Shown piece after piece: positions 1 to 64,000 of a DNA stretch of 64,000 nucleotides. Source of the stretch: Thalassomonas actiniarum (GTDB lineage: Bacteria; Pseudomonadota; Gammaproteobacteria; Enterobacterales; Alteromonadaceae); NCBI RefSeq assembly GCF_000948975.2, contig NZ_CP059735.1, positions 6,012,603 through 6,076,602 on the forward strand, written 5' to 3'. The notes under the pieces were generated by a model that was not told the DNA's origin, did no database searches, and worked only from the letters and a program-made list of their open reading frames with translations. The position numbers were made by a program, and so were the translations under genes. How positions within the stretch are numbered: position 1 is the first letter of the stretch; every line of letters begins with the position of its first letter.

Positions 1-620
1 TGGGAGCGCACGATATCCTGCTGCCGGGTTTTTCCCAGGGCGGAAGAATAACTGGCCTGGGCAACATCGGATAATTGCTCAAACAGGGCGTAGTTTTTTT
101 CGATCAAGGCAATGCTTTCCTGGGCCAGGTAGGCATCAAGCCACAAACTACCGGCGGTTACCGTCACCTTGGCTTCGCGGTCGCGCCGTTGCAGCGGATG
201 TTGCTGACTCTGGATATTTAACTGTTGCTGCTTGATCTGCAAACTGTCGCCGCGGGGAAACATCTGGCTGACCCCCACTTTTAGCTGGGTCATGGCTTCC
301 TGCTCAAGGTCAAATTTATCCGTGCCCAGGTTGGCTAATGCCAGCGAAACTTTGGGATCCGGCAAAGTTGCCGAAAAGCGGCTCATGGACTCCAGCGAAG
401 ACTGCTTATAACGGCTGGCATTAAGCCAGGGATCATTGGCCAGCGCCTGCTTGATGGTTTGCCCGAAGGACAAGGTCTGGCCTGGTTCGCGAGCCGCGTC
501 GTCAGCAAAACTCAACGGGCTGCCCAGGCTCAAAACAGCGCCGGCGATCACGCTCCTGGCAAACACCCGGACCGCCGCCGGGTTTGACACAGGTTTAAAA
601 TACCGGGATAACAAAGCCAT
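1..620 (-). CDS. TolC-family outer-membrane efflux protein, N-terminal part (cut by window edge)
   Basis: This is the first 206 or so residues of an outer-membrane factor; the gene runs off the left edge. The start is the ATG at 620, which overlaps the stop of the upstream DUF411 gene (TAATG), so the two are translationally coupled. Basic residues and a hydrophobic stretch ending near SFADDA look like a signal peptide. The following region (FGQTIKQALANDPWL, then alternating helices rich in Gln and Leu) is typical of the N-terminal outer-membrane efflux repeat. Position after a CopL-like and a DUF411 gene suggests the outer-membrane part of a Cus-type copper/silver RND exporter, with CusB and CusA expected beyond the window. 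The metal assignment is inference; the TolC family call is firm. Confidence 0.8.
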   Translation of the reverse strand, partial: MALLSRYFKPVSNPAAVRVFARSVIAGAVLSLGSPLSFADDAAREPGQTLSFGQTIKQALANDPWLNASRYKQSSLESMSRFSATLPDPKVSLALANLGTDKFDLEQEAMTQLKVGVSQMFPRGDSLQIKQQQLNIQSQQHPLQRRDREAKVTVTAGSLWLDAYLAQESIALIEKNYALFEQLSDVAQASYSSALGKTRQQDIVRS

Positions 621-1177
621 TAGAACTGCTCCTGGTAAGTATTTACTTTCGCATAAACTTCCGAGCTACCGTCTCCTTTTATTAATAAGATCTGGTACGG
701 CATAAATTGCTCGCCCACTTCCATGCCCGGACTTCCCACCGGCATAGCTGGCACCGCAAGCCCTAAGACCTGGTCGCTTTTTTCACGACCGGCTCTTTCA
801 TTGAGAAATTGCCGGATATATTTCGCCGGAATATGGCCTTCAAAAACATAACCCTGCTCTGATACCGCAGTATGGCAGGAGTGATACCTGGGGTTAATGC
901 CCTGGTCTATTTTAAAAGAGGACAAGGCATCGTGATTGTAGACGCGGGAAGAAAAGCCCTTTTCATCAATATGGTCGATCCATTTTTGACAACAACCGCA
1001 AGACTCCCGTTTATAAACCTTTAATTCCGGCAGGCTCGCCACTTTTGCCGCCTTTACTGCTTTATCCTGCGTTGAAGGTAATTCGGTCACCTCACTGCAG
1101 GCGCCAAGGACTAAGAAAGCTGACGCGGCGAAACCATATCGGACCGCGGAAGGTAAAAATTTTGCAATAAAAAACAT
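620..1177 (-). CDS. DUF411 family lipoprotein, putative metal-binding
   Basis: A 185-residue protein with a hydrophobic N-terminus ending in the lipobox LGAC (Cys27), so probably an exported lipoprotein. The rest matches the DUF411 family: a thioredoxin-like beginning (LKVYKRESCGCCQKW) with a Cys-x-Cys-Cys cluster, a second HSCHT motif, and the conserved GHIPAKYI and GLAVPAMPVGSPGM segments. DUF411 proteins usually sit in copper or silver resistance clusters, and the neighbours here agree: a Met/His-rich secreted protein upstream and a TolC-type factor overlapping its stop codon. Its biochemical role is not established; metal binding or delivery in the periplasm is the usual proposal. Confidence 0.85.
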   Translation of the reverse strand: MFFIAKFLPSAVRYGFAASAFLVLGACSEVTELPSTQDKAVKAAKVASLPELKVYKRESCGCCQKWIDHIDEKGFSSRVYNHDALSSFKIDQGINPRYHSCHTAVSEQGYVFEGHIPAKYIRQFLNERAGREKSDQVLGLAVPAMPVGSPGMEVGEQFMPYQILLIKGDGSSEVYAKVNTYQEQF

Positions 1178-1375
1178 AATAGCTCCTGCGCGCTATCACC
1201 CGGTAAAAACGGCCCGGTAAAAAAGAACCGGGTAAAGCAATAATCTGCGCTATTTTCCAGCCGGCAGGCCTGTTTTTTTTCAGACTGTCAGCAATTAACA
1301 TCTAGGAGTTAAACTCCACTAAATACATTGAACTGGTATTAATTATCCGCCGGATTGAAGACGGATCTATGCTAA

Positions 1376-1732
1376 TTAACTGGAAATAGGAGGATAATAA
1401 GGAGAGTTGGGCGGTTGGCTTATCGCAGGAAAAGTCCGTTCCCTGACGGTTTCGGACAACAAGGCCAAAGAGTTAACTTGCGGGGCTGCCACTAATGAAG
1501 CAGACAGACATCCCCCCATGGGGCATTGGCATTCGGGATCACAACAATCAGACATCATTTGTTCATGACTGTCGGCTGCGCTGTCCATGTGCGCCATCGG
1601 CATATCCATAGACATATCCATGGCATGATGAGTTGCTTCCATCTCAGGGCAAGGCATAGCGACAGCCAAAGTCGCCTGACCGATAAGGGTCAGCAACAAC
1701 AAGGTCACTATTATTAGCTTGCTTTTCATCAA
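1376..1732 (-). CDS. Small secreted Met/His/Cys-rich protein, CopL-like
   Basis: A 118-residue protein with a clear signal peptide (hydrophobic core, cut near AVAMP). The mature part is packed with metal-ligand residues: repeated HAMDMSMDMPMAHMD and then CCDPECQCPMGGC. No known catalytic domain is visible. Proteins of this composition and size (CopL-like) are found at the head of copper-resistance clusters and are thought to bind or sense copper in the periplasm. It lies about 200 bases upstream of the DUF411 gene on the same strand, consistent with one copper-responsive unit. I did not find a convincing CueR or CopR site upstream. Function is inferred from composition and position. Confidence 0.65.
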   Translation of the reverse strand: MMKSKLIIVTLLLLTLIGQATLAVAMPCPEMEATHHAMDMSMDMPMAHMDSAADSHEQMMSDCCDPECQCPMGGCLSASLVAAPQVNSLALLSETVRERTFPAISQPPNSPYYPPISS

Positions 1733-1851
1733 AGGAACTCATCCGTTACGTTAAATCGGGATCAGCATAAAGGATAGCGCCGGATAATGCCATAAAATAT
1801 TGAGGGGGGATTATTTTAAATCAAGATCCGGCCCGGTGCTTAACCTTAAGG

Positions 1852-2871
1852 TTAGCGCTTGATAATAAAAGGACTCACCAGCTCAGTCAGCATGGTTACA
1901 TGGTCGTCCCTATCATTTAATGCTTTGATGTAATGGTATTTTTCTCCGCCGGCTTCCATAAAGATCTCCCGGTTTTCACTTTCCAGCTCCTCCAGGGTTT
2001 CCAGACAATCGGCGCTAAAGGCCGGACTGATAATGGCAATGTGTTTATTGCCTTTAGCCGGCAAGGCTTCCAGGGTGGCATCGGTATAAGGTTGCAGCCA
2101 CTCGGCTTTACCAAAGCGCGACTGGAAAGTCATCACATAATCTTCCTGTGCAAGGTCAAGATTTTCCACCAGCAATTGCGTAGTCTTAGCACAAAAATCA
2201 TAATAGGGATCGCCCCATTGCTGGAATAACTTAGGCATACCATGGAAAGACAACACCAGTTTATCCGGCTTGCCATGGGCGGCAATATGCTCCCGTACCG
2301 TGCTTGCCAGGGCATCGATATACTTAGGATTATCATGATAACTGCTGAGAAAATGTAAACTCGGTATCCAGCGCCAGCGCTTCACCTCTTTGGTGACAGC
2401 ATCAAAGGTTGAGCCGGTCGTTGGTCCGGCGTATTGCGGATATAACGGCAGCACAACAATATTATCCACCCCCGCCTGCTGAAACTTCTGCAGACGTGAG
2501 GCGATAGAGGGGTTACCATAACGCATGGCAAAATCTACCAGCACATCATCGCCATATTGCCCGGCCAGTTGCGCCGCCACTCTGTCCTTTTGCTTTTGGG
2601 TGATCACCACTAAAGGCGCTCCCTGCTCGGTCCAGATACTCTTATATAACTTAGCCGACTTTGCCGGACGCACCCTCAAAATAATACCGTGTAAGATAAT
2701 CAACCATACCAGGCGGGGGATTTCCACGACCCGGGGATCCGATAAAAACTCTGCCAGATAACGTCTTAATGCCCCGGCAGTCGGCTCATCCGGCGACCCC
2801 AGATTAGTTAACAAGACGCCGGTACGCGGTTTTTGCTGGCTGTTGCTGATTGCTCCGGTAAATCGTGACAT
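1852..2871 (-). CDS. hemH: Ferrochelatase
   Basis: A 339-residue enzyme that inserts ferrous iron into protoporphyrin IX, the last step of heme synthesis. Family features are the N-terminal GVLLTNLGSPDEPT loop, the active-site segment LSFHGMPK with its metal-handling His, the PLYPQYAGPTTGSTFD stretch, and the C-terminal PAFSADCLETLEELE region with the conserved acidic residues. Full length, with the start at the ATG before SRFTGAISN. The gene stands alone between the copper cluster and a glutathione peroxidase gene, but close to the cytochrome c maturation genes, which consume heme. Alteromonadales often carry more than one ferrochelatase, so another copy may exist elsewhere. Confidence 0.95.
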   Translation of the reverse strand: MSRFTGAISNSQQKPRTGVLLTNLGSPDEPTAGALRRYLAEFLSDPRVVEIPRLVWLIILHGIILRVRPAKSAKLYKSIWTEQGAPLVVITQKQKDRVAAQLAGQYGDDVLVDFAMRYGNPSIASRLQKFQQAGVDNIVVLPLYPQYAGPTTGSTFDAVTKEVKRWRWIPSLHFLSSYHDNPKYIDALASTVREHIAAHGKPDKLVLSFHGMPKLFQQWGDPYYDFCAKTTQLLVENLDLAQEDYVMTFQSRFGKAEWLQPYTDATLEALPAKGNKHIAIISPAFSADCLETLEELESENREIFMEAGGEKYHYIKALNDRDDHVTMLTELVSPFIIKR

Positions 2872-2944
2872 TTTACTCTCTGTTGATTTTGTTATCTGTT
2901 ATTCGTTACGGCGGGAAACTAAAATCCCCGGCATACAAATATAG

Positions 2945-3532
2945 TTAAAGCACGGCTTCAATAGCCTGGATAAACTCGGTATCGTCCGGGGTCACCCGGC
3001 TGTTGAAATGCTTAATATGGCTGCCGTTGTCGCTTATCAGGTATTTATAGAAATTCCACTTAGGTGAAGTTGTCTTATCCGCCAAATGTTTAAAAATAGG
3101 ATGGGCATCGCTACCGCGGACATTGACGGTTTTTAACATGGGAAAGGTCACGCCATAGTTAACAAAGCAGACTTTAGCGGTATCTTTTTCCTCATCCTCT
3201 TCCTGAAAAAAGTCATCGGAAGGAAAACCCAGCACTACCAGTCCTTGTGACTGATATTTTTGATGTATGGCTTCGAGCCCCTTAAATTGCGGGGTAAAAC
3301 CGCAATGACTGGCGGTATTGACGATCAACACAGGTTTGCCGGCGGTAAGCTCGCATAAATCCAGCTGCACCTGGGAATGGAGCCTGCGTATGGTATAACG
3401 CAAAAACGGCGCACAATCGCTGGTATGCGAAATACCGGATGGCGGAAGCGGTGATTCTTGCGGCCTGGCCAAAAGTGCTGTGCTGAGCAGCAGACTGGCT
3501 GCCAGCAAACTGGAAAGAAACAATTTAAACAT
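2945..3532 (-). CDS. Exported glutathione peroxidase family protein
   Basis: The protein carries the glutathione peroxidase fold: active-site NTASHCGFTPQ (a cysteine in place of the selenocysteine of some homologues), GFPSDDFFQEE near the second conserved motif, and WNFYKYLI with the catalytic Trp and Asn. I place the start at the ATG at 3532, giving 195 residues, because an AGGG motif lies five bases upstream and the protein then begins with a standard signal peptide. A longer frame with 20 extra residues exists but would bury that peptide. An insertion before the catalytic domain (around HTSDCAPFLRYTIRRL) is characteristic of the exported subgroup. Probably a thioredoxin- or glutathione-dependent peroxide reductase in the periplasm. 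Confidence 0.88.
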   Translation of the reverse strand: MFKLFLSSLLAASLLLSTALLARPQESPLPPSGISHTSDCAPFLRYTIRRLHSQVQLDLCELTAGKPVLIVNTASHCGFTPQFKGLEAIHQKYQSQGLVVLGFPSDDFFQEEDEEKDTAKVCFVNYGVTFPMLKTVNVRGSDAHPIFKHLADKTTSPKWNFYKYLISDNGSHIKHFNSRVTPDDTEFIQAIEAVL

Positions 3533-3616
3533 TAATCCCTGGTCCTGAGTAAAATTCCGTAAAAGCTGCCGGTAAGCAATCAGCAGCATCATGCTTACCG
3601 GCTATTATGCCTTTGC

Positions 3617-4870
3617 TTACGACTCGGGCACAAGGGTATTGATGGTCAGGTCAATGGCATCGCTGCTGGCAACACTGATATCTTTAAGCTCCCCGGTATA
3701 ATCGCCGGGTTTAATGCCGACCCCGCCGAGGTTGGACACCACGGCATAAAGGTTCACCGATTTAACGCTGCTTAAGGTCATTTGCGGATTCATCGCCTGG
3801 GAGTCATTAAGCACTACGGTCGTCGGTAAATCACTGGCACGGATCTTCACTGCCGCCAGCGGCATTCTCGGACCGTTTGCCGGAATGGCGTAAACAAATA
3901 CGGTTTTATCTTCTCCCTGGCTCAGCTGCTGGCGGATATCGTCCGTCAAGTTGACGTTTAACACCAGCTGCGAGCCAGAAACAGTACCTTCAGGTACCGT
4001 TTCCCCGGCTGCCGCCATGCGGTTTTTGGCTTCGTTAATCGCTCCCTGCAGCGCCTGGACATTGACATTATTGCCTCCCAGGTTCACCACTTTTTGCCAG
4101 TAACCTATGGCATCGCCATAGTTCTCACCGATAAAGTGATTAAGCCCCAGCAGGATGTTAGTGGAAGGATCATTGGGATCTAAAGCCAAGGCTTTATCGA
4201 TCAGGGCCTGAATCGGCTCATTAATTTGTTGATTATTCTGATAGAACATCGCCTGGGCTTTGGCCCCCAGGATATCCGCATGCTCCCCTTCAATCGCCAT
4301 CACCTGGTCAAAAGCCGCTAACGCACCGCTGAAATCACCAAGGCCGATGGACGCCTGACCTAAGTTATACCAGGCCTGGGAATTTTTCGGTTCCTGCTCG
4401 GTCAGCTGCTTCAGTTGTTTCAGGCGCACCATCATCTGCTGTTCGCTGTTTAAGCCTTCATGTCCCTGGCTTTTGGCAGACATGGCCGGTTGCGACAGCT
4501 GCTCATAAGCGCCGTTTTTCAGGTATAAGGCAAAGCTAAAGCCCAGCACAAAAACCGTCAGCACCATAGGCCAGACAACCGCCAAGGGCTTATCGGCCGC
4601 AAGTACGGGTTCAGCGGCATTTTCTTCGATATCCTGCAGCAAACTTTTATCCAGCTCCGCCAACAGATATTGGTAGTTTTCCTCGTCTATGCCGCCTTCG
4701 GCATAGTCTTTTTCAATTTCCGCTTTATGCTCATGGTAGAGACGGACATTGGTTTCATCACGAACGCTTTTTAATGTACTCGGTGCCTTGATATTACTGC
4801 GCAAATAATGACCCCAGATCACGGCCAGCAACAATAATAACAATACGACTATGGTAATAATCACTTCCAT
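3617..4870 (-). CDS. ccmI: Cytochrome c maturation protein CcmI
   Basis: A 417-residue apocytochrome c chaperone of maturation system I. It begins with a membrane helix, followed by the cytoplasmic region with NVRLYHEHKAEIEKD, which is typical of CcmI, then a second membrane helix near residues 97-115. The periplasmic part carries TPR repeats (QAWYNLGQASIGLGDF and following) that hold the apocytochrome C-terminus. The last 120 residues form a beta-rich domain seen in the fused CcmI/NrfG-like proteins. It is the last gene of the minus-strand ccmFGHI operon, starting 5 bases after ccmH. Confidence 0.93.
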   Translation of the reverse strand: MEVIITIVVLLLLLLAVIWGHYLRSNIKAPSTLKSVRDETNVRLYHEHKAEIEKDYAEGGIDEENYQYLLAELDKSLLQDIEENAAEPVLAADKPLAVVWPMVLTVFVLGFSFALYLKNGAYEQLSQPAMSAKSQGHEGLNSEQQMMVRLKQLKQLTEQEPKNSQAWYNLGQASIGLGDFSGALAAFDQVMAIEGEHADILGAKAQAMFYQNNQQINEPIQALIDKALALDPNDPSTNILLGLNHFIGENYGDAIGYWQKVVNLGGNNVNVQALQGAINEAKNRMAAAGETVPEGTVSGSQLVLNVNLTDDIRQQLSQGEDKTVFVYAIPANGPRMPLAAVKIRASDLPTTVVLNDSQAMNPQMTLSSVKSVNLYAVVSNLGGVGIKPGDYTGELKDISVASSDAIDLTINTLVPES

Positions 4871-4875
4871 AATAT

Positions 4876-5364
4876 CTAATCTTTTAAAATTTGTTTCAGT
4901 TTATCTTGCTGTTCGGCAGACAAGGCTTGTTTTTCTTTCACCTGAGGTTTGCGGCGAAGAATATAAATAATCACGCTAAATCCCAGCAGCAATAAAATAG
5001 CCGGGCCAAACCACAAAATATATGTGGTGTTGTTAACCTTAGGACGGTAGAGCACAAACTCGCCGTATCGGTCGACCATGTAGTTCATGATCTCCATATC
5101 CGACTTGCCTTCATGTAACAAGTTGTACACCTGACGGCGCAGGTCGGCGGCTATCGGTGAATTGGAATCTATCAGGTTCTGGTTCTGGCATTTGGGACAG
5201 CGTAACTCTTTGGTGAGCTCCTGATATCTTTTCTCGGTCACCTTATCGCGAAATTCATAGGTATCGACCGGGCTCGCCTGTGCGCTGCCCAAGAAAAGCG
5301 TGCCTAAAAGCATAAAGACAGAAAATAAAACCTTGCTGTTTTTAAATAAAGTCAACATCTGCAC
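4876..5364 (-). CDS. ccmH: Cytochrome c maturation protein CcmH (CcmL type)
   Basis: A 162-residue thiol-disulfide protein with a signal peptide (GSAQASP), the redox motif LRCPKCQN (Cys56 and Cys59) and one C-terminal membrane helix followed by a Lys-rich tail. It keeps apocytochrome CxxCH cysteines reduced for heme ligation and works with CcmF and CcmI. This is the short form without the C-terminal TPR domain; that domain is supplied by the separate ccmI gene just downstream. Its start codon touches the ccmG stop at 5364, so the genes are co-translated. Confidence 0.94.
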   Translation of the reverse strand: MQMLTLFKNSKVLFSVFMLLGTLFLGSAQASPVDTYEFRDKVTEKRYQELTKELRCPKCQNQNLIDSNSPIAADLRRQVYNLLHEGKSDMEIMNYMVDRYGEFVLYRPKVNNTTYILWFGPAILLLLGFSVIIYILRRKPQVKEKQALSAEQQDKLKQILKD

Positions 5365-5909
5365 TAGCTCCCTTGCTGTTCCGCTTCGATTTGTTCGATC
5401 AGGGGAAGAAATTCACTTTGCCATACCCTGGCATCGATCACCCCGGCAAAACGTTTGCGGATCACCCCGTCACCGTCGATGACAAAAGTTTCCGGTGCGC
5501 CATAGACCCCAAGATCCAAACCTAAGGTTCCCTGCTGATCAAAAATCGAAAACACATAAGGGTCGCCGAGTTGCTGCAACCACTGGTTCGCCGGACCACG
5601 TTCATCCTTATAATTGAGGCCAAACACCGCCACCCGGTCGCTTTTGGCAATTTCCAGCAGATAAGGGTGTTCGTAACGGCAAGACGGACACCAGGTCGCC
5701 CAGACATTCAGTAATTTAACCTTACCTTTAAGATCGCCGGCATTGACGGTTTCACCGGCATTTTTTAAGGTCGATAATTCAAAATCCGGCAGCTTTTTAC
5801 CCACCAGGGCAGAAGGCAATTCCTGGGGATTTAAAAACAGCCCCTGGTACAACACCCCGCCCAGGGCAAGACAGACGATTAACGGCAATAAACGGATTAA
5901 TTTATTCAT
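5364..5909 (-). CDS. ccmG: Thiol:disulfide interchange protein CcmG/DsbE
   Basis: A 181-residue membrane-anchored periplasmic thioredoxin. An N-terminal helix anchors it; the active site is NVWATWCPSCRYEHP (Cys74 and Cys77). The GVYGAPETFVID segment contains the cis-proline and the family GAPE motif. It reduces CcmH or the apocytochrome cysteines during cytochrome c assembly. It lies three bases after ccmF and abuts ccmH in the minus-strand operon. Length and motifs are ordinary. Confidence 0.95.
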   Translation of the reverse strand: MNKLIRLLPLIVCLALGGVLYQGLFLNPQELPSALVGKKLPDFELSTLKNAGETVNAGDLKGKVKLLNVWATWCPSCRYEHPYLLEIAKSDRVAVFGLNYKDERGPANQWLQQLGDPYVFSIFDQQGTLGLDLGVYGAPETFVIDGDGVIRKRFAGVIDARVWQSEFLPLIEQIEAEQQGS

Positions 5910-5912
5910 GGC

Positions 5913-7952
5913 TTATTTTCCCTGCCCTGCTGTTTCAACTCTGGCATAAACAGGTGCCGCAGCTCCTGCCACCAGTTCGGGTGCTACCTCGGTGCCGCCC
6001 TGGCGCTGTAATTCTTTCGCGCTTTTACGGCGGCGATAACGTTTATCCAGCATGGCAAAAACACCGCCAAGCCCCATAAAGATGGCACCCAACCAGATCC
6101 AGCGCACGAACGGTTTAAAGTGCACCCGAATTGCCCAGGCACCGTTATCGAGGGGATCTCCCAGGGCAACATAGACATCACGGAACAAACCGGGATCTAT
6201 ACCCGCTTCCGTCATCCCCATGGTCTGTACCAGATAAGTACGGCGCTCGGGTTTTAGCAGGGCAATAAAGTCCCCGTCTTTATAAACGCTTAATTGTCCC
6301 TGCTCGGCACTGTAGTTAGGTCCCTGCACCGGCTTTACGCCACCGAATTTGATTTCATAACCGGAAACAAACACGCTGTCGTTAACCGCCATTCTGACAT
6401 TCATTTCTTTTTCATAGCTGGACACTAAAGTCACACCGACAATTGTCACGGCAATACCGGTATGGGCCACCGCCATACCTAAATGGCTCAGGCTCAATCG
6501 CGACCAGGCCCAGCCCCCCTGGGGTAAGCGGACCTGCTTGATGAGTTCTTTGATAACAACCGATGCCACCCAGCACGCCAGGGCCATACCGCCGGCGACC
6601 AGGAAGTCAAATTCGCCGCCATAAAGGAAAGGGAAAGCGATACCAAAAATCACACTGCCAATGGAAACCGGGCTCAGCTGCTTGCGCAACTCGCCTTTCT
6701 TGGCCTTTTTCCAGCGGATCATAGGCCCTATGCCCATCACAATAAACAGCAGGCTCATAATAGGCACAAAGACCGCGTTAAAGTACGGTGGTCCCACGGA
6801 AATCTTGCCCATGCCCATGGCATCGACAAATAACGGATACAAGGTGCCCAGCATCACGGTCACTGCGGCAACCACTAAAATAATATTACAGATCAACAGG
6901 GCCGTTTCCCGGGAATACAAGGCAAACCGGCTGAAGCTGGCAACATTGCTGGCTCTCAAGGCATATAAGGTCAGGGAGCCTATCACGGTAATAGCCAGCA
7001 ACAGCAAAATAAACAGGCCACGTTCGGGATCTGCGGCAAAAGAATGCACCGAAGTGATGGCCCCGGAACGTACTAAAAAGGTGCCTAATAAACTCAGGCT
7101 AAAGGCAAAAATCGCCAGTAATACCGTCCAGTTCCTGAAGGTGCCGCGTTTTTCCGTGACCGCCAATGAATGGATCAAAGCCGTGCCCACTAACCAGGGC
7201 ATAAAGGAGGCGTTTTCTACCGGATCCCAGAACCACCAGCCGCCCCAGCCAAGTTCGTAATAAGCCCACCAACTTCCCAGGGCAATACCTAAGGTTAAGA
7301 ACACCCAGGCGCCTACCGTCCAGGGACGGGACCAGCGGGCCCAGGCAGCATCCATCTTGCCGGACATTAACGCAGCGATGGCAAAGGCAAAGGCGACAGA
7401 GAAACCGACATAACCCATATATAACATCGGCGGGTGAACAATCAAGCCAACATCCTGCAATAAGGGATTCAGGTCACGGCCTTCAAGCGGCACATTCGGC
7501 CATAAGCGGTCGAACGGGTTAGAAGTAAGTAAAGTAAAGGCGATAAAACCAACCGAAACCATGCCCATAACAGACAATACCCGGGCGATAAAAGCTTCAT
7601 CTATGCCTTTGCTGAACTTGGCTACCGCCATGGTCCAGGCGGTAAGCGAAAAGACCCAGAGCAACAGGGAACCTTCATGTCCACCCCAGACGGCACTGAT
7701 CTTAAAATAATAAGGTAAGTGGCTGTTGGAATGACCGGCAATGTATTTCACGGAAAAGTCGTCGACGACAAAACTATATCCGAGAATAAAAAGACTGACG
7801 GCGGTAAAAGCGAACATGCCGAAGGCCAAAGGCCTGGCATAAGCGGCTAACTTCTGTTGTTGACTAAATACGCCGATCATTGGAATGGTGCTTAAACAAA
7901 TGGCAAAGGCCATAGCAACAATCAGTGCAAAGTGTCCCAGTTCAGGTATCAT
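5913..7952 (-). CDS. ccmF: Heme lyase subunit CcmF
   Basis: A 679-residue polytopic membrane protein, the central part of the cytochrome c heme lyase. The WWD heme-handling motif is complete (WGGWWFWDPVEN, residues 236-247), and the periplasmic loop upstream has the conserved KISAVWGGHEGSLLLWV. About 14 to 15 membrane helices can be counted, with a large periplasmic domain before the last one. First gene of the ccmFGHI operon; the leader is divergent to ccmA. The Arg/Ala-rich C-terminal tail after the last helix is slightly longer than in E. coli. Confidence 0.96.
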   Translation of the reverse strand: MIPELGHFALIVAMAFAICLSTIPMIGVFSQQQKLAAYARPLAFGMFAFTAVSLFILGYSFVVDDFSVKYIAGHSNSHLPYYFKISAVWGGHEGSLLLWVFSLTAWTMAVAKFSKGIDEAFIARVLSVMGMVSVGFIAFTLLTSNPFDRLWPNVPLEGRDLNPLLQDVGLIVHPPMLYMGYVGFSVAFAFAIAALMSGKMDAAWARWSRPWTVGAWVFLTLGIALGSWWAYYELGWGGWWFWDPVENASFMPWLVGTALIHSLAVTEKRGTFRNWTVLLAIFAFSLSLLGTFLVRSGAITSVHSFAADPERGLFILLLLAITVIGSLTLYALRASNVASFSRFALYSRETALLICNIILVVAAVTVMLGTLYPLFVDAMGMGKISVGPPYFNAVFVPIMSLLFIVMGIGPMIRWKKAKKGELRKQLSPVSIGSVIFGIAFPFLYGGEFDFLVAGGMALACWVASVVIKELIKQVRLPQGGWAWSRLSLSHLGMAVAHTGIAVTIVGVTLVSSYEKEMNVRMAVNDSVFVSGYEIKFGGVKPVQGPNYSAEQGQLSVYKDGDFIALLKPERRTYLVQTMGMTEAGIDPGLFRDVYVALGDPLDNGAWAIRVHFKPFVRWIWLGAIFMGLGGVFAMLDKRYRRRKSAKELQRQGGTEVAPELVAGAAAPVYARVETAGQGK

Positions 7953-8340
7953 TTCTCTCTCCGCTCCTTAATTTGTCCGCCGTGCAAGAGCAGCCAAAGT
8001 AAAGACCTTATTAAACAGTTACTGCGGTAAAAACACCTTATTAAGAATTTTCTTAACTCAATCTTATGCTTAGAAAGTAAGTTAGTAATCACCTTAACAA
8101 CGGCAAATCTTTTTACCGATAGAAAGTTTGCCAATTCTAGCATTATCTTGTCTGATTTAGCAGCAAAGATAATTGTAATCCGCCAATCGAAGATGAATTT
8201 TCTTCATTTTCGAACAGGCTGGCATTTAACAGACGTTATAGTATGATATTCGCCAAACGGATTCTAAGATCTATATCAAATCATCAGTAGTAAAGGTCAG
8301 TTATGATATGGCTGATGATACGGTCAACAGCCAGAAGTGA
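7953..8340 (+). promoter_or_regulatory. Divergent intergenic region between ccmF and ccmA
   Basis: This 388-base, AT-rich gap must hold promoters for both cytochrome c maturation operons. I see no credible gene in it: the short open frame on the minus strand has no ribosome site or family features. A-T runs and the repeated GAAGATGAA / TTCTTCATT pairing near 8191-8213 could be regulatory. I did not find a convincing FNR or ArcA site by eye. In Shewanella the equivalent gap contains a cytochrome c gene; none is present here. Confidence 0.5.
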
Positions 8341-8982
8341 ATGCCATTGTCAGAAATACGATCCCCATTAATTGAAGCCCGCCAGCTCAGCTGTATCCGG
8401 GAAGACAGAATTCTTTTTGAACACTTAAACTTAGCGGTATTCCCCGGTGAAATTGTTCAGGTAGAAGGCCCCAACGGCGCCGGTAAAACCAGCCTGTTAC
8501 GTATATTAGCCGGTCTTTCCAGCCCCTATGACGGCGAAATCTGCTACCAAGGACAGGGGATCCGCTTTTGCAAAGAGCAGTTTCACCAGGATCTGCTGTA
8601 TTTAGGCCACCTGCCCGGGGTAAAAGGAGAAATGTCCGCCCAGGAAAACCTGGCCTTTAACCTCTCCCTGCACGGCCTGGATGACGAACAGGCGGAAACC
8701 ACCTTAAGCGAAGTGAATTTATTGGGCTTTGAAGATGCCCTGGCCTCCCACCTGAGCGCCGGACAGCACAGACGTATCGCCCTGGCCAGGTTGTGGCAGT
8801 CCAAAGCCAAAATCTGGATTTTAGACGAACCTTTTACCGCCATAGATAAAAACGGCGTGCAAAAACTGGAGCAGCTTTTTTTAACGCACGTAGCACAGGG
8901 GGGTTGTGTGATCTTAACCACGCACCAGGATCTTTCCTTCGATAAAGTAAAAAAAGTTACTTTGAATTACCGGTTTTATTAA
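8341..8982 (+). CDS. ccmA: Heme exporter ATP-binding protein CcmA
   Basis: A 213-residue ABC ATPase. The Walker A is GPNGAGKT (residues 43-50), the signature is the CcmA-specific [14 protein letters not shown], and the Walker B is [12 protein letters not shown]. It forms the CcmABCD complex that releases holo-CcmE, the heme chaperone, from CcmC. First gene of the plus-strand ccmABCDE operon, 22 bases before ccmB. The N-terminus is a few residues longer than in E. coli, so the true start could be slightly internal, although the ATG at 8341 follows an acceptable AGAAG motif. Confidence 0.95.
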
Positions 8983-9004
8983 CAGTATTATTAAACGGCC
9001 AGCC

Positions 9005-9697
9005 ATGAATCATCAGCAACCTCTTTCTTATCGCAGCGCTTTTATGTTGATCCTCAAACGGGATTTAACCATAGCTTTTCGCCACCAGGACGATATCTTC
9101 AATCCGCTGCTGTTTTTTATTATTGTCGTCACCCTGTTTCCCTTAGGAATAGGGCCTGAAGCCAATACCTTGTCCCGCATTGCTCCCGGGATTATCTGGG
9201 TTGCCGCCTTATTGTCCACCTTGCTGTCACTGGACAGGCTATTTAAATCGGATCATGAAGACGGCTCACTGGAGCAGATGTTATTAAGCCCGCATCCGGT
9301 GTTTATCCTGGTACTGGCAAAAATTTTCGCACACTGGCTGGTGACCGGCTTACCCTTGATCTTAATTGCGCCGGTATTGGCGGTGTTATTACACCTGGAC
9401 GAAAACTCTTACCTGGCCCTGATGCTGACCTTGTTGCTGGGCACACCCGTGCTGAGTTTGCTAGGCGCCATAGGGGTTGCCTTAACCGTAGGCATTAAAA
9501 AAGGTGGCATTTTATTGAGTTTATTAGTATTACCCTTATATATCCCGGTATTAATTTTTGCCACCAGCGCAATAGATACCGCCGCAATGAACTTACCTTA
9601 TAGTGGCCAGCTTGCTATAATTGCAGCTCTGTTTTTTGGTTCATTGACCTTAGCCCCATTTGCTGCTGGCGCAGCTTTAAAAGTGAGTACTAACTGA
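9005..9697 (+). CDS. ccmB: Heme exporter membrane protein CcmB
   Basis: A 230-residue membrane protein with six hydrophobic helices. The N-terminal region LKRDLTIAFRHQDDIFNPLLFF and the loop DHEDGSLEQMLLSPHP are characteristic of CcmB. It is the permease partner of CcmA. It sits between ccmA and ccmC, ending one base before the ccmC start. Confidence 0.95.
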   Translation: MNHQQPLSYRSAFMLILKRDLTIAFRHQDDIFNPLLFFIIVVTLFPLGIGPEANTLSRIAPGIIWVAALLSTLLSLDRLFKSDHEDGSLEQMLLSPHPVFILVLAKIFAHWLVTGLPLILIAPVLAVLLHLDENSYLALMLTLLLGTPVLSLLGAIGVALTVGIKKGGILLSLLVLPLYIPVLIFATSAIDTAAMNLPYSGQLAIIAALFFGSLTLAPFAAGAALKVSTN

Positions 9698-9698
9698 T

Positions 9699-10445
9699 AT
9701 GTGGAAATGGTTACACCCTTATGCAAACCCGGAGAAGTCTTATCACTTTACCGGGAAATTACTCCCCTGGTTTAATTACCTGGCCCTGATCTTTTTAACC
9801 GTGGGCCTGACCTGGGCATTATTGTTTGCGCCGCCGGATTACCAGCAGGGTGAAAGCTTTAGGATCTTTTACCTGCATGTTCCCGCCTCTATACTGTCCA
9901 TGGGCATCTATCTGGGCATGGCGATAGCCGCTTTGTCGAGCCTGGTGTGGCAGCTTAAGCTGGCGGACGCTTCTGCTGCGGCATTAGCCCCGGTAGGCGC
10001 CGTGTTTACCGCCATCGCCCTGTTCACCGGGGCAGCCTGGGGTAAACCTATGTGGGGTACATGGTGGGTCTGGGATGCCAGGATCACTTCAGAGCTGATC
10101 TTATTATTTTTATACCTTGGGGTTATTGCCCTACACAACGCCTTTGAAGATAAAAATCTGGCGGGTAAGGCCGCCGGAATTTTAGCCCTGGTGGGTGCCA
10201 TCAATTTGCCCATCATTCATTACTCGGTGGAATGGTGGAACACCCTGCATCAGGGCGCCACAGTCAGTAAATTCGGTAAACCGGCCATGGCTGCCGAAAT
10301 GTACTGGCCGTTTTTAATTTGCTTTTTCGGTTTCAGCTTTTTAGTGGCCGCCATCGCCAGCGTACGTTTTCGTACCGAGATCCTGGCGCGCAACAGTGTC
10401 CGTCCCTGGGTCAAGGCCCTGGTGCTGGCAAAGGAGGATAAATAA
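9699..10445 (+). CDS. ccmC: Heme handling protein CcmC
   Basis: A 248-residue six-helix membrane protein that loads heme onto CcmE. It carries the WWD-type motif in WGTWWVWDARITSELIL and the conserved flanking histidines (YLHVPAS and IIHYSVEWWN). Overlaps ccmD by one base (TAATG), so translation is probably coupled. Sequence and length are standard for the family. Confidence 0.96.
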   Translation: MWKWLHPYANPEKSYHFTGKLLPWFNYLALIFLTVGLTWALLFAPPDYQQGESFRIFYLHVPASILSMGIYLGMAIAALSSLVWQLKLADASAAALAPVGAVFTAIALFTGAAWGKPMWGTWWVWDARITSELILLFLYLGVIALHNAFEDKNLAGKAAGILALVGAINLPIIHYSVEWWNTLHQGATVSKFGKPAMAAEMYWPFLICFFGFSFLVAAIASVRFRTEILARNSVRPWVKALVLAKEDK

Positions 10446-10690
10446 TGCAATTTGACAGCTTCAGTGACTTTTTGCACATGGGCGGTTATGGCTTCTATGT
10501 CTGGCTCTCCTACGGCGTCGGCTTCGTACTGCTGTTATTGCTTTTTCTGATCAGCAAGGCACAGCATAATTCGGTCAAACAGCAAATCGCCAAACGCCAG
10601 CAGCGGGAAGCGAAGCTGCGCCAGGCAGCCGAGCAACATAAACAAGAAATTCAGCAAGAAAACAAGGTTTCCACAGAGGTATCATCATGA
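10445..10690 (+). CDS. ccmD: Small membrane protein CcmD
   Basis: An 81-residue single-helix protein. It has the family opening ([19 protein letters not shown]), a hydrophobic helix and a basic, Gln-rich cytoplasmic tail predicted to be coiled. It helps release holo-CcmE from the CcmABC complex. Overlaps both neighbours by a few bases (one with ccmC, four with ccmE). Longer than many CcmD proteins because of the tail. Confidence 0.93.
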
Positions 10691-11199
10691 ACCCCAGACG
10701 TAAAAAGCGCTTAACCATAGTCAGCTCAATCCTCCTTGGCCTGGCTGTGGTAGCCGGCCTGGTCTTATACGCCCTGAGCCAGAATATCGATTTATTTTAT
10801 ACCCCGAAGGAAATTCTCCAGGGCAAAGAAGATACCGAGCTTAGGCCGGTCATTGGCCAGCGTTTACGCATCGGCGGCCTGGTAGTACCCGGCAGTGTCA
10901 AACGTAACGAAGACAGCCTGAAAGTGTCTTTTAAACTGGCGGACATGAGAATGCCCATGGTCTTTAATGAAAACGACCCTATGGTGACGGTACATTACGA
11001 CGGCATCTTGCCGGATCTGTTCCGTGAAGGCCAGGGCATAGTCGCCAACGGCGTGTTAACCTCGGAGGCCATCATAGATGCCAGCGAAGTGCTGGCCAAG
11101 CACGATGAAAACTATATGCCGCCTGAGCTGGCAGACGCCATGAAAGAAGGTAATGCAGACAAGGCCATGCACGGGAAATCGGCCTACAATAAAGGCTGA
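10687..11199 (+). CDS. ccmE: Periplasmic heme chaperone CcmE
   Basis: A 170-residue protein with an N-terminal membrane anchor after a basic leader (NPRRKKR) and an OB-fold periplasmic domain. The heme-binding site is [11 protein letters not shown], with covalent heme attachment at His139 and the axial-ligand Tyr143. Last gene of ccmABCDE; followed within 35 bases by a strong intrinsic terminator. Confidence 0.96.
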
Positions 11200-11233
11200 T
11201 TGTTATCCTTTAATCCGAAATGAAATAACACAG

Positions 11234-11263
11234 AGGCAGGGCGATTAATCCCCTGCCTTTTTT
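11234..11263 (+). terminator. Intrinsic terminator after ccmE
   Basis: An 8-base-pair G+C-rich stem (AGGCAGGG pairing with CCCTGCCT) with a loop of about nine bases is followed directly by five or more T residues. It closes the ccmABCDE operon. Confidence 0.85.
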
Positions 11264-11279
11264 ATCGCCTTTAAAAATA

Positions 11280-11438
11280 ATACCAATTTTATTAAATATC
11301 TAACCATCTTCGATGGTCTAAATCTCCAGATCCTGCGTTGTTTTCAATCACAATAGCTTGCTATTGCTCAATCAAACGCCTTGTTCTTGAAAATTTATCC
11401 TCACCGAATTTTGGTCATCTACTTAATGCAATTGGTAT
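11280..11438 (-). repeat. MITE-like intergenic repeat, family A, copy 1
   Basis: A 159-base element bounded by perfect 9-base inverted ends (ATACCAATT / AATTGGTAT). A second copy lies at 46666-46873 in the opposite orientation and matches almost base for base outside one insertion. Inside are two more perfect hairpins: CAATAGC-GCTATTG with a 2-base loop, and ACCATC-GATGGT. It fills the gap between the ccmE terminator and the end of folD, which are convergent. It has no coding capacity. The strand given is by comparison with copy 2. Confidence 0.85.
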
Positions 11439-11452
11439 AATCCAATGCAGCA

Positions 11453-12313
11453 TTAACCGTAACGCCGCGCCGCAACCAAGGTATTCTTTAACAAACAGGC
11501 TATGGTCATGGGGCCGACACCACCCGGTACAGGTGTTATTGCTGCCGCCACTTCAACAGCCGCCTGATAATCTACATCCCCGACCAATCTGGTTTTACCT
11601 TCAGTGTCTTCAATCCGGTTAATGCCGACATCAATCACGGTTGCCCCCGGCTTGATCCAGTCGCCTTTGACAAAATTAGCCCGGCCCACAGCCGCCACTA
11701 AGATATCTGCCTGACGGCAGATCTGTGCCAGGTTTTCGGTGCGGGAATGGGCTATGGTGACGGTACAATTTTCCTGCAGCAGTAAGATTGCTAGCGGTTT
11801 GCCGACAATATTCGAGCGCCCGATCACCACCGCATGCTTGCCGCTAAGATCTTCGCCTAAATGGCGTTTGGCCAGGATAACACAGCCTTGAGGCGTACAA
11901 GGCACCAGGGCATCCCCGCTGCCATTAAGCAGACGGCCGGAATTGAGGGCATGAAAACCATCAACATCTTTTTCAGGATTGATGGCCGCCAGCACCTTAG
12001 CTTCGTTGATATGGGCCGGCAAGGGCAACTGTACCAGGATACCGTGTACATCCTTATCCTGATTTAATTGTTCCAGCCGAGTCAGTAGCGCTTCCTCCCT
12101 GATATCCACCGGCAGGCGGATTTCTTGAGAGTGCATACCCAGCTCGCGGGTTTGTCTGACCTTATTGCGCACATAAACTTCACTGGCGGGATCTTCCCCC
12201 ACTAAAATCACCGTCAGCCCGGGGACGATATTTTTTTCTTGTTGTAATTGAAGTACTTGCATCGACAGCTGCTTCCTTAAATCTGCCGCCGCCTGTTTAC
12301 CGTCTATTCTCAT
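11453..12313 (-). CDS. folD: Bifunctional methylenetetrahydrofolate dehydrogenase/cyclohydrolase
   Basis: A 286-residue one-carbon enzyme that interconverts 5,10-methylene-, methenyl- and 10-formyl-tetrahydrofolate using NADP. Signatures: [18 protein letters not shown] with the catalytic Lys, [11 protein letters not shown], the NADP-binding [14 protein letters not shown] and the C-terminal [13 protein letters not shown]. Full length with the start at the ATG before [11 protein letters not shown]. Single-gene unit; an upstream 266-base gap is shared with a divergent TetR regulator. Confidence 0.97.
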
Positions 12314-12523
12314 TTTCCTTTCCTGTTAACAGCATCAAAAGAGCCAATAAACCAGCTTACCGGCACCGGGCAATATCATAGCACTTTAGCGGCGCTTTTA
12401 TTTTGATCCAAAACCGGGCGATTGCCGCTAAAATCGAAAACAGCAAATCATACGAATTAAAAACGTTAAAACAAAAAGTTACCAAATATATATTAAAAAA
12501 CACTAAGAAAGATCCAAATAAAA

Positions 12524-12554
12524 TTTTACAAACCGACCGCGCGGTCTGTAAAAT
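12524..12554 (+). promoter_or_regulatory. Palindromic operator before the TetR gene
   Basis: The core GACCGCGCGGTC (12535-12546) is a perfect 12-base palindrome. It extends outward as TTTTACA ... TGTAAAA with one mismatch region, giving a dyad of about 30 bases that ends 26 bases before the start of the TetR gene. The ACCG/CGGT half-sites resemble operators of AcuR/NemR-type TetR regulators, so autoregulation is likely. The match to that subfamily is inference. Confidence 0.65.
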
Positions 12555-12579
12555 ATCCCCATAATGATCAGAGGTAACT

Positions 12580-13164
12580 ATGCGAAACCCAGAAACAACC
12601 CGGCAGAAAATTCTTGAGATCAGCGCTGAAGAAATCCATCAGCATGGTTACACCGGCGCCAGTTTATCTGTGATATTGGCGCGCAGTGAAATTTCTAAAG
12701 GTGCCCTATACCATCATTTTGCCAATAAACAGGCATTAGGTTATGCGGTATTGGAAGAGGTTTTTACCCCTATGTTTATCGAAAGCTGGCAACAGGCACT
12801 GCAAAATGACGACCCCATAGCCGGTATGTGTCATTTACTCGCACAAATGGCAGAAAGTGCCGACAGTGACGGTTTATCGTGCGGCTGCCCGATGAACAAC
12901 CTGTCTCAGGAAATGGCGGCGATAGATGAAGGTTTTCGGTTAAGGGTTTTTGCCATGTACCAGCAATTAAATCAGTTGATTGTTGCCGCCCTGGCCAGGA
13001 TCAAAACACAATTGAAACCGGAGCTGGAATTAGAACAGGTTGCTTATTTTATTATTGCCAGCATTCAGGGCGCCGCCAGCCTGGCCAAGAGCTCCAGATG
13101 TTGTCAGTTATTCTCTAACCTGCTGAATGAATTACAAAGCTACCTCAGGGGATTACGTGTGTAA
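12580..13164 (+). CDS. TetR/AcrR family transcriptional regulator
   Basis: A 194-residue regulator. Residues 8-55 form the TetR helix-turn-helix (TRQKILEISAEEIHQHGYTG ending in GALYHHFANKQALGYAV). The ligand domain has the segment DGLSCGCPMNNLSQEM, seen in the YxaF/LmrA/AcuR-like C-terminal families, where cysteines can act in sensing reactive electrophiles. Alone on its strand, with no obvious target nearby; it may control itself through the palindrome at 12535 and distant genes, or the divergent folD region. Ligand unknown. Confidence 0.88.
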   Translation: MRNPETTRQKILEISAEEIHQHGYTGASLSVILARSEISKGALYHHFANKQALGYAVLEEVFTPMFIESWQQALQNDDPIAGMCHLLAQMAESADSDGLSCGCPMNNLSQEMAAIDEGFRLRVFAMYQQLNQLIVAALARIKTQLKPELELEQVAYFIIASIQGAASLAKSSRCCQLFSNLLNELQSYLRGLRV

Positions 13165-13290
13165 TCTGCTGTAAGCATAAAAACGGAGCGATTCCGTTTA
13201 AGATAGATGAATGATTAGCCGCTGCAAACTGCTAACGTCATTTGCCCCAAACTACATTGAGTATATTTTCATACTAAACAAGGAACATGA

Positions 13291-13887
13291 ATGAAAACTT
13301 TAGCCCGACAACTTTTCCTAGCCTTAATGGTGCTCGTCAGCTTTAGCAGTTTTGCCGCCAGCGAAAGTGCTTATCAGGTGGTGAGTCAGGCCGGAGATAA
13401 ATTATTTTCCAGGATCAAAGCCGAACAGGCACAAATTAAAACCGATGCCGGGCTGCTCGAAACCATAGTCGAGCAAGAGCTGATGCCCTATATTGACTAT
13501 CAATACGCGGCCTATAAAATTCTCGGCAAACACTTGCGTAAAACCACCAAGGAACAACGCAAAGAGTTTGTCTTAGCCATGCGTCATTACCTGGTGAGAA
13601 CCTATGCCAGCGCTTTGAAACAATATAAACAGCAGAAAGTAACCTTTCATCCGCCGGTTAAAAGCGGCGGTAAAGTGGTCGCGGTAACCGCGGTTATTTC
13701 CGATGCCGAACGTCCGGACATTAACATTGACTTTAAAATGCGTTTAAACAAGAAAAAGCAGCAATGGAAAGCCTTTGATATGGTGGTTGAAGGTATCAGC
13801 TTACTCAGCACCAAGCAGGCTGAAATCGCCAAGAAAATCCGCGAGCAGGGCATAGATAAAACCACGGCACAACTTGCAGCGGCTTAA
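13291..13887 (+). CDS. MlaC/Ttg2D family periplasmic phospholipid-binding protein (orphan)
   Basis: A 198-residue protein with a signal peptide ending at SFAAS and the MlaC/Ttg2D fold, marked by VEQELMPYIDYQYAAYKILG, RHYLVRTYASALKQY and a C-terminal beta region with WKAFDMVVEGISLLSTKQAEI. MlaC carries phospholipids between the MlaA and MlaFEDB complexes. No mlaA, mlaD, mlaE or mlaF gene is near, so this is probably an extra copy separate from the main mla operon. Followed by a bidirectional terminator. Confidence 0.85.
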   Translation: MKTLARQLFLALMVLVSFSSFAASESAYQVVSQAGDKLFSRIKAEQAQIKTDAGLLETIVEQELMPYIDYQYAAYKILGKHLRKTTKEQRKEFVLAMRHYLVRTYASALKQYKQQKVTFHPPVKSGGKVVAVTAVISDAERPDINIDFKMRLNKKKQQWKAFDMVVEGISLLSTKQAEIAKKIREQGIDKTTAQLAAA

Positions 13888-13925
13888 TTGCTATTTAGTT
13901 GCCTAAAAATTTTCTTCACGAAAAC

Positions 13926-13959
13926 AAAAAAGGTATTCACCTAAATGAATACCTTTTTT
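13926..13959. terminator. Bidirectional intrinsic terminator
   Basis: AAAAAAGGTATTCA pairs with TGAATACCTTTTTT around a 6-base loop, with A and T runs on both sides. It sits between the convergent MlaC-like gene and the small gene at 13998 and can serve both. Confidence 0.9.
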
Positions 13960-13997
13960 GTTTGTGGCTTAAGGTTTTACCTAACTAAGCGTCAGGC

Positions 13998-14255
13998 TTA
14001 ATTCTGCCAGGCACCTTTGGCCGTAATGCCCAATTCATGATCGGCAATAATACGATCACCGACTTTATTTAACACATCCACTTCACCGTCACAGACGGCA
14101 ATAATAGACTTCCCTTCCCGAAACGCATCGGAAATAATCACCCTACCAGAATCGCTTTGCGGAAACTCATGCACCTTATGTAATAACTCCAAAGAAAGGT
14201 CGCTATAATAAATCACAGTAACCTTACGTAGTGACGCTTGACTCATACTTTTCAT
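13998..14255 (-). CDS. Small conserved protein, TIGR02922-like
   Basis: An 85-residue soluble protein without signal peptide or membrane helix. The pattern VTVIYYSDLSLELLHKV, GRVIISDAFREGKSIIAV and VLNKVGDRI resembles the small TIGR02922 family known from Colwellia, Pseudoalteromonas and relatives, whose function is unknown. The start could be the first ATG or the second Met at residue 4. It stands alone, bounded by a terminator downstream. The family name is from memory and should be confirmed by a profile search. Confidence 0.7.
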   Translation of the reverse strand: MKSMSQASLRKVTVIYYSDLSLELLHKVHEFPQSDSGRVIISDAFREGKSIIAVCDGEVDVLNKVGDRIIADHELGITAKGAWQN

Positions 14256-14430
14256 TTACTCTTTGATCTTGTTTGGAAAAACCGGACCAGGTTACAAGAC
14301 CTTAACTGGCGGGCTCAATTCTGGTTACTTTATAACCAAAATACACTAAAAAGTAAAGAAATTCCGCTTTTCTCCCGATAAGAGCCCCGAGAAAAGACCC
14401 GGCCAATAAAGGCTTTTTTTAACAAAAAAC

Positions 14431-15573
14431 CTAACATTTGAAGACTTGCTGTCCCCGAATCCAGGTGCCGGAAACGGTCAAATTTTCATCCAGCAATACC
14501 AGGTTGGCATCAGCCCCCGGCCTGATCATACCAAGACCTGCTCGCCCGAGGTAATCAGCAGGATAACGGCTGGCCATGGCAATGGCTTCTTCCAGCTCAA
14601 GTCCAAGCAGGTAATGCGTATTACGCACCGCCGTCGCCATATCTAATACCGAACCCGCCAGCTCTCCGGTAGTGGATGTTAACTTGCCCTGATTTAAGGT
14701 GACTTTACGATCAAAAAAGGCAAATTCCGTTTGCTGTGTACCCACCGGCGGCATTGCATCTGTCACCAGAAAAACCTTGCCTTTAGGCTTGGTTTTTAGG
14801 GCCAGCTGGCAACTGATTTTATCAACATGAAAACCGTCAACGATTAAACCGCAACTGGCATCATCGTTCATCAGGGCGCAGCCGACCATGCCGGGTTCAC
14901 GCCCCTGCAAGGGGGACATGGCATTAAATAAATGAGTAAAACCATCGGCACCGGCATCAACTGCCTGTTGCGCCTTGAGATAATCGGCATTGCTATGGCC
15001 GAGGCAAACCTTAACTCCCAGCTCTACCAGGCGGCGAATATCTTTTGCCGCCACGGTTTCCGGCGCCAGGGTGATCATCATCAGCCCGAGATCTTTACGG
15101 GCATATAGCTGCCATTCGCCATCGGAAATTTCCCGGATGAATTGTCCGCTATGAGCGCCTTTTTTCCCCTCGGATAAATGAGGTCCTTCAAAGTGAATAC
15201 CGATAATCCCGGGCACCTTTTCTTTCAGCGCCTGTGCCACGGCATCGGCTGCCCGCTGCATAATGGCTAATTTATCGGTGATCAAGGTGGGTAACATGGC
15301 GGTCGTGCCAAAACGGGCATGGGCCGAGGCCATGGACCTTAACGCCGCCACATCCGGCTGATGATTAAAAAGCACACCGCCGCCGCCGTTAACCTGTAAA
15401 TCAACAAACCCCGGGACAAGCAGGCCATCGGCAAAAGCATCGGCAGCAGCCGTTTCTCCGTCAATGGCGATTATTTTTCCCTGCTCCAGGGTCAGGACAC
15501 GGTTTTCCCGATAGCGAATACCGTCAAACACCCGCCGGGCATGTAACCGGAAACCTTTTAACTTGGCATACAT
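14431..15573 (-). CDS. nagA: N-acetylglucosamine-6-phosphate deacetylase
   Basis: A 380-residue amidohydrolase that removes acetate from GlcNAc-6-phosphate to give glucosamine-6-phosphate. Signatures: GFVDLQVNGGGGV after the first beta domain, HFEGPHLSEGKKGAHS with the metal-binding Glu, CLGHSNA and THLFNAMSPL with metal His residues, and the catalytic Asp in FLVTDAMPPVG. It lies 49 bases after nagK on the same strand, so the two form an operon. The usual third enzyme, a glucosamine-6-phosphate deaminase (nagB), is not in this window. Confidence 0.95.
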   Translation of the reverse strand: MYAKLKGFRLHARRVFDGIRYRENRVLTLEQGKIIAIDGETAAADAFADGLLVPGFVDLQVNGGGGVLFNHQPDVAALRSMASAHARFGTTAMLPTLITDKLAIMQRAADAVAQALKEKVPGIIGIHFEGPHLSEGKKGAHSGQFIREISDGEWQLYARKDLGLMMITLAPETVAAKDIRRLVELGVKVCLGHSNADYLKAQQAVDAGADGFTHLFNAMSPLQGREPGMVGCALMNDDASCGLIVDGFHVDKISCQLALKTKPKGKVFLVTDAMPPVGTQQTEFAFFDRKVTLNQGKLTSTTGELAGSVLDMATAVRNTHYLLGLELEEAIAMASRYPADYLGRAGLGMIRPGADANLVLLDENLTVSGTWIRGQQVFKC

Positions 15574-15622
15574 GTCAACGTCCTTTTTAGCGCTTCTTAT
15601 TATCAGGAAAACGAATCAAAAA

Positions 15623-16531
15623 CTAAGCCGAAGCAGCCTGTTGCCGGGCATCCTGCTGCTGAGCATAAAGTACCGCACCTATCTCCGCCGGCCACACCGG
15701 CAAGGTCAGCATCTTCTGGACATCTTGTGCCAGCCAGGGCACCAGGCGAACCGCCAGTCCCCCCACCAGGGATAATCTCGGCGCTTTCTCCTGCCACAAC
15801 TTTCTCGCTAACTGGTTGAGGTAATCGGCGCCTTCATTGACTATCGCCAGGGCCATGGTATCCCCCTGCTCCGCCGCATCAAACACCAAATTAGCCAGCT
15901 GGGCATAAAAAGTGGCCGGTTTACCGACAACAAGCTCCACCAGAGCTATGGTGTCCTTGCAGCCTAAAGTATTCAGTACTTGCCGGTTTAAACAACTATT
16001 CAGGGTTAAGCCGTCAAGGGACTGCAAAACTTTCGTCACCAGTTGCAAACCGAACCAGGAACCGCTGGCGATATCCCCCTGAGGAAAACCGTGCCCCCCC
16101 AGCATCAGCGACTGACCATCAACGCAGGAAAAACCGCACGAGCCGGTTCCGGTGACGATCACGGCGCCATCCGCCCCGTTATGCGCTCCTAAGCAGGCAA
16201 TCAGCAGATCATTGGTCAGGTACATTTGTCGAAACGGGTTTTGCCAGGCTAACATTTGCTCAAGCAAACCGGGCAGGTTCATGCCCGCCAGCCCGGCGCC
16301 TGTGATCAGGCGTTGCAGCGGATAATCCGCCATGCCGGCATCCGCTAACGCCAATCTGGCAGAGTCAACAATAGAAGCCGTGGCCTGTTCAAAACCATGA
16401 AGCGGATTCGCCGGCCCCGACAGGCCCTGCCCCAATGTTTCCAGATTAGCCGACATCAGCACGGCTTTACACTTGCTGCCTCCGCCGTCGATGCCTAAAT
16501 ACAGTTGCTGATCATCTTTGATAGCAGACAT
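15623..16531 (-). CDS. nagK: N-acetylglucosamine kinase, BadF/BadG/BcrA/BcrD ATPase family
   Basis: A 302-residue sugar kinase of the ASKHA fold: phosphate-1 motif LGIDGGGSKCKAVL, the NDLLIACLGAHNG region with catalytic Asp, phosphate-2 motif VIVTGTGSCGF and adenosine motif LSLVGGLAVRL. This is the eukaryote-like NagK type used in Shewanella and Alteromonas chitin pathways, phosphorylating imported GlcNAc. First gene of the nagK-nagA operon. Glucosamine kinase activity is an alternative that sequence alone cannot exclude. Confidence 0.85.
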   Translation of the reverse strand: MSAIKDDQQLYLGIDGGGSKCKAVLMSANLETLGQGLSGPANPLHGFEQATASIVDSARLALADAGMADYPLQRLITGAGLAGMNLPGLLEQMLAWQNPFRQMYLTNDLLIACLGAHNGADGAVIVTGTGSCGFSCVDGQSLMLGGHGFPQGDIASGSWFGLQLVTKVLQSLDGLTLNSCLNRQVLNTLGCKDTIALVELVVGKPATFYAQLANLVFDAAEQGDTMALAIVNEGADYLNQLARKLWQEKAPRLSLVGGLAVRLVPWLAQDVQKMLTLPVWPAEIGAVLYAQQQDARQQAASA

Positions 16532-16594
16532 CCTCTCTCCACAGTAGAAAATTCATGAGAAATCAGCGAAAAAACCGATAATAATCGATTAAGA

Positions 16595-16604
16595 AAAGCG
16601 CTTT
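16595..16604 (-). promoter_or_regulatory. Palindrome upstream of nagK, candidate LacI-type operator
   Basis: AAAGCGCTTT, a perfect 10-base palindrome with a central CG, lies about 65 bases upstream of the nagK start. LacI-family operators typically have such CG-centred dyads, but the known Alteromonadales NagR site is different, so the regulator is not identified. Confidence 0.35.
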
Positions 16605-16623
16605 GATTTTTGTTCTTTATATC

Positions 16624-16891
16624 ATATACCCAAGCCACTTGGAAATGCCGGTTCAGAGCTAAGCTAGAGCATCAGAGCAAGGCGCAACACGCATATAATG
16701 GTTATTCCCTTATAAAGTGTTGCAACGCAGCACTGGTGTTCTAGCTTAGCTCCCTTAGGACAAGGCGATAAACGGCCACCTCCTGCGTTATTAAATCTTC
16801 AAATAGAATTACTGTTCGTAAAATTTAATGCCTTGAATATAGCCGTTTCTCGACTTGCTGAATCCTGCATTTCCAGGTGGTTTGGGTATAT
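16624..16891. repeat. MITE-like element, family B, with 25-base inverted ends
   Basis: The ends 16624-16648 and 16867-16891 are inverted repeats differing at 2 of 25 positions (beginning ATATACCCAA and ending TTGGGTATAT). The left half contains a second, nested inverted repeat, GAGCTAAGCTAGA (16656-16668) with TCTAGCTTAGCTC (16740-16752), and inside that GCAACAC with GTGTTGC, so this half can fold into one long hairpin. No open frame of note. It occupies the gap between nagK and the pgi terminator. Similar non-autonomous elements are common in marine gammaproteobacteria. Confidence 0.85.
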
Positions 16892-16981
16892 AGGGTGCAG
16901 TAGTGTACTGATTGAAAATAATTAAACGAGAAAAATTTGTTAAATTCCGGCAATTTTTACGGATATCATGCGGCTCAAGGC

Positions 16982-17015
16982 AAAAAAAAGCGCGTAATCT
17001 GCTGTTACGCGCTTT
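16982..17015 (-). terminator. Intrinsic terminator after pgi
   Basis: An 11-base-pair stem (AAAGCGCGTAA with TTACGCGCTTT) and 7-base loop. On the minus strand it is followed by a run of T, so it terminates pgi. Confidence 0.9.
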
Positions 17016-17048
17016 CAGACATCAAGTTTTTAAACGGATGTAGAGAGG

Positions 17049-18698
17049 TTATTGGCTGGCTTTTTTATAAAAACGCAGCAGGTTTTCGGTAGAGCAGTCA
17101 TGGCCGGGATCTATGGTATTGCTTTCCAGCTCATGCTGGATTTTCGCCGCCAGCCCTTTGCCTAATTCCACCCCCCATTGGTCAAACGAGCAGATTTGCA
17201 AAACAATCCCCTGCACAAAAATTTTATGCTCGTACAAGGCGATTAAACTGCCCAAAGTGGTCGGATCGATGCGTTTTAACAACAAGGTATTGGTGGGGCG
17301 ATTACCCTTATGCACCTTATGGGGGGCAACGGTATCGATATAGGCATCGGTTCTGCCTTTGGCTTTCAGATCCGCCCTGACCTGTTCTTCATCAACCCCG
17401 GTCATCAGCGCCTGGGTCTGGGCAAAGAAGTTTGACATCAGGGTTTCATGATGGCCTTTTACCGGGGTAACACTGGCTACCGAGCCGATAAAGTCGGCGG
17501 GCACCACGTTATTGCTTTGATGCAGGTACTGGTAGAAAGCATGCTGGCCGTTAATGCCCAGCTCTCCCCAGATAGAAGGCACAGTGGCATAGTCCACTTC
17601 ATCGCCGTCCCAGGTCACCGACTTGCCGTTACTTTCCATTTCCGCCTGCTGCAAATAAGCAGATAACATATGTAAGGTTTGATCATAAGGTAAGATCGCC
17701 TGGGATCTCGCTCCCAGGAAAGTGGTGTTCCAGACGCTGAGCAGGGCCATGATCACCGGCATATTCTCTGCCAGCGGAGCAGAAAGAAAGTGCTGGTCCA
17801 TTTCATGGGCGCCGTCAAGCAAGGCACGGAACTGATCAAAACCGAGATCCAGGGCGATCGGCAGACCTATCGCCGACCACAGGGAAAAACGTCCGCCAAC
17901 CCAGTCCCACATATCAAAAATATTGTCCGCCTGGATGCCAAAACTCATGGCATTTTCTTTATTGGCGGTTACGGCAACAAAATGTTTGGCCACCGATTTT
18001 TCATCAAAAGAAGATGACGTCAGCCAGTTGATGGCGGTACGGGCATTGGTCATGGTTTCCGTGGTGGTAAAGGTTTTTGACGAGACAATAAACAAGACCT
18101 TTTCCGGATCCAGCGGACGCAGAATTTCCACGATTTGTGCGCCGTCGACATTGGACACGTAATGGACATTGACACTGTTATCGCTGTAATGCTTCAACGC
18201 CTCGGTTACCATTTGCGGACCAAGGTTGGAGCCGCCGACACCGATATTGACGATATCGGTAATACGCTTACCGGAATAACCGAGCCAGTGTCCCTGGCGC
18301 ACCTTATTGACAAAGGCTTCCATTTTCGCCAGCTGCTGCTGTACATGGTCGGTTACGTTTTCACCGTCCACCACCAAAGGCTCGTCGCTGTGGCGTCTTA
18401 AGGCCGTATGCAGCACCGCCCTGTGCTCGGTTTTATTGATTTTTTCACCGCTGAACATTTTTTCTCGCCAGGCCGTCACTTCGGTTTCTTCGGCGAGTTT
18501 CAGCAAGGTTGCCATGGTTTCGTCATCGATCAGGTTTTTCGAATAATCCAGCAACAATCTAGGCAACTCAATAGAGAATTTATCAAAACGTTTACTGTCT
18601 TCAGCAAATAACGTGTTCATGTGCTGAGACTTTTTATCTTGAGCTAGCTGGTTCAATTTTTTCCAGCTGGCTAATGTTTGGCGAGCTAACATATTCAA
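17049..18698 (-). CDS. pgi: Glucose-6-phosphate isomerase
   Basis: A 549-residue glycolytic enzyme interconverting glucose-6-phosphate and fructose-6-phosphate. Family motifs: IVNIGVGGSNLGPQM, VSSKTFTTTETMTNA, the WDWVGGRFSLWSAIGLP signature and the catalytic Glu-His region GQHAFYQYLHQ. C-terminal signature FDQWGVELGKGLA is present. Full length. It shares a strand with nagK-nagA but is separated by a terminator and a repeat, so it is transcribed independently from the promoter region containing the palindrome at 18787. Confidence 0.97.
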   Translation of the reverse strand: MNMLARQTLASWKKLNQLAQDKKSQHMNTLFAEDSKRFDKFSIELPRLLLDYSKNLIDDETMATLLKLAEETEVTAWREKMFSGEKINKTEHRAVLHTALRRHSDEPLVVDGENVTDHVQQQLAKMEAFVNKVRQGHWLGYSGKRITDIVNIGVGGSNLGPQMVTEALKHYSDNSVNVHYVSNVDGAQIVEILRPLDPEKVLFIVSSKTFTTTETMTNARTAINWLTSSSFDEKSVAKHFVAVTANKENAMSFGIQADNIFDMWDWVGGRFSLWSAIGLPIALDLGFDQFRALLDGAHEMDQHFLSAPLAENMPVIMALLSVWNTTFLGARSQAILPYDQTLHMLSAYLQQAEMESNGKSVTWDGDEVDYATVPSIWGELGINGQHAFYQYLHQSNNVVPADFIGSVASVTPVKGHHETLMSNFFAQTQALMTGVDEEQVRADLKAKGRTDAYIDTVAPHKVHKGNRPTNTLLLKRIDPTTLGSLIALYEHKIFVQGIVLQICSFDQWGVELGKGLAAKIQHELESNTIDPGHDCSTENLLRFYKKASQ

Positions 18699-19013
18699 TC
18701 CTATAGTGCTTTAAGCTGATATTTGATCATGCTGCTTATCCGGCAAATACAAACGGCAAATAAACAACAATGACAAAACGACATTTCTTGACACAAGTGT
18801 CAAGATTTTATGATATCACAAGTTCTCCGGGTTCTTGAATTTTATCTTGTATTAATTATCCGATAAGAATGGCAAAGCCACCAGCCCTTATTGCCCCTTT
18901 ATCAGGCAGAGGTTGACCAGCAAATGCAAATACCGCTATCCATCGCGGTCTTATCAGCAGAAGATAGCGAAAAATCAATAAAACCAAGAATAGCGGATAA
19001 AGGCAGGCAGAGA
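18699..19013. other. Intergenic region between pgi and TetR-family gene
   Basis: A 315-base gap holding the pgi promoter and the end of the TetR gene at 19014. The main feature is the perfect dyad at 18787-18804. The open frame starting at 18891 on the plus strand runs into the TetR gene antisense and has no ribosome site; I do not regard it as a gene. Confidence 0.5.
18787..18804 (-). promoter_or_regulatory. Perfect palindrome in the pgi promoter region
   Basis: CTTGACAC-AA-GTGTCAAG, two perfect 8-base arms. It lies 89 bases upstream of the pgi start and contains a TTGACA on each strand, so it could overlap a promoter. It does not match the HexR consensus known for central carbon genes; the regulator is unknown. 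Confidence 0.5.
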
Positions 19014-19643
19014 TTACTGCGGCGCATATGCCCGGATAAACATGGCGACAGTGGCGCAGATATAATCGTCAATTTCTTCCGGGGTCAGTTGTTTACGGGT
19101 ATTAAATTCAATCCTTAACCAGGCCTCGCCTTTGAGCATAGTTAAAAACTGTACCGCCGCATGATGCGGATTGGCTATCGACAAGGCCTTTTTTTCATCC
19201 AGCAACGCCATCAGTTTGGCCACTTCCGTGGTTAACCGCTCAGGCCCGGCATGGTAAAACAATTCCGACAACTGGGGATAACTCTTGGATTCATAGGCAC
19301 ATATTTTATGTACCGCCAGGGTTTCCTTGGCAATGAGCATGGAAAAAAACCGTTTCGCCACCGCCAGCAAGGTGACATTGACGTCAGAGAAGTCTTCCAG
19401 GGAAAAATCCAGCATACGGTAAGAATCGCATTTTTGCTCGATCGCCGCGGCAAACAAATCGTCTTTACTGCCGAAATGGCTATAAACCGTTTGCTTTGAT
19501 ACATCTGCCTGCCTGGCGATAAGATCCATGCTGGTAGTGGCATAACCTTTTTCGGTAAACAGCTCGGTGGCGGCGTCCAGTATCTGTTTACGCTTGGTTT
19601 CATTCTTACTGCGGTTTTTTTGCATCTGTAATCCCATCGACAT
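19014..19643 (-). CDS. TetR/AcrR family repressor of the adjacent RND pump
   Basis: A 209-residue regulator with a TetR helix-turn-helix at residues 15-62 (KRKQILDAATELFTEKGYAT through KQTVYSHFGSKDDLFAAAI) and a helical ligand domain of the AefR/TetR_C type. The start could be residue 1, 4 or 6 (MSMGLQMQK). It is divergent from the RND adaptor gene, and two copies of TAGACT-ANAC-AGTCTA lie between the starts, the expected layout for a repressor controlling itself and the pump. Confidence 0.9.
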   Translation of the reverse strand: MSMGLQMQKNRSKNETKRKQILDAATELFTEKGYATTSMDLIARQADVSKQTVYSHFGSKDDLFAAAIEQKCDSYRMLDFSLEDFSDVNVTLLAVAKRFFSMLIAKETLAVHKICAYESKSYPQLSELFYHAGPERLTTEVAKLMALLDEKKALSIANPHHAAVQFLTMLKGEAWLRIEFNTRKQLTPEEIDDYICATVAMFIRAYAPQ

Positions 19644-19684
19644 CTTCGCCGGCTATTCTACCAAAAGATACCAGTCTAACAAAA

Positions 19685-19730
19685 TAGACTAGACAGTCTA
19701 GCAAGTTAAAACTAGACTATACAGTCTAGT
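19685..19730. promoter_or_regulatory. Two tandem operators between TetR gene and RND genes
   Basis: Two dyads share the form TAGACT-AnAC-AGTCTA: 19685-19700 and 19713-19728, the second extended to ACTAGACT-ATAC-AGTCTAGT (19711-19730). Their centres are 28 bases apart. Both lie between the divergent starts, as expected for binding of two TetR dimers. They probably overlap the promoters of both genes. Confidence 0.85.
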
Positions 19731-19758
19731 TTGATTTAATGATACAACAAGGTTAGCC

Positions 19759-20925
19759 ATGTTTTCCCTGAAAAGCTCAAGGTACCGCCGCGGACTATTT
19801 TTTACCTTAGTAAATCTGATGCTTGTATTTGTCTTGTCCGGCTGCAGCGATGCCGAACAAGCAGAAGCAGGAACCACCATCCACAGCGCCCGGATGTTGA
19901 CCATAACACCGGAAGCGGGTTATCCGCTGGCACGGGAATATATCGGCGAGCTCACCACCAAACAACACACAGATCTCGGCTTTGAGTTCAGCGGCAAGAT
20001 CAACAGCATAGCTTTTGACAGCGGCGACGAAGTCCGCCGCGGCGAAATCCTGGCAAGCCAGGATACCGAACTGTTAATGATCAAACACGCCGAGCTCGAG
20101 GCTAAAATCAAACAAAACAAGGCGCAAATCACCTTAAACCAGGCCAATTTAAAACGTATCAAGTCGTTAATTAATAACGGTTATACTTCTGAGCAGAGCC
20201 TGGATGAATTAAATGCCGAATACCAGGTCCTGCAGGCGGGCCTGCAGGGGTTACACGCCAGCTTAAAAACCATAGAGTACCAGATGGAAAAGGCCAGCTT
20301 GATCGCCCCCTTTGACGCCACCATCGGCGAACGCTTTTTATCCCAGGGACAGGTGCTGAACGCCGGCCAAGTCGCCTTTCGCCTCATCGCCAAAAATAAC
20401 AATGAGATCTCCGTCGGCGTGCCTGCCAAACTGGCGGCCAAGCTCGAGCTTGGCAACATCTTCAGTGTAGAAATCAATGATACTTTATTTAACGCCACCT
20501 TAATCGCCATCGGCAAGCAAGTGGATAAAACCAACCGCACCGTACAATTACGACTATTGCCCCCGGCAAACACCAAAGGATTCAATGGCCAGCTGGTGCG
20601 GGTCAATATCAGGCAAGAGATCCAGAAAAGCGGCTACTGGTTGCCGTTAAGCGCCATCACCGACGGGGTGCGCGGCCAGTGGAATATTTACCTGGCGCAG
20701 CAAATCGGCGGCGGCCGATACCAAATCAAGGCTGCAACGGTTTCTGTAGTTCATACCACGGAAAACGACGCCTTTGTCAGCGGCCTTGAAGCAAACGAAC
20801 ATCTGGTTATCGCCGAAGGTTTGCACAGATATGTCCCGGGACAGATCATCAACAAGCACCAGGGAACACTGGCGGTTAAAACCAACAGCCAGCAAACCGG
20901 GCAAGAAAAGGCCGGTACCTTATGA
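19759..20925 (+). CDS. RND efflux periplasmic adaptor subunit (lipoprotein)
   Basis: A 388-residue membrane fusion protein. The N-terminal helix ends in a lipobox (VLSGC), so it is likely lipid-anchored to the inner membrane. The lipoyl halves (GKINSIAFDSGDEVRRGEIL and LIAPFDATIGERFLSQGQVL) flank a coiled-coil hairpin of about 70 residues. The beta-barrel and membrane-proximal domains follow. It links an RND permease to a TolC-type channel. Its stop overlaps the permease start by four bases. No channel gene is adjacent, so a shared TolC is probably used. Confidence 0.93.
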   Translation: MFSLKSSRYRRGLFFTLVNLMLVFVLSGCSDAEQAEAGTTIHSARMLTITPEAGYPLAREYIGELTTKQHTDLGFEFSGKINSIAFDSGDEVRRGEILASQDTELLMIKHAELEAKIKQNKAQITLNQANLKRIKSLINNGYTSEQSLDELNAEYQVLQAGLQGLHASLKTIEYQMEKASLIAPFDATIGERFLSQGQVLNAGQVAFRLIAKNNNEISVGVPAKLAAKLELGNIFSVEINDTLFNATLIAIGKQVDKTNRTVQLRLLPPANTKGFNGQLVRVNIRQEIQKSGYWLPLSAITDGVRGQWNIYLAQQIGGGRYQIKAATVSVVHTTENDAFVSGLEANEHLVIAEGLHRYVPGQIINKHQGTLAVKTNSQQTGQEKAGTL

Positions 20926-23900
20926 TCCGCTCTTTTGTTAAAAATGGCCGTTTAATGTCATTGGTGATAGTGCTGCTGATCGTTTCCGGTCTGGCCGCCC
21001 TGTCCACCTTGCCGCGCACCGAAGATCCGAGAATACAAAACCGGGTTGCCAGTGTGATCACTTATATGCCGGGCGCCAGCGCCGAGCGCATCGAAGTATT
21101 GATCAGCGAAAAAATCGAGCAGAAGCTGCGTAAGTTGTCGGAAATCAACCTGATCACTTCCGTCTCCCGTCCGGGCATTTCCGTGGTGCAGCTGAAATTG
21201 CAGGATGAAATCAATCAACCTGAGCCGGTCTGGTCCAGAGTCCGGGATCTGGTCAGTGATCTCGCGCCGCAATTACCCGCCAGCATAGTACCGCCTGTGT
21301 TGGAAACCGACCGGGGTTATGCCTATACCCAGTTGATTGCCCTGAACTGGCAGGGAAATACCGAGATAGATATTGCCAGCCTGGGACGTTATGCCAATGA
21401 ATTGCAAAACCGGCTGCGCACCGTCGGCGGCACCGATCTGGTATCCATTTTCGGCCAGGGAGAAGAAGAAATCCTGGTGGCGATAGACCAGGCACAAAGC
21501 AGCCGTTTAGGTTTATCTGCCGCGCTGATTTCAGAAAAAATCCGCAGTGCCGATGCCAAGGTTGCCGCCGGGGCCCTGGTTAACCTCAATAACCAGATGC
21601 AGGTGGAATTAACCGGCGCCCTGGATACGGTGGAAAGGATCCGCAATATTCCCCTCAGGGACAATGACAATGGCTCGGTATTACGTTTAGGGGATATCGC
21701 CTCGGTGAAGAAAAGCCTGGCCTGGCCCGCCAGTGAAATCGCCCTGGTCAACGACCAGGCTTCCGTGGTAGTGGCAACGAGGATGTTGCCGGATTTACGC
21801 ATAGATAAGTGGACGGAAAAGGTCAACCAGCAAGTAGCAAACTTTGCCCGAGAGCTGCCCCAGAACATAAAGCTGGAAGTGCTGTTTGATCAAAATACCT
21901 ATACCGAAAAAAGACTCGGCGATCTCATCACTAATATCAGTGTCGGTTTTATCCTGATTTCCCTGGTATTACTGATCACCCTGGGTTGGCGCTCGGCGTT
22001 GATCGTCGCCGTTTCCCTGCCGTTAACCGTGTTATTTACCCTGGCGATGATGAATTTTTACGGCCTGCCGATCCACCAGATGTCGGTCACCGGCTTAGTG
22101 GTGGCTTTAGGCATCATGGTAGACAATGCCATCGTCATGACGGACACCATACAGCAAAAACGCCAGCAGGGCATGCGCCGCCTGGACTCTGTCGGTTACG
22201 CCGTCAAACATTTATGGCTGCCGCTGCTCGGCTCCAGCGTGACCACGATTCTGGCCTTTATGCCCATCGTCCTGATGCCGGGTCCGGCAGGCGAGTTTGT
22301 CGGCGGCATTGCCTTAAGCGTGATTTTTTCCCTGATCGGCTCTTACCTGATCTCCCACACCATAGTGGCCGGATTAGCGGGACGTTTTATCGGCAAAGGC
22401 CAAAGCAATGCACAAAGCTGGTACCGGGCCGGTATTGCCTTGCCGCGATTGAGCCATGCCTTTCAAGCGAGCCTGACCTGGGCAATAGAGCACAGAAAAA
22501 CCACCATAATCACGGTTTTTTGTCTGCCGCTGCTGGGTTTTGTGCTCGCCAAACAGCTAAGCGAACAATTCTTCCCGCCGTCTGACCGGGACATGTTCCA
22601 GATAGAGCTGTTTTTACCGGCACAAAGCAGCATCAAACACACCCAAGCCGTTAGCCAGGAGGTCAGCCAGTATCTGTACCGACAGCAAGGCATAGAAAAA
22701 GTCCGCTGGTTTATCGGTAAAAATGCCCCCTCCTTCTACTACAATATGCTGCCCACCAAAGACGGCCTGCAAAATTACGCCCAGGGTATGATCACCGCCA
22801 GCGACTTTAACCATGCCAATACCCTGATCCCGCACATTCAAACAGAATTAGACAAGCTGTTTCCCCAGGCGCAGATCCTGGTGCGCAAGCTGGAGCAGGG
22901 ACCGCCGTTTAATGCCCCGGTGGAGCTGAGAATATTTGGCCCCAACCTGGATACCCTAAAAACCATAGGGGATGATATACGCCAGCTGATGAGTACCACA
23001 AAGGACGTGATCCATAGCCGCTCAACCCTGCAGCCGGGTACCCCTAAGGTCTGGGTCCAAACGGATGAGGAAGCGGTCGCCCTGGCGGGATTGTCTTTAA
23101 CCAATATTGCCGGCCAGCTCAATACCACCTTAGCCGGTAATATCAACGGCTCGGTGATCGAAGCAACCGAATCCATCCCGGTCAGGGTCAGGATAGACAA
23201 TGGCGAACGCCGGGAGATCACGGATCTCGCCAATATCCAGCTGCTCAGCAGTAAAAGCGAGCAGGCGATCCCGCTGACGGCACTGGCAGAGCTGAAACTT
23301 AAACCCAGCCGGGGCGCCATCCCCCACAGGGACGGCGTGCGGGTAAACGTGATTGAAGGTTATATCCGCGCCGGTGTCCTGCCTTCCGTGGTCCTGGCCC
23401 GGATACAGGAAAAAATGGCACAGCAGCAATACCAGGTGCCCGCCGGATACTATATCGAAGTAGGGGGCGAGTCAGCCGAACGTGACGAAGCGGTAGGCAA
23501 ATTATTGGCCAGTGTCGGGGTGATCTTCACCTTGCTGATCACTGTGGTGGTGTTATCTTTTAATTCCTTCCGTCTCAGCGGCATTATTTTCCTGTCTGCT
23601 TTCCAGTCGGTGGGTTTGGGGCTGCTGAGTATTTATGTCTTTGACTATCCCTTTGGCTTTACCGTGATCATCGGCCTGCTTGGCCTGATGGGACTGGCCA
23701 TCAATGCCGCCATAGTGATCATCGCCGAATTAAAGTCGGACCCGGATGCCGTGCGCGGCGATACCAAAGCGATAGTGCGGGCGGTATTAAGCTGTACCCG
23801 GCATATCAGCTCCACCACCATCACCACGGTCGGCGGCTTCTTGCCCCTGATACTGGCAGGCGGCGGTTTCTGGCCCCCGTTTGCGGTGGCGGTAGCCGGC

Positions 23901-24026
23901 GGTACCGTCTTAACCACCTTGTTATCGTTTTTATTTGTCCCGGCGCTGTTTTCCCTGTTTAGCCAGAAAAGGGCATTCGAGACCTCGGAGCAAATTTCAA
24001 CCGAGGCATTAACCGGCAATAGCTAA
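20922..24026 (+). CDS. RND efflux transporter permease subunit
   Basis: A 1034-residue inner-membrane proton-driven pump of the HAE1/AcrB-like family. Twelve helices are visible in the expected 1+5 / 1+5 arrangement. The central helix has GLVVALGIMVDNAIVMTDTI with the proton-relay acidic residues, and PRTEDPRIQNR follows the first helix as in the short-adaptor subgroup. The repeat half has GLLGLMGLAINAAIVIIAEL. Substrate cannot be read from sequence. Co-transcribed with the adaptor; ends at a strong terminator. Confidence 0.95.
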   Translation: MIRSFVKNGRLMSLVIVLLIVSGLAALSTLPRTEDPRIQNRVASVITYMPGASAERIEVLISEKIEQKLRKLSEINLITSVSRPGISVVQLKLQDEINQPEPVWSRVRDLVSDLAPQLPASIVPPVLETDRGYAYTQLIALNWQGNTEIDIASLGRYANELQNRLRTVGGTDLVSIFGQGEEEILVAIDQAQSSRLGLSAALISEKIRSADAKVAAGALVNLNNQMQVELTGALDTVERIRNIPLRDNDNGSVLRLGDIASVKKSLAWPASEIALVNDQASVVVATRMLPDLRIDKWTEKVNQQVANFARELPQNIKLEVLFDQNTYTEKRLGDLITNISVGFILISLVLLITLGWRSALIVAVSLPLTVLFTLAMMNFYGLPIHQMSVTGLVVALGIMVDNAIVMTDTIQQKRQQGMRRLDSVGYAVKHLWLPLLGSSVTTILAFMPIVLMPGPAGEFVGGIALSVIFSLIGSYLISHTIVAGLAGRFIGKGQSNAQSWYRAGIALPRLSHAFQASLTWAIEHRKTTIITVFCLPLLGFVLAKQLSEQFFPPSDRDMFQIELFLPAQSSIKHTQAVSQEVSQYLYRQQGIEKVRWFIGKNAPSFYYNMLPTKDGLQNYAQGMITASDFNHANTLIPHIQTELDKLFPQAQILVRKLEQGPPFNAPVELRIFGPNLDTLKTIGDDIRQLMSTTKDVIHSRSTLQPGTPKVWVQTDEEAVALAGLSLTNIAGQLNTTLAGNINGSVIEATESIPVRVRIDNGERREITDLANIQLLSSKSEQAIPLTALAELKLKPSRGAIPHRDGVRVNVIEGYIRAGVLPSVVLARIQEKMAQQQYQVPAGYYIEVGGESAERDEAVGKLLASVGVIFTLLITVVVLSFNSFRLSGIIFLSAFQSVGLGLLSIYVFDYPFGFTVIIGLLGLMGLAINAAIVIIAELKSDPDAVRGDTKAIVRAVLSCTRHISSTTITTVGGFLPLILAGGGFWPPFAVAVAGGTVLTTLLSFLFVPALFSLFSQKRAFETSEQISTEALTGNS

Positions 24027-24030
24027 GAAA

Positions 24031-24066
24031 AAGGGCAGGCTAAGCCAGACGGCGTAGCCTGCCCTT
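24031..24066. terminator. Intrinsic terminator between convergent genes
   Basis: AAGGGCAGGCTA pairs perfectly with TAGCCTGCCCTT (12 base pairs, 12-base loop). It lies between the RND permease and the convergent gene at 24090. The T tract is short, but the stem is strong. Confidence 0.8.
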
Positions 24067-24089
24067 GATATTGCTCTTTAAATTTCCCC

Positions 24090-26138
24090 TTAAACCGGCT
24101 TATCAGGCACCCAGGACAGGTCCGTTTTCACTTTCCCCTGTTTGACCGAGCGTACCACCTGGACGATCTTCGGCCAGTTAAGGGTCCATTCAATATATTC
24201 CAGGGCATCATCTACCAGGATGGAAAAGTCATTATGCAGCTGATATTGATTGAGATCGGCAATTTCTGTGAGCATCGATTCCACCGCCAGCGGTTCTTCA
24301 CCGATATGGGCAATACCTTGATATTTCTCCGCCAAGGAAGGGAAGTAATCTTTAACAATGCCTTTCGCCCAAATAGAGGCAAAGGTTTCTTTACTCCCAG
24401 GGCCGTCGCTTTTGCCGGTACCCGCAGTGAGCTTCCCCCATTGACGGCGTACCTCGGTAATGCGTTTTAAGCCCACCTCAACCAGCAAATCCCTGAGGTT
24501 ATTTCGGTCTGACTTGGTAAATGCCCCCTTTTCCAGCGCACTTTGCAAAGCCGCGGCTAACACCCCTTTAGAGCAGTCCTCCCGCTTAAGATTATCCCAG
24601 ATGGCTTGCTTGGCTTGGGTTAAGTCCCGCCGCCGATACTTCACCACCGGATCCGAGTTGATCCAGGCATCAAGCACTGTGCCCCAGAGCAAGGTGGGCA
24701 AATAGGTGCCAAAGACATATTTCGGTAAATCCTTGATCGGCGCACGTGCCTTCTTCACCATTACCAGATCCAGCTTGGCATCGCTGAGCATGGGCTCCAC
24801 AGCCGATCTGAAGGTGCTGAGGTGGCGTAACTCCCGGTGCAAACTGTACTTGAGATGATCATCAATCCACATCACATACAGGGTAAAATTACTGAATGGC
24901 GGCAGATCCAGGATAGCCCCGTCACTCAGGCACAGCATGGCGCCGGAAATGATAGAAGCCGCAGGATTGCCGCCGATTTTGCCAATGCCGCTCACTCCTT
25001 TGAGTGCCAGCCCGGTTTCATTTAAACCATAAAACTTTCTCGCCAAAGCAGGGTCGAAAACCTTTTTCGCATAGCGCTCCCAGGCAAAAGACCCCTGCCC
25101 TTCATTGCCGGCACTTTTTTTGGCGATGGCAATCTCACCTTTAACAACAGGTAACGCCGGAAATACCCGGGTTGCAAAGGCTCCCCGCCAGGCATCAAAG
25201 CTTTTGCTGTTCTCCGGCGGCCTCAGCGCCTGGGTATCGTAAGAAGCCGACAATAAAAAAGTGGCAATCCCGGGCTCATCCATACGCAGCCGGTAAGCAC
25301 GGAGACAGGAGATAATGGTTTTAAAAAGCCCCAGGTTCGACAGCTGTTCATTTTCCTGTCCCCGAAAGATCACATCATAATCCAGGCGAAATACCGGCAC
25401 CCCGGAGCCCAGCATCCTAAGACGCAGGAAAGCTTCAACAATCTTGGGAGTATCATAATGAATATCTTTATTTTTTCCGATAAACCACCAATGCAGATTT
25501 TCAGCTGTTGCCAGGTTCATACGGCCAAAAATATCCAGCAAATCTATCGGCGTAATAATGCGTACCCGGGCAGATAACCGGGGATAAGTGCGTACTTGCT
25601 CCGCCAAACTTTTCCCCAGCTCCATGGAAAACCTGATATAGGTTTGTTCGAGCAAATCCTCACGGCTTTTCCCCCGGGCAATGCCGTTAAGGCAATCAGA
25701 AAATCCCGCCGCATAAAAGATGATCAAATTACCCTCATAGGCAGGCGAAGTCAGCAGGCTATACAGCCCTTTCACATGGCGCTTGAAATAGCGTACCCCC
25801 CGGAGCTGGCCAAAGTTAAAACTAAAGTCAAAATCACGGCAGGCGGCCCAGGCAAGAAAGTCTTTAAAATCGTCCAGGCCGGCTAAATCTTCAAAGCCCT
25901 TGACACTGTTAATGTCTTTTAGAGGCTTTAAATTATGAACCTGTTCAAAGTCGTTAAAACTTTTTATTTTCTTTAACTCTGCCGCTTTAGGGCCCGTCAG
26001 CTGCTTCAGGGATTTCAGGAATTTCGACTTCTTAAGGTAATCTAGGTAGCTGGCGTAGCGATAGGTTTTAAAATCATCACCTTCCCCGTAGTTATAATGG
26101 GTATATAACACGTACTTAACGGATGCCGGCTGCTCCAC
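24090..26138 (-). CDS. Unrecognised 682-residue protein, possibly glycosyltransferase-like
   Basis: I do not recognise the family. There is no signal peptide or membrane helix. Residues 35-95 are built from short Leu/Phe/Lys-rich units (KFLKSLKQL, KSFNDFEQV, KGFEDLAGLDDFKDF) likely to be helical. The centre has VPVFRLDYDVIF, a DxD-like motif after a beta strand, and later ISGAMLCLSDGAI followed by YVMWIDDHLKYSLHREL. This order (DxD, then a Gly-rich loop, then an acidic WIDDH) recalls GT-A glycosyltransferases, but that is only a visual resemblance. Single gene with its own leader, between two terminators. The start is set at the ATG before EQPASVKYV. Confidence 0.6.
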   Translation of the reverse strand: MEQPASVKYVLYTHYNYGEGDDFKTYRYASYLDYLKKSKFLKSLKQLTGPKAAELKKIKSFNDFEQVHNLKPLKDINSVKGFEDLAGLDDFKDFLAWAACRDFDFSFNFGQLRGVRYFKRHVKGLYSLLTSPAYEGNLIIFYAAGFSDCLNGIARGKSREDLLEQTYIRFSMELGKSLAEQVRTYPRLSARVRIITPIDLLDIFGRMNLATAENLHWWFIGKNKDIHYDTPKIVEAFLRLRMLGSGVPVFRLDYDVIFRGQENEQLSNLGLFKTIISCLRAYRLRMDEPGIATFLLSASYDTQALRPPENSKSFDAWRGAFATRVFPALPVVKGEIAIAKKSAGNEGQGSFAWERYAKKVFDPALARKFYGLNETGLALKGVSGIGKIGGNPAASIISGAMLCLSDGAILDLPPFSNFTLYVMWIDDHLKYSLHRELRHLSTFRSAVEPMLSDAKLDLVMVKKARAPIKDLPKYVFGTYLPTLLWGTVLDAWINSDPVVKYRRRDLTQAKQAIWDNLKREDCSKGVLAAALQSALEKGAFTKSDRNNLRDLLVEVGLKRITEVRRQWGKLTAGTGKSDGPGSKETFASIWAKGIVKDYFPSLAEKYQGIAHIGEEPLAVESMLTEIADLNQYQLHNDFSILVDDALEYIEWTLNWPKIVQVVRSVKQGKVKTDLSWVPDKPV

Positions 26139-26270
26139 GAGCTGCTCTCCCGGTGAAGTTAATAGCTTTGAAGCTAATACCTATGAATCATTGCCGATGA
26201 ATAAGTATAGTAAATTCACGACAAAGCACAGATAAGGAGCAAAATGATCACTTGTTTGAGGACGGGAAAC

Positions 26271-26303
26271 AAAAAAGGGGCGATACCCGGTATCACCCCT
26301 TTT
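26271..26303. terminator. Intrinsic terminator after fadH
   Basis: AAAAGGGG-GATAC pairs with GTATC-CCCCTTTT around CCG with one mismatch. On the minus strand it is followed by T6, so it ends fadH. Confidence 0.85.
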
Positions 26304-26333
26304 AATCTATGCTGTAACTGGCTTTGGCTTTAA

Positions 26334-28424
<2,091 letters not shown>

Positions 28425-28611
28425 CTACTTGGTGTTGACATAAAACACAAGTAATTTTGACACCTGTCAGATTAAAAATTAATTGTGCATTTTATCGCCA
28501 CTTCTCCTTAGGAGCGAATAGCTGCAAAATTAAGGTGAAAATTCAAATGCTTTGAAAACTTGTGGCACAAAGCGCTGTTGATAAATAAAATTCGTTTATC
28601 CAAGCCAAAAA

Positions 28612-29103
28612 ATGAAGCTTATGCATAAACAATCCCTGATTGAAAAAATTATCCGCCACCTGCAAACGGAACTGGAAAATGCCGTCCAGGCCGCCGAAAA
28701 AGCCCATTTGGCGGCCACCGATGATCAGTCGGTGGCGGAAACCCAATACGATACCCTGGCCATAGAAGCCGCGTACCTGGCAGAAGGCCAGTCCCGCCGC
28801 ATTGTTGAATTTCAAAATGCCCTGGCCGCCTACCAGCAACTGGAACTGACCCCCTATAGCGAAAAGACCGGCATAGGTTTAGGGCATTTGATACAACTCG
28901 ACGGTGATATGGACAAAGCACACTGGTTTTTTCTCGGCCCGGCCGCCGCAGGTTACCGCACCCAGATAGAAGAGCAAAGCATTACCGTGATCACGCCACA
29001 TTCCCCTATGGGTCAGGCATTATCGGGGAAGTTTATCGATGATGATATCTGTGTTGCGCTGGGCAAAGGCGAGTTGAACGATTTTATTGCCGCCGTTGAC
29101 TAG
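28612..29103 (+). CDS. GreA/GreB-like transcription factor
   Basis: A 163-residue protein with an N-terminal helical hairpin (residues 5-75) and a C-terminal FKBP-like domain. The C-terminal segment SITVITPHSPMGQALSGKF is the Gre family signature. The hairpin tip region contains acidic residues (TDDQSVAETQYD), so RNA-polymerase secondary-channel activity is plausible, but the protein differs from true GreA and GreB. Gre-like relatives of this kind are widespread in gammaproteobacteria. Start at the first ATG; the second Met at residue 4 is possible. Alone on its strand. Confidence 0.8.
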   Translation: MKLMHKQSLIEKIIRHLQTELENAVQAAEKAHLAATDDQSVAETQYDTLAIEAAYLAEGQSRRIVEFQNALAAYQQLELTPYSEKTGIGLGHLIQLDGDMDKAHWFFLGPAAAGYRTQIEEQSITVITPHSPMGQALSGKFIDDDICVALGKGELNDFIAAVD

Positions 29104-29192
29104 TAAAGTGTGACAAACGACGACCATCAGCACACCAGCAGAACAGGCGGGCCACAGAGAACCCGCCATAATTGAAGGTTAAGAACTGACAG

Positions 29193-30572
29193 TTAAGAGA
29201 CGCTGCCGGCCCTGTTAAGCAAGGCTTTCACATCTTTAAGATCGACCTGCTTCTCATCCACTTTTAAATAAGCCACGGCTTCGGAGTGCACCAGGGTCGC
29301 TTCAATCACGCCGGGCATATTGATCAGCAATTCCGCCACTTCATCGGCTTCCTCTTCAGAGGCAATATTGGTGGCAAAACTGTAACTTTTTGATTTTTTC
29401 AACGGTTTCATGCCCATAGCCGCAACAACCCACAGCAGGCTGAGCACAGCCATCACCAAAAAGATACTTTGCTCGCCATAAGCGGTTGATACCGCACCGC
29501 CGATCAAACCACCGGCAAACGCCCCCAAAAACTGGCTGCTGGAGTATATGCCCATCGCACTGCCTTTTACGCCGGCGGGCGCCAGGCGGGATAAGATCGA
29601 CGGCATAGTCGCTTCCAGATAATTAAAGGCGATAAAAAACAAGACGATCAGGGTGGCCAGCACGACAAAACTCGACGGCAGGTACCAGAACAAGAGTAAA
29701 GACAAGGTCAGTAGGGCAACCGCGGCAACAAACATTTGTTTTTCTTTTTGTTTCTTAATGGCAATTATCATAAAGGGCACCATAAAGAAAAAAGAACCCA
29801 ACAAGGCAGGCAAATACAATTGCCAGTGCTGCTCAAGCGCCAAACCGGAATCTATCAACTGTTTGGGCAAGGTAACAAAACAGGCGGTGAGCGCCATATG
29901 CAACACAAACACCCCGATATTAAGGCGGGATAACTGCCCGTGACGGAACAGGCTATTGAGCTGCCCGGTTACGGCGACATTATCCCCCCGCGGCGCCTTA
30001 TGCACCGACTGGGGCACCATAAACTGGATCATCAGCATCGCCAATACGGTCAGCGCAGCGGTGAACCAGAACAGGCCGCTTAAGCCAAACAATTGCGCCA
30101 CTATCGGGCCAAACACCATAGCGACGGTAAAAGATAACCCGATAAACATGCCTATGGTGGCCATCACCTTAGGCCGCTGCTCTTCCCGGCTTAAGTCGGC
30201 GGCCAGCGCCAATACCGCACTGGCAATCGCCCCCATGCCCTGCAGCGCCCGGCCAAAAACAACACCATAGATGGTATCAGACATAGCGGCGACAATACTG
30301 CCTAGCAAAAACACCAATAGCCCGGCCAGGATCACAGGTTTACGGCCAAATTTATCCGATAAGATGCCCATGGGAATTTGCAACATCGCCTGGGTTAAAC
30401 CATAAGCCCCTATCGCCAGCCCCAGCCATACCGGACTGTAGCCGGCCAGCTGAGTACCGTAAACGGCAAAAACCGGCAAAATCATAAATAAGCCGAGCAT
30501 GCGTAAGCCAAAAACCGCGGCCAGGGAAAAAGCGGCTTTTTTCTCTATCTTGTTTAAACCTGTAACACTCAT
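29193..30572 (-). CDS. MFS transporter, YajR-like with C-terminal YAM domain
   Basis: A 459-residue major facilitator with 12 helices (about residues 10-395). The loop after helix 2 is GILSDKFGRKPVIL, the classic MFS motif A. About 65 cytoplasmic residues follow helix 12 (YSFATNIASEEEADEVAEL onward), with a ferredoxin-like beta-alpha pattern matching the YAM domain of E. coli YajR. Substrate unknown. It is divergent from uvrA. Confidence 0.88.
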   Translation of the reverse strand: MSVTGLNKIEKKAAFSLAAVFGLRMLGLFMILPVFAVYGTQLAGYSPVWLGLAIGAYGLTQAMLQIPMGILSDKFGRKPVILAGLLVFLLGSIVAAMSDTIYGVVFGRALQGMGAIASAVLALAADLSREEQRPKVMATIGMFIGLSFTVAMVFGPIVAQLFGLSGLFWFTAALTVLAMLMIQFMVPQSVHKAPRGDNVAVTGQLNSLFRHGQLSRLNIGVFVLHMALTACFVTLPKQLIDSGLALEQHWQLYLPALLGSFFFMVPFMIIAIKKQKEKQMFVAAVALLTLSLLLFWYLPSSFVVLATLIVLFFIAFNYLEATMPSILSRLAPAGVKGSAMGIYSSSQFLGAFAGGLIGGAVSTAYGEQSIFLVMAVLSLLWVVAAMGMKPLKKSKSYSFATNIASEEEADEVAELLINMPGVIEATLVHSEAVAYLKVDEKQVDLKDVKALLNRAGSVS

Positions 30573-30955
30573 ATCTCTTTACTTCGAACCTTACACTTAC
30601 TTGCCTGAAACCAATAAAAACGGGCATTTCCCCCATAGGATGTTTTCAGCGGTAATACTCATCATCAGCCCGCACAACAATAACAACTCAACCTCAGCTG
30701 CGGGGCGATAAAAAACGCGTTATCTTATCATGAACAGGTTAAAGCCTGACAGCTTATTTTTTACCGCCGCCGCCTGTTATCCCCTCTTTTCCCCGGCAAA
30801 CCAGCGTAACCGGCAAAGGCGTTTTATTCGATAAATAACAAATAACTGCCCGTCCCTCAGCCGGGGGCATTAAACAAAGAAACTTTACTTTTAAGGATGA
30901 AAGATGCGCAGAATCTATGCGATAATACCCGATTCGGTAGTTAGGCGGAATCGTT
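30573..30955. other. Divergent intergenic region between MFS gene and uvrA
   Basis: A 383-base gap with leaders for both genes. I looked for a LexA box (CTGT-N8-ACAG) before uvrA, where E. coli has one, and found no convincing match. No small gene is supported. The gap is AT-rich next to the MFS gene and carries a C-rich stretch near 30775-30800. Confidence 0.45.
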
Positions 30956-33781
30956 ATGAGAAAGATAGAAGTTAGGGGCGCCCGTACCCATAACCTGAAA
31001 AACATCAATTTGGAAATTCCCCGCGATAAACTCGTGGTGATCACCGGCTTATCCGGCTCGGGTAAATCTTCATTAGCCTTCGATACCCTGTATGCGGAAG
31101 GCCAGCGTCGCTATGTAGAATCCCTTTCTACCTATGCCCGCCAATTCCTGTCTCTGATGGAAAAACCCGATGTCGACCATATTGAAGGCTTGTCGCCGGC
31201 CATTTCCATCGAACAAAAATCAACTTCCCATAACCCCAGGTCCACCGTAGGTACCATTACCGAAATTTATGATTACCTCAGGCTATTGTATGCGCGAGTC
31301 GGTGAGCCCCGCTGTCCGGATCATCACCAGCCGCTGGCGGCACAAACCGTGTCGCAAATGGTGGATAAAGTCCTGGCACTGGAAGAAGGTACCAAAGTTA
31401 TGGTGCTGGCGCCGGTATTGCAAAACCGTAAGGGTGAACATGTCAAGCTGCTCGATAACCTGGCGGCCCAGGGTTATATCCGGGCCAGAATAGACGGTGA
31501 AGTATGCGACCTCTCGGATCCGCCAACCCTGGAGCTGCATAAAAAGCACACCATAGAAGTGGTGGTGGACAGATTAAAGGTGCGCGACGATATCCAGCTG
31601 CGCCTGTCCGAGTCTTTCGAAACCGCCCTCGCCCTGACCTCAGGCACCGCCACCGTCGCCTTTATGGATGAGCCGGCACGGGAAGAATTGCTGTTTTCCG
31701 CCAATTTCGCCTGTCCGCAATGTGGCTACAGCATGCAGGAGCTCGAACCCAGGTTATTTTCCTTCAACAACCCCGCCGGCGCCTGCCAGACCTGCGACGG
31801 CCTGGGCATGAAGCAATTTTTCGACCCTTCACGGGTGATCTCCAACCCCGAGCTCAGCCTGTCCGGCGGCGCCATCCGCGGCTGGGACAAACGCAACTTC
31901 TACTATTTCCAGATGTTGCAGGCACTGGCGGATCATTATGATTTCGCCCTGGAAACCCCCTTCAACGAGCTGGATAAGAAAGTCCAGAAGCTGGTGTTAT
32001 ACGGCAGCGGCAAGCAGGATATCGAATTTAAATATATGAATGACCGCGGCGATGTCGTGGTCCGTAAACATCCGTTTGAAGGCATCTTGGTGAATATGGA
32101 CCGCCGCTACCGGGAAACCGAATCCAACGCGGTGCGTGAAGAACTGGCCAAATACCTCAACAGCCAGCACTGTCCGGAATGTCAGGGCAGCCGCCTGCGC
32201 CTGGAAGCACGTAATGTCTTTATTGAAGACACGCCTTTGCCGATTGTCGCAGATTTTGCCATCGCCGAAGCGCTGGAGTTCTTCTCCCAGCTGGAATTTA
32301 GCGGCCAAAAAGGCCAGATCGCCGAAAAAATCCTGAAAGAAATCAAGGACAGACTGGGCTTTTTAGTCAATGTCGGTCTTAATTACCTTAACCTGTCCCG
32401 CAGTGCCGATACCTTATCCGGCGGTGAAGCCCAGCGTATCCGCCTTGCCAGCCAGATAGGCGCAGGTTTGGTCGGGGTGATGTACGTGCTGGACGAGCCT
32501 TCCATCGGCCTGCACCAAAGGGATAACGAACGCCTGCTCAGCACTTTGATCCACTTAAGGGATCTCGGCAATACCGTGATCGTGGTAGAGCACGACGAAG
32601 ATGCCATCCGGGCGGCGGATCATGTCATTGATATCGGCCCGGGGGCCGGGGTGCACGGCGGTGAAATCATCGCCGACGGCACCATGGAAGATATTATCGC
32701 CAACAAGGACTCGTTAACCGGTAAATATCTCTCGGGTGCTGAAAAAATCGATATCCCCGCCAGACGCACGCCCATGGATAAAGATCAGCAGGTGGTGCTT
32801 AAAGGCGCCAGCGGCAACAACCTTAAAAATGTCGATCTCAGCATACCGGTCGGCCTGATGACCTGTGTTACCGGGGTCTCAGGCTCAGGCAAGTCAACCT
32901 TGATCAATGACACCCTGTACAAGCTGGCCCATATCCAGCTCAACGGGGCCACCACCCAGGAGCCTGCCCCCCATAAAAGCATTACCGGGCTGGAGCTGCT
33001 GGACAAGGTGATCGATATCGACCAGAGTCCGATAGGACGTACCCCGAGATCTAACCCCGCCACCTACACCGGTATTTTTACCGCCATCCGGGAAATTTTT
33101 TCCGCCACCCAGGAGTCACGCTCCCGGGGTTATAAACCCGGCCGCTTCAGCTTTAACGTCAAAGGCGGCCGCTGCGAGGCCTGTCAGGGGGACGGGTTAA
33201 TCAAGGTGGAAATGCACTTCCTGCCGGATGTTTACGTGCCCTGCGATGTCTGTAAAAGCAAGCGCTACAACCGTGAAACCCTGGAAATCCGCTATAAAGG
33301 GAAAAACATTCATGAAGTGCTGGAAATGACCATAGAAGACGGCCTGGAATTTTTCAGCGCCATTCCCGCGGTCAAACGTAAATTACAAACCCTGATGGAT
33401 GTAGGCCTCAGTTACATTAAGCTCGGCCAGTCCGCCACCACCTTGTCCGGCGGCGAAGCCCAGCGGGTCAAGCTGGCCAAGGAACTGTCCAAGCGGGATA
33501 CCGGCAAAACCCTGTATATTCTTGATGAGCCGACCACAGGTTTGCACTTCCATGATATCAAGCAGTTATTGCAGGTGATCCACCGCCTCAGGGATCATGG
33601 CAATACCATAGTGGTGATTGAGCATAACCTGGATGTGATCAAAACCGCCGACTGGATCGTCGACTTAGGCCCGGAAGGGGGCTCGGGCGGCGGCGAAATC
33701 CTGATCACCGGCACCCCGGAGCAGGTGGCCGAGCACAAGCAGTCGCACACCGCCCGCTTCTTAAAGCCTCTGCTGGCTTAA
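30956..33781 (+). CDS. uvrA: Excinuclease ABC subunit A
   Basis: A 941-residue damage-recognition ATPase of nucleotide excision repair. Two ABC modules: first Walker [13 protein letters not shown] (residues 31-42) and second [13 protein letters not shown], each with its LSGGEAQR signature. Zinc modules are visible at CPQCGYSMQ ... [15 protein letters not shown] and CEACQGDG ... CDVCKSKRY. Length and order match E. coli UvrA. Transcribed alone. Confidence 0.98.
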
Positions 33782-33798
33782 CCGCACAGGCAGCTGAA

Positions 33799-33839
33799 AT
33801 AACGGGTTTGTTTGCATCCAAGGGCGGCAAACCTGTTAT
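33799..33839 (+). terminator. Putative terminator after uvrA
   Basis: ATAACGGGTTTG pairs with CAAACCTGTTAT with one mismatch (17-base loop). No long T run follows, so it may be a weak or Rho-assisted site. Confidence 0.5.
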
Positions 33840-33956
33840 CACCTCTGTTTATCCTCTTAAAAAGAAACATTTTTATCTGCAATCAGATCCGGTAGGATAA
33901 TGGCCAGTTGTTGAAATAATTATCACCTCAGTGATATAAAAAAACAGGATCTGACT

Positions 33957-34604
33957 ATGTTTACCCGCTGGCAAAACCCCCTGATCTACAGCCTGGCCTT
34001 TAGTAGTGGTTTCACTATCATGGGCATAGAACTCCTGGGAGGACGGATCCTGGCGCCCTTTTTCGGCAGCAGCATACATATCTGGGGCAGTATCATTACC
34101 GTGTTTATGGTGAGCTTATCCTTCGGTTACCTGCTCGGCGGCAAATTCTCTACCCGCAATGCCTCCCTGAAACGCTTCGGTATCATCTATTTGCTCGGCG
34201 GCATCTTTATTTTACCTATCGCCTTATATGCCAATGAGATCATGCAGGCGATTTTCCTGCAGATAGAAGACAGCCGCTACGGCTCGTTATTGGCCGCCAG
34301 CGCCTTGTTTTTCCTGCCGACAGTGATCCTCGGCATGTTATCTCCCTATTCGGTACGGCTATTGGTCAAAAATAAAAACGAAAGCGGCCAGGTGGCGGGG
34401 ATCTTATATTTTGTCTCTACCCTAGGCAGCGCCCTGGGCACAATAACCACTTCCTTTTACCTGGTGCTCTATCTGGAGGTTAACCAGATTATTTTCACCT
34501 TCAGTGCCCTGCTGTTGCTGCTGGGACTGATCGCCATTGCCGCCGACAAAATAATCAAAAATACCGCTATCTCAGTAAAAGAACAGGAAGTCCATCATGT
34601 TTAA
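33957..34604 (+). CDS. Membrane protein, N-terminal half of a split spermidine-synthase-like protein
   Basis: A 215-residue integral membrane protein with about six helices. The opening (SLAFSSGFTIMGIELLGGRILAPFFG) matches the membrane domain fused to many bacterial spermidine-synthase-like proteins (the fused MFS/spermidine synthase type). Here the soluble enzyme is a separate gene that overlaps this one by eight bases. The pair probably acts as a complex. Substrate and reaction are unknown; these membrane forms are not proven polyamine enzymes. Confidence 0.75.
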   Translation: MFTRWQNPLIYSLAFSSGFTIMGIELLGGRILAPFFGSSIHIWGSIITVFMVSLSFGYLLGGKFSTRNASLKRFGIIYLLGGIFILPIALYANEIMQAIFLQIEDSRYGSLLAASALFFLPTVILGMLSPYSVRLLVKNKNESGQVAGILYFVSTLGSALGTITTSFYLVLYLEVNQIIFTFSALLLLLGLIAIAADKIIKNTAISVKEQEVHHV

Positions 34605-35505
34605 GCCCGCTTTACCGACACTGATGCTGTTATTGCTGGCAGCCTGCTCTCCCTGGCCCGGTAATGCCGAAGTTGTCCATAGCGAGCGCTCCCTGTACCG
34701 CAACATCATGGTGGAAGACAAGGGAGATTTGCGCTGCTTAAGGTTTAACGTCAAACAGAATAAATCCAACCAAAGCTGCCTTTACAAAAGCCAGCCGCAA
34801 CAGCTGGTGTTTAACTATACCAAGCTGCTGTTTTCCGGCTTAATGCTCAACAGCAAGCCAGGTAGCATACTTATCATAGGTCTGGGGGGCGGCACCATGT
34901 CCAATACCCTGCACCAGCTTTACCCGAAGGCGCGCATTGAAAATGTTGAAATAGATCCCGCGGTGATCAAGGTCGCCCGGGAGTACTTTGGCTTTTTCGA
35001 AAACGAACGCGTCACGGCAACCGATCAGGACGGACGATTATTTATCAAACGGGCGCTGATGAAAAAGCAGCAATACGACTGGATCATCCTGGACGCCTTT
35101 AACGGCGAATATATTCCCGAACACCTGCTGACACGGGAATTTCTGCTGGAAGCAAAACAACTGCTCAGCGACAAGGGGATTTTAACCTCCAATACTTTTT
35201 CCAACAGCGGTTTATACGCCTACGAATCCGCCACTTATTACGATGTTTTCGGCGATTACTTTAATGTTCGGAATAACAAAAACGAAAACCGCATTATTTT
35301 AACCGGCAAACAGCCGCTGCCGGATATCCAGACCCTGGGCCGGCGCCTGCCCGCCCTCGACCGGCAATTAAAACCTTTTGGCGTCGATATCAAAGAAATT
35401 TTCGCCCATATGACCCTGGCCTCACAGGAGCGCGACTGGCCGCAGGATACCCGGGTGTTAACGGATCAATACTCCCCGGCAAACCTGCTCAATATCGACA
35501 AATAG
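34597..35505 (+). CDS. Spermidine-synthase-like (SpeE-fold) protein with lipoprotein-type N-terminus
   Basis: A 302-residue protein with a Rossmann SAM-binding core: ILIIGLGGGTMSNTL (motif I), VEIDPAVIKVAREYF (acidic loop) and DWIILDAFNGEYIPEHL at the active site. This is the SpeE/aminopropyltransferase fold. The first 20 residues are hydrophobic and end in LAAC (Cys17), a lipobox, which is odd for an enzyme that uses a cytosolic cofactor. The region may instead be a membrane anchor left from splitting the fused protein. Translationally coupled to the upstream membrane gene. Confidence 0.8.
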   Translation: MFKPALPTLMLLLLAACSPWPGNAEVVHSERSLYRNIMVEDKGDLRCLRFNVKQNKSNQSCLYKSQPQQLVFNYTKLLFSGLMLNSKPGSILIIGLGGGTMSNTLHQLYPKARIENVEIDPAVIKVAREYFGFFENERVTATDQDGRLFIKRALMKKQQYDWIILDAFNGEYIPEHLLTREFLLEAKQLLSDKGILTSNTFSNSGLYAYESATYYDVFGDYFNVRNNKNENRIILTGKQPLPDIQTLGRRLPALDRQLKPFGVDIKEIFAHMTLASQERDWPQDTRVLTDQYSPANLLNIDK

Positions 35506-35868
35506 TTGGGTAAGACTAAGCCATAAACATCAGACAGATAGCAGGCAGCTCCCGGCGCCCCCAGGCGCCACCCGCCGGGACAAAACTAAACCCGTCAAAA
35601 ATAAATACTGCTACAACAAATAGTTAAAAACTGTGATCTCCGTCAGCAATTGCCTGCGAATTACAATTTAACCGTAGTTTTTGATTTCTTTTTAGCCTAT
35701 ATTAGGTATAAATAATTTGGCGTAAAAGAATACCAAACTGATTTATTCAATGTACACCCGCCGGCTTTAAGAGCCTGGGATAAAAGGATTTTCTGTACAT
35801 CTGGTATATCTACATTCAGCAGATTTTGTGCGGTTATCGGCTTGGTATCATCTACCTGGAGAGATAAA
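35506..35868 (+). promoter_or_regulatory. Intergenic region before the tubulin-like gene
   Basis: The gap begins with a strong GC hairpin, TCCCGGCG (35550-35557) with CGCCGGGA (35573-35580), likely closing the preceding pair although no T run follows. The rest is AT-rich and probably carries the promoter and a long leader for the tubulin-like gene. No small gene is supported. Confidence 0.5.
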
Positions 35869-38169
35869 ATGCAGTCAAAGAAGTCTCAAACTCGTCCGCT
35901 TGGCCCCCAACGCGCAGGCAGGGTAAAACCGACCCCCGAACCTGCGGTTGAAGCCAGCGATGATTTTGACGTAATTGTCAAAGAGCCCCAGAGTGAGCTA
36001 TTACTTAAGGATAAACACAGCAACACTCCGTATATGTATTTTACCGAAAAGGATCTGTCGAGGATCCTGAAAAATCTCGATGTCCTGCGCAGCGAAGTTT
36101 ACCCCAGCGAACACAACCAGGAAGAAAGCGAGCGTAAATTACCCAACTTCCCTTCGGTGTGTTTGATCGGTCTGGGGCGCTGCGGCTCCAATATCGCCCT
36201 GGATGTCGCCTCCCTGGTACATAACGCCCGCAACTTTTACCTGACAGAGTTTAACCACGAACAAAAACAGGCTAAAGAAAAAGAAGCGCGGCCGGTAAAA
36301 TGGATCCAGCGCAGCCTGAAACTCCAGCAAAAGAAAACCGTCAAGCCGGTATTTTTAATCGAGCCCCTGGTAATGCTCGGGGATCTGGATAAAGATATTG
36401 AAGGCCGTATCCGCTTCTCGTCAAAAGGCATAGACAATGACTTTTTGCGGGAATACAACAAGCTGAAAATCATGGACCTGTCGGAAGTCCATGCCGGCGG
36501 CGCCGGTAACGCCCCGATTTTAGGCCAGTACCTGGCAAAAATTATTCTCAATAAAGACACCGAGCATTTCAGCAACTCCGACTGGAAATTTATCCACTCC
36601 TATCTTATCGATTCCTGCGGCATCAAGGCCAACCAGTCGCGGCTGTATTTTTATATTTTCAGCGCCGGCGGCGGTACCGGCTCGGGCATGGCCTCGGAAT
36701 TCGGCCTGGCCCAGCAATACTCCTATATGAGTAAAACCTTTGATATCCGTCCGGAAAAAGAGCTGGTCAGCCAGAACCAGTCTTTCGTGTTTGAGCCGAT
36801 CTTTACCAGCGGCATCTGTATCTTACCGAATATCACCGACCAGGGCGTGGAAATGTCGGAAGCCCTGCATATCAATGCCGGACGCCTGCTGTGTAAATAC
36901 CTGTCGGAGGAATGGAATTTTTCCTACAACATGGACAACGAAGACAGCACCTCGGAAAATGTCATGCGCCGTATCCGGCCGTGGAATTCCATGATGCTGA
37001 TCTCCAACGACATCATGCGCTACGCCGAGCAAAACGACTCCGACGGCGGCATCCAGCATATCGATGTCAATGCCATGGAAAAACACGCCAACCAGTATAT
37101 CAGCCAGCAGATCTTTAATATCTTAACCGCCCAGGCGGTGACCACAGACTACGACGAAAACTACTTCCGCCGCGCCGGCATCGATATCGGCGAAACCATA
37201 CGCCTGGATGCCAACGATCTCTTTATGAGCCTGGCAGGCCCGGTGGCCATCGCCTACGCCGAATCTGTGGTGGCAGACAGCAGCCAGCCGGCAGAAAGTA
37301 AACTTAAGCTCGGCAACAGCGAGCAGCTGATATTAGATATTGACGATCTCTTTTACCGCTCCATCGACCTGCCCCACTACAACAAGCAGACCCAGGCGAT
37401 AGAAGGAGTAAGTTTATTACCGGTGGAATCCGCGCGTTACCGGGAGGCACTGCGCCAGTACAAGGATTCCAACTATAATGCCAAGCACCTCTCGGATCTG
37501 CATTTCTTTAAGAACTGCTCTTCCGTGGTGTCGATTATCTCACTACCCAAAGACTATAAACTCTCTTATATGGATCTGAACAAGCTGAAAATGCACCTTA
37601 ACAGCCTGTTCCCCAATACCACCTTAAAACGTTATGCCTTAGTGATAGGGGCCTCCGCCAACCTGTCGTTGACCACTTTAATCGCCAAAAGTCCGTGTTT
37701 AAGCGATGACTTCCTGACCCTGATCGTCGCTTATATCAAACGTTGCTTTGCCAAGGACGACCACAGGTTTGACGATTCCCTCGACAAGGCCATTATCGAC
37801 TTTATCCGCGCGCCGGTCTTTAACGAAAGTAAGCTTGAAGCCATGCTGGTGGAAAATGAAAATCCGGCCAAGATACTCGATACCAACTGGTATGCCATCA
37901 AACCTATGTACGAGAAGAAATATCGCGAGTTAATTCAGGACGGTAAAAAGTTTACTTCCATCAATGATATCCGCCTGACCTTGGACTGCGTAAAAAAATC
38001 CATCCATTACCTGCGGGAAATCTATCGCCATAAAATCAGCAAAACCAAAATTATCTCCCTTAATGATAACTTTAGTTTTTCTGAGGAGCTATCGGAGCAG
38101 AAACCGGCTAAGGCAAGAAAGAGTAAAAAACAAGATATCAAAGAAGAGGATATCAAAGAGGACGAATAA
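35869..38169 (+). CDS. Tubulin/FtsZ-superfamily GTPase-like protein (divergent)
   Basis: A 766-residue soluble protein, about twice the length of FtsZ. Start at the ATG at 35869, preceded by GGAGAG at a good distance; a TTG 27 bases upstream is less likely. Residues 99-110, LIGLGRCGSNIA, form the first nucleotide loop, and SAGGGTGSGMASEFG (265-279) is the tubulin/FtsZ signature GGGTGSG. Further on, IRLDANDLFMSLAGP aligns with the FtsZ T7 loop (VDFADV), keeping the two catalytic aspartates as D447 and D450. A 90-residue disordered N-terminus, an insertion of about 100 residues between the first loop and the signature, a C-terminal extension of about 250 residues and a Lys/Glu tail are unlike FtsZ. 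It is monocistronic, with a terminator behind it. Closest known groups are probably the FtsZ-like and Tubulin_2 families; role unknown. Confidence 0.82.
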   Translation: MQSKKSQTRPLGPQRAGRVKPTPEPAVEASDDFDVIVKEPQSELLLKDKHSNTPYMYFTEKDLSRILKNLDVLRSEVYPSEHNQEESERKLPNFPSVCLIGLGRCGSNIALDVASLVHNARNFYLTEFNHEQKQAKEKEARPVKWIQRSLKLQQKKTVKPVFLIEPLVMLGDLDKDIEGRIRFSSKGIDNDFLREYNKLKIMDLSEVHAGGAGNAPILGQYLAKIILNKDTEHFSNSDWKFIHSYLIDSCGIKANQSRLYFYIFSAGGGTGSGMASEFGLAQQYSYMSKTFDIRPEKELVSQNQSFVFEPIFTSGICILPNITDQGVEMSEALHINAGRLLCKYLSEEWNFSYNMDNEDSTSENVMRRIRPWNSMMLISNDIMRYAEQNDSDGGIQHIDVNAMEKHANQYISQQIFNILTAQAVTTDYDENYFRRAGIDIGETIRLDANDLFMSLAGPVAIAYAESVVADSSQPAESKLKLGNSEQLILDIDDLFYRSIDLPHYNKQTQAIEGVSLLPVESARYREALRQYKDSNYNAKHLSDLHFFKNCSSVVSIISLPKDYKLSYMDLNKLKMHLNSLFPNTTLKRYALVIGASANLSLTTLIAKSPCLSDDFLTLIVAYIKRCFAKDDHRFDDSLDKAIIDFIRAPVFNESKLEAMLVENENPAKILDTNWYAIKPMYEKKYRELIQDGKKFTSINDIRLTLDCVKKSIHYLREIYRHKISKTKIISLNDNFSFSEELSEQKPAKARKSKKQDIKEEDIKEDE

Positions 38170-38187
38170 ACTTACGGTAAAACACCA

Positions 38188-38220
38188 CAAGCCAGCATTT
38201 TTTGCTGGCTTGTTGCTTTC
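38188..38220. terminator. Intrinsic terminator after the tubulin-like gene
   Basis: CAAGCCAGCA pairs perfectly with TGCTGGCTTG around a T-rich 5-base loop, followed by TTGCTTTC. It also faces the convergent rluF gene. Confidence 0.8.
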
Positions 38221-38243
38221 AGGGTATCTTTTGTCACCCGCAG

Positions 38244-39236
38244 CTAAGGCTTAGGTTTTGTCGGGCGCTTTAAAGTTAAAGTGCTTCCCGAAGGTTTTTT
38301 TCGGGTATTGACGATTTTCACTAAACCTTTATCTTTGCCTGCTTGTCGCTTGTTATCGGCTCTTTTCTCTGCATTTTTATCATCCTGGACCCGGCTCTTT
38401 TTATTTTCTCCCCGCCACTTACCCGATGTTTTCGGTTTAAGCTCATTTTTCACCTCTACCCGAATCTCGGCTTTATCTTTGGATAAGGCGGTATCGGCTG
38501 CGGTTTTACTGGACCCCGCCACCGCAGCATTGATTTCCGCCATTTCCTGCGCCGTCAAATCCCGCCACTGGCCGGGTCTGAGTTTTTCCAGGGTAACATT
38601 CATGATCCGGGTGCGTTTTAGTTTTTTCACTTCATAACCCAGGTATTCACACATACGACGGATCTGCCGGTTTAACCCTTGGGTCAGGATAATACGAAAG
38701 ACAAAGCGGCTTTGCATTTTTACCTGGCACGGCTGGGTAATGGTGCCGAGAATAGGCACCCCTTTTGACATACGCTCAATAAAACGCTCACTGACAGGCT
38801 TATCAACGGTAACCACATATTCCTTGTCGTGGGCATTTTCCGCCCGCAGGATCTTGTTGACGATATCACCATCACTGGTAAGGAAAATCAAGCCTTCCGA
38901 AGGTTTGTCCAAACGGCCTATCGGGAATATACGTTCTTTATGGCGGATGGCATCGATAATATTGCCTCTGACATGGCGCTCTGTGGTACAGGTAATGCCT
39001 ATCGGTTTATTGTAGGCAATATAGATACGATCAGATTTGTTCTGTGCACTGGCATTAATTTGTTTACCGTCCACTTCTACGGTATCGCCGGGTAATACTT
39101 TAGTGCCCAACTCGGGATGTTTACCGTTAATGGTAACCCGGTTTTTTTCGATCAGCTTATCCGCTTCCCGGCGGGAGCAAAAGCCCGACTCACTGATAAA
39201 TTTATTCAGGCGTTTTTCATTGCTGCTCACGGACAC
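38244..39236 (-). CDS. rluF: 23S rRNA pseudouridine(2604) synthase RluF
   Basis: A 330-residue RsuA-family pseudouridine synthase. An S4 RNA-binding domain covers residues 7-60 (RLNKFISESGFCSRREADKLI). The catalytic motif is GRLDKPSEGLIFLTSDG with Asp110. Conserved LTQGLNRQIRRMCEYLGY follows. About 90 residues of basic, low-complexity C-terminal tail (Lys/Arg/Ser-rich) extend past the fold, as in several marine relatives. RluF rather than RluB/RluE is chosen from the NKPIGITCTTERH and QGLNRQIRRMCEYLGY patterns. Confidence 0.9.
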   Translation of the reverse strand: MSVSSNEKRLNKFISESGFCSRREADKLIEKNRVTINGKHPELGTKVLPGDTVEVDGKQINASAQNKSDRIYIAYNKPIGITCTTERHVRGNIIDAIRHKERIFPIGRLDKPSEGLIFLTSDGDIVNKILRAENAHDKEYVVTVDKPVSERFIERMSKGVPILGTITQPCQVKMQSRFVFRIILTQGLNRQIRRMCEYLGYEVKKLKRTRIMNVTLEKLRPGQWRDLTAQEMAEINAAVAGSSKTAADTALSKDKAEIRVEVKNELKPKTSGKWRGENKKSRVQDDKNAEKRADNKRQAGKDKGLVKIVNTRKKPSGSTLTLKRPTKPKP

Positions 39237-39645
39237 TCCGGGTAATTGCTTGTTCGGGCTTATGAATATTAAGCCGGGTCAGATATTGAATGACGCTAGT
39301 ATACTAAAGCCTTGACCGTGATAGCTAGCGCAATAAAAATGCTATGGCTAAGTTTACGCGAAATAGCCGTCAATTCATCCAAACAGGCATGGCCGGCACT
39401 TAGCTTGCTAGAGTTTACGCAAAGTGCTTAAGGGCGGATATCAGAAGTTTTTATCTCAAACATTAGCAAAGCTTTTTCGCCATTTTTTTCACCACCCAAT
39501 AGATGGCACATGATTTTATTATCAGAATTTTCATCAATAAGGACTCGTTCAAAAACCGACGGCTAGTATCAAGTTTTCTGTCGGCGACAAGTCATTAACT
39601 TGTCCGCCATTGAATTGACCACAATGTAAAAATTGACGTTTATCT
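39237..39645. other. Intergenic region between rluF and the cupredoxin gene
   Basis: A 409-base gap without a supported gene. It holds the rluF leader and a hairpin near 39583-39610 (GACAAGT with ACTTGTC, extended by GGC/GCC) downstream of the cupredoxin. Two similar segments, GCTAAGTTTACGCGAAA (about 39344) and GCTAGAGTTTACGCAAA (about 39408), form an imperfect direct repeat of unknown meaning. Confidence 0.45.
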
Positions 39646-39969
39646 TTAACCCGCTTTAACAATAACGGTACCTGTCATTTTCGGGTGTGGGCCGCACTCA
39701 TAAGGATAAGTACCTTCCTTATCAAAGCGCTGCTCAAAGGTCTCTCCCGGGAAAAAAATATCCGGCTCTTCCTTGCTAAATTGTTTGAACCAGACATTAT
39801 GATATTGCCTTTTTTCCTTATTACGCCAAATCACCGTATCTCCCGGAGCAATTACTACCTGCTGCGGGGTAAATTTCTTCTTATATATGCTCACTTCCAC
39901 TTGTTTCGCGCTTGCCAGCCCCGAAAGCAGTAGCAGGCCAAGAGAAGCCAGTGCGGTGATTGTTTTCAT
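39646..39969 (-). CDS. Exported plastocyanin/pseudoazurin-like cupredoxin
   Basis: A 107-residue type-1 copper protein. A signal peptide ends near LASAKQ. The four copper ligands are all present: His57 (YHNVW), and Cys92, His95 and Met98 in YECGPHPKM. It is a small blue-copper electron carrier in the periplasm. No redox partner is adjacent, so the partner cannot be named. Single gene. Confidence 0.92.
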   Translation of the reverse strand: MKTITALASLGLLLLSGLASAKQVEVSIYKKKFTPQQVVIAPGDTVIWRNKEKRQYHNVWFKQFSKEEPDIFFPGETFEQRFDKEGTYPYECGPHPKMTGTVIVKAG

Positions 39970-40130
39970 CCTATACCGTCCTTTATTGTTTTAGCTAACT
40001 TAACACAATGAATAATAACGCTTTCATAAGTATTAACACCAGCTAAAGCCGAACATTTTTCAGGCAGTTTTTATTAACCCGGAGCAAAAGATTAATCACA
40101 CAGCGCCTTAGCGGAAGTCGAAAGGAAGTT

Positions 40131-42311
40131 TTACGTTAGCAGCAAGCAACCGTTTACGTCTGTCAACGGCTGAGGTTTGGCTATGCCATAACCCTGGCCA
40201 TAATCGACCCCGATATCTTTAAGGCAGGCAATAATGGCATCATTTTCAACAAACTCGGCTATGGTCTTTAGCTTCATCACATGACCGATTTCATTGATGG
40301 ACTTCACCATGGCCCTGTCTATAACATCAAGCGCCATGTTTTTTACAAAAAGGCCGTCTATTTTCAGGTAGTCTACCGGCAGGTTTTTTAAATAGGCAAA
40401 AGAAGACAGGCCGCTGCCAAAATCATCCAGTGACAACTTGCATCCCGACTGCTGTAAATTACGGATAAAATGGTTAACAGATGACAGGTTGGAAATGGCG
40501 GCGGTTTCGGTAATTTCAAAACTGATCATGCCGGAGGGGATATTAAAGTACGCCAGTTGCTCATTGATAAACGCCAGGGATTGCTCATCGCTTAAGGTAC
40601 AGCCGGAAAGATTAATGGCAAAGCGATACCCTTGCCCGCTTAAGCGTTCACTTTCCTTAGCAATAAGTTGAAAGACATGGGAAATCACCCATTTATCAAT
40701 TTTCGCCATCAAGCCGAAACGTTCCGCTGCCGGAATAAACTCACCGGGTAAAATCAGCTTTCCGTCTACGCCGAGCATCCTGACCAGAACTTCAAAATGT
40801 ATGCTCTTGTTCATGTCGGCTAACGGCACTATTTTTTGCGCATACAGGGTAAAACGATCCTCAGCCAGTGCCTGCTGGATACGGGGAAACCATTCCATTT
40901 CTCCCTGATGATAGACGGCAGCACAGTTTTGGGAGCGGTAGAAGTGCACCTGATCCCGGCCGCTTTTCTTGGCGGCGTAACAGGCGGCATCGGCTTTACA
41001 AAGAATATCTTCGGCGCTTTCGCATCCCGGGGTAACTTCCACCACCCCGATACTGACACCGATATTAAAGACTTTCTCTCCCCAGCTAAAACGGAATTGC
41101 TGAATGGCAATACGGATCATGTTGGCAATGTTTGCTGCCGCCTTCGCCGGACAGTCAAGCAACTGAATGCCAAACTCGTCTCCCCCCAACCTGGCCAGCA
41201 GATCATTGGCGCGAATGTTAGCAGCCAGCAAGCGGGAGATTTGTTTAAGCAGTTCATCTCCCGCCGCATGCCCGCAGGTATCATTGACGATTTTAAACCT
41301 GTCCAGATCTAAATAAAGCAAGGCATGGCTGTTATTCTGGTGACGGACATTTTTCACCATTTCCGCCAGCTTGTCGTCAAATGCCCTGCGATTCAGTAAA
41401 GCCGTCAGATTATCATGGGACGCCTGCCAGTTAATTTGCCGCGCCAACTGGCGCGCATTAGTGACATCCCTGAAAATCGCCACCACACCTAAAGTCTCAT
41501 TGTGCTGGTCGCAAATAGGCGCCATGGAGAGCTCTATTGCCAGATTGGCGCCGATTTTCGGTTGCAGCTCCAACTCCAGTCCACCCAGATCCGGCACCTG
41601 GCCTTTTTGCAAGCAGTGGCCTACCGGTTCCGACATTAACGGCTCTTTTTTATTGATAACAGTTAATACCTTATCCCAGGGCAGCCCCATTGCTTGCTGA
41701 AACGACCAGCCGGTCAGCTTTTCCGCAACGATATTCATATAATCTACCCGTCCATCGACATCCAGGGTAATAACGGCATCGGCAATAGAAGACAGGATAG
41801 CCCGGGTGTGAAGCTCCTGGTGCTTATATTCATTCGCCTGATGACGCAGCATTTTATCCCTGGCGCTGGCTGGACTGACATCTATCACTTGCACCAGGCT
41901 ATAATTGCCGCCGTTATGAATGGGTTTCACCATGATCATTTGCGACATCAGCTGTTTTTTCTTACGGTCTTCGGGAGATTTATAAAGAGGTAAACTGTGG
42001 GGATTGAATTTTTGCGATAAAACAGCAGACATGCCCCGCAACAGAGCATCATCTATGGCCTGTTGCAACCTGAGGTTGCTAAAGCCGGTAAACAGCTGTT
42101 CAAGATTTTTCCCGGTGGCGTTATCAGCCTTGATGCCGGACATCTGTGCCATCCAGCTATTCCAGCATACGATGTTTTTATCCCGGCCGAGAATAAAAAT
42201 GCCGATATCACTTTTATCGATCACATCACAGGCCAGCTTTTCCAGATCAAAATCCACAGCGGTAAAGTTTTGTTCAACCAAACCTAATTCTGTTTGCTGT
42301 TTGAAATCCAT
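40131..42311 (-). CDS. PAS-PAS-GGDEF-EAL cyclic-di-GMP enzyme
   Basis: A 726-residue cytosolic protein. A first PAS domain lies at about 25-150 (DIGIFILGRDKNIVCWN) and a second at about 170-290 (AILSSIADAVITLDVDG), with a PAC segment before the GGDEF domain. The diguanylate cyclase active site is intact (RLGGDEFGIQ) and is preceded by an RxxD inhibitory site (RAND). In the phosphodiesterase domain, EAL is EVL (HFEVLVRM), but other key residues remain (ITETAAI, DDFGSGLSSFAYL, KIDGLFV, AEFVEN). Either or both activities could be active. It is the last gene of an operon with a CheC-type phosphatase and a CheY-like regulator, which suggests phospho-signal control of cyclic-di-GMP. Confidence 0.93.
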   Translation of the reverse strand: MDFKQQTELGLVEQNFTAVDFDLEKLACDVIDKSDIGIFILGRDKNIVCWNSWMAQMSGIKADNATGKNLEQLFTGFSNLRLQQAIDDALLRGMSAVLSQKFNPHSLPLYKSPEDRKKKQLMSQMIMVKPIHNGGNYSLVQVIDVSPASARDKMLRHQANEYKHQELHTRAILSSIADAVITLDVDGRVDYMNIVAEKLTGWSFQQAMGLPWDKVLTVINKKEPLMSEPVGHCLQKGQVPDLGGLELELQPKIGANLAIELSMAPICDQHNETLGVVAIFRDVTNARQLARQINWQASHDNLTALLNRRAFDDKLAEMVKNVRHQNNSHALLYLDLDRFKIVNDTCGHAAGDELLKQISRLLAANIRANDLLARLGGDEFGIQLLDCPAKAAANIANMIRIAIQQFRFSWGEKVFNIGVSIGVVEVTPGCESAEDILCKADAACYAAKKSGRDQVHFYRSQNCAAVYHQGEMEWFPRIQQALAEDRFTLYAQKIVPLADMNKSIHFEVLVRMLGVDGKLILPGEFIPAAERFGLMAKIDKWVISHVFQLIAKESERLSGQGYRFAINLSGCTLSDEQSLAFINEQLAYFNIPSGMISFEITETAAISNLSSVNHFIRNLQQSGCKLSLDDFGSGLSSFAYLKNLPVDYLKIDGLFVKNMALDVIDRAMVKSINEIGHVMKLKTIAEFVENDAIIACLKDIGVDYGQGYGIAKPQPLTDVNGCLLLT

Positions 42312-42321
42312 ATCAAAAAAC

Positions 42322-42942
42322 TCAATCTATCATACCAAAAGTTGTGTTGATGAGATCTGTGAGCGCCTGCATCGACTCAACATCCATCATCAACGTTAAC
42401 AGGCCGTGAATATTGTTGGCCTTCAATGAAAAATTCATCCGCACCAGGAGCACCGCATCTGCTGACCGGGCAGCAGCCAGGTTCCGGTTAAAAATAATAT
42501 CGCATGAGCCCTGTGCATAGCGGGGCAAGTCACAGTGAAAATTCTGCTCAAAGATATTTGCCAGGCTGCCTAAACAGGCGTTGAGAATAATATTACCGAC
42601 TTCCGTCAGTGCTTCCTGCTCCATTTCAGAAAGCACATCTAAAGGCAGGGCATCCTCTTGCAGCAAGGCCCTGACCAGCTCCAGGCTCTGGGACTCGGGA
42701 AATAACAGGAAAGCATCTCCCCAAAACGTGCCTTTAAAGGTTTCCTTAACCGCGGTAACTTCGTTGCCTACCGTATCGCGAATATGCTCTATTGCATGGC
42801 GGCGCAGCATAATTTCAACACAGGGAATGGATAAATCAACCTTTCGTTTAACCATTTCACTCAGGGATGCCGCAGCTTTTCCCATGCCTATATTGAGTAA
42901 TTCGGCGACAGCATCTTGTTGAAACTCAGTTAATTCGAGCAT
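42322..42942 (-). CDS. CheC-family phosphatase
   Basis: A 206-residue protein with two copies of the CheC active-site pattern E-x2-N-x22-P: E14, N17, P40 and E114, N117, P140. Both sites are intact, as in CheC/FliY proteins that dephosphorylate CheY. It lies six bases after the CheY-like gene and ten bases before the GGDEF/EAL gene. Its target is therefore probably the adjacent receiver protein rather than the flagellar CheY. Confidence 0.88.
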   Translation of the reverse strand: MLELTEFQQDAVAELLNIGMGKAAASLSEMVKRKVDLSIPCVEIMLRRHAIEHIRDTVGNEVTAVKETFKGTFWGDAFLLFPESQSLELVRALLQEDALPLDVLSEMEQEALTEVGNIILNACLGSLANIFEQNFHCDLPRYAQGSCDIIFNRNLAAARSADAVLLVRMNFSLKANNIHGLLTLMMDVESMQALTDLINTTFGMID

Positions 42943-42948
42943 CAGCAG

Positions 42949-43305
42949 TTACCTCTCAATATAAGCTCTGATTTTTTCTTTGGTTACCGGTTTCTGGATA
43001 AAATCCACGTCAAGCTCACTAGCTTGATTTTTAACGTTATTTTGAATATTAGCCGTGATTAGAGCAATTTCGGCTTGCGGGAAACGTTGCCTGAGTTTTT
43101 CAATCAGGGTCAGGCCGTCCATACCCGGCATATTATAGTCTATGGTCATCCAGGTAATATTTTCATCCTGGCTTCTTTTTAGGGCTTCTTCACCATTACT
43201 GGCTTCGATAACATTCCAGTGGGGGTGTATGGACAGGGTATATCGTTTGATCACCATACGGGCAAGACGGCTATCATCCACTATCAGTATTGCGTTATCT
43301 GACAT
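42949..43305 (-). CDS. CheY-like response regulator, single receiver domain
   Basis: A 118-residue receiver with all phosphorylation residues: acidic pair D10 and D11, acceptor D56 (WMTIDYNMPG), T84 and K105. I start it at the ATG at 43305 because a perfect AAGGAGG sits just upstream; a longer frame adds 19 residues without support. No output domain. First gene of the CheY-CheC-GGDEF/EAL operon. Its kinase is not in the window. Confidence 0.92.
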   Translation of the reverse strand: MSDNAILIVDDSRLARMVIKRYTLSIHPHWNVIEASNGEEALKRSQDENITWMTIDYNMPGMDGLTLIEKLRQRFPQAEIALITANIQNNVKNQASELDVDFIQKPVTKEKIRAYIER

Positions 43306-43569
43306 TATCTCCTCCTTAGATAAAATCTTATCAGGCTGGATTTCCGGGTTCTGCTGATCCACAACGCTGCTGATTGTTCTTAGTGTAGGCTAAGAATTTA
43401 CTTTTGACCGTTTTTTCCCGGACTGAATGACCCCAAGCAAGCTTTACCCTTGGCCGCAATCTGACAACAGGCACAACATAGGCCTTATGCCCAGCTCTCA
43501 AACAAAAAGTAAATGAATAACAGCCATTACACCGGTCACAAACCGGCATAATGGCGTAACTGAGACAAG

Positions 43570-44727
43570 CTACAGGGCAGCGCTCAGGATCTCGCGACTT
43601 ACCGCTAAGGTGATATCGCCGTTTTCACCTAATGCCGACATACCGTGTTGCTCCAGTTTGGCCAGCAAATGCTCAACCTCCGCCAACCCCAGGTTGACCT
43701 CGGCAAGACGCACAGGCACCGCCATGTCGACAAAAAACTGCTCTGTTAACCGTATCGCTTCATCAATGATCTGTTCTTCATTTTCTCCGGTTAACTGCCA
43801 GACCCGGGTGGCATATTGCAACAACTTCTCCCGTTTGCTTTGCCGGCATACTTTCATCACCGCCGGCAAGACAATCGACAGGGTTCTCGCATGATCGATA
43901 CCGTAAGCACCGGTCAGCTCGTGGCCTATCATATGGGTCGCCCAGTCCTGAGGCACCCCGGCGCCAATCAGGCCGTTAAGGGCCTGGGTCGCGCTCCACA
44001 TAATGTTGCCCCGCACCTTAAGATCTGTTTTTCCTTCTGCTGTCAGTGCCTTTGGACCTTCTTCAATCAAAGTTAGCAACAGGCCTTCGGCAAACCTGTC
44101 CTGTACCTTGGCATCCACGGGATAGGTCAGGTACTGCTCGGTGATATGAACAAAAGCATCCACCACGCCATTGCTGATCTGGCGATCGGATAAACTTAAA
44201 CTGACCTGCGGATCCAGCACCGCAAATAACGGCCGCACCAGAGCACTGGAAAATGCCAGTTTGCTGCCGTCCCGGGTCACCACAGAATTACCGTTAGACT
44301 CAGAGCCGGTCGCAGGCAAAGTCAATACCGCCGCTAAAGGTAGTGCCCGGGTAACTTCCTGCCCTTTGGCCAGGATATCCCAGGGATCATCTCCTTCATA
44401 TAAGGCCGCCGCCGCTATAAATTTTGTACCGTCGACAACAGAGCCGCCGCCGACCGCCAGCAAATAATCGATATCATGTGCTTTAATCAACTGCTGCGCC
44501 CGCATCAGGGTATCGTAACCGGGGTTGGGCTCTATGCCGGAAAACTCAACCCATTGATGGTTTTTCAGCGCCTCGCTGACCTGCCCATAGACACCGTTAC
44601 TTTTGATCGAACCACCGCCATAAGTCACCAGCACTTTGGCATCAGCGGGAATTTCCCGGCTAATTTGGGCTATTTGTCCCTGGCCAAAGTGGATGCGGGT
44701 GGGGTTATATAAACTAAAATTCAACAT
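43570..44727 (-). CDS. yqhD: NADPH-dependent iron/zinc alcohol (aldehyde) dehydrogenase, YqhD-like
   Basis: A 385-residue group III alcohol dehydrogenase. It has YGGGSIKSNGVY with the NADP-binding GGG, AVGGGSVVDGTKFIA, and metal ligands in VVDAFVHITEQY and THMIGHELTGAYGIDHARTLS. E. coli YqhD reduces toxic aldehydes with NADPH. It is downstream of a DJ-1/PfpI protein on the same strand, and both are divergent from a LysR regulator. Confidence 0.9.
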   Translation of the reverse strand: MLNFSLYNPTRIHFGQGQIAQISREIPADAKVLVTYGGGSIKSNGVYGQVSEALKNHQWVEFSGIEPNPGYDTLMRAQQLIKAHDIDYLLAVGGGSVVDGTKFIAAAALYEGDDPWDILAKGQEVTRALPLAAVLTLPATGSESNGNSVVTRDGSKLAFSSALVRPLFAVLDPQVSLSLSDRQISNGVVDAFVHITEQYLTYPVDAKVQDRFAEGLLLTLIEEGPKALTAEGKTDLKVRGNIMWSATQALNGLIGAGVPQDWATHMIGHELTGAYGIDHARTLSIVLPAVMKVCRQSKREKLLQYATRVWQLTGENEEQIIDEAIRLTEQFFVDMAVPVRLAEVNLGLAEVEHLLAKLEQHGMSALGENGDITLAVSREILSAAL

Positions 44728-44835
44728 CTGTGCTTTACCTTATTCATTATTTACTTTACCGGCTGATATTAGCGCTATGGCTCACGCCGAAAACTTGCCT
44801 TAACAGGCGGTTTTATGCGCTTGTCCGGGCAGAGA

Positions 44836-45525
44836 TTACAAACTTTTTAATAACGCCTGCGCCACCATTTGAGACGACGCCGGATTCTGACCTGTGATTA
44901 GCGTACCGTCCTGCACCACAAAAGGCGCCCAGTCATCAACTTTCTGGTAATCGCCGCCCCGCGCCTTTAATTCATCTTCAAGCAAATAAGGCACAACCTG
45001 GGTTAATTGCACCGCGTCTTCTTCCGAATTGGAAAAACCGGTCACCGACTTACCCCGGATATAAAAGTCACCTTGCTCATCTTTGACATTAAGCAAGGCC
45101 GCCGATGCATGGCATACCGTCGCCACCGGCTTGTTCAACCGGTTCAACTGGGTGATCAACGCCAGTGAATCCCGGTTATCCACCAGATCCCACAAAGGAC
45201 CATGGCCACCGGGATAGAATACCGCGTCATAATGGTCCTTGCTAACCTCGGATAACTTTGCCGTATTTGCCAGCAGCTGTTGCGCCTTGGCATCCTGGTC
45301 AAAGCGGCGGGTGGCATCGGTTTGAAAGTCCGCCAACTCGCTTTTACCGTCTATTGGAGGCTGGCCGCCTGCAGGAGAAGCCAAAGTAATACTCACACCG
45401 GCATCAAGCAAAACATAATAAGGAGCGGCAAACTCTTCCAGCCAGAAACCGGTTTTCTCACCGGTATCACCCAATTGATCGTGAGAGGTTAAAACAATTA
45501 ATACTTTTTTATCAGCTAAGGTCAT
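44836..45525 (-). CDS. DJ-1/PfpI superfamily type 1 glutamine-amidotransferase-like protein
   Basis: A protein of the DJ-1/PfpI fold: VLIVLTSHDQLGDTG at the N-terminus, VFYPGGHGPLWDL oxyanion loop, and nucleophile elbow VATVCHASAAL with a reactive Cys-His pair. Members act as glyoxalase III, chaperones or proteases. I start at the ATG at 45525 (229 residues), since the 14 extra residues of the longer frame lie before a GAGAAAG motif. Operon-like with yqhD; a joint role in dicarbonyl or aldehyde detoxification is inferred. Confidence 0.88.
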   Translation of the reverse strand: MTLADKKVLIVLTSHDQLGDTGEKTGFWLEEFAAPYYVLLDAGVSITLASPAGGQPPIDGKSELADFQTDATRRFDQDAKAQQLLANTAKLSEVSKDHYDAVFYPGGHGPLWDLVDNRDSLALITQLNRLNKPVATVCHASAALLNVKDEQGDFYIRGKSVTGFSNSEEDAVQLTQVVPYLLEDELKARGGDYQKVDDWAPFVVQDGTLITGQNPASSQMVAQALLKSL

Positions 45526-45628
45526 GGTCTTTCTCTTTTCATTAACTCGGGAAATCAAAAATGGCATTTTCAGGCTTGGCCTGGTATTGCCATCGAATGA
45601 GGCTAGCTTATACCTCTAAGCTGTTTCT

Positions 45629-45675
45629 AACAATGCAGATAAAATCAACTTCATTGTTTCAATTATTTTTACAAT
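45629..45675. promoter_or_regulatory. Candidate LysR-type binding region
   Basis: Between the divergent DJ-1 and LysR genes are overlapping inverted repeats: AACAATG (45629-45635) with CATTGTT (45652-45658), and ATTGT with ACAAT (45653-45675). This is the expected place and kind of site for autoregulation by the LysR protein. Regulator binding is inferred. Confidence 0.4.
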
Positions 45676-45737
45676 AGAGCTGTTAAAGCAAATTTGATAA
45701 CATAAATACGGTCACTGAACAGGCGGGGGAAACAACA

Positions 45738-46652
45738 ATGAATGTCTCTTTTGAACAACTAAAAAGCATGGTGGTCTTTGCCCAGGTCATTGAGCAGGGC
45801 AGCTTAAGCGCCGCAGCCAAACACCTGGGATTATCACGTGCCGTGGTAAGCTATCACATCAAAAAGCTTGAATCGTCTTTGGGACTGAAATTGCTCAACC
45901 GCTCCACCCGCAGCTTTACCCTGACCGAAGCAGGGCAACAATATTATTATCGTTGCCGCACGATTGCCGAACAGGCACAGGCCGCCAACCAGCAAATTGA
46001 AAACTTCAAACAAGAACCGGAAGGATTACTCAAGATCACCTGCCCGGTGAATATCGGTTTGCAGACCATAGTACCGGCCCTGGATGACTTTAAAACCTTA
46101 TACCCGAAAATAGAGCTGGATGTGATGTTAACCGATGAAGTCGTCAACATTATCCAGGAAGGCATTGACCTGGCTATCCGTGGCGCGCCGCTGGCCGATT
46201 CGGGCTTACAGGCAGCTAAGCTGTCCACCCTGACCACCTGCCTTTGCGGTTCAAGCGAATATTTCAGGAAACACGGCCGACCCGTCACGCCAGCAGAGCT
46301 GGGGCAACATCAATGGGTGATTTATAAACTGACCTCAAATGTGCTGACCCTGAGTAAAGGCAGCAAAAGCTACAGCATCAAAGTCCGGGGAACAATCAGC
46401 ACCAACAATGCCGCGGCCAGAACCGCCTTTGTTGAAGGGGGCCATGGCCTAGGACGTATTCCCCTTTACGATGCCCTGCCGAGAATTAAAAGCGGCGCGC
46501 TGGAGCAAATATTCACCGGCTATCAACTGCCGGATATTAATGTTTACGGGGTGTACCCCCCCGGCGGTGCAAGCGCCAAAAAACTCCGGCTTTTGATTGA
46601 TCACCTTAAGGAGTATTTCATCAAAGAAGGAAAAAGAGCCGCCTTAGAGTAA
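45738..46652 (+). CDS. LysR family transcriptional regulator
   Basis: A 304-residue regulator with an N-terminal winged helix (GSLSAAAKHLGLSRAVVSYHI) and a substrate-binding-like effector domain of the CrgA/YafC type. Divergent from the DJ-1 and yqhD genes, which it probably controls, by analogy with YqhC next to yqhD in E. coli (YqhC itself is AraC type). Effector unknown. Confidence 0.92.
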   Translation: MNVSFEQLKSMVVFAQVIEQGSLSAAAKHLGLSRAVVSYHIKKLESSLGLKLLNRSTRSFTLTEAGQQYYYRCRTIAEQAQAANQQIENFKQEPEGLLKITCPVNIGLQTIVPALDDFKTLYPKIELDVMLTDEVVNIIQEGIDLAIRGAPLADSGLQAAKLSTLTTCLCGSSEYFRKHGRPVTPAELGQHQWVIYKLTSNVLTLSKGSKSYSIKVRGTISTNNAAARTAFVEGGHGLGRIPLYDALPRIKSGALEQIFTGYQLPDINVYGVYPPGGASAKKLRLLIDHLKEYFIKEGKRAALE

Positions 46653-46665
46653 TAATATGAAAGTA

Positions 46666-46873
46666 ATACCAATTGCATTAAGTAGATGACCAAAATTCGC
46701 TGAGGATAAATTTTCAAGAAACCCCTTTATCGTTCCAGACTAAAGCTAAGCACCTGCATCCATGCAGGCGAGGCGTTTGATTAAGCAATAGCAAGCTATT
46801 GTGATTGAAAACAACGCAGGACTTGGAGATTTAGACCATCCGAAGATGGTTAGATATTTAATAAAACTGGCAT
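46666..46873 (+). repeat. MITE-like intergenic repeat, family A, copy 2
   Basis: A 208-base copy of the element at 11280, in the opposite orientation. Ends are ATACCAATT and the slightly decayed AACTGGCAT. It differs from copy 1 mainly by an insertion of about 49 bases containing a perfect hairpin, CCTGCAT-CC-ATGCAGG. It begins 14 bases after the LysR stop. Internal hairpins CAATAGC/GCTATTG and ACCATC/GATGGT are conserved. Confidence 0.85.
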
Positions 46874-46877
46874 AAAC

Positions 46878-46970
46878 TGTGGATAAACTGTAAAAAGTCC
46901 GGGATATCTTGCAAAAATTTATAATAGCAGTGGGTAAGCTTGTGGATAATAGGGATAACCCTGTGAATAG
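46878..46970 (-). other. Cluster of DnaA-box-like 9-mers
   Basis: Two perfect TGTGGATAA sites (reverse complement of the DnaA box TTATCCACA) occur at 46878-46886 and 46941-46949, with a near match TGTGAATAG at 46962-46970, all in the same orientation in noncoding DNA. Could be DnaA titration or regulatory sites, or chance. Confidence 0.4.
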
Positions 46971-46977
46971 AATTGTG

Positions 46978-47020
46978 AAAAGCCGCTCAGGCCAAGGGCT
47001 GCTGACCTGAACCGGCTTTT
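46978..47020 (-). terminator. Hairpin terminator after the DUF3012 gene
   Basis: AAAAGCCG pairs with CGGCTTTT, continued by CAGG with CCTG. It lies just downstream of the small lipoprotein gene on the minus strand. Confidence 0.65.
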
Positions 47021-47036
47021 GCTTAAGCCTTAACCA

Positions 47037-47198
47037 TTATTTGAATAAACAATGCTTGGCATAATCTTTGGCTTCGGTAGCGGTCCAGTCGCCTTTAGGT
47101 TTCTCCTTCAACTGGGCACACCATTTTTCACTGCCCACTTCCGGTGCACAGGCCGCCAGTATAAAAGATGCACTCAGTGCCAGTATAATTTTTTTCAT
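47037..47198 (-). CDS. Small DUF3012-family lipoprotein
   Basis: A 53-residue protein. It begins with a lipoprotein signal ending in LAAC (Cys17). The mature part is EVGSEKWCAQLKEKPKGDW followed by EAKDYAKHC, which I recognise as the DUF3012 pattern, with two conserved cysteines. Start ATG at 47198 has a purine-rich AAGGGAAAAC upstream. Function unknown. Confidence 0.85.
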   Translation of the reverse strand: MKKIILALSASFILAACAPEVGSEKWCAQLKEKPKGDWTATEAKDYAKHCLFK

Positions 47199-47306
47199 TG
47201 TTTTCCCTTTTCTTCACCAACTTAAAATAAATACCTGGCAAGCTTAGCATAACCAGGCTTTATCAGGCAGCTGCTTTAGCTTATGTTTTGCCTGTGAGAG
47301 CAAAGA

Positions 47307-48413
47307 TTAGCCGCCGCCACGTTTTCTCACTGTTAAGGTTGACCAGCCTTTCCAGAACTTATATGAATTGTTGTTGGGTTTTGCCTTAGTGGTCCAGTCT
47401 TCACCATGGGTACGGTTAAAGTTACCGTTGCGTACTTCGTAGATATTATACATACCGTCTTTACCTAAGCTGATATTACCGGTATTGGTCACATCAGGCT
47501 TGTGGATATAATCCTGGGTCAGGTTTTCACTGATCACCGAACCGGCAAAACCCACCACCTTATGATTTCTAAACCCTTGCTCAACCAGGGCCCGGGAAAA
47601 ACGACGGGCATAAGGTTCGCGTTTACCAAAACCGCCCCACATCCTGCGGGTATGGGTGGCGCCCCAACAGGAAAAGAGATAAATCACGATGGGTTGCCCC
47701 GGGTTACGATCTAAACCGTCGGCCCGTAACTGTATCGCCAGTTCTGTAGCCCCCAGCTTGCCGTTATGACTACCGATACCACGTCCCAGATGGCCATGGC
47801 CAACTATAAATAACTCACCGCCGCCATCAAGGGACGAAAGCGAGTTGCCGTGTGAGATCTCCCGCTTATACATGTCGGCGGTCAGGTGTCTTCTGATATA
47901 AGTAACAGTATGATAGGTAGCACCATCCTGGTCATCATGATAAGGCGCATAAATTTCATGCGGCAGGTTTTTCCTGTTATTTGTTATTCCCTGTATCAAA
48001 GGCTGTAAACGCCGAGCCTGATCAAGTTCGACCTTGGCATTTTGTTCACTGGCCATCACGTCCAGCGCGGTAGGGATCGGCGGCGGCACGTAAGCGGCAC
48101 ATTGCAGCAAAATTTGACTGAAACGGGTTTGCAATTGCCCTGAGTTAATGGCGCTCACTTCTGAAACCACCTTTCTGATCTCATGACGCATCACCCCGGC
48201 ACGCATCATAATAATCGCCCGGCGATAACGGCGATCGTTCGCGGTACCGCTCTTGCCTATATGCATTTTTTCTCCGATCCGTCTCATCTCATGGGTGGTG
48301 GCATTAATGCCCCACTGAAAAACCTTTGAGCCTGCCTGCGGATTGCGCTGATCGATATAGGCTGCAGTATCTGTGAGTCTTTGTTCGGTGCTTTTAGTGG
48401 AAAATAACGGCAT
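47307..48413 (-). CDS. Candidate clan-CD (C80/caspase-like) cysteine peptidase
   Basis: A 368-residue protein starting at the ATG at 48413, which follows an AGGA motif; a longer frame adds 20 residues. No signal peptide. The N-terminal half is helical with basic stretches and no known domain. The C-terminal half has two strands ending in LFIVGHGHLG (His206) and, 43 residues later, PIVIYLFSCWGA (Cys249), then a strand KVVGFAGSVI. This His-Gly-His and hydrophobic-strand-Cys order resembles the cysteine protease domain of MARTX toxins and other clan-CD enzymes. A conserved Gly-rich end (KRGGG) closes the protein. No toxin or secretion genes are adjacent. Peptidase activity is inferred. Confidence 0.55.
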   Translation of the reverse strand: MPLFSTKSTEQRLTDTAAYIDQRNPQAGSKVFQWGINATTHEMRRIGEKMHIGKSGTANDRRYRRAIIMMRAGVMRHEIRKVVSEVSAINSGQLQTRFSQILLQCAAYVPPPIPTALDVMASEQNAKVELDQARRLQPLIQGITNNRKNLPHEIYAPYHDDQDGATYHTVTYIRRHLTADMYKREISHGNSLSSLDGGGELFIVGHGHLGRGIGSHNGKLGATELAIQLRADGLDRNPGQPIVIYLFSCWGATHTRRMWGGFGKREPYARRFSRALVEQGFRNHKVVGFAGSVISENLTQDYIHKPDVTNTGNISLGKDGMYNIYEVRNGNFNRTHGEDWTTKAKPNNNSYKFWKGWSTLTVRKRGGG

Positions 48414-48607
48414 GTAAAGTCCTATTACATTAATCGGCGGCAGTTCATTACAGCTACATGATAAAAGCAGCAAAGACCTGACAGGTGGCCGCCCTTGAAA
48501 GATATGGGAAAATATAACATGTGCCGGGCATTAGTAAACTGCCAAAGCAGAAAAGTTCGCTTAACGCCGGGCCGGCTAACGACAGCAAGGCACAATGGAG
48601 CGCGGGA

Positions 48608-49078
48608 TTAGCTCAGATGTTTTTCCATCGACCAGTTGATAAGTATCTCGCCGTTACGGGCAATTTCATTTTTGCGGATCACACAAAAGTCCTGCTTGGC
48701 AAAAAAGGGCTTTGCCAGGTAGGAGGCATTAACCGTTAAAGTCGCTATTCCCCGCTGCCGGGCCTGCGTTTCCAGGTGCCGGTATAATGCCGTAGCAATC
48801 CCTTTTTTCTGATGTCGGGGATGGCTGTAGGCCAGGCCAATCAAACCATCGTCTGCCAGGGTCATAAAGCCTGCCACCTGATTATCCAGTTCGGCAACAA
48901 AAGGCGCCATGTGCTGCAGTTTAGTTTGCCAGAGCGGGTAATCAATTGGCAGGGGCGCCCACTGGTTTATCTCCGCATCGCTGTAATACTGGCGGGCGAC
49001 TCTGTGGATGCTGGTATAAAAAATATCGGTGAGCGCCCTGGCGTCACTCAAATGAAAATGCCGGATATAAATCGTCAC
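48608..49078 (-). CDS. GNAT family N-acetyltransferase
   Basis: A 156-residue acetyltransferase. The acetyl-CoA motif is YSHPRHQKKGIATALYRHLE, and the fold order is standard, with GFMTLADDGLIGLAYSHP on strands 4-5. It resembles E. coli YafP and similar proteins. Its start overlaps the stop of the upstream gene at 49075 by four bases, so they are co-translated. Substrate unknown. Confidence 0.9.
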   Translation of the reverse strand: MTIYIRHFHLSDARALTDIFYTSIHRVARQYYSDAEINQWAPLPIDYPLWQTKLQHMAPFVAELDNQVAGFMTLADDGLIGLAYSHPRHQKKGIATALYRHLETQARQRGIATLTVNASYLAKPFFAKQDFCVIRKNEIARNGEILINWSMEKHLS

Positions 49079-49716
49079 AACAACTTCCCCGGCTTATTGG
49101 CGGCGCGCCGCTTCAGGCAAATAAAAGCCATAGTTAACAACACCAGCAGAGTCATGGCCCCCCATTTCAGTGCCGGAAGATGTAATCCCTGCACCAGCAG
49201 GCGTTCATTTTTCTCGATACTGGCCCATTTATGACTGGCGGCATCGGCAAAGGCATCGCTGATAAAGATTTCCGCAATATCCCGGCGACTGCGATAGTGC
49301 ACTATCACCAGGCGGTGCCAGTCATTGCTGTTATCTGCCATCCAGTCACTGCCAAAAACCGGCTGGGAAAACTGTTGCGCCAGTAATTTTACCATCACAG
49401 CACTGAAACGATCATAAGCTTGCCGCCCTGTGCCCTGGTTTTCCCGGCCATCCAGGTATTGTGCCTGCTCATTAAACTTATATAAATTCACCGTATAAAA
49501 AGGCAGGCCGTCATCATTTTCCAGGAAATGCCGCAGTGCTTTCAGGTCATGGCGGCCACCGGGCACTTGGCTTTGCTGTTCAATTTTGCCAAGATAAGCT
49601 TCAACCTCGGCTTCAGACAGGGGCTGTTGCGAACCGCTAAACGCCAGCACCAAAACAAGTAAAAGAGTAAAGCAAACCACAAACAACAGATTCGATAATT
49701 TAAACACAGCTTTCAT
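49075..49716 (-). CDS. Membrane-anchored protein with a DUF1330-like domain
   Basis: A 213-residue protein with membrane helices at both ends (residues 8-27 and about 182-202). The periplasmic part contains LPFYTVNLYKFNEQAQYLDG, then RFSAVMVKLLAQQFSQPVFG, WHRLVIVHYRSRRDIAEIF and SDAFADAASHK, a ferredoxin-like alpha-beta pattern close to DUF1330 and other dimeric alpha/beta-barrel proteins. Function unknown. Operon with the downstream GNAT gene. Confidence 0.7.
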   Translation of the reverse strand: MKAVFKLSNLLFVVCFTLLLVLVLAFSGSQQPLSEAEVEAYLGKIEQQSQVPGGRHDLKALRHFLENDDGLPFYTVNLYKFNEQAQYLDGRENQGTGRQAYDRFSAVMVKLLAQQFSQPVFGSDWMADNSNDWHRLVIVHYRSRRDIAEIFISDAFADAASHKWASIEKNERLLVQGLHLPALKWGAMTLLVLLTMAFICLKRRAANKPGKLL

Positions 49717-49776
49717 CCGGGTACTCTCTATAAAACATTGCTTTTATTTATCCACCAGCAGTTAACGGCCGATTTG

Positions 49777-50304
49777 TTATTGCGCTTTGAGCAAGTGATA
49801 AACTTTCACATCCGCCAATCGCCCGTAACGGTCAAGTTTTTGCGTATTATGCTGATAGCTCATGCCGATTTTTTCCATCACTTTGCCGGATGCCGGGTTG
49901 TCGATTAAGTGATCGGCGGTTAATTTATTAAGCTCCAGGGAAGAAAAGGCAAAATCCGCCAGCGCCCCGGCCGCTTCCGTAGCATAATTGTTGCCCCAAT
50001 AGTCAAGCCCTAGCCAATACCCCAACTCGGCTTCATCTCCCTGAATGTCTACCAGGGACATAGTGCCCATCAGGCACTTACTGACCTTGTCGGTGACGGC
50101 ATAAATCACCGCGGTTTTATTTTTCCAGTGCTCGCCATGCCCTGAAAGCCACTGCTCGGCCATACCCTCGAGGTAAGGGTGGGGAATATGTAAGGTGGTT
50201 TCGGCTACCCGCTTATCCCCGGCTAACTGTCGGACCCGGGCGGCATCCTCAGGCAAAAACGGCCTTAAAATAAGCCTGGGGGTTTCAAGAATGATTTGTT
50301 CCAT
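49777..50304 (-). CDS. RimJ/RimL-type GNAT N-acetyltransferase
   Basis: An acetyltransferase of the RimJ/RimL group: opening LETPRLILRPFLPEDAARV, and the acetyl-CoA region ELGYWLGLDYWGNNYATEAA. I start at the ATG at 50304 (175 residues), since the AAGGAG motif is ten bases upstream; an ATG three codons earlier is only one base from it. Substrate unknown; such proteins modify ribosomal proteins, antibiotics or small amines. Confidence 0.9.
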   Translation of the reverse strand: MEQIILETPRLILRPFLPEDAARVRQLAGDKRVAETTLHIPHPYLEGMAEQWLSGHGEHWKNKTAVIYAVTDKVSKCLMGTMSLVDIQGDEAELGYWLGLDYWGNNYATEAAGALADFAFSSLELNKLTADHLIDNPASGKVMEKIGMSYQHNTQKLDRYGRLADVKVYHLLKAQ

Positions 50305-50395
50305 GAACTTCATTCTCCTTTTTTAATGTGCTCATCAGCCTTAATCTTGCACCCGGCCCGGATATTCTCCGGACCGGGTGCAAACGGCTCAGGTC

Positions 50396-53300
50396 TTATT
50401 CAAAATAGAACTTCGCCCTTTCGTTATCATAGTTACCGATTTCATGCATGGTTTCGGCATCATATAAACGTCCGTTGATCATGGTGTAACTGATCTTATC
50501 ACTCAGGCGGATATCCCTGGCGACATCACCGTCAACCACTATCATATCGGCAAGCTTACCGGCTTTCAGCGAGCCCAACTGGCTGTCCAGCCCTAAAGAT
50601 ACCGCAGGTGCGATGGTCGCGGTACGAATAGCCTGCAGCGGCGTCATGCCCCCCTGTGCCATCATCCACATTTCCCAGTGCATCGCTAAACCTTCGCGCT
50701 GGCCGTGACCGCCGGAATTAACCTTGATGCCTAAATCCTGCAGCTCTTTAGCTACGGTAGCGACATTAACATGGTTGTAGTGATGCTCGGGCGCTTTAGT
50801 GCGGCGCATTGAACGGGCATCAAGAATCTCATCAGGTACATACTTGCTCAGGCGCGGGTGGCGCCAAACGTCAGTGGTATCATACCAGTAGTGCTCACCC
50901 CAGATACCGCCATAAGCGACCCCTAAGGTCGGGGTATAAGCCATTTCGGAATGGGACCACAGCTGCTTAACATCGTCGTAAATGTTGGCAGTGGGAATGG
51001 AGTGCTCAAGCGTGGTATGGCCGTCAACTATCATGGTCAGGTTATGCTGCAGCAAGGAACCGCCTTCGGGCACTACCATCATTTCCAGTTCACGGGCGGC
51101 CTGGACAAATTGCTGTCTTTGATCCCGGCGCGGCTGATTATAACTCTTGACACTGAAAGCACCGGCTTTTTTCAAACGCTCGACATGGAACTTGGCATCA
51201 TCAAGGTTATCAACATGGGCGGTATAACCGGCAGCGGTGGCACCGTATAAAATAGTACCGGTAGAAAACAGGCGCGGCGCCACTATCTGGCCGCTTTTCT
51301 GCATTTCGCTGGCGGCAAAAAACTCACTGGTATCATAAGACGGGTTATGGATAGTGGTAACCCCTAGCGCTAGTTCGGCATAGTTCGACCAGTTTTGCTC
51401 TGGGATAAGCTCATTATTACCCTGCGGTCCGTGGGCATGGGCATCAATTAAACCCGGCATCAAGGTTTTACCGCTGATATCGATCACCTTGGCATCTTCC
51501 GGCACAGAAACTTGTCCCTGCTGCCCCACGGCGGTAATTTTATTACCTTCAACCAGCACCACACCATTATTGATGATTTGCTCGCCTTCCATAGTGAGTA
51601 CCTTACCGCCGACAAAAGCAACTTTGCCGGAAGGTTTATCGGTTTTTTTCTTAAAGCCTAAATAGGTGGTTTTTGGCGTAACCGCAGCGTCTTTCGCTTT
51701 GTCATCACCTTCAGTTTTCTTCTGCTCTTCATCGGAAGAAATGGCAAATAAACCATCAAGCTCTGCCTGGTACAGGTCCGCACCTAAGCTCCAGTAGATT
51801 TCATCCGAGCCTTTATGCCAGTTAATGCCTTCACCGGCACGTACCGACAACTGCCTGACCGGCAAGTTGGTTGCACCCGGGCCGATTTCAATCACTTCAC
51901 CGCGCTCCACCAAAGGCGTCACGAACACTTTAAAGCGCTCGGCAAAAGCCAGGTATTTACCGTCGGGGGAAACCTTATACTCAGTGGCAAACTTGCCCTG
52001 GTAAATGGTTTGATCATGCTGGCCGTCAAGATCGATTCGCGCCAGCTGAGTGTTTTCTTCATGACGCAACACATAGATACGATCATTACGATCGCCAAAG
52101 TGTGGCTTCAAGCCATTTTCGGTGACCAGTTTCATCTCGCCGCCTTTACTGGAAACCGAGTAGATCCCCGGGTTTAAGCCCCACTTTTTCGGTGTGATAT
52201 AACCGCCGGAGACTTTTCTAAAGACGACTGTTTTACCGTCCGGGGAAAAGCTGGGTTCGATATATTTACCCGGCTCATCCAGTATCGCCTTGCCTTTACC
52301 GCCGCGGGCGGAAACAACACGTACCTGACCCTGTTTCTCATCATCCCAGCTGACATAGACCACTTTTTTGCCGTCGCGGGAGAAACTCGGGTTAAATTCA
52401 AGATGATCTTTCTGCTTGGTCAAACGCTTAACTTTACCGTCAGGCAGGCTGCGGCGGTAGATATGTCCCATGGCTTCAAAAATGACACTGCGGCCATCAG
52501 GGGAAACCTGCACATCCCGCAACATGTTGACGTCAAATGCATCCGGATTGACGTCCTGCTGGAAGCGCAGCGCCGTTTGGATTTTTTTCTCGGTTTTGAC
52601 ATGGAAGTTGATAACTTCGGCTTTTTTGCTACGTAGATCTAAACGGTTGATCTTGCCGCCGGCCCAGAAAATAATACCTTTATTGTCCGGGGTCCAGGCC
52701 ATGGTAGGATATACGCCGTGAATCGCCCAGGTTTCCTGCATATCCCGCTCTAAGCCCTGATAAACCAAAGTTTCTTCACCGTTTTTCAGGTCATATAAAT
52801 AAAGATTGGACTGGAAATCATCCCGGCTGATGTAAGCCAGGTAACGGCCGTCGGGAGACGGAGTCGGGCGGATAGCGCCGCCTTTGCCCGAGAGCACCAC
52901 TTTGATTTCACCGGTTTCCAGCTCAAGGCGTTTGATTTTATAAATGCCTTTTTCCGAGTCTTTGCTGTAATGGAAAGTTTTGCCCGGGGTCGCATCCTGG
53001 GAAAAATAGATATATTTACCGTCATGGGAAAAAGCCGGCTCACCGAGATCTTTTTGATCATTGGGACGCTTGGTCAGCATTACCCCCTGACCGCCAGTTT
53101 TATGGTACATCCAGACTTCACCCGCGCCAAGAGAGCGGCCACTGGTATAATGCTTACGGCCCACTAGAAAATTGCCGTCCGGCGACCAGGCAGGGCTGTT
53201 TAACAAGCGGAACGTTTCTTTAGACACCGCCTTGGCATTGCTACCGTCACGATTCATGATCCACAAATTATCACCGCCGTCCTCATCCGAGGTGAAGGCA

Positions 53301-53635
53301 ATATACTGGCCGTCAGGGCTGAATTTCGGCTGCATTTGCCAGGCGATATCTGTCATCAGAGGTGTGGCTTCACCACCACTGACCGGCATGGTATAAATAT
53401 CACCAAGCAGATCAAACATCAAAGTTTTACCATCAGGACTGAGGTCGATATTCATCCAGGTGCCCTGGGTGACATCAATGGCAGCAGTAGTAAACTGGCC
53501 TTGCGGCTCATTTACCGACCAGCTGGGTTTGTCTTGTTTTTTATCGTCGGTTTCACCGGCAAACGCCGGTGCAGCAGAAAAAGCCATGGTCACACAAAGG
53601 GACAGCATGGACAATTTGGAAGTTATTGTCGGCAT
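50396..53635 (-). CDS. Exported amidohydrolase with N-terminal TolB-type beta propeller
   Basis: A protein of about 1079 residues with a signal peptide ending AFA-GE. The first two thirds contain many PD40/WD-like blades (such as PKFSPDGQYIAFTSDEDGG and PAWSPDGNFLVG) forming one or two propellers. The last 400 residues are an amidohydrolase of the imidazolonepropionase/prolidase type, with DAHAHG metal ligands, and later VVPEGG, HTTLEHSIP and VNSGGHGQREG. Marine bacteria often have several of these; they are thought to act on peptides or cyclic amides in the periplasm. I chose the ATG at 53635 over a TTG six bases earlier. Confidence 0.92.
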   Translation of the reverse strand: MPTITSKLSMLSLCVTMAFSAAPAFAGETDDKKQDKPSWSVNEPQGQFTTAAIDVTQGTWMNIDLSPDGKTLMFDLLGDIYTMPVSGGEATPLMTDIAWQMQPKFSPDGQYIAFTSDEDGGDNLWIMNRDGSNAKAVSKETFRLLNSPAWSPDGNFLVGRKHYTSGRSLGAGEVWMYHKTGGQGVMLTKRPNDQKDLGEPAFSHDGKYIYFSQDATPGKTFHYSKDSEKGIYKIKRLELETGEIKVVLSGKGGAIRPTPSPDGRYLAYISRDDFQSNLYLYDLKNGEETLVYQGLERDMQETWAIHGVYPTMAWTPDNKGIIFWAGGKINRLDLRSKKAEVINFHVKTEKKIQTALRFQQDVNPDAFDVNMLRDVQVSPDGRSVIFEAMGHIYRRSLPDGKVKRLTKQKDHLEFNPSFSRDGKKVVYVSWDDEKQGQVRVVSARGGKGKAILDEPGKYIEPSFSPDGKTVVFRKVSGGYITPKKWGLNPGIYSVSSKGGEMKLVTENGLKPHFGDRNDRIYVLRHEENTQLARIDLDGQHDQTIYQGKFATEYKVSPDGKYLAFAERFKVFVTPLVERGEVIEIGPGATNLPVRQLSVRAGEGINWHKGSDEIYWSLGADLYQAELDGLFAISSDEEQKKTEGDDKAKDAAVTPKTTYLGFKKKTDKPSGKVAFVGGKVLTMEGEQIINNGVVLVEGNKITAVGQQGQVSVPEDAKVIDISGKTLMPGLIDAHAHGPQGNNELIPEQNWSNYAELALGVTTIHNPSYDTSEFFAASEMQKSGQIVAPRLFSTGTILYGATAAGYTAHVDNLDDAKFHVERLKKAGAFSVKSYNQPRRDQRQQFVQAARELEMMVVPEGGSLLQHNLTMIVDGHTTLEHSIPTANIYDDVKQLWSHSEMAYTPTLGVAYGGIWGEHYWYDTTDVWRHPRLSKYVPDEILDARSMRRTKAPEHHYNHVNVATVAKELQDLGIKVNSGGHGQREGLAMHWEMWMMAQGGMTPLQAIRTATIAPAVSLGLDSQLGSLKAGKLADMIVVDGDVARDIRLSDKISYTMINGRLYDAETMHEIGNYDNERAKFYFE

Positions 53636-54002
53636 AATCAAATCACTTTTATAGTTTTATAGCGCTAAAGAGCGGGGCTAATTTTTATTTTTATTTTTAG
53701 CTACTATAAATAAAATTGATTCAATAACCTACTAAAAGTGTATAGACAAGTCGGTAAAATTGTATACAAATATTGGCGGTTTGGCTGATAATGGTGAGGA
53801 GAGTTTTAATTTCACGCCTGGGAAATGAAATAATATTTTTTCAGCCCTGTGGCCGATAACAGCCATGTTTAATTTTTTTGACCCAAACGCTATCTTACAG
53901 TTTCTCCCTAAATCTTGATATATCCTGGTAATTTACATAGCAAGCCATTGCTATTCTCGAATATCTCAAGTCTCGTTATGTAACACAGTCAATTGGATTG
54001 AA

Positions 54003-54021
54003 ACCAGTAATAATTACTGGT
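54003..54021 (+). promoter_or_regulatory. Perfect palindrome upstream of the NDT/TIR-like gene
   Basis: ACCAGTAAT-A-ATTACTGGT, two perfect 9-base arms around a single A. It lies 106 bases before the predicted start of the next gene. Likely an operator; regulator unknown. Confidence 0.55.
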
Positions 54022-54070
54022 AACTTATTCAATATATTATAAAAAAAGATATAAAAAGTGGATTAGCGTA

Positions 54071-54086
54071 AAATTGTCGACAATTT
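54071..54086 (+). promoter_or_regulatory. Perfect 16-base palindrome near the start of the NDT/TIR-like gene
   Basis: AAATTGTC-GACAATTT with no spacer, flanked by GATTA and TAATC that extend the symmetry. It is 40 bases before the TTG start, where it would overlap a promoter or the leader. Confidence 0.5.
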
Positions 54087-54126
54087 AATCCTAAATACAC
54101 TTATGCACTCCAAGGAGGGCCTAGCA

Positions 54127-54957
54127 TTGGCTAAAAACACAAAAAAAGATTGTTTCATTATTATGCCAATTGCTGATGTTGATGGATATGCATCTGGTCA
54201 TTTTGGACATGTATATGAAAATATTATTAAGCCATCATGTGACTTGGCTGGATACAATTCGCTCAGGGCTGATGAAGTTAAAGAAACGAATCTAATCCAT
54301 CTAGATATTCTGAAGAAACTCATCGAAGCACCAATGGCAATTTGTGATTTAAGTAATAGAAATCCTAACGTGCTTTTTGAATTAGGAATTAGACAAGCAT
54401 TTGACAAACCAGTTGTTCTAATACAAGAGAAAGGTACGCCAAAAATATTCGATATCGCTCCTCTGAGATACATAGAGTATTCAAAGGAGATGAAATACCA
54501 TGAAGTGCTAAACATGCAACAAGAGCTAAAAAGTTCTCTTGAAGCTACAGCGGCCGCTGAATCAGATACTACCAATATCAATTCTATTGTTAAGCTTCTT
54601 GCCTTAAATACTCCTGCACAATTACCAGACTTGGAAAATGGTAAAGAAAGTATGGCTCTCGAATACCTACAAGCTGAAATGCAAGATATGAGAAAGATGG
54701 TTGAGATTTCAATGATGGAGAGTAAAAACCCCCGTCGTCGAGGTTCAATTAGTGCATACGAATATGAGCGTATTTCTAAGGAAGTCGAAAAGTTGACTGA
54801 CAATATGGCAAGAACAAAAATACCAGATGCTGAGAGGCATAATCGGTTGAATATGCTGATGAGAGAAGCAGAGGAGTTAATGATGCATTGTGTAGAGAAG
54901 GCAGATCACATGCACTTCAGACGTTTAATTGAACGAATTAAAAGAGCTGAAGCATAA
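54127..54957 (+). CDS. Nucleoside 2-deoxyribosyltransferase/TIR-like protein
   Basis: About 276 residues. I prefer the TTG at 54127 because a strong AAGGAGG precedes it by nine bases; the ATG at 54103 would place that site inside the gene. The N-terminal 120 residues match a widespread family: DCFIIMPIA, HVYENIIKPSCDLAGYNSL, RADEVKETNL, ICDLSNRNPNVLFELGI and KPVVLIQEKG. The fold is that of nucleoside deoxyribosyltransferases and TIR-like NADases, and the Glu in NVLFELGI is in the catalytic position. The rest is helical with coiled-coil tendency and an Arg-rich patch. Related proteins occur in defence and signalling loci. First gene of an AT-rich island. Confidence 0.65.
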   Translation: MAKNTKKDCFIIMPIADVDGYASGHFGHVYENIIKPSCDLAGYNSLRADEVKETNLIHLDILKKLIEAPMAICDLSNRNPNVLFELGIRQAFDKPVVLIQEKGTPKIFDIAPLRYIEYSKEMKYHEVLNMQQELKSSLEATAAAESDTTNINSIVKLLALNTPAQLPDLENGKESMALEYLQAEMQDMRKMVEISMMESKNPRRRGSISAYEYERISKEVEKLTDNMARTKIPDAERHNRLNMLMREAEELMMHCVEKADHMHFRRLIERIKRAEA

Positions 54958-54997
54958 CTTACATAACAAGTGTGTCATGCTCCTTAAGTTATTAAGT
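54957..54997 (+). other. Stem-loop immediately after the NDT/TIR-like gene
   Basis: ACTTA-ATAAC-AAG pairs with CTT-GTTAT-TAAGT with small bulges and a 12-base loop, starting at the stop codon. No T tract follows, so it is not a classic terminator. It may be an RNA processing site or a decayed recombination site. Confidence 0.45.
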
Positions 54998-55018
54998 CGA
55001 AAAAGTTAAAGGATTAAT

Positions 55019-55207
55019 ATGGAAAACGAAGAAGTTATATATGAGTTTGAAGGTCAAAAATTACGAGCAGAGTACACTCTGTTTGATGATACTTTAACTA
55101 CTTATCTACCTGATGGCTCAAATCGAAAAACAGAGTTGAGAGGGTTAAAACCTGAGCTTGCTGCATTAATGCACTTAAAGATTTATACGCAAAAATCGAG
55201 TACATAA
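55019..55207 (+). CDS. Small hypothetical protein of the accessory island
   Basis: A 62-residue, acidic soluble protein (MENEEVIYEFEGQKLRAEY ... LRGLKPELAALMHL). An AAAGGAT motif precedes the ATG by six bases, which supports expression. No recognised family. Its stop lies within the left end of the attC-like palindrome, a common arrangement in gene cassettes. AT-rich like its neighbours. Confidence 0.55.
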   Translation: MENEEVIYEFEGQKLRAEYTLFDDTLTTYLPDGSNRKTELRGLKPELAALMHLKIYTQKSST

Positions 55208-55287
55208 CAGATTGCTCAAGTTTATTTCGGGCCTTCAGTCCTCCACGGGACGCATACTGCGTAGGCGCCCCTTAGCAAAGCGTAGGC
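55202..55287 (+). other. attC-like imperfect palindrome (integron cassette site candidate)
   Basis: The left end reads TAACAG then TGCTCAAG (55213-55220). The right end reads CTTAGCA (55271-55277) then AAGCGTAGGC. The inner boxes pair except for one extra G on the left arm, the pattern of the unpaired base in integron attC sites. The right core is GCGT-AGGC, one T short of GCGTTAGGC. Between them lies a GC-rich variable stretch with an ACGCA-TAC-TGCGT hairpin. The stop codon of one gene falls in the left box, and the next gene starts 19 bases after the right box, as in cassettes. No integrase is visible. Confidence 0.4.
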
Positions 55288-55305
55288 AATCAAAAAAGGT
55301 GTTTT

Positions 55306-56379
55306 ATGTCATCTTTAGGAATTATTAATGCAGAAAGGCTCATGCTACTTCCTGAAAAATATTGGAAGTCTCACGAGTTTTGTTTTTATCTTCACGATAA
55401 ATTAGCAACCATGTTGGTAGAGTATGACGCCCACGGTGTACAAGATATGGTTGTTGATGCATTTCATGAAGCCGCAAAAGGAAAGGAAGACAAACTTAGT
55501 GACATAAACCTTCTTGAGTTCATGAAAGAAAACAAGTTGGTCGAACCCTATAAACATCATTTGGTTAGCCATACTGTCATAGCATTGACCTCTGATATGC
55601 TTCATTTTTTATATGAAGCCTTAAGTTGCTTTGAGAAAAGAAAGTTCTCAGTCGCATTTTCCTTACTTAGAAAACCTCTTAAAGAGCATTTGTTTTTTCT
55701 CTCATGGATATTAGCAGACGAAGATGACTTTGTTTCTAGGTTTGAAGCAAATAACCATGTGAGCTTTAGCGGCGTAACTAAAGAAACAAGAATTGATATT
55801 ATTGAAAAAGCAATAAAGAAGTTACATGTTGGGGATGCCTTTGATGCGGAGATGATTTGGAATTATGTGTATTCTAAAAAACATGAAAATGGATTTGAAC
55901 CAACTTGGCAAAGAGCTACGCATTTAACAACCTCTCAAGGAGAGCTTCTAAAAACGGAAGACTATTCATTAAACTTTATATTTGAAGATGTTTTTGATGA
56001 TTATTACTTTGAATTTTTGAGCAAAAATTTACCATACATTTTTCTATATATTACTCAAGTCACCTTAGAGTGCTTTAATCGTATTCATGAAGTTAATGAT
56101 AAGACGGCTTCACATCTAATTTTAACAATGATGGGTTGTTATGAAGCGCTGTTTTTAGATGGTAGAGGAATGAGTATCAGTAAAATGCTACAAAAAAAAC
56201 TAGGAAGCATGTTGAGTTGTATGCACTGTAAATCAGATTTCAAAATTAATAAAAGCAATGCTCCTAGCTTGTATCTGCATGAGTTTTTTGTATGTAAAAA
56301 ATGTGGGTTAAAATCAGAATTTCCACTTTATTGGTTGTTAGCTAAAGCTAACATGGTACTAACAAAAGATGATGAGTAA
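55306..56379 (+). CDS. Hypothetical protein with C-terminal zinc ribbon
   Basis: A 357-residue protein of unrecognised family. Mostly helical (residues 30-270) and rich in aromatic and acidic residues, with no signal peptide or clear membrane helix. Near the end, LSCMHCKSDF and FVCKKCGLKSEF form a four-cysteine zinc ribbon. GAAAA/AAGGTG precedes the ATG. Part of the AT-rich island; codon use differs clearly from the flanking genes, pointing to transfer. Could be a partner of the NDT/TIR-like protein, but only position suggests this. Confidence 0.65.
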   Translation: MSSLGIINAERLMLLPEKYWKSHEFCFYLHDKLATMLVEYDAHGVQDMVVDAFHEAAKGKEDKLSDINLLEFMKENKLVEPYKHHLVSHTVIALTSDMLHFLYEALSCFEKRKFSVAFSLLRKPLKEHLFFLSWILADEDDFVSRFEANNHVSFSGVTKETRIDIIEKAIKKLHVGDAFDAEMIWNYVYSKKHENGFEPTWQRATHLTTSQGELLKTEDYSLNFIFEDVFDDYYFEFLSKNLPYIFLYITQVTLECFNRIHEVNDKTASHLILTMMGCYEALFLDGRGMSISKMLQKKLGSMLSCMHCKSDFKINKSNAPSLYLHEFFVCKKCGLKSEFPLYWLLAKANMVLTKDDE

Positions 56380-56502
56380 GGTTAAAGCATCTAACATATC
56401 ATTATCTAAGTATGTATTTCAGCATCAGTATTTAATGCCCACTATCAATTGAGGTCGCATCCTAATTTAAAATACACAAGATAGGATACAACCATGCACC
56501 GT

Positions 56503-57123
56503 TTAGCTTTTCTGATAACCCCAACGCGGCATAATGCTCTGCTCGATATTAAGGTGATCCAAGATCCGCCCCACCATAAAATCAATTAAGTCGTTAATAG
56601 ATTCAGGGTTGTGATAAAAACCCGGCGCTGCTGGCATAATCGTTACCCCTTGCTGAGATAAAGACAGCATATTTTGTAAATGTATGGTAGAGAACGGGGT
56701 TTCCCTGGGCACCAGAATCAATTGCCCCCGCTCCTTTATCACCACATCCGCCGCCCGCTCGATCAGGTTATCACTCATGCCGGTACTGATCGCGGCCAAA
56801 GTGCCGGTAGAGCAGGGACATACCACCATGGTTTTCGGCGCCGCCGAGCCGGACGCTACCGGGGAAAACCACTGTTCTTTACCAAAAACCGTGATCTGCC
56901 CTGCTTTGGCGGCAAACTTTTCCGTTAAAAATATCGATGCGGCTTCAGGTGCACCGGGCAGTTTCAAGCCCACTTCGGTATCGAACACCACCCGGGCGGC
57001 ACTGGAATACAGCAGATATATCTGGTAATTCGCCGCCACCAGACATTCAATCAGGCGCAAGGCATAGGCAGAGCCGGATGCGCCGGTGATCGCCAGGGTA
57101 ATTTTGTTCGTAAAGTCAGACAC
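56503..57123 (-). CDS. ubiX: Flavin prenyltransferase UbiX
   Basis: A 206-residue enzyme that makes the prenylated FMN cofactor used by the UbiD decarboxylase in ubiquinone synthesis. Signatures: [43 protein letters not shown] (in part), [17 protein letters not shown] and PAAPGFY. Start is a GTG at 57123. Downstream of mpl on the same strand, 40 bases apart; the two are adjacent in many gammaproteobacteria. Confidence 0.96.
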
Positions 57124-57163
57124 TAGAGCTAGCCCCCTTGATTAATAACTAAAGGATAAAAGA

Positions 57164-58540
57164 TCATGCCAGGGCCTGCAGCAATTTATCATGAAAACCG
57201 CCAAAACCGCCGTTGCTCATGATCAGCACAGTATCTCCCGGCCGGGCCTGCTTCACCACCAAGTCTACCAGGCGATCCACTTCGGTCGCCACCCGGCAAC
57301 TTTGCTGTTCGCTAAACGCCAGTTCATTCGCCGACCACAATACCTGCTCTGACTGCAAGATAAAGATTTCATCCGCTTTGATCAATGAAGAGGCCAGCAA
57401 ATCCTTGTGTATACCCTGTTTCATGGTATTGGATCTAGGCTCCAAAACCGCCAGGATACGTCCGTTACCAACATGGGCACGCAGGCCATCCAGGGTCTTG
57501 GCTATGGCGGTGGGGTGATGGGCAAAATCATCATATACCCGGATATCATTCACTGTGCCCCTGAGCTCTAAACGGCGCTTGGTATTGATAAATTCCCCCA
57601 GGGCCTCTATCGCAACCTTGGCGGGCACACCCGCATGTCGGGCAGCGGCAATCGCCATTAAGGCATTGTCGATATTAAAGTCACCGATCAGATCCCATTT
57701 TACCGTGCCCTGAACTTCCCCTTGTCCCTGGTTGTCATAAAAGCGGACGATAAATTCACTGCCGTCAGCCGCTAATTTTTCTGCATGCCAGCCCGGCTGA
57801 TGTTTGCTGTCCTTGATACTAAATTCTGTCGGTGTCCAGCACCCCATCGCCAGGGTTTCGCTAACCGCCTGCTCCGATTGCGGCGATAAGATCAAACCGT
57901 TTGACGGCACCATACGGATCAGGTGATGAAACTGGCGCTGGATATCGGCGAGATTATTGAAGATATCGGCATGATCAAATTCCATATTATTGATCACTAA
58001 AGTACGTGGCCGGTAATGGACAAACTTGGAGCGTTTATCAAAGAAGGCGGTATCATACTCATCCGCCTCAATGACAAAAAATGGCGACTCACCCAGGCGC
58101 GCCGAGCTGGAGAAATTTTGCGGCACACCGCCGATCAGATAACCCGGCGACATATGGGCGTATTCTAAAATCCAGGTGAGCATGCTGCTGGTGGTGGTTT
58201 TACCGTGGGTACCGGAAACCGCCAGCACCCAGCGGTCTTTTAAAACATTATCCAGCAGCCACTGGGGCCCCGAGGTATAGGGAATATTGCGGTCGAGCAC
58301 ATACTCCACCATGGGATTGCCCCGGCTCATGGCATTGCCGACGATAACCAGATCAGGCTGATCCTGCAGGTGCTCGGGTAAATAACCTTGTTTTAATTCA
58401 ATGCCCAGTTGTTCAAGCTGGGTACTCATGGGCGGATAAACATTGGCATCACAACCGGAAACCCTAAAACCCAATTGCTTGGCGATGGCGGCGATGCCAC
58501 CCATAAAAGTGCCGCAAATACCTAAAATATGAAGATGCAT
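57164..58540 (-). CDS. mpl: UDP-N-acetylmuramate:L-alanyl-gamma-D-glutamyl-meso-diaminopimelate ligase
   Basis: A 458-residue Mur ligase that recycles the tripeptide of peptidoglycan onto UDP-MurNAc. Signatures: LGICGTFMGGIAAIAKQLG at the N-terminus, the ATP loop VSGTHGKTTTSSML, and VYDDFAHHPTAIAKTL. Mpl rather than MurC is indicated by GICGTFMGG. Operon with ubiX. Confidence 0.96.
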   Translation of the reverse strand: MHLHILGICGTFMGGIAAIAKQLGFRVSGCDANVYPPMSTQLEQLGIELKQGYLPEHLQDQPDLVIVGNAMSRGNPMVEYVLDRNIPYTSGPQWLLDNVLKDRWVLAVSGTHGKTTTSSMLTWILEYAHMSPGYLIGGVPQNFSSSARLGESPFFVIEADEYDTAFFDKRSKFVHYRPRTLVINNMEFDHADIFNNLADIQRQFHHLIRMVPSNGLILSPQSEQAVSETLAMGCWTPTEFSIKDSKHQPGWHAEKLAADGSEFIVRFYDNQGQGEVQGTVKWDLIGDFNIDNALMAIAAARHAGVPAKVAIEALGEFINTKRRLELRGTVNDIRVYDDFAHHPTAIAKTLDGLRAHVGNGRILAVLEPRSNTMKQGIHKDLLASSLIKADEIFILQSEQVLWSANELAFSEQQSCRVATEVDRLVDLVVKQARPGDTVLIMSNGGFGGFHDKLLQALA

Positions 58541-58740
58541 AGTACTACCAGTTTGATAAATAAAGCTTTTTCTTTTAATTTGTCAGATAACCAAATCTTG
58601 AGCCTGCCAATATACCCTACTCGGACAAATTCTTATACAAAAACACCGCTTTCCCGGCCCGCCTGTCGGCGTTTTTTTGTTGCAATCTTAAGGTAAGTTA
58701 ATCAAGATCAAGGGATATCAGACAAAATAAGGATCAGTAA

Positions 58741-60681
58741 GTGTCAGCAGCAAGCATACAGGCGATTCAGGTATATCCGATAAAATCCAGTGCAGGCATC
58801 AGCCTGTCGAGCAGCTGGATCGATGAGTTCGGCCTTTCATTTGACCGGCGTTTTGTCCTGAGCCGGGAAAACGGCCAGTTTATTACCGGTCGCACAGATA
58901 CAAAAATTTGCCTGATCCAGGCTAATATCACCGCTTCCGGGCTTATTCTCACCGCCCCCGGCATGGAACCCCTTGTTATCCGTTATCAGGATTTTTCCCA
59001 AAATTACCGCCAGGTCACCGTCTGGAAAAGCGACATTTCAGCCTTACATTGCCGTCATGAATATGACCTCTGGTTCAGCCGATACCTGGGTAAAGAGTGC
59101 CAGTTGTATTATTTCGGCGAAGACTCCAGACGCACGGTAAAACGCAGAAAAGAGCAGGTAGCCTTTGCCGACGGTTATCCGTTGATGATGATTTCCCGGG
59201 CTTCGCTGGATGACTTAAACCGGCGCAGCCCGGATGATTTTACCATGGCGCATTTTCGCCCCAACCTGATCATAGAGAACTGCGAAGCGTTTGCCGAAGA
59301 CACCTGGTCGCGTATCCGCATCGGCGAGGTCGAGTTTGATCTGCCCAAACCCTGTACCCGCTGTATTTTCACCACAGTCGATCCGAAAACCGGCATTAAG
59401 CATCCCAAGATGGAACCTTTAAATACCCTGAAAAGCTACCGCCAGCTGGAAAACGGCGATGTTGCCTTCGGTTATAACCTGGTGCCCCTCAATCGCGGAC
59501 AAATTGCTGTCGGGGATGAAATTTCGGTACTTAAACGCCACGATGCCCCGGTTTTCACCACAGGCAAGGTTAAAAGCGCCCCGGTAAAACCGACGACGGC
59601 AAAACAGGGCAGCTTCACCCTGGTATGCCAAAAAATCGTCCAGGAAACCCATGATGTCAAAAGCTTTATCCTGACTCCGGCGCAAGGCAGTGCAAGCGAC
59701 ATTGCTTACCAGGCGGGCCAGCACCTGCCGATAAGCCTGACCATAGCCGGTGAAAAGGTCAATGCCACTTATACCCTGTCTTCTTCACCCACGCGCAGCG
59801 GGCATTTAATGATCACGGTAAAACGCGTGCCCGGGGGCCGGGTCTCCAATTACCTGCACGATGAATTTAACATCGGCGATAGCCTGAGTGCCAGGGCGCC
59901 GGGTGGCAAGTTCCATCTTAACAGCGCCGATACCAGCAAAGTGTTATTGCTTTCTGCCGGCAGCGGCATTACCCCTATGTTGTCTATGCTCAAAGCCATG
60001 ACAGATCAGGCGCTGGATAACGACGTGGTGTTTTTCCACAGCGCCCGCAGCGAACAGGATTTGATTGCAAAAGATGAAGTGGCCGCCCTGGCCCTGCACC
60101 ATGGCAATTGCCGGGTCAGTTATACCCTGACCCGCTCGGCCACACCCAAGTGGACAGATTACCAGGGACACCTTACCAGCCACATGCTGGCTAAAATTCC
60201 CGATCTTATTCAGCGCCAGGTCTTTGTTTGCGGGCCTGCCTCTTTCAGGGAAAGTGCCAAACAGCTGCTGTTATCATTGGGTTTACCGGAAAGCGCCTAT
60301 CATTTCGAAAGTTTTGGTGCCCCTAAAAAAACCGGACAGGAAAAACTGCCAGAGCCAGGCAAACAACCAGAGCCAGGCAAACAGCCGGGTCAGGCAAAGC
60401 AGCCAAAAATGGCGAAAAAAGTCAGTATCCTGTTTGATTCCTGGGACAAGCAGGTCGAAGGCAACAATAGCGAGCCCTTGCTGGATCAGGGAGAAGCCGC
60501 CGGTTTGATCTTGCCTTATTCCTGCCGTGGCGGCATGTGCGGCAGCTGCAAGGTAAAACTGGAAAGCGGCGAAGTGGAACAGCTGGCCAGCGACGGTTTA
60601 TCCGATCTTGAAAAAGAGCAGGGATATATACTGGCCTGCAGCTGTATCCCCGCCACAGACGTGGTGATCAGCCAGGGCTAG
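58741..60681 (+). CDS. MOSC - ferredoxin reductase - ferredoxin fusion protein
   Basis: A 646-residue fusion. Residues 1-260: MOSC N-terminal barrel and MOSC domain as in YcbX, with PCTRCIFTTVDPKTG holding the likely molybdenum-ligand Cys. Residues 285-530: FAD/NAD(P) oxidoreductase with YTLSSSPT (FAD) and LLLSAGSGITPMLSML (NAD). Residues 555-646: plant-type [2Fe-2S] ferredoxin with YSCRGGMCGSCKVKL and a fourth Cys in LACSCI. The linker before the ferredoxin contains the tandem unit PEPGKQ. This puts an electron chain from NAD(P)H to a molybdenum N-hydroxylate reductase in one chain. Start is GTG. Confidence 0.92.
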   Translation: MSAASIQAIQVYPIKSSAGISLSSSWIDEFGLSFDRRFVLSRENGQFITGRTDTKICLIQANITASGLILTAPGMEPLVIRYQDFSQNYRQVTVWKSDISALHCRHEYDLWFSRYLGKECQLYYFGEDSRRTVKRRKEQVAFADGYPLMMISRASLDDLNRRSPDDFTMAHFRPNLIIENCEAFAEDTWSRIRIGEVEFDLPKPCTRCIFTTVDPKTGIKHPKMEPLNTLKSYRQLENGDVAFGYNLVPLNRGQIAVGDEISVLKRHDAPVFTTGKVKSAPVKPTTAKQGSFTLVCQKIVQETHDVKSFILTPAQGSASDIAYQAGQHLPISLTIAGEKVNATYTLSSSPTRSGHLMITVKRVPGGRVSNYLHDEFNIGDSLSARAPGGKFHLNSADTSKVLLLSAGSGITPMLSMLKAMTDQALDNDVVFFHSARSEQDLIAKDEVAALALHHGNCRVSYTLTRSATPKWTDYQGHLTSHMLAKIPDLIQRQVFVCGPASFRESAKQLLLSLGLPESAYHFESFGAPKKTGQEKLPEPGKQPEPGKQPGQAKQPKMAKKVSILFDSWDKQVEGNNSEPLLDQGEAAGLILPYSCRGGMCGSCKVKLESGEVEQLASDGLSDLEKEQGYILACSCIPATDVVISQG

Positions 60682-60728
60682 CCGTTAAAAAACACCCCTG
60701 ACAAAAGGTAAAACAACAGGAGGGACAA

Positions 60729-61106
60729 ATGTCAGCATTATCACAATATCCGATCGTGGTGTTGTACGATGGAATTTGTCCCGCCTGCATCAAAGACAGG
60801 CAACATTACCAAAAGCTGGCGGGGCGCAAAGATGATGCCATTTTATGGCTGGACATCAACCAGCACCAACAGATATTAAAACAATTTGCTATCAGCGAGC
60901 AGGCAGCTATGACAGAGTTACACCTGATCGTCGGTGGAAAAAAAATTGTTAAAGAGTTAGATGCCTATATCTTACTGCTCGGCCATATCTGGTGGTTAAA
61001 ACCCCTGGCCTGGTTTATCGCAATTCCCTTTATCAAGGCGCCACTGGCAAAGTATTATCATTACCGGGTGAACAAAAGGTTAACGGCAAGCGGACGAATG
61101 AAATGA
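60729..61106 (+). CDS. DCC-family (DUF393) thiol-disulfide oxidoreductase-like protein
   Basis: A 125-residue protein with the family motif LYDGICPACIKD and later ELDAYILLLGHIWWLKPLA. These proteins have a thioredoxin-like fold; the enzymatic role is unproven. Good AGGAGGGAC ribosome site. Its stop overlaps the pxpA start (ATGA), so it belongs to the pxp operon. Confidence 0.9.
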   Translation: MSALSQYPIVVLYDGICPACIKDRQHYQKLAGRKDDAILWLDINQHQQILKQFAISEQAAMTELHLIVGGKKIVKELDAYILLLGHIWWLKPLAWFIAIPFIKAPLAKYYHYRVNKRLTASGRMK

Positions 61107-61831
61107 AATTAAATTGTGATCTCGGGGAAAGCTTCGGCTTATGGCAAAAAGGCGATGATCAGGCGATCATGCCCTATATCGACTTAGCCAATATCGCCTG
61201 CGGTTTTCATGCCTCTGATCCCCTGACCATGTTAAAAACCGTAAAACTCGCGCTCAAGCACGAGGTCACCATAGGGGCACATCCAGGCTATCCCGATTTA
61301 CTCGGTTTTGGCCGCCGCTCCATGCTTTATCCCGCCGATGAGTTAACCGCCATCATCCACTACCAGCTCGGGGCATTACAGGCCATCTGCCACAGCGAAA
61401 AGACCCGGGTAAGTTATGTCAAACCCCACGGCGCCCTGTATAACGATATGATGAAGAACCTGGCGATCTTTACCTGTGTCTGCCAGGCCATAAAAAAAAT
61501 CGATCCTAACCTGCCTTTAATGATACAGGCTTTACCCGATCCGGCACCCTATCAGAAAATCGCCGGGGAATATGGACTCTCCTTATGGTTTGAAGCCTTT
61601 GCCGACCGCCATTATCAGGATAACGGTCTGTTAGTATCCCGCAGCGAGAGCAACGCGGTGATCCACGACAGCAAACAGGTAATAGAGCGTTGCCGCCACT
61701 TAAAGCAACACGGGCAGTTACTGAGCATAAACGGTAAAGCGCTGGCCTTGCAGGTGGATACCTTGTGTGTGCACGGTGATAATCCGGCGGCCGTCGAACT
61801 GGTCTGTCAGCTAAGTGAATTACTCGCATGA
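61103..61831 (+). CDS. pxpA: 5-oxoprolinase subunit PxpA (LamB/YcsF family)
   Basis: A 242-residue subunit of the ATP-dependent 5-oxoprolinase. Motifs: LNCDLGESFGLW, ANIACGFHASD and VTIGAHPGYPDLLGFGRR, with VKPHGALYNDM. I start at the ATG at 61103, which overlaps the stop of the DCC gene; the longer frame starts inside that gene and is unlikely. First of pxpABC. Confidence 0.95.
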   Translation: MKLNCDLGESFGLWQKGDDQAIMPYIDLANIACGFHASDPLTMLKTVKLALKHEVTIGAHPGYPDLLGFGRRSMLYPADELTAIIHYQLGALQAICHSEKTRVSYVKPHGALYNDMMKNLAIFTCVCQAIKKIDPNLPLMIQALPDPAPYQKIAGEYGLSLWFEAFADRHYQDNGLLVSRSESNAVIHDSKQVIERCRHLKQHGQLLSINGKALALQVDTLCVHGDNPAAVELVCQLSELLA

Positions 61832-62565
61832 CAGAAAAAAATTCACGGCTTGCGCCCTTTACTGTCTCGCAGGAAGCCGTCAGTGAAAATGCCGTCTTAC
61901 TGAGCTGGCCGGAAAAAATATGCCCGAAACAGCACCAGCATATTATTGCTTGCCGGGATGCCATTCACCGGCAATTAGCCGGGCTGATCATTGACAGCGT
62001 GGCCAGCTATAACACCCTAATGGTTTATTATCATTTCCAGCTCACCGATAGCCAACCCCTGATAAACCGGCTGAGGCAAATCATAGAACAATCCCGGGAA
62101 AACGAGCTTGCAAAGGGGAATAATACTGTGCTGGAGATCCCTGTCTATTACGGCGAACAGGCAGGCTGGGATCTTTCCTCGGTGGCAGAGCAAACCGGCC
62201 TGCCCCCGGATGAGGTAATAGCGCTGCATCAGGCATCAAGCTACCGGGCTTATGCCCTGGGGTTCACCCCGGGATTTTGTTATCTGGGTTCGCTGCCGCC
62301 TCAACTGCAGTTGCCGCGCAGGAGCAATCCCAGGGCAAATGTGCCAAAAGGAGCGGTCGCCATCGCAGGTTTGCAAACCGCAGTTTATCCCAATGCCAGC
62401 CCCGGCGGCTGGCATATCCTGGGGCAAACCCCTTTAGCCATGTACAGCATCACAACGCAGGAATTTCATCCCCTGCTCACCCCGGGTCAGTTGGTTCGCT
62501 TTAAAGCCATCAACGCCAAAACCTTTAAAGAAATGTCGGGTGAACTGGTACGGGAGGGGCAATAG
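61828..62565 (+). CDS. pxpB: 5-oxoprolinase subunit PxpB (KipI family)
   Basis: A 245-residue subunit with the allophanate-hydrolase-subunit-1 fold: IPVYYGEQAGWDL, ALGFTPGFCYLGSLPPQL and LPRRSNPRANVPKGAVAIAG (in part). Start overlaps pxpA by four bases, and its stop overlaps the pxpC start. Works with PxpA and PxpC to open 5-oxoproline to glutamate. Confidence 0.95.
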   Translation: MTEKNSRLAPFTVSQEAVSENAVLLSWPEKICPKQHQHIIACRDAIHRQLAGLIIDSVASYNTLMVYYHFQLTDSQPLINRLRQIIEQSRENELAKGNNTVLEIPVYYGEQAGWDLSSVAEQTGLPPDEVIALHQASSYRAYALGFTPGFCYLGSLPPQLQLPRRSNPRANVPKGAVAIAGLQTAVYPNASPGGWHILGQTPLAMYSITTQEFHPLLTPGQLVRFKAINAKTFKEMSGELVREGQ

Positions 62566-63596
62566 TGTCGGCACATAACACAAAAACGGCCAGGAAAAAT
62601 AAACTCAAGGTACTCAAAGCCGGGGGGTTATGCTCAATACAAGATCTTGGCAGGCCCGGCAGCCAGCATATGGGCTTCAGCGCGGGTGGTGCTGCCGATG
62701 AGCACGCCTATTTAACCGCAAATCAGCTGCTAGGCAATGATGCCAATGCCGCAGCATTGGAAATCACCTTAGGTCAGCTGGTATTAAGGGCCGAATGCGA
62801 CTGTACCATTGCCATCACAGGCGCCGACAGCAAGGCTTGCCTTAATGAGCAGCCGGTCAAAAACTGGCAGATTCTACAGCTAAAAAGCGGCGATATCTTG
62901 TCTTTTTCCCTGCCGGCATCCGGCTTACACACCTACCTGGCGGTTAGCGGCGGCATTGATACGCCATTATGGTTAGGCAGCCGCTCACAAACCCTGAATG
63001 AACCCGGCCCGACTGCAGCCCGGGGAAAAATCACTGCCGACAGCGAGCTCCCGCTCACGGATATTTGTTTTAATCCGGCCCCCGGGCAAGAGCAAAAACC
63101 GCAGCAAGCAACTCAGCAAATAAAGAAAAATTACGCTAATTTTTATCCTCCCGGGATATTAGCCGCGAGGTTTATCCCCCATAAATTATGGTTTTCCCTC
63201 GATAGCACAGCTCAGCAGCACTTTATCACCACTGAGTATAAGATAAACAGGGACAGTAACCGCATGGGATACCGCTTAACCTCAACCGCAGACTTTCACA
63301 AAAAAAATAGCGAAAAAGGCAGTGAAAAAAATCAAGCGGAAATGACACTGAGCAACAAGCTTTCCCGGGCGGTCACCTTTGGCACTATCCAACTGCCGGA
63401 TTTTAATCAGCCGATCGTGCTGATGAAAGAGCGGCAAACCATAGGGGGTTACCCGGTGATCGGCGCCGTGATGCAAACCGATTTATTTCGCTTAAGTCAG
63501 AAGCGTCCGGGAGAGTTGCTGCGTTTTATTCCTGTGACCCAGGAGCAGGCCCGACAACAATTAACGGAATTTTACCGGCAAAGGCTCTGCCGGTAA
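62565..63596 (+). CDS. pxpC: 5-oxoprolinase subunit PxpC (KipA family)
   Basis: A 343-residue subunit of the allophanate-hydrolase-subunit-2 fold: KAGGLCSIQDLGRPGSQHMG, the AVSGGIDTPLWLGSRSQ region, and RMGYRLT. A Lys/Gln/Asn-rich stretch (near 250-265) is inserted relative to E. coli PxpC. Start is GTG, overlapping the pxpB stop. Last gene of the operon. Confidence 0.94.
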   Translation: MSAHNTKTARKNKLKVLKAGGLCSIQDLGRPGSQHMGFSAGGAADEHAYLTANQLLGNDANAAALEITLGQLVLRAECDCTIAITGADSKACLNEQPVKNWQILQLKSGDILSFSLPASGLHTYLAVSGGIDTPLWLGSRSQTLNEPGPTAARGKITADSELPLTDICFNPAPGQEQKPQQATQQIKKNYANFYPPGILAARFIPHKLWFSLDSTAQQHFITTEYKINRDSNRMGYRLTSTADFHKKNSEKGSEKNQAEMTLSNKLSRAVTFGTIQLPDFNQPIVLMKERQTIGGYPVIGAVMQTDLFRLSQKRPGELLRFIPVTQEQARQQLTEFYRQRLCR

Positions 63597-63605
63597 CCCG
63601 GGTAA

Positions 63606-64000
63606 CTATTGCGGCTGTCTTATTTTACGCACGGTTAAACCAAACAGGGCAAAGGTAAGCAGCAATACACTTGCCGGCTCGGGCACTTCAATATCGGAAG
63701 CCTCGCGATAAAGCAGCAGATTAATCGGGCGCGGGGAAAAATTACTGTCCAGGTTGGCAATACTGCTCCAGGCTTCATACTCACTCACCCGGCCGCTGGC
63801 GGCAAATTCTGTGATGCCTATGGGGTTCGTGCCGCCGGGGCCGGTTCTGCCGACAGTACTGAGATAGGCGTAATAATCCAGATTGCCGACATAGGAAGCG
63901 CCAAAAGCACCGTCTTGCCAGCCGCTTAAGGTACCGCAATTTTCCAGGGCATAATCAGCACCGGTAGAGCAGGGGTTCTCTCCCTGCTGGCCGAAAGCGG
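63606..64000 (-). CDS. PEP-CTERM sorting-domain protein, C-terminal part (cut by window edge)
   Basis: The open frame enters from the right edge (about 130 residues seen). It ends in the PEP-CTERM signal: VPEPASVLLLTFALFG, followed by a basic RKIRQPQ tail. Such proteins are processed by an exosortase and sent to the outside in biofilm-forming bacteria. Before the tail are Gly/Ser-rich and Tyr-rich stretches without known catalytic domain. The exosortase is not in this window. Confidence 0.85.
   Translation of the reverse strand, partial: AFGQQGENPCSTGADYALENCGTLSGWQDGAFGASYVGNLDYYAYLSTVGRTGPGGTNPIGITEFAASGRVSEYEAWSSIANLDSNFSPRPINLLLYREASDIEVPEPASVLLLTFALFGLTVRKIRQPQ

Follow-up and report, generated by a model that had tools for sequence, protein, structure and literature searches.

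The window, a 64,000-nucleotide stretch of the Thalassomonas actiniarum genome, contains a gene for a large protein that is referred to below as FtsZl2-type (Table 1). Its start is placed at the ATG at 35869 in preference to the TTG at 35842 proposed by the open reading frame listing, because a GGAGA precedes this ATG at 35858-35862 and because the consensus of 39 relatives likewise opens with M-x-x-K. The gene is real, and it has a copy number of one in its own genome (7.49 Mb, two contigs). An earlier note on this DNA had described the gene as solitary, and its surroundings bear this out: 363 bp separate it from the end of the upstream gene, the downstream neighbour is the convergent rluF, and the canonical FtsZ of the same genome, a protein of about 390 amino acids, is encoded ~333 kb away. 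Upstream lie uvrA and two MFS/spermidine synthase-type genes. These two genes overlap (33957-35505, plus strand), and each corresponds to a different half of NF037959, the model for the fused MFS/spermidine synthase, as if one protein had been split; the second half has, by eye, a lipoprotein-like start. Neither a tRNA nor an Rfam match reaching the gathering score occurs in the window.

Table 1. Features of the FtsZl2-type gene and its protein, with positions in the window
Feature	Residues	Nucleotides	Strand	Remarks
CDS of FtsZl2-type protein, very probably of the tubulin superfamily	1-766	35869..38169, stop codon included	+	766 aa
Variable N-terminal extension	1-53	35869..36027	+	Alignment A1 (39 sequences); almost missing from some relatives
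T1 nucleotide loop GLGRCGSN	101-108	36169..36192	+	PF00091 positions 2-40 fall on residues 97-134
T3-like loop AGGAGNAPILG	209-219	36493..36525	+	Aligned with FtsZ GAGANPEIG
T4 tubulin signature GGGTGSG	267-273	36667..36687	+	Motif conservation
Candidate T6 loop LISND	377-381	36997..37011	+	By eye; block test gives no support
Candidate helix H7	407-425	37087..37143	+	By eye; block test gives no support
T7 loop RLDANDL, with catalytic-type D447 and D450	445-451	37201..37221	+	Motif conservation; block score not above controls
C-terminal region	466-766	37264..38166	+	Many invariant residues to about residue 732
Variable charged tail	734-766	38068..38166	+	Missing in many relatives
Hairpin between convergent genes		38187..38213	.	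Terminator-like on the minus strand

The three motifs singled out in the earlier note are present in the protein, with GLGRCGSN at residue 101, GGGTGSG at residue 267 and LDAND at residue 446. Their conservation was read from alignment A4, in which 139 sequences (L018 and L091 fell out) were reduced to 84 by thinning at 97% and to 83 by removal of L015. In A4, the T1 glycines and N108 are invariant in 83/83 relatives, as are N380 and D381 of the candidate T6, N408 of the candidate H7, and R445, where FtsZ has Asn. GGGTGSG is identical in all 83 after manual exclusion of L015, whose T4 is altered. D447 and D450 are likewise invariant in 83/83, in a set that was not selected on that motif. A further set of 133 sequences comprises 137 loci minus L015, L018, L083 and L091; it is preselected on two motifs, since the filter asked for GGGTGSGM and LDAND, while L083 and L091 read MDAND, and L015 and L018 differ beyond T4. 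In this preselected set, 271 of the 766 positions are invariant.

The T1-T4 span covers 166 residues, compared to 88 in the genome's own FtsZ, and the T4-T7 span covers 179 compared to 103. This means that inserts lie on both sides of T4, where the earlier note had named one large insert. Counted from where the T7 motif begins, 321 residues remain to the C-terminus, compared to 181 in FtsZ. The large C-terminal part was also correctly noticed, although its length is nearer 300 residues than 250. Stretches of this region, such as residues 580-594 and 670-684, are as frozen as the GTPase motifs, and the region is therefore taken to be part of the machine. It has no significant match in Pfam, NCBIfam or PDB.

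Membership in the tubulin/FtsZ superfamily is very probable on the strength of motifs and profiles. The window protein matches PF00091 (Tubulin) at E 0.054 over residues 97-134, with 14.2 bits against a gathering score of 33, and PF13809 (Tubulin_2) at E 0.066 over residues 211-283, with 12.9 bits against a gathering score of 27. Across 39 relatives, PF00091 matches 39/39 and PF13809 matches 37/39 when E values up to 1 are counted, the best being 0.0007 and 0.0005. For the seven proteins with printed scores, the Pfam tubulin scores range from 12.9 to 18.6 bits, below the curated cut-offs of 33 and 27, and none of the members scanned is called by a Pfam or NCBIfam model; the window protein has no NCBIfam match and no PADLOC model match. 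For the consensus of 83 relatives, two tubulin-clan models rank first and second among 24,736 Pfam models, with E values of 0.0064 (core positions 156-327) and 0.011. They follow each other along the chain as expected, and the reversed consensus gives no hit in the same scan. The profile check proposed in the earlier note thus returns PF00091 and PF13809 as top hits of the consensus (E 0.006 and 0.011), but below the Pfam cut-offs.

Blocks of the family alignment were in addition compared with 30 FtsZ sequences, with windows from alignments of neighbouring genes as controls. The T3-T4 block (GAGNAPILG to GGGTGSG) outscores 117/117 control windows. The T1 block is not clearly above its controls, 13/221 of which score as high, and controls equal the T6-H7 block in 146/174 windows, the T7-H8 block in 100/230 and the S8-S10 block in 91/132. 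At T7, the six columns RLDAND align with NVDFAD of FtsZ, and therefore D447 and D450 fall at the positions of the FtsZ aspartates. This placement and their invariance agree with the assignment of D447 and D450 as T7 aspartates, and the claim of a large tubulin/FtsZ-like protein, 766 amino acids long compared to about 390 for FtsZ, likewise has sequence support. When profiles are compared, the probability of a match to FtsZ or Tubulin_2 is just 1.9 to 13.4%. Several other matches were set aside as chance-level: DUF6562 (E 0.0004, equal to the tubulin models, but in 13/39 members), an NCBIfam malate:quinone oxidoreductase model (weak, 10/30 members, best E 0.009), AbTIR in PDB (E 0.028), ribosomal protein L23 (E 0.7 and above) and two PHROGs whose function is not assigned (E 0.026 and 0.065). 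A reading by eye of C-terminal residues 545-610 as the strand-helix-strand-strand elements S8-H10-S9-S10 of FtsZ was not kept, since the profile test lends it no support (91/132 controls as good).

Structure prediction adds little to this picture. AlphaFold reached a mean pLDDT of 42.2 on alignment A1 (39 sequences) and of 49.8 on A4 (83 sequences, window residues 55-732). Members of the family resemble each other too closely (hhalign Neff about 1.9) for the alignment to be of much use in modelling. In the second model, parts of the C-terminal region form strands and helices with pLDDT of about 60-90, and the rest is poor. VIA-align lists no FtsZ or tubulin chain for either model, and the models are too poor for this to carry weight. 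The comparison of predicted folds suggested in the earlier note gives no answer for the same reason. Three extra searches for diverged members (matches in 1/3, 6/377 and 2/6 genomes) returned only sequences with at least 66% identity to the window protein, plus one doubtful match at E 0.02.

The earlier note had considered a new cytoskeletal or membrane-remodelling filament possible. The family is not new: one of this kind was described in 2010 by Makarova and Koonin, who found the proteobacterial family FtsZl2 by a search for GGGTG(S/T)G, with PFL_1302 of Pseudomonas fluorescens Pf-5 as its type (PMC2875224). The part of that paper drawn on here describes FtsZl2 as having T1, T4, T6, T7 and H7, inserts between T1 and T4, and a C-terminal region of about 300 amino acids that is mixed alpha/beta with no coiled coil and without relatives (PMC2875224). 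According to the same part, FtsZl2 has no associated genes and typically stands beside FtsZ, PFL_1302 was assigned to the tubulin superfamily by HHpred at E 0.0033, and filaments were predicted (PMC2875224). The window protein shares with this description the signature, T1, T4 and T7, the T1-T4 inserts, a long C-terminal region without known relatives, an FtsZ encoded alongside and neighbours that vary from lineage to lineage, while its T6 and H7 are candidates; among the features compared, no difference was found from the description in that part of the source (PMC2875224). We are therefore highly confident that the window protein is a member of FtsZl2, the match being to the family description and not to the PFL_1302 sequence.

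A search for the GGGTG(S/T)G motif in the DNA of nine whole genomes (seven Pseudomonas, Rheinheimera and Cellvibrio) agrees with this assignment. Of its 29 matches, 11 lack tubulin context; the others are nine FtsZ and nine FtsZl2-type genes, every genome contributing one of either kind, and in the seven Pseudomonas genomes the motif in tubulin context is confined to FtsZ and the FtsZl2-type protein. FtsZ is present in the window's own genome and in 9/9 other carriers checked. FtsZl2 is thus an already described family with a new member here, and it has apparently received no study since 2010. No later FtsZl2 work was found in the open-access literature, a scope that excludes preprints and most subscription journals. 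A 2023 study treats FtsZ-like proteins, in the part used here, as those with Tubulin_2 (PMC9871819), and the part of PMC2817675 used here mentions FtsZ alone of the tubulin relatives.

Compared to other tubulin-type systems, the FtsZl2-type protein resembles FtsZ (PF00091) in the order T1, T3, T4, T7, in the D-x-x-D of T7 and in the GAGxxPxxG and GGGTG loops. It differs in being twice as long, in falling under the PF00091 cut-off, in lying outside the division cluster and in being missing from many relatives, while FtsZ is encoded elsewhere in the genome. A canonical FtsZ was rejected on the PF00091 score (14.2 bits against 33) and the ~333 kb between the two genes. Large size and sub-threshold similarity around T3-T4 recall Tubulin_2, or FtsZl1 (PF13809), but hhalign with three Tubulin_2 members finds one 27-column stretch that lies outside the GTPase motifs. 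The partners reported for FtsZl1 (vWA, GTPase, OmpA) have no look-alike in the 22 recurrent neighbour clusters that were read, and this candidate was rejected with 12.9 bits for PF13809 against the gathering score of 27. Tubulin_2 proteins of FtsZl1 type that do exceed the Pfam cut-off occur at L140, L141 and L142, in 3/299 genomes of other Pseudomonadota. A tubulin-type T1 (G-x-G-x-C/A-G) and GGGTGSG are also found in TubZ, PhuZ and CetZ, and the window protein has both. TubZ and PhuZ are carried by a plasmid or phage together with a DNA-segregation partner; in contrast, the plasmids, phages and viral contigs searched hold no FtsZl2-type copy, and with no replicon-borne match these candidates were set aside.

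The protein family is large and unevenly distributed. Matches occur in 44/196 genomes (17/52 genera) of the taxonomic family to which the window's genome belongs, in 32/394 genomes (13/115 genera) of the order and in 2/369 genomes of the class, for which a second draw gave 6/377, one of them doubtful. A wider survey took one genome per species of 84,980 across all phyla and applied a peptide pattern followed by a check for a relative. It found 597 stretches with the pattern, of which at least 528 encode a relative, compared to ten sequences in the FtsZl2 tree of 2010 (PMC2875224). The record titles of the best 80 of these point to no phylum but Pseudomonadota, and the genera represented include Rheinheimera, Pseudomonas, Colwellia, Alkalimonas, Cellvibrio, Paraglaciecola and Alishewanella. 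There is no match at E 0.01 among 72,556 plasmid and 50,697 phage records, and of 27 pattern matches in viral contigs none was confirmed. The gene is patchy even within genera, with carriers and non-carriers side by side (for example g5, g9, g18 and g21 of that taxonomic family). Broken or fragmentary copies (G203, G338, G033 and G057, and at loci L015 and L018) speak for loss in progress. One genome, the metagenome-assembled NORP200 (G092; loci L062 and L065), appears to carry two copies, both with about 77% identity to the window protein, though such an assembly may be mixed.

Eighty loci were surveyed for neighbours, up to 10 kb on each side, and the gene was recognised in 76 of them; names of neighbours outside the window were assigned by reading the sequences. 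No universal neighbour was found within these limits, which agrees with the FtsZl2 description of 2010, in the part used here (PMC2875224). The commonest neighbour, at 26/80 loci, is an RluF-type pseudouridine synthase acting on 23S rRNA (in the window at 38244-39236, minus strand). It lies on the opposite strand at seven loci of the Colwellia group, as in the window, and on the same strand at 19 of the Rheinheimera group, and its adjacency may be an inherited ancestral site without evident functional reason. Electron-transfer flavoprotein genes lie upstream in 22 of 80 loci; in Pseudomonas the sets of neighbours are different. Of the 22 recurrent neighbour clusters that were read, all look like ordinary metabolic, signalling, transport or repair genes and none looks defence-like. 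No simple promoter pattern is shared by the 300 bp upstream of the 133 copies preselected on two motifs: a strict sigma54 pattern occurs in none, a LexA-like pattern in eight and a sigma28-like pattern in three, all in family f9. A very loose sigma54 pattern, present in 66 of 133 regions, is meaningless. What is new here is that the family is large, patchy, absent from the phages and plasmids searched, sometimes broken and without a constant partner gene, and that, between the window's genome and Pseudomonas, its conservation slightly exceeds that of FtsZ.

The protein is under strong purifying selection. Its identity to 38 relatives from the family and order is 60-86%. Against Marinifaba, 86% protein identity goes with 29% agreement at four-fold sites, and against Colwellia 75% goes with 25%: outside the genus, four-fold sites have reached saturation or come close to it. 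Agreement reaches up to 60% with G+C-rich genomes, which may be a matter of base composition.

Identities of FtsZ and of the FtsZl2-type protein were compared in ten genomes (45 pairs). Within the seven Pseudomonas, they are 0.83-0.97 for the FtsZl2-type protein and 0.90-0.99 for FtsZ, and against Rheinheimera they are 0.80 and 0.86. The order is reversed between the window's genome and the seven Pseudomonas (0.76-0.78 compared to 0.70-0.71) and between Rheinheimera and the seven Pseudomonas (0.79-0.81 compared to 0.71-0.72), and the two are about equal between Cellvibrio and Pseudomonas. The FtsZl2-type protein thus changes about as slowly as FtsZ. The crossing identities fit an old transfer between orders or a large share of frozen sites. 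In a tree made by a quick method, with long branches flagged, Paraglaciecola falls within the Rheinheimera/Alkalimonas group, and one genome from a different order falls within Pseudomonas; as a sign of horizontal transfer, these placements are only suggestive. Conservation at the level of FtsZ is unusual in a gene that is absent from close relatives, and it suggests a demanding but optional job. The best-studied proteins of the tubulin superfamily form filaments with a defined job, such as division, shape or DNA movement.

In FtsZ and tubulin, GTP is held on T1, T3 and T4; its hydrolysis is set off by the T7 aspartates that the neighbouring subunit contributes, and this gives rise to a dynamic filament. 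By analogy, the FtsZl2-type protein would bind GTP at its T1-T3-T4 site and stack head to tail, each subunit completing the GTPase site of its neighbour with D447 and D450. The retention of both aspartates in all A4 relatives is in line with such a mechanism and favours it, and GTP-driven polymerisation is judged somewhat likelier than its absence. The conserved C-terminal region, about 270 residues, might provide lateral contacts or bind cargo, and the variable N-terminal extension and charged tail might serve as tethers or length regulators. The invariant Arg445 and the inserts on both sides of T4 could alter the contacts. Division is unlikely to be the job, since FtsZ is encoded separately. 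Patchiness and broken copies suggest instead that the job is conditional. Because this is a single gene without a linked partner that comes and goes among close relatives, the protein would most likely serve a purpose other than division, one that is optional and conditional and draws on general host factors. A one-gene, GTP-driven FtsZl2 filament system with such a role is the best explanation of the observations and is held to be somewhat more likely than not. It is a more tentative idea, and on balance an unlikely one, that the gene is a complete one-gene cytoskeleton, in which a dynamic GTPase filament works without a dedicated adaptor, carries its own polymer-organising C-terminal domain of a kind not seen in FtsZ or tubulin, is retained in gammaproteobacteria for some conditional task and is passed between orders as one chromosomal gene.

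Alternatively, the protein could be a tubulin-fold GTP switch or scaffold that acts as a monomer or small oligomer without filaments. The inserts flanking T4 and the large C-terminal region could block head-to-tail stacking, and the invariant Arg445 stands where T7 of FtsZ has Asn. However, invariance of D447/D450 in 83/83 relatives is hard to explain without hydrolysis of a neighbour's GTP, and the prediction for FtsZl2, in the part of the source used here, is of filaments (PMC2875224). Such a switch is possible but unlikely. It is also conceivable that the protein is not related to tubulin at all, but is a glycine-rich protein, Rossmann-type or otherwise, in which GGGTGSG arose by chance. 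The poor structure models, the sub-threshold profiles and several blocks no better than controls leave room for this. A GxGxxG start is common among nucleotide-binding proteins, a weak malate:quinone oxidoreductase match occurs in 10/30 members, and the DUF6562 match rivals the tubulin models, yet in a minority of members. Chance would nevertheless have to place two tubulin-clan models at the top of the Pfam scan, ordered along the chain, with none in reverse, and to lift the T3-T4 block above every control. The 2010 HHpred verdict on PFL_1302 was the same (PMC2875224), and an origin outside the superfamily is very improbable.

Patchiness within genera, broken copies and the signs of horizontal transfer would also suit a mobile, optional chromosomal GTPase for anti-phage defence or stress response. 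Most defence genes, however, evolve less slowly than FtsZ, while this protein changes about as slowly. PADLOC finds nothing for the window protein and one weak match among 30 members (AbiEii, E 0.033), and none of the recurrent neighbour clusters is defence-like, one-off neighbours being left out of that count. A defence or stress role is accordingly improbable. The patchy distribution and tubulin-type motifs could equally be read as a plasmid or phage DNA segregation system like TubZ or PhuZ. This reading is largely refuted and barely credible: the plasmid, phage and viral-contig searches described above confirmed no copy, the window copy sits among chromosomal genes (uvrA, rluF), and recurrent neighbours elsewhere are alike. 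The FtsZl2 filament system is preferred to all of these readings, and carriers of FtsZl2-type genes include named species of Pseudomonas, Rheinheimera and Colwellia.

Elsewhere in the window, positions 54001-56000 have a G+C content of 0.36 and a reversed GC skew, compared to a G+C content of 0.44-0.55 in the other 2-kb steps, and this stretch is possibly foreign DNA.
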